Shown piece by piece: positions 1 through 11,765 of a stretch of 11,765 nucleotides of DNA. Position numbers and translations under genes: made by a program. The stretch covers positions 1 through 11,765 of the forward strand of contig PNBM01000281.1 in the NCBI GenBank assembly GCA_003135995.1, read 5' to 3'. Source of the DNA: Ignavibacteriota bacterium. Its GTDB lineage: Bacteria > Bacteroidota > Ignavibacteria > Tepidaquicellales > Tepidaquicellaceae. The notes beneath the pieces are model-generated. The model did not search any database. It saw nothing but the letters and a program-made list of their open reading frames with translations, and had not been told where the DNA came from. The stretch's first letter is position 1; the number at the start of each line of letters is the position of its first letter.

Positions 1-18
1 CGCAACATAAATGTTGCG
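1..18. repeat. Perfect 8-bp palindrome, CGCAACAT/ATGTTGCG
   Basis: CGCAACAT and ATGTTGCG are perfect inverted arms around a 2-nt AA loop at the window edge. A related half, CGCAACAT-TT-ATGTT, occurs at 5488-5502 just after the four-gene operon, so this looks like part of a recurring intergenic element. It may form a hairpin at the 3' end of a gene lying left of the window. No T-run follows, so I do not call it an intrinsic terminator. Confidence 0.6.
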
Positions 19-41
19 TTACGAAGCATGTTCTTGCTCTT

Positions 42-82
42 ACTTGATAGACTTGATAAACTTGATAAACTTGATAAACTTG
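42..82. repeat. 9-bp tandem repeat (ACTTGATAA), about 4.5 copies
   Basis: Units ACTTGATAG (42-50), ACTTGATAA (51-59), ACTTGATAA (60-68), ACTTGATAA (69-77) and a partial ACTTG (78-82) follow each other head to tail. A decayed further copy, ACTCGATAAACTT, lies at 125-137. The array sits about 130 nt upstream of the first gene. It could be slippage-generated junk, or a length-variable segment of the operon leader; the sequence alone does not decide. Confidence 0.75.
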
Positions 83-83
83 T

Positions 84-111
84 GCGTTCTTTGCATCCCG
101 ACTTGTCGGGA
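84..111. repeat. Palindromic intergenic element, left copy
   Basis: This 28-nt block matches 5524-5551 at 25 of 28 positions in the same orientation. Its core is the hairpin TCCCGAC-TT-GTCGGGA (96-111), a 7-bp stem with a 2-nt loop. The other copy has the same stem with CC in the loop, so the stem is kept and the loop varies. The two copies bracket the four-gene operon. It may be a REP-like repeat or a 3'-end structure. Confidence 0.75.
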
Positions 112-212
112 ACAAACTTTACAAACTCGATAAACTTACTTTGCTTTTTCGTTTAATATTAATAAATAATAAAGTAAATTTGATTTTATCATTATTCTAT
201 TTAATTTTTACT

Positions 213-2180
213 ATGCAAAATTTAATCGATGATGTTATCCGCGAACTGGAAAAAGGAAATTACGTCGATGCGATAAAATATTGCGACCAGCTTATCGAAT
301 CATTTCCTGATAATTATATTATTTATGAAATAAGAGGTAATTGCATGCTGGAGACGGGTAACTTCATTGATGCAATTAAAAATTATGAGGAAGCAATAAA
401 AAAAATTGACCCTCAAAAAGAAAAGCAAAAAAACGATTTAGCCGCTTTGTTTAATAGAAAAGGATTTGCAAAAATAAAATTAAATGATTTTGAAAACGCT
501 ATAGAAGATTTTAAACAGGCAGAAAAAATCCGTCCCGAATTTCCAGAACTTTACAATAATTTTGCAAATGCATACCGTAATATAGAAGAGTATAAACTGG
601 CTTTAGACTATTGCGGTAGAGCAATAGCTCAGAAACCCGATTTTCCCGAAGTGTATAATAACAGGGGAAATATTTATTATATGCTCTCCAAAGAATCCGA
701 AGCAATAGACGATTATACCAAAGCTATTGAATTGAATCCGGATTATGCCGGTGCATATTTTAACAGGGGTACAACTTATTTTTATTTAAAGAATGATTAT
801 GATAAAGCAAAAGAAGATTGGGAGAAGGCTATTGAATTGAATCCGGATTTCAAAAAAGATTTATCGGAAAAATTAAAAGAAATCGAAAACAAAATAAATC
901 CTATAACTAAAGTTCCGCAGGTAATTTTGGAAACCGATTCTTCCAATAAACCTGAAGAGAAAACTGCTGAGCCGAAGGAAGAAATAAAGGTTGCGGAATT
1001 AATTACTGAACACATAAAAGAGACGGAAATGACCGCCCCGAAGGAAACACTCGAAGATTATATAAATCAAAATATCGCAGCAGAAGAAAAGAAAAAAGAT
1101 TCCGGAATGTTTGAAGAAACATCTTTGCCGGTCCCTGAAAAACCAGAAGAATCAAATGATAATGATTTTTTCGAAAAATCATTGAATTTTCACACGGAAT
1201 TAACCGAAAAATCAACTGAAGAGATTAACAGTGAAAATATCGATTTATTTAAAGATATGGATGATTACTTTAAAACTTTTGAAACGAAAAATAGTGAAAA
1301 CGAAATTGTTATTCCCGATTTAAATTTCAAAGATATTTTTACCGAAAACAAAGAGAAGGAAAGCGTTTATGATAGCCCGGTAACAGAAGAATTTACACGC
1401 CGGGATGAAAATATTATTCCGGAAGAGCTCAAACAATTGCATAAAGAGATCTCCGAAATTCCTGCACCGGCTATGAAAGATTCAGAGGTAAAAGATAAAA
1501 AAATTGAAAGCATTACTCAATCTGAAAAAGTTCCGGTACCGGATGCGATTAAACAAAAAGTAATTTCACCGGAAGAAAAAGAAAGCAATAAAAAACAAAA
1601 CCCCGTTTTAATATGGTCGTTGATAGTTTTAATTGTCATTATTGTCGGCTTCATTATTATATACCAGTCATTTTATAAAAACACAGGAAATGAAATAAAA
1701 GAAACTGCCCGGGTTGATTCTACTGTTACCAATCAGGGAAATCAGGAGAATTTATTGACGGACAGCGCTATGAATAAAGCCGGGTTAAATGAAGGAGTCA
1801 AATCAAAAGATACAACATTGGATGAAAATATTACGGAAAATAAAAACGAAGAAGTGTCCAAAGAAAACGCAAAAGAAGAAACAAAAGAAAATGTAAAAGA
1901 ACAGCCGGCAGATAATGTGAAACCTGTTACATCGCTTATAGAGGGCAGAACGGATTTGATATTGATTCACGAAGGTAATAATTATTTTATACAGGTGGGT
2001 TCATTTAAAGACAGGGAACCCGCTGAAACAAGAGTAACAAAATTACAAAACAGTAATATTAAATCCGGGATTAAAGAAGTTGATCTTGGTGATAAAGGAA
2101 AATTCTACAGGGTCAGGGTTGGGTCTTTTGATTCAAAGGAATCCGCTGTGTCTTATGCTCCGAAAATTGGAAAAGAATAG
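213..2180 (+). CDS. TPR-repeat membrane protein with periplasmic SPOR domain
   Basis: The product has 655 residues. Six TPR units fill residues 2-213, the last two ending in the same AIELNPD motif; they are 22 nt identical at DNA level (723-744 and 828-849), so recently duplicated or converted. An acidic, Glu/Lys-rich, probably disordered linker (about 215-460) leads to one membrane helix (463-487), a short linker and a C-terminal SPOR domain (about 590-655, with the paired strands YFIQVGSF and FYRVRVGSF). Inferred topology is TPRs in the cytoplasm and SPOR in the periplasm. SPOR domains are known to bind septal peptidoglycan lacking stem peptides; TPRs bind proteins. An upstream in-frame TTG at 141 would add 24 residues, but ATG at 213 starts the first TPR and is preferred. 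No clear Shine-Dalgarno is seen. First gene of the operon; its membrane/SPOR half resembles that of the fourth gene. Confidence 0.9.
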   Translation: MQNLIDDVIRELEKGNYVDAIKYCDQLIESFPDNYIIYEIRGNCMLETGNFIDAIKNYEEAIKKIDPQKEKQKNDLAALFNRKGFAKIKLNDFENAIEDFKQAEKIRPEFPELYNNFANAYRNIEEYKLALDYCGRAIAQKPDFPEVYNNRGNIYYMLSKESEAIDDYTKAIELNPDYAGAYFNRGTTYFYLKNDYDKAKEDWEKAIELNPDFKKDLSEKLKEIENKINPITKVPQVILETDSSNKPEEKTAEPKEEIKVAELITEHIKETEMTAPKETLEDYINQNIAAEEKKKDSGMFEETSLPVPEKPEESNDNDFFEKSLNFHTELTEKSTEEINSENIDLFKDMDDYFKTFETKNSENEIVIPDLNFKDIFTENKEKESVYDSPVTEEFTRRDENIIPEELKQLHKEISEIPAPAMKDSEVKDKKIESITQSEKVPVPDAIKQKVISPEEKESNKKQNPVLIWSLIVLIVIIVGFIIIYQSFYKNTGNEIKETARVDSTVTNQGNQENLLTDSAMNKAGLNEGVKSKDTTLDENITENKNEEVSKENAKEETKENVKEQPADNVKPVTSLIEGRTDLILIHEGNNYFIQVGSFKDREPAETRVTKLQNSNIKSGIKEVDLGDKGKFYRVRVGSFDSKESAVSYAPKIGKE

Positions 2181-2182
2181 TA

Positions 2183-2677
2183 ATGAACGCATTGCAGCAA
2201 ATAAATATAGAACTTCCCAAAGAAGAAAAATTCAGAATCCTGATTCCACAGGTAAAATCTTTGATTGAAGACGAAGATAATTTCATAGCAAATATATCTA
2301 ACATAACTTCTGCTATAAAATATACATTCGATGATATTTCATGGGTCGGATTTTATTTTATCGATAAATCGAATCCCGGACAACTTGTGCTTGGACCGTT
2401 TCAGGGTAAAGTAGCATGTACAAGAATCGCAATCGGAAAAGGTGTCTGCAGTGCATCGGTTTTGAAAAAAGAAACTATAGTCGTACCTGATGTCGAAAAA
2501 TTCCCGGGACATATTTATTGTGACCCTGACGCAAGGTCGGAAATCGTAATTCCTGTCATCAAAAATAATGATGTGATTGCCGTACTCGATATTGACAGCA
2601 ATAAATTGAATACATTTGACGATACGGATAAAAAAAAATTTGAAGTTCTTATAAAAAATATTTTATCTATTTTCTGA
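2183..2677 (+). CDS. msrC: Free methionine-(R)-sulfoxide reductase (GAF fold)
   Basis: The 164-residue product reduces free L-methionine-(R)-sulfoxide in the cytoplasm, an oxidative-damage repair reaction driven by thioredoxin-type reductants. The family signature is complete: WVGFYF (54-59), LVLGPFQGKVACTR, GVCSAS, FPGHIYCD, ARSEIVIP and AVLDIDS. Cys79, Cys89 and Cys113 show the same spacing as the three redox cysteines of E. coli YebR (84, 94, 118), the last being catalytic in that enzyme, so this should be an active enzyme and not merely a GAF sensor. Length is normal. The gene starts 2 nt after the stop of the TPR-SPOR gene and ends 2 nt before the HU-like gene, implying cotranscription and coupled translation. 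Why a repair enzyme sits between envelope/DNA-tether genes is not explained by the sequence. Confidence 0.93.
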   Translation: MNALQQINIELPKEEKFRILIPQVKSLIEDEDNFIANISNITSAIKYTFDDISWVGFYFIDKSNPGQLVLGPFQGKVACTRIAIGKGVCSASVLKKETIVVPDVEKFPGHIYCDPDARSEIVIPVIKNNDVIAVLDIDSNKLNTFDDTDKKKFEVLIKNILSIF

Positions 2678-2679
2678 TT

Positions 2680-2964
2680 ATGAACAAAGATAGCCTGATA
2701 AACAAAATATATGTAAAAAGTCCTTTTAACAAAAATCACAGCAAAAGTATTTTCAACAGAATTTTTGAATTAATAAAAGGTTCTGTAAAAGAAAATAACT
2801 TTTTTGAAATAGAAGAATTCGGCGAGTTCAGTGTTGAAAGACGCGAAATGAAGGTGATTGCAGATCCGGATAAGATGTCTGAAATTCTTCTTCCCCCTAA
2901 AGATAAAGTCGTTTTTAAACCTGCTGATAATATTATTAAAAGTGTAAATTTAGGTAATGACTAA
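2680..2964 (+). CDS. HU/IHF-like DNA-binding protein
   Basis: The 94-residue product fits the HU/IHF fold. The N-terminal helical pair is roughly residues 1-38, followed by the strand motif FEIEEFGEFSVERRE (42-56; compare the HU signature VxLxGFGxFxVRER). A DNA-binding-arm region diverges from the usual GRNPxTGE, and the ending KVVFKPADNIIKSVN corresponds to HU's AFKPGKALKEAVN. HU proteins act as dimers that bend DNA and organise the nucleoid. The altered arm suggests different DNA contacts from canonical HU. The last 8 nt overlap the start of the next gene, which itself begins with an HU-like domain, so the two could heterodimerise; that is inference. The ATG is 2 nt after the preceding stop and has no visible Shine-Dalgarno. 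Confidence 0.82.
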   Translation: MNKDSLINKIYVKSPFNKNHSKSIFNRIFELIKGSVKENNFFEIEEFGEFSVERREMKVIADPDKMSEILLPPKDKVVFKPADNIIKSVNLGND

Positions 2965-5476
2965 GGAACAATTAATAAAAAAGATTGCCCGGGAATATTC
3001 AGTAGATGAGATTGATGTTTCAAATTATTTTGAAAGCATTTTTGAAACGATAAATGCGGCTTTTATAAAGAATAAAAATGTAAATATATCCGAATTTGGC
3101 AAATTTGTATTAAGAACAAAGACCGGAACCGGAGGCATCAAAACAAAAACCATTTCGTTTTCACCCTCGAAAAAATTTGCGCTTGAAATAAATTACAATT
3201 TTAGTGACCTAGTTCCCGTTAAAATAAAAACTCTCGACGAAAAATCATTGCGTGAAGAATATTATGAACCGACAGATGCTGATGAGGTAATACTTATAGA
3301 ATCCGAAGGCGATGTAGTCGATAACGAAATTGACGAAAAAAATGATTTTCTCTTTTCACAATTATCCGAAAATTTAAAATCAAGATTTCTTAATGAACAC
3401 TTTGCAGATGATTTAATAAATAATGATACGCCCCGTGTAAAAACCGAAGTAATACCGGGAATTCCGGTCGGGGAAAAAGAAATTCCGGAAATTTCCGCCC
3501 CGGAACAATTAACCCGGGAACAGGAAGAAAATAAAATTGGAATCGAACCCGAAGATAAAAATATCTCATCTGAAGAAAATATTCCCGTTGTTTTAATTCC
3601 CGAAGAAGTTATTAACGGTGAAAATATTCCGGATACAATAATTCCGGAGGAAATAATAACCGAAAAAGGAGAAACGGAATTATCGGAGCCTGAACCGCTG
3701 ACAGTAAAATCAGATGATACCGTGCAGGAAGAAACTCAAAAGGAAGATTTTACGACATTCACAAGGCAGAAAGAAACATCATCAAAAGCTCAAACCGTAT
3801 TTTCAGATGCCGAAATGTTGTTAATTGAGTTGAAAAAAATTAAAGAAAAAGAAAAAGATAAAATTATTTACGATAAAATTGATGAAGAAAAGAAACAACA
3901 GGATATTATCGACGAACAGGATCCGGTACCTGTAATTTCGGATTGGGAAACGGTAAAATCTAAAGCGAAAATTAGGACGGAGGAAGAGAAGGCATTAGAA
4001 GAAGAGTTGGAAAGAATGCTCGAAGAACGCGAAAAAATTCTTACGGAAATTAAACAACTTGAATCCGATTCTCAAAAGATTATCAGAATCGAATCTTTAA
4101 TCAATGCGTTTTCTAAAACGTCAGATGATTTATTAAAAGTTAGTTCAAAACCGGTAAAGCCGAAAAAAGAATTTACAATAGAAGAAAACGTTAAAGCTCA
4201 TGATGAATCATTTGAAGATAAATTGAGAAGTTTATTGGAACCATCTGTGCCTGATGTTTCAGCCCCGCAAGATGTTTTCATTCAACCGGATGTTTCAGCT
4301 TCACAAGATGTTTTCGTCCCGCCTGTTGTAATCACGCCGCAGGATGTTTCGGATTTACAGGAGGAATCAACTCTACCGGATGTTTCAGCCCCGCCGGATT
4401 CTTTAAAGTCATTCGATATTTCCGATTTAAATTTACCACAGGATGTATTCATCGAAGAAAGTGAAGACGGGAAAAAGGATATTGAAAATGCAGAGATGAA
4501 AATATTCGATAAGTTGATTGAAGAACACTTTGCTTCAGAACCTCCGGAAATAAAACCCGACAGAAGTTTGGAATTACTCGAAGAACAATATGATAACTTA
4601 ATTAAACCTTCTGAGCAGGAACCGGTATTGTTTACTCCGGAAAAGCAAATGGAAAGTGTAATTCCCGAAGAACCCGAAGCAGAAATAGAATCATTCGAAG
4701 AGAAGAAAGAAGATTTGTCTCGATTCCTGAAACCTGATACGGGATTGGATTCGCTTAAAGAACAATTTGATGATTTGACTATTACAGAAAAGCCGGATGA
4801 AATTATAATTCCCGAACGGCTCGAAGATGCGTTCGTTAATATAGAACTTCCTGAAGAATTTAGCAAAGCTGAAAGAACATTTTTCGAAAAAGATAAAATT
4901 GAAAAAGAAAACGCGGTCAGAAATTATAATGATATTTTTAAATCGGTTGAGTCTTATAAACCGAAAGCCGTTCAACCGGCTAAAATAACTGAAGAACCTA
5001 AAAAAACACTGAAGAAAAAAAAATCTATGAAAAAACTTATTATCCCGATTATAATTCTGTTAATACTCGGAGTTATAATTATTGTAATGAGTAGACCAAA
5101 TCCGTCAGCGTTACAGGATGATGTACTTGTTACGACAGGAACAAATGAGAATAAGACGGATGCGAATAAGAACGAAAAAAATTCGGACGCAGAGTCAATT
5201 AAAACAAAAGATGTTCCTGCAGATGTAGATAAAATTATTTATGAAGATAATGGTGTTTACTTCAAACAAAATTCACTTGGAGTATTTATACAGGTAGGTA
5301 CTTATTTATCGGAGAAGGAAGCAAAAATAAAAGCTTTCTTGTTGAAAACTCAGAAATTCAATGCCGACGTCGAGAAAATTAGTTTGGGCAAAAATGATTT
5401 CAGGTATCGTGTGAAAATCGGACCTTATCCTGATCTCGATGCTGCGAAAGCATCGTTCGAAACAATGAAGAAATAA
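2957..5476 (+). CDS. HU/IHF-like head - acidic linker - TM - SPOR protein
   Basis: The product has 839 residues. Residues 1-90 resemble HU/IHF: helical pair 1-40, NVNISEFGKFVLRTKTG at 41-57, then an arm-like segment. About 600 acidic, low-complexity residues follow, including a probable coiled coil (about 335-385), four 12-residue repeats (433-480) and a recurring LxE[HQ][FY] motif. A basic patch (682-693) precedes one membrane helix (694-712). A SPOR domain closes the protein (about 770-839; GVFIQVGTY and FRYRVKIGPY). The positive-inside rule places the HU head in the cytoplasm and SPOR in the periplasm. DNA binding by the head and septal peptidoglycan binding by the tail are inferred from the families. 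From memory, HU-like domains joined to SPOR were noted in Bacteroidetes by comparative genomics with a proposed role in chromosome partitioning. The start overlaps the previous gene by 8 nt. Function here is untested. Confidence 0.88.
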   Translation: MTKEQLIKKIAREYSVDEIDVSNYFESIFETINAAFIKNKNVNISEFGKFVLRTKTGTGGIKTKTISFSPSKKFALEINYNFSDLVPVKIKTLDEKSLREEYYEPTDADEVILIESEGDVVDNEIDEKNDFLFSQLSENLKSRFLNEHFADDLINNDTPRVKTEVIPGIPVGEKEIPEISAPEQLTREQEENKIGIEPEDKNISSEENIPVVLIPEEVINGENIPDTIIPEEIITEKGETELSEPEPLTVKSDDTVQEETQKEDFTTFTRQKETSSKAQTVFSDAEMLLIELKKIKEKEKDKIIYDKIDEEKKQQDIIDEQDPVPVISDWETVKSKAKIRTEEEKALEEELERMLEEREKILTEIKQLESDSQKIIRIESLINAFSKTSDDLLKVSSKPVKPKKEFTIEENVKAHDESFEDKLRSLLEPSVPDVSAPQDVFIQPDVSASQDVFVPPVVITPQDVSDLQEESTLPDVSAPPDSLKSFDISDLNLPQDVFIEESEDGKKDIENAEMKIFDKLIEEHFASEPPEIKPDRSLELLEEQYDNLIKPSEQEPVLFTPEKQMESVIPEEPEAEIESFEEKKEDLSRFLKPDTGLDSLKEQFDDLTITEKPDEIIIPERLEDAFVNIELPEEFSKAERTFFEKDKIEKENAVRNYNDIFKSVESYKPKAVQPAKITEEPKKTLKKKKSMKKLIIPIIILLILGVIIIVMSRPNPSALQDDVLVTTGTNENKTDANKNEKNSDAESIKTKDVPADVDKIIYEDNGVYFKQNSLGVFIQVGTYLSEKEAKIKAFLLKTQKFNADVEKISLGKNDFRYRVKIGPYPDLDAAKASFETMKK
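4253..4396 (+). repeat. 36-bp in-frame tandem repeat coding 12-residue units
   Basis: Four 36-nt units (4253-4288, 4289-4324, 4325-4360, 4361-4396) encode DVSAPQDVFIQP, DVSASQDVFVPP, VVITPQDVSDLQ and EESTLPDVSAPP. The first two are clearly alike at DNA level and the others are decayed. Later pieces such as LPQDVFIEE (493-501) echo the unit. The repeats lie inside the disordered linker of the HU-SPOR protein and look like slippage-driven linker lengthening. Confidence 0.7.
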
Positions 5477-5487
5477 TATCGGTGTAC

Positions 5488-5506
5488 CGCAACATTTATG
5501 TTTTTT
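5488..5506 (+). terminator. Weak terminator-like hairpin after the operon
   Basis: AACAT-TT-ATGTT (5491-5502) forms a 5-bp AT-rich stem directly followed by TTTT (5503-5506), 12 nt after the stop codon of the HU-SPOR gene. The flanking CGCAACAT matches an arm of the palindrome at 1-18. The stem is weak, so termination may instead rely on the stronger palindrome just downstream or on Rho. Confidence 0.35.
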
Positions 5507-5513
5507 GTTGTAT

Positions 5514-5560
5514 CACAACATTTGCGCTCTTTGCATCCCGACCCGTCGGGACATGTTGTG
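5514..5560. repeat. Nested palindrome between convergent genes, right copy of flanking element
   Basis: Outer arms CACAACAT (5514-5521) and ATGTTGTG (5553-5560) are perfectly complementary. They enclose the second copy of the intergenic element (5524-5551) with its own 7-bp hairpin TCCCGAC-CC-GTCGGGA (5536-5551). The structure lies between two genes ending towards each other, the HU-SPOR gene on + and lnt on -, where a bidirectional 3'-end structure would be expected. There is no flanking T-run on either strand of the kind a classic terminator has. Confidence 0.6.
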
Positions 5561-5592
5561 GATTTATCATCTTATTTATTTTACGATGCGAA

Positions 5593-7230
5593 CTAAATAC
5601 GTTTTGAAATTTTCCTGTATGTTTTTATCGCCGCACCCGCAAAAATTAATATTAAGACAATGTATGTAACATAACACCAGATTATATCGCCGTGCTTCGT
5701 GTAAAATGTTTTTTCATCCCGAATACCAACTTCATCTGTAAAAGTAGTTTTTTCATTTATTGGTGTCTTGTCATACATATTTCCCCACGGGTCTATTATA
5801 TCTGAAATGCCTGTGTTCGCACATCTTACAATCCATCGCCTGTTTTCGATGGCTCTTAATAAAGCAAATTGATTATGCTGATATGTACCGAATAATTTTC
5901 CCCACCATCCGTCATTCGTGATGATAACGGAAAACTCTGCTCCTTTATCTATGAAACGGGAGAAAAAATCGGAATAAATTGATTCATAACAAATAGCAGT
6001 GTTAAATTTATATTTGTTATTCAATAGAAAAATTGTCGTATCGATACCCGTACTGTAAGAGCTTAATCCAACTCCCCATGTAATTAAATTTTTAAGAAAT
6101 GGAATTTTCTCCTGGTATGGCATTCTTTCGCTTGCAATGACGAGTTTAATTTTCGCGTATCTTTGAATTAAAGATTTATCTTTAAAGGGTTCAAATAATA
6201 TTGACGCATTAAAATCATCATAATAAAGTCCGTTTGATTTAAATTTTTTTGAATCGGGTCTGGCTTTGGTGGAATCATCATAAACCTTAACGTAATTTGT
6301 ACCACTTAAAAGTGGTGTATTAATACTATCACAAAGATTTTGTATAATAGTATATTTATCATCATAAAACGGATATAATATGCTGAAAGTAAATGCCGTT
6401 TCAGGAAGAACAATCAAATCAATTTTTTTCTTATTTTCTTTCATCACGTCTTTTATCATCGAAACATATTCGTCAACAAGTTTGTCCGGCCGTTCCTCCC
6501 ATTTGTGCCATGGATTTATGTTCGGCTGTATAACGGTAACATTAATTTTTTCTTTTGCCGGATAGTTATTTTTATCAAAAAACAATTTCGTTAAAATATT
6601 AGGCGCTATATAAAGCAATAAAATAATTATTATAACACTTATTATTTTTTTATTTTTTAAATTCGAAATGTTGCCTTCTAATTTTTTATAGAGATAAAAT
6701 ATCAACGCACTGATAACGTATATCCAGAACGATAGACCGTAAACACCCGTATACTCTATAAACTGGATTTTGTCGAGATTGGTCGTAAAACTATTGCCCG
6801 CTAATATCCACGGGAAACTAATTTCACTTCTGCACGAGATGTATTCGTACGCAAGCCAGACAAGAGGAAAATAGATTAAATGAAACATTGGATATTTTTT
6901 CGGTGAAAGATTTTTTTTCAGGAAAAAATATGCAAGCGACGAAAAAGTAAGATAAACCGAATGTAATACCATGGTCAAAGTTCCGCCGAGTATAAGAAAC
7001 CTGTCGGCATTTTCTCTCAATCCGCTTAACGCAAGCCATGATACTGCAACGAGGTCGAAGACCAAATATATAATATAACTTCGGAAAAATACTTGTTTGT
7101 AGTTTTCACAGTTTTCCAGGATATTAAGAAATAAAACATACCCGGCGAATATTAATAAATATAAATCGACTGGCGGATAAGCTAATCCCAGACATAAACC
7201 CGCGATTATATATGTTAAAAACTTTTTGAT
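5593..7230 (-). CDS. lnt: Apolipoprotein N-acyltransferase (start probably at ATC, 7230)
   Basis: Lnt adds the third acyl chain to the N-terminal cysteine of lipoproteins in the inner membrane. In the 545-residue reading, N-terminal membrane helices are followed by a periplasmic nitrilase-like domain and a last helix (about 516-534). The catalytic triad is visible as E277 (LPETAF), K360 (YAKIKLV) and C414 (AICYES), matching E267, K335 and C387 of E. coli. Also present are NDGWWG and RWIVRCANTGIS. The nearest usual start codon is a TTG at 7065, but the frame stays open upstream and encodes typical Lnt N-terminal sequence (GLCLGLAYPP, then a membrane helix). The only stop is at 7240-7242, and no ATG, GTG or TTG lies between it and the TTG at 7065. 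ATC at 7228-7230, giving MKKFLTYIIAG, is the best start. A sequencing error or mutation of ATG is the alternative. Product is sure; start is tentative. Confidence 0.93.
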   Translation of the reverse strand: MKKFLTYIIAGLCLGLAYPPVDLYLLIFAGYVLFLNILENCENYKQVFFRSYIIYLVFDLVAVSWLALSGLRENADRFLILGGTLTMVLHSVYLTFSSLAYFFLKKNLSPKKYPMFHLIYFPLVWLAYEYISCRSEISFPWILAGNSFTTNLDKIQFIEYTGVYGLSFWIYVISALIFYLYKKLEGNISNLKNKKIISVIIIILLLYIAPNILTKLFFDKNNYPAKEKINVTVIQPNINPWHKWEERPDKLVDEYVSMIKDVMKENKKKIDLIVLPETAFTFSILYPFYDDKYTIIQNLCDSINTPLLSGTNYVKVYDDSTKARPDSKKFKSNGLYYDDFNASILFEPFKDKSLIQRYAKIKLVIASERMPYQEKIPFLKNLITWGVGLSSYSTGIDTTIFLLNNKYKFNTAICYESIYSDFFSRFIDKGAEFSVIITNDGWWGKLFGTYQHNQFALLRAIENRRWIVRCANTGISDIIDPWGNMYDKTPINEKTTFTDEVGIRDEKTFYTKHGDIIWCYVTYIVLILIFAGAAIKTYRKISKRI

Positions 7231-7267
7231 GTTATAATTTTATTTAATATTGAAACCAAGTTGTTTC

Positions 7268-7296
7268 TTAATCCCGTAGGGATTTCCCGCTTATAG
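7268..7296. repeat. CCCGTAGGG hairpin repeat, copy 1
   Basis: AATCCC-GTA-GGGATT (7270-7284) forms a 6-bp stem and is followed by TTCCCGCTTATAG-type sequence shared with copy 2. It lies in the 177-nt spacer between the PAP2 phosphatase gene and lnt. Confidence 0.8.
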
Positions 7297-7316
7297 CTTT
7301 TTTAATGAAATCAAGT

Positions 7317-7345
7317 TTAATCCCGTAGGGATTTTCCGTTTATAG
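7317..7345. repeat. CCCGTAGGG hairpin repeat, copy 2
   Basis: The block matches copy 1 at all but two of 29 positions, with the same stem AATCCC-GTA-GGGATT (7319-7333) and the same downstream TTTATAG-like tail. Spacing from copy 1 is 49 nt. Confidence 0.8.
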
Positions 7346-7364
7346 GATTATGATTCTCTACTAA

Positions 7365-7390
7365 TCAAACCCCGTAGGGGTTTCCCGTTC
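7365..7390. repeat. CCCGTAGGG hairpin repeat, copy 3 (compensated stem)
   Basis: AAACCCC-GTA-GGGGTTT (7367-7383) has a 7-bp stem and is followed by the same TCCCGTT-type tail. Relative to copies 1 and 2 the stem pair T-A has become C-G on both sides, keeping the pairing. It ends about 20 nt from the stop codon of the PAP2 gene. Confidence 0.8.
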
Positions 7391-7407
7391 AATTACAATT
7401 AAAAAAC

Positions 7408-7956
7408 TCACAATATCTTTAATTTCTTATTCACCGCTTTCCATATCTCGATTACTATCCATCCGATTATCAAACCGATTATCATTCCCCCAAAAATATC
7501 AAACGGATAATGTACTCCGCAGAACACACGCGAAAGCGCCATCAGAGAGGCACCAACATACAACCCGTATTTTACCTTCGGATAGAAATAAGTAAAAAAG
7601 TAAGCACCCGCAAAATTATTTACTGCATGTGATGAGGGGAAAGAGAAAGAATTCGTACAACCAACAAGCAAATGCACATTCGGTAATGTATTGCAGGGTC
7701 TTATTCTCTGAACGAAATTTTTTATTAAATTACTGCTTGCCTGATCACTGATTAATACGAGCAGCAACACAAGCAGTGCTGCAACTCTGCCTCTTCTGCC
7801 ACCTGCTATCATCAGGTAAAGCCACATTATTGCATAAAACACATACCAGTGGTCTTCAACGGTTATGAACGGAAAAAATTTATCCGTAACAGGATTTGCA
7901 AGTGTTACGTTAATAAAATAAAAGATTTTTTCGTCGAGTGCCTGTAATATATTCAA
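7408..7956 (-). CDS. PAP2-family membrane lipid phosphatase
   Basis: The 182-residue membrane protein carries all three phosphatase motifs of the PAP2 superfamily: K79-x6-R86-P87 (KNFVQRIRP), P107-S-S-H110 (FPSSHAVN) and S142-R143-x5-H149-x3-D153 (SRVFCGVHYPFD). His110 and His149 are the expected nucleophile/acid pair. Hydrophobic helices surround the motifs. Bacterial members dephosphorylate undecaprenyl pyrophosphate or phosphatidic acid/PGP; the substrate cannot be decided here. The start is a TTG directly after an in-frame TAA, and the next ATG is much later, so TTG is the sensible choice; the opening MNILQALDEKIFYFIN is typical for the family. It lies 40 nt downstream of ispF on the same strand, so cotranscription is likely. 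Confidence 0.9.
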   Translation of the reverse strand: MNILQALDEKIFYFINVTLANPVTDKFFPFITVEDHWYVFYAIMWLYLMIAGGRRGRVAALLVLLLVLISDQASSNLIKNFVQRIRPCNTLPNVHLLVGCTNSFSFPSSHAVNNFAGAYFFTYFYPKVKYGLYVGASLMALSRVFCGVHYPFDIFGGMIIGLIIGWIVIEIWKAVNKKLKIL

Positions 7957-7996
7957 TTAATTAATTTATTATTATTAAAAATTGTACCGGGCTAAA

Positions 7997-8476
7997 TCAT
8001 TTATAAAGAATTGCAACGCAAGTCGCTTCACAGCCCTCCTTCTTCCCTACAAATCCCAGACCTTCCGCAGTTGTTGCTTTGATGGAAATATTTTTTGATT
8101 TAATAACAGAAGAAATGTTTTTTTTCATTTCATCTATAAATTTAAAAATTTTCGGTTCTTCGAGTGACAGCATACAATCTATATTTCCGACTTTAAATTT
8201 TTTCTTCGAGATTAATTTATAAGTTTCTTTAAGTAATATTAAACTCGATATATCTTTGAATCTTGAATCCGTATTCGGAAATTGATGTCCTATGTCTTCA
8301 AATCCCGCAGCCCCGAGCAAAGCATCACAAACCGAATGCAGTAAAACATCGGCATCGGAATGTCCGGTCAAGCCGACCTTATGAGGAATTTCAACTCCGC
8401 CTAAAACTAATTTTCTGCTTTTTGCGAATCTATGGACGTCATATCCATATCCTACTCTGAAATCACACGTCACCAT
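7997..8476 (-). CDS. ispF: 2-C-methyl-D-erythritol 2,4-cyclodiphosphate synthase
   Basis: IspF cyclises CDP-methylerythritol 2-phosphate to MEcPP with release of CMP, in the non-mevalonate isoprenoid pathway; it works as a trimer in the cytoplasm. The 159-residue length is typical. Zinc ligands Asp13 and His15 (GYDVHRF) and His47 (GHSDADVLLH) are present, as are DIGHQFPNTD, KATTAEGLGF (Glu138) and the C-terminal EGCEATCVAIL. Small departures are H-Q for the usual K-H in DIGKHFP, and TTA for the usual TTT/TTS before the conserved Glu. It is not fused to IspD. ATG at 8476 gives a short five-residue lead before the usual RVGxGYDVH. A GGGA lies about 15 nt upstream, too far for a good Shine-Dalgarno. 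It is probably the first gene of the ispF-PAP2-lnt unit, after a 254-nt spacer. Confidence 0.96.
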   Translation of the reverse strand: MVTCDFRVGYGYDVHRFAKSRKLVLGGVEIPHKVGLTGHSDADVLLHSVCDALLGAAGFEDIGHQFPNTDSRFKDISSLILLKETYKLISKKKFKVGNIDCMLSLEEPKIFKFIDEMKKNISSVIKSKNISIKATTAEGLGFVGKKEGCEATCVAILYK

Positions 8477-8641
8477 TTATCAAATAATTATCCCGTTTAA
8501 AAAATAAACATATTATTTTTAAATAATTAAAACAATCCGAAAGAACGAATTTGAAAATTCAAAAGTTAGAAAATTGAAAAAACAGAAAATGGAAAATAGG
8601 AAATTGGTAAAAACGTAATATTACTATAAAATACGTTGCAG

Positions 8642-8675
8642 ATACTAAATACTGTATTCAAAATACCAAATACTG
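8642..8675. repeat. Direct repeat ATACTAAATACTG / ATACCAAATACTG
   Basis: Two 13-nt copies (8642-8654 and 8663-8675) differ at one position and start 21 nt apart. Related pieces (TACTGATACTACT) continue to 8682, giving the impression of a decayed repeat array. Confidence 0.55.
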
Positions 8676-8704
8676 ATACTACTTCTGACTTCTAAATGCT
8701 CTTA

Positions 8705-8730
8705 ATTGTACATTGTACATTGAACATTGA
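8705..8730. repeat. 7-bp tandem repeat (ATTGTAC), 3.7 copies
   Basis: ATTGTAC, ATTGTAC, ATTGAAC and a partial ATTGA run head to tail and abut the stop codon of hydA. Overlapping TGTACA palindromes arise from the unit. No function can be assigned. Confidence 0.7.
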
Positions 8731-10647
8731 TTAAGCTATAAATTTCCCTCTCTTAGTATAATGCGTGTGCAATAACTTATGAGATAAATGACCGCATGGT
8801 CCGTCTGTGAAGAACTTTTCATAAATCATCTTTACGTATGGATTATTATGCGATTTCCTTAGTTCAAGTGAATCGTCTTCTGCATAAATAGCTTCTGCAC
8901 GTTTCGCTCTGATTTCAGGTGTAGTCGGAATCGGCTGACCGCCGCCGCCGATACATCCACCCGGACAAGCCATGAATTCTATAAAGTGACATTCACTGAA
9001 TTTTCCGCCTGCTTTTATATCTTCCATAATTTTTTTAGCGTTTGCCGTACCGTGTGCAATTGCAACTTTTAATGTCGCGCCCTTTAAGAAATCCCAGCTT
9101 GGTACTAACGGTTTCAAAATTTCCGGAACCGGACCAACTGCTGTTATAGGAAGCTCTACATATTTCACTCCTTCGAATCCACGTACAGGAATTATGTCTG
9201 CATGTGCAAAAATATCTTCAACTTTATTACCTGTTACAAATTCAATTACGGACCTTAAAGCTGCTTCCATAACTCCGCCTGTTGCGCCGAATATCAAACC
9301 TGCGCCTGATGCATCTCCGAACGGACTATCGAAATGTGATTTAGGCATTTCAGGTAAAAATATTCCAGCTTCTTTAATCATCTTTCCGAGTTCGCGAGTC
9401 GTCAAACCGAAATCTACATCTTTATATCCCGATGAATCCATTTCCGGCCTGTTGCATTCAAATTTCTTTGCTGAACACGGCATAACTGCAACCGATATAA
9501 TATCCTTCGGGTCTATGTTAGCTTGTTTTGCATAAAAAGTTTTTATGATTGAACCGAACATCTGCTGCGGTGATTTTGCAGAAGACATGTGTCCGAGATA
9601 TTCAGGATAAAAATGTTCAATATACTTTACCCAACCCGGTGAACAGGATGTAAACTGTGGTAATTTTACCGATGTGTCTTTATCAACTAATGCTTTCTTT
9701 AATCTTATAATTAATTCAGTGCCTTCTTCCATGATAGTAAGGTCAGCAGTGAAATTAGTATCGAATACTTTATCAAATCCGATTCTTCTAAGCGCTGTGT
9801 TCATTTCACCTGTCATCGAATGTCCTGCTTCCAGTCCGAAAAGCTCGCCAATAGCGGCTCTTGGAGATGGTGCTGTCTGAATTACAACGTGTTTCTTCGG
9901 ATCATCGATTGCTGCCCAGATTTCATCTGACGGGTCATTCGCATGTAAAGCTGCAGTCGGGCAACGGTTTATACATTGACCGCAATTAATGCAAATCACA
10001 TCCGCGAGAGGTTTTTCAAAAAATGTACTGATATGAGTTTTATCTCCTCTGTCAATTGCTTCGAGCACTCCAACTTCCTGTAAATCAATACAAGTTCTCA
10101 CGCACCTTTTGCAAAGCACGCATTTACTCATATCACGAATCACGGAATAAGAGGATTTATCCATTTCATATTTTGGTTTATCAACGTGACCGAATGTATA
10201 TCCATCAACTCCGTATTCATCAGCTAAAGTCTGCAATTCGCAATTTCCGTTTCTTATGCACGAATAACATTCACCATAATGTTCGCTGAGCATCAAATCG
10301 ATTACATGCCTTCTTGCTTTTCTTACAAGTGAGGTCGAGGTTTTAATTTTCAGCGGAGAAGTTATCGGGAATGCACAGGCGGCTTGAAGAGTTTTGAATC
10401 CTTCAACTTCCACAACGCAAACGCGGCAAACACCCGCAACACATAAATCATCGTGATGACATAAAGTCGGAATATGAATTTTATTTGAGCGGCACGCTTC
10501 TAAAATTGTAGTCCCTAATGGAACGGAAATTTTATCTCCGTTAATTTCAACCGATACGGTTCCGCCTATTGTGTTAAGGTCTGTTGGTTTTTCTACTTTG
10601 AATTCCTGCTGACTTACAGGGGCTCTTGAAGTTTTTTCTTTATTCAT
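8731..10647 (-). CDS. hydA: [FeFe] hydrogenase catalytic subunit, NAD(H)-linked type
   Basis: The 638-residue enzyme interconverts H2 with protons and electrons. In order: a plant-type [2Fe-2S] domain (C63, C74, C77, C91), a His-Cys [4Fe-4S] site (H123, C127, C130, C136), two [4Fe-4S] ferredoxin motifs (C176/C179/C182/C186 and C219/C222/C225/C229), then the H-cluster domain. Its signatures are L1 TSCSPGW (333-339), L2 MPCSAKKFE (389-397) and L3 FMACPGGCIGGGGQP (C561, C565). L1 has Ser where TSCCPxW is usual. The protein ends with the small-subunit-like HTHY segment, without the extra C-terminal [2Fe-2S] domain of Thermotoga-type HydA. About 28 extra residues precede the first ferredoxin domain. 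ATG overlaps the hydB stop by 4 nt (ATGA) and has a GGAG at 7 nt. It probably forms a soluble complex with HydB and a NuoE-like subunit; maturation genes are not in the window. Confidence 0.95.
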   Translation of the reverse strand: MNKEKTSRAPVSQQEFKVEKPTDLNTIGGTVSVEINGDKISVPLGTTILEACRSNKIHIPTLCHHDDLCVAGVCRVCVVEVEGFKTLQAACAFPITSPLKIKTSTSLVRKARRHVIDLMLSEHYGECYSCIRNGNCELQTLADEYGVDGYTFGHVDKPKYEMDKSSYSVIRDMSKCVLCKRCVRTCIDLQEVGVLEAIDRGDKTHISTFFEKPLADVICINCGQCINRCPTAALHANDPSDEIWAAIDDPKKHVVIQTAPSPRAAIGELFGLEAGHSMTGEMNTALRRIGFDKVFDTNFTADLTIMEEGTELIIRLKKALVDKDTSVKLPQFTSCSPGWVKYIEHFYPEYLGHMSSAKSPQQMFGSIIKTFYAKQANIDPKDIISVAVMPCSAKKFECNRPEMDSSGYKDVDFGLTTRELGKMIKEAGIFLPEMPKSHFDSPFGDASGAGLIFGATGGVMEAALRSVIEFVTGNKVEDIFAHADIIPVRGFEGVKYVELPITAVGPVPEILKPLVPSWDFLKGATLKVAIAHGTANAKKIMEDIKAGGKFSECHFIEFMACPGGCIGGGGQPIPTTPEIRAKRAEAIYAEDDSLELRKSHNNPYVKMIYEKFFTDGPCGHLSHKLLHTHYTKRGKFIA

Positions 10648-11765
10648 ATAGTAACTCCGTTTCCGCTTTTGTTTAATATTTCATCTTTAAAATTTTCTAA
10701 AATGCTTATAAATGGGTTTGGACTGGATTGACCAAGACCGCATTTGGAAGCAACCTGCATTGTTTTGCCTAAATCTTTTAACTTATTAATATATTCAAAT
10801 GTGAATTCACCGTTTTCAATCATCTCTACTCCTCTGAGCAATTTTTCATTACCTATTCTGCAGGGTGTGCATTGTCCGCAGGATTCTTCTACGAAGAACT
10901 CCATGAAATTCTTAAGAACATGCAGCATGCTGCGTTTGTTGTTGAATATCATAATCGAGCCGCCTGTACCAACATCTTCATAAGCAAGTGTTCTGTTGAA
11001 CTGTGATTCAGGAAGACAAACGCCTGATGCACCGCCGATTTGCACGGCTTTGGTATTTTCGGCTTTAACAAGTTTTAATACTTCTTTAATAGTGGTTCCC
11101 CAGGGAAGTTCATATACGCCGGGTTTGCCGCAATCTCCTGAAACGGAAAATAACTTTGAACCGCTGGATTTATCTGTTCCGAATTTTGAAAACCAATCAC
11201 TGCCCTTTATTAATATATGCGGTACTGATGCTAATGTTTCTACATTATTGACCGATGTCGGTCTGCCGTTGTAACCTGTATTTACAGGGTATGGAGGTCT
11301 GTTCCTTGATTCACCCCGGTTAACTTCGAGTGATTCAATCAAAGCTGTTTCTTCACCACATACATACGCTCCTGCGCCAAGCATTATTCTGATATCAAAA
11401 TTAAAATCTTTATGACCGAGAATATTTTTCCCGAGCAAATTATCTTCTCTCATTTGTTCGAGATATGTTTCCAGAGACTTCAGCATATATTCATACTCAC
11501 CTCTCAGGTAAACTATACCTTCTTTTGCACCAATCGTATATCCGCCGATTACCATTCCATCGAATACTAATTCAGGATATTCAAGAAGCAAAACCCTGTC
11601 TTTAAATGTGCCGGGTTCGCCTTCATCTGCATTACAAACTAAAAACTTTTCTTCAGCAGTTGCAGCAGCCGTAAGCATCCATTTTGTTGCTGTCGGGAAT
11701 CCTGCGCCGCCTCTGCCTTTTAAACCGGAATTCTTTACTTCAAACAGAATATCTTCCCTGCTGAG
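10644..11765 (-). CDS. hydB: NuoF-like NADH-binding hydrogenase subunit, 5' end beyond window
   Basis: The last 373 residues are in the window; the frame is open to the right edge, so the first internal ATG at 11678 is not the start. Visible motifs are the FMN/NAD(H) glycine-rich GRGGAGFPTATKW at the edge, CNADEGEPGTFKDR, GAGAYVCGEETALIESLE, a SLBB-like region, and the [4Fe-4S] site CGQCTPC plus a later Cys (C267, C270, C273, C313 counted from that ATG). The subunit should pass electrons between NAD(H) and HydA. It ends about 30 residues after the last cluster cysteine, so it lacks the C-terminal two-[4Fe-4S] ferredoxin domain of Thermotoga-type HydB and ends like NuoF. A 4-nt overlap with hydA shows translational coupling and argues against a complex I nuoF. 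Any N-terminal [2Fe-2S] domain lies outside the window. Confidence 0.93.
   Translation of the reverse strand, partial: LSREDILFEVKNSGLKGRGGAGFPTATKWMLTAAATAEEKFLVCNADEGEPGTFKDRVLLLEYPELVFDGMVIGGYTIGAKEGIVYLRGEYEYMLKSLETYLEQMREDNLLGKNILGHKDFNFDIRIMLGAGAYVCGEETALIESLEVNRGESRNRPPYPVNTGYNGRPTSVNNVETLASVPHILIKGSDWFSKFGTDKSSGSKLFSVSGDCGKPGVYELPWGTTIKEVLKLVKAENTKAVQIGGASGVCLPESQFNRTLAYEDVGTGGSIMIFNNKRSMLHVLKNFMEFFVEESCGQCTPCRIGNEKLLRGVEMIENGEFTFEYINKLKDLGKTMQVASKCGLGQSSPNPFISILENFKDEILNKSGNGVTI
10655..10659 (-). promoter_or_regulatory. Shine-Dalgarno of hydA (CGGAG)
   Basis: CGGAG ends 7 nt before the hydA ATG, inside the 3' end of hydB. It stands out because most other starts in the window have no recognisable Shine-Dalgarno, and it fixes the hydA start. 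Confidence 0.65.

Follow-up and report, generated by a model that had tools for sequence, protein, structure and literature searches.

Gene content of the locus

The window, i.e. the whole stretch of 11,765 nucleotides that was analysed, carries a row of four tightly packed genes encoding, in this order, a TPR-TM-SPOR protein (hereafter TPR-SPOR), a GAF-domain protein, a small HU protein (HU1) and a large protein (HU2-SPOR) in which a second HU domain (HU2) is followed by a linker, a membrane helix (TM) and a SPOR domain. The successive gaps are of 2, 2 and -8 bases, the stop of HU1 and the start of HU2 overlapping by 8 bases. The features referred to below are as follows.

213..2180, + strand: TPR-TM-SPOR protein
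1398..1466, + strand: motif D (IIPEELKQLHKEI) in the cytosolic linker of TPR-SPOR
2183..2677, + strand: GAF-domain protein, member of the four-gene row
2680..2964, + strand: HU1, 94-aa partner HU protein (PF00216, 62.7 bits)
2957..5476, + strand: HU2-linker-TM-SPOR protein, 839 aa
2957..3196, + strand: HU2 head, residues 1-80, with an arm of 17 aa (ordinary HU: 28)
3233..5014, + strand: acidic linker, residues 93-686, 594 aa, net charge -83
3980..4132, + strand: predicted long helix inside the linker, residues 342-392 (confident only for 341-370)
5018..5089, + strand: membrane helix, residues 688-711
5279..5470, + strand: SPOR domain, residues 775-838, with the conserved Gln kept

The TPR-SPOR open reading frame begins at 141 with a TTG, but translation more probably begins from the ATG at 213. 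The GAF-domain protein resembles free-methionine-R-sulfoxide reductase. A perfect palindrome, TCCCGACNNGTCGGGA, flanks the row on both sides (96-111 before it and 5536-5551 after it); since it occurs at 46 places of the genome, against none for the backward-read control, it is a dispersed element that may be terminator- or REP-like. On the minus strand, the region 8731-11678 contains two ORFs that resemble, by reading only, the large subunit of an iron-only hydrogenase and a NuoF-like subunit. No part of the window matched Rfam at the gathering score.

Anatomy of the HU2-SPOR protein

An earlier note on this DNA had read in the 839-aa product an HU/IHF-like N-terminus, about 600 acidic residues, one membrane helix with a basic cytoplasmic flank and a C-terminal SPOR domain, and all four were recovered here. 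The HU2 head has an HU fold, which the note had made a turning point for residues 1-90, together with a PF00216 match above cut-off, a match also found for HU1; the C-terminal domain likewise combines a SPOR fold with a PF05036 match above cut-off. Between them, the acidic stretch amounts to the 594 aa listed above, and the basic residues that precede the single membrane helix point to an N-in topology, with head and linker in the cytosol. The protein gave no PHROGs match at E <= 0.001.

The linker also displays short repeats at 4253-4313 (18-base unit) and, at residues 536-607, repeats of the type LELLEEQYDNL / LDSLKEQFDDL that were recognized by eye. In two relatives (L040, 5295-7836; L044, 8635-11383), the HU2-SPOR frame is interrupted between head and tail, which may be an assembly error or real.

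HU1 and HU2 occur as a pair

Besides the window, 40 regions (39 from relatives and one from its own genome) and 18 further regions were covered. Among relatives, this gave 36 HU2 loci: 25 of family f1 (window included), nine of family f2, L074, which belongs to the same class, and L139. HU1 lies directly upstream of HU2 or is fused to it in all 36. In 31 of these it is a separate gene just upstream, at a distance of -8 to +34 bases and with an overlap in 16 of the 31, while the remaining five (L049, L052, L056, L057 and L139) encode an HU1-HU2 fusion. Genera g16, g13 and g9 have fused forms, as does one phylum group. The same arrangement was found in the best 30 PF18175 places of 118 phylum genomes, where HU1 is adjacent or fused in 30 out of 30 (11 separate, 19 fused). 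In the 11 split loci, HU2 opens the protein and a small HU1 ORF is found directly upstream in every case; in the 19 fused ones an HU1-sized stretch precedes HU2, which begins at residue 56-72 in 18 (one of the fused loci, L089, was judged from its 317-aa frame). A PF18174 match was confirmed in both fused phylum proteins that were scanned (L143 and L147). Judged from the Pfam names and record titles, the fused group would belong to Bacteroidia and the phylum would be Bacteroidota. Two small HU1 proteins were also scanned, L144 and L145; the PF00216 profile aligned with them only from position 22, which means that both lack the first helix.

The rest of the protein is less constant, as 11 of the 36 HU2 proteins among relatives have neither membrane helix nor SPOR domain, so that tethering is not what stays constant here. 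Pairs lacking both were seen at L058, L059 and L060 (genus g2), L061, L062, L053, L056 and L139; SPOR-less HU2 proteins are of 153-168 aa, except for L053 (271 aa) and the fused forms (260-265 aa). A search with the single protein over further genome contigs revealed no relative, and another scan of genome contigs gave two loci, in MAGs titled Ignavibacteriae bacterium and Bacteroidetes bacterium. The AF2 model of a natural fused HU1-HU2-D protein (P0022) had a pLDDT of 34, too low to be of use.

Sequence relationships of the two heads are in line with this pairing. In a tree of 119 heads (55 HU2, 57 HU1 and seven ordinary HU) built on as few as 94 columns, a branch with a support of 75 sets off the 55 HU2 rows, and a single clade of the 57 HU1 rows is merely not rejected (p-AU 0.61). 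The HU1 versus HU2 label requires one change on this tree, as compared to a minimum of 30 when labels were shuffled. Two HU2 rows were omitted from the tree and from the arm and charge comparisons below, one with an unknown residue (L055) and one with a wrong ORF (L061), and the phylum was represented for heads and charges by 8 of the 11 split and 14 of the 19 fused loci. Judged from pairing and tree, the HU2 head is probably one half of an HU1:HU2 heterodimer rather than an HU homodimer. Neither window head matched PF18174 or PF18175 at E <= 1, and PF18175 had no match at E <= 0.01 in the genome of the window. Given the pairing and the one split on the tree, the window genes would most simply be the HU-CCDC81 pair in split form, having diverged beyond the reach of these two profiles.

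Erosion of the DNA-contact features

In one study of HU/IHF proteins (PMC5683647), the HU arms are described as required for DNA binding, good alignment is stated for no more than about 60% of the HU/IHF proteins of Bacteroidetes, and one clade is reported to have long, Glu-rich C-termini. Ordinary HUs encoded in the same genomes as the pairs (n=5) have arms of 28 residues with a net charge of +8 to +9 and an NPxTG tip. In the window, the HU1 arm keeps this length with a net charge of 0, while that of HU2 is reduced to 17 residues, i.e. 11 fewer, with a net charge of +4. Mean length of the HU2 arm is 15.5 residues in f1 (23 rows) and 16.6 in f2 (9 rows). The NPxTG tip was found in one of 112 HU1/HU2 heads (HU1 of L074) versus six of seven ordinary HUs, and in neither of the window heads.

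Net charge, a crude and sequence-only measure that differs from surface charge, is +6 for the window HU1+HU2 pair versus +28 to +36 for the homodimers of five of the seven ordinary HU rows. Pairs of f1 average +11.1 (range 2 to 23; 23 pairs), the L074 pair has +12, f2 pairs average -7.0 (9 pairs), and in the phylum the means are -10.5 for the split-gene group and -3.8 for the fused-gene group. The most basic pairs of f1 are the SPOR-less ones of genus g2 (L058-L060), with +21 to +23, and these might bind DNA even if anchored pairs do not; the charge difference between anchored and soluble f1 pairs has a p of 0.016 but is given no weight here, since the rows are related and L053 (271-aa ORF, no membrane helix) was counted as anchored. 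HU1 of the window matches a PHROG annotated as 'DNA binding protein'. For the family as a whole, as distinct from the mildly basic lineage of the window, canonical HU-type DNA wrapping appears unlikely from these sequences.

The earlier note had taken the head to be a DNA tether and had named loss of the DNA-contact surface as a point that would speak against it. This claim holds in part: the head keeps an HU fold and the window pair is still mildly basic, but the arm is short, its NPxTG tip is gone and the charge is low; in addition, the partner HU1 had been missed, and the 11 HU2 proteins without TM and SPOR have no anchor.

A peptide that changes host within the locus

Alignment A1 (26 rows of linkers) revealed a short peptide, motif D, with a consensus of roughly IIPxxLxxLHxEI in which LH is invariant. 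In the genome of the window, it was found only at 1398..1466, in TPR-SPOR. In the 12 loci with an upstream TPR-SPOR gene (the window among them; the contigs of L045 and L046 stop short of the TPR part), motif D occurs in TPR-SPOR in all 12 and in the HU2 protein in none. In the 22 loci where no TPR-SPOR was seen (contig ends hide the upstream region in L048, L053 and L060), the strict pattern occurs in the HU2 protein in 19, and the other three display variants recognized by eye: LNDEI (L053), LHNDI (L062) and LHNLI (L068). L139 has the variant LHREI. The motif was spotted by eye in the very set used for these counts; its expected numbers in shuffled linkers are 0.1 of 12 and 0.3 of 34. In SPOR-less HU2 proteins, motif D is located near the C-terminus; genus g16 is an exception, having it in TPR-SPOR.

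A profile derived from A1 gave matches at E <= 0.001 in 37 of the 44 genomes of the order, at a single place in 36 of them and at four places on two contigs in G004. As judged by contig, position and frame length, these places correspond to the HU2 or TPR-SPOR protein of the locus, except for two in a 226-aa frame on contig C485 of G004. Because the 26 sequences used to build the profile match it by construction, the weight rests on the absence of other bearers of motif D. Of the seven genomes below threshold, four (G008, G011, G014 and G026) have motif D or a variant by eye or pattern, and the other three (G002, G009 and G012) have no HU2 in the regions read. Motif D was absent from 30 phylum proteins, the sole pattern match (L094) being inside an HU helix, and it cannot therefore explain the phylum-wide family.

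This distribution indicates that HU1, HU2 and motif D travel together in the order, whereas the HU2 anchor and SPOR come and go. Since HU2 and TPR-SPOR never both bear motif D at one locus, their genes, together with that of HU1, look like one system from sequence.

Two candidates were considered for motif D and set aside. Mimicry of the FtsZ C-terminal peptide was discarded after inspection of 14 FtsZ tails (out of 29 genomes with a match), of which 10 end in KPAFLRRQMD and the rest are close to it, none being D-like. The GAF protein is unlikely as a partner, as nine f2 loci with motif D or a variant in HU2 have no GAF neighbour. A second peptide common to both linkers, [YF]x[DE][IVLY]F (YNDIF at residue 657 of the window protein), was observed in 20 of 34 HU2 and 6 of 12 TPR-SPOR linkers, versus 1.3 and 0.3 expected.

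The SPOR domains

Binding to denuded septal glycan is established for the SPOR family. The window domain keeps the conserved Gln (FIQVGTY), which is present in 12 of 12 TPR-SPOR and 23 of 24 HU2-SPOR domains aligned (Glu in L039), so that the peptidoglycan end of the link proposed in the earlier note is sustained, as far as fold and sequence predict. This Gln contacts glycan in RlpA, according to PMC6895207.

SPOR matches at E <= 0.001 number five in the genome of the window, two of which are at the locus. Genomes with a SPOR-less HU2 and no TPR-SPOR at the locus have none (G001), one (G016, G011 and G008) or two (G014), which gives the impression of a SPOR system reduced as a whole in these genomes. 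Among 22 other genomes searched, 20 have three to five, the exceptions being G009 and G012 with one each, in which no HU2 was found. TPR-SPOR has a weak match to TIGR02223 (FtsN; 33 bits for a cut-off of 107.65), and HU2-SPOR has none at E <= 1.

The SPOR domain of TPR-SPOR has a mean identity of 0.38 to those of f1 HU2-SPOR proteins without a TPR neighbour, and of 0.26 to that of its neighbouring HU2-SPOR. The tree branch uniting it with the former has a support of 72/82, with long branches meeting, and the opposite grouping, in which TPR-SPOR joins the HU2-SPOR domains beside it, is not rejected (p-AU 0.15). An origin of TPR-SPOR by duplication of HU2-SPOR and exchange of the head is thus only suggested.

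Proposed function and alternatives

We would give roughly even chances to the proposal that HU2-SPOR and HU1 form a heterodimeric HU scaffold for docking, which SPOR would position at the division site. The product of 2957-5476 would be the membrane-anchored subunit of a two-part head: its periplasmic SPOR domain would bind denuded septal glycan and place the protein at constricting septa, while the membrane helix and the flexible acidic linker would display in the cytosol a putative HU1:HU2 heterodimer that keeps the fold without most DNA-gripping features. Head and short linker peptides would then serve as a protein docking platform, TPR-SPOR being a second arm of the same system that bears the shared docking peptide, motif D. 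A more specific and rather doubtful extension is that the HU1:HU2 head itself binds IIPxxLxxLHxEI, in cis in HU2 or in trans in TPR-SPOR, septal SPOR proteins being clamped from the cytosolic side.

Possible but less probable is the reading of the earlier note, a DNA tether: DNA binding by the HU head, by itself or together with HU1, would keep the nucleoid or one chromosomal site at the septal wall. It can draw on the HU fold, on the basic HU2 arm and +6 pair of the window, on the f1 pairs, which are more basic on average, above all those of g2, on the PHROG annotation of HU1 and on a chromosome-partition role that was reportedly predicted for Bacteroidetes. It has against it the lost arm tip, an HU2 arm 11 residues shorter in a fold whose arms are required for DNA binding according to PMC5683647, and mean pair charges that are negative in f2 and in both phylum groups. 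The scaffold is favoured over the DNA tether on two grounds: what stays constant is the HU pair with a docking peptide, and the DNA arm tip is lost. Improbable is an FtsN- or DamX-like divisome activator, whose cytosolic part would bind a divisome protein and whose outer part would stimulate septal synthesis, HU being a mere dimeric adaptor: the N-in single-pass topology, the weak FtsN match of TPR-SPOR and the five SPOR matches of the genome, two of them at the locus, would fit, but HU2-SPOR itself has no such match, TM and SPOR are absent from the HU2 protein at 11 of the 36 loci, and the 14 FtsZ tails are unlike motif D. Finally, HU1 and HU2 are separate genes in the window and could act independently, as neighbours in a gene row and nothing more, with HU2-SPOR as a homodimer; adjacency or fusion at every HU2 locus read, fusions in g16, g13, g9 and a phylum group, and the single HU1/HU2 split on the tree make this very improbable.

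Relation to known systems

HU-SPOR proteins of the phylum are already known, from the Pfam names and from Burroughs et al. 2017 (Cell Cycle), who reportedly described them and predicted the above partition role. This agrees with the statement in the earlier note that Bacteroidetes HU-SPOR fusions had been described computationally. No paper on HU-SPOR proteins was among the matches listed in the literature searched, most subscription papers being outside its reach. Within that scope, no description was seen of the two-gene form and its linker of 594 aa, of the erosion of the DNA surface or of the peptide that changes host. HU-SPOR proteins are widespread in the phylum and the idea reported for them in print is a DNA-to-wall link; with the partner being the adjacent gene and the head mostly stripped of what HU uses to hold DNA, the choice between tether and scaffold becomes testable. 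Motif D also offers a concrete way to search for what a septal wall protein binds in the cytosol, in bacteria whose division has been little studied.

The closest known proteins are HU-CCDC81_bac_1/_bac_2-SPOR (PF18174, PF18175), which have the same order of HU1, HU2, TM and SPOR, and whose HU2 heads share one side of the tree with that of the window. The window differs from them by its two genes, by motif D and by its linker, which at 594 aa exceeds the 306-478 aa of the entire fused HU-CCDC81_bac-type proteins examined. With FtsN, DedD, DamX and RlpA, HU2-SPOR has the SPOR fold and conserved Gln in common, and with FtsN and DamX also an N-in single-pass topology; unlike them, it has an HU head and a long acidic cytosolic linker, and it matches no FtsN family. 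Bacterial HU/IHF (PF00216) is matched by both window heads, and its fold by HU2, but the pair is without NPxTG tip and has a short HU2 arm, a low charge and a membrane anchor.

In eukaryotic CCDC81, after which Pfam names two HU models, HU domains are paired, as the Pfam names also have it, and a SPOR domain is not known. Similarity of the window heads to HU-CCDC81_euk_1 is only sub-threshold (15.2 bits for HU2 and 17.9 for HU1, with a cut-off of 26.1). One study lists CCDC81b among the microtubule inner proteins of Tetrahymena axonemes (PMC11961760), which makes CCDC81 a precedent for HU pairs in protein assembly, away from DNA. If an HU heterodimer has indeed been turned into a peptide-docking module in the window, it would be a bacterial counterpart of this non-DNA role of CCDC81 HU pairs.
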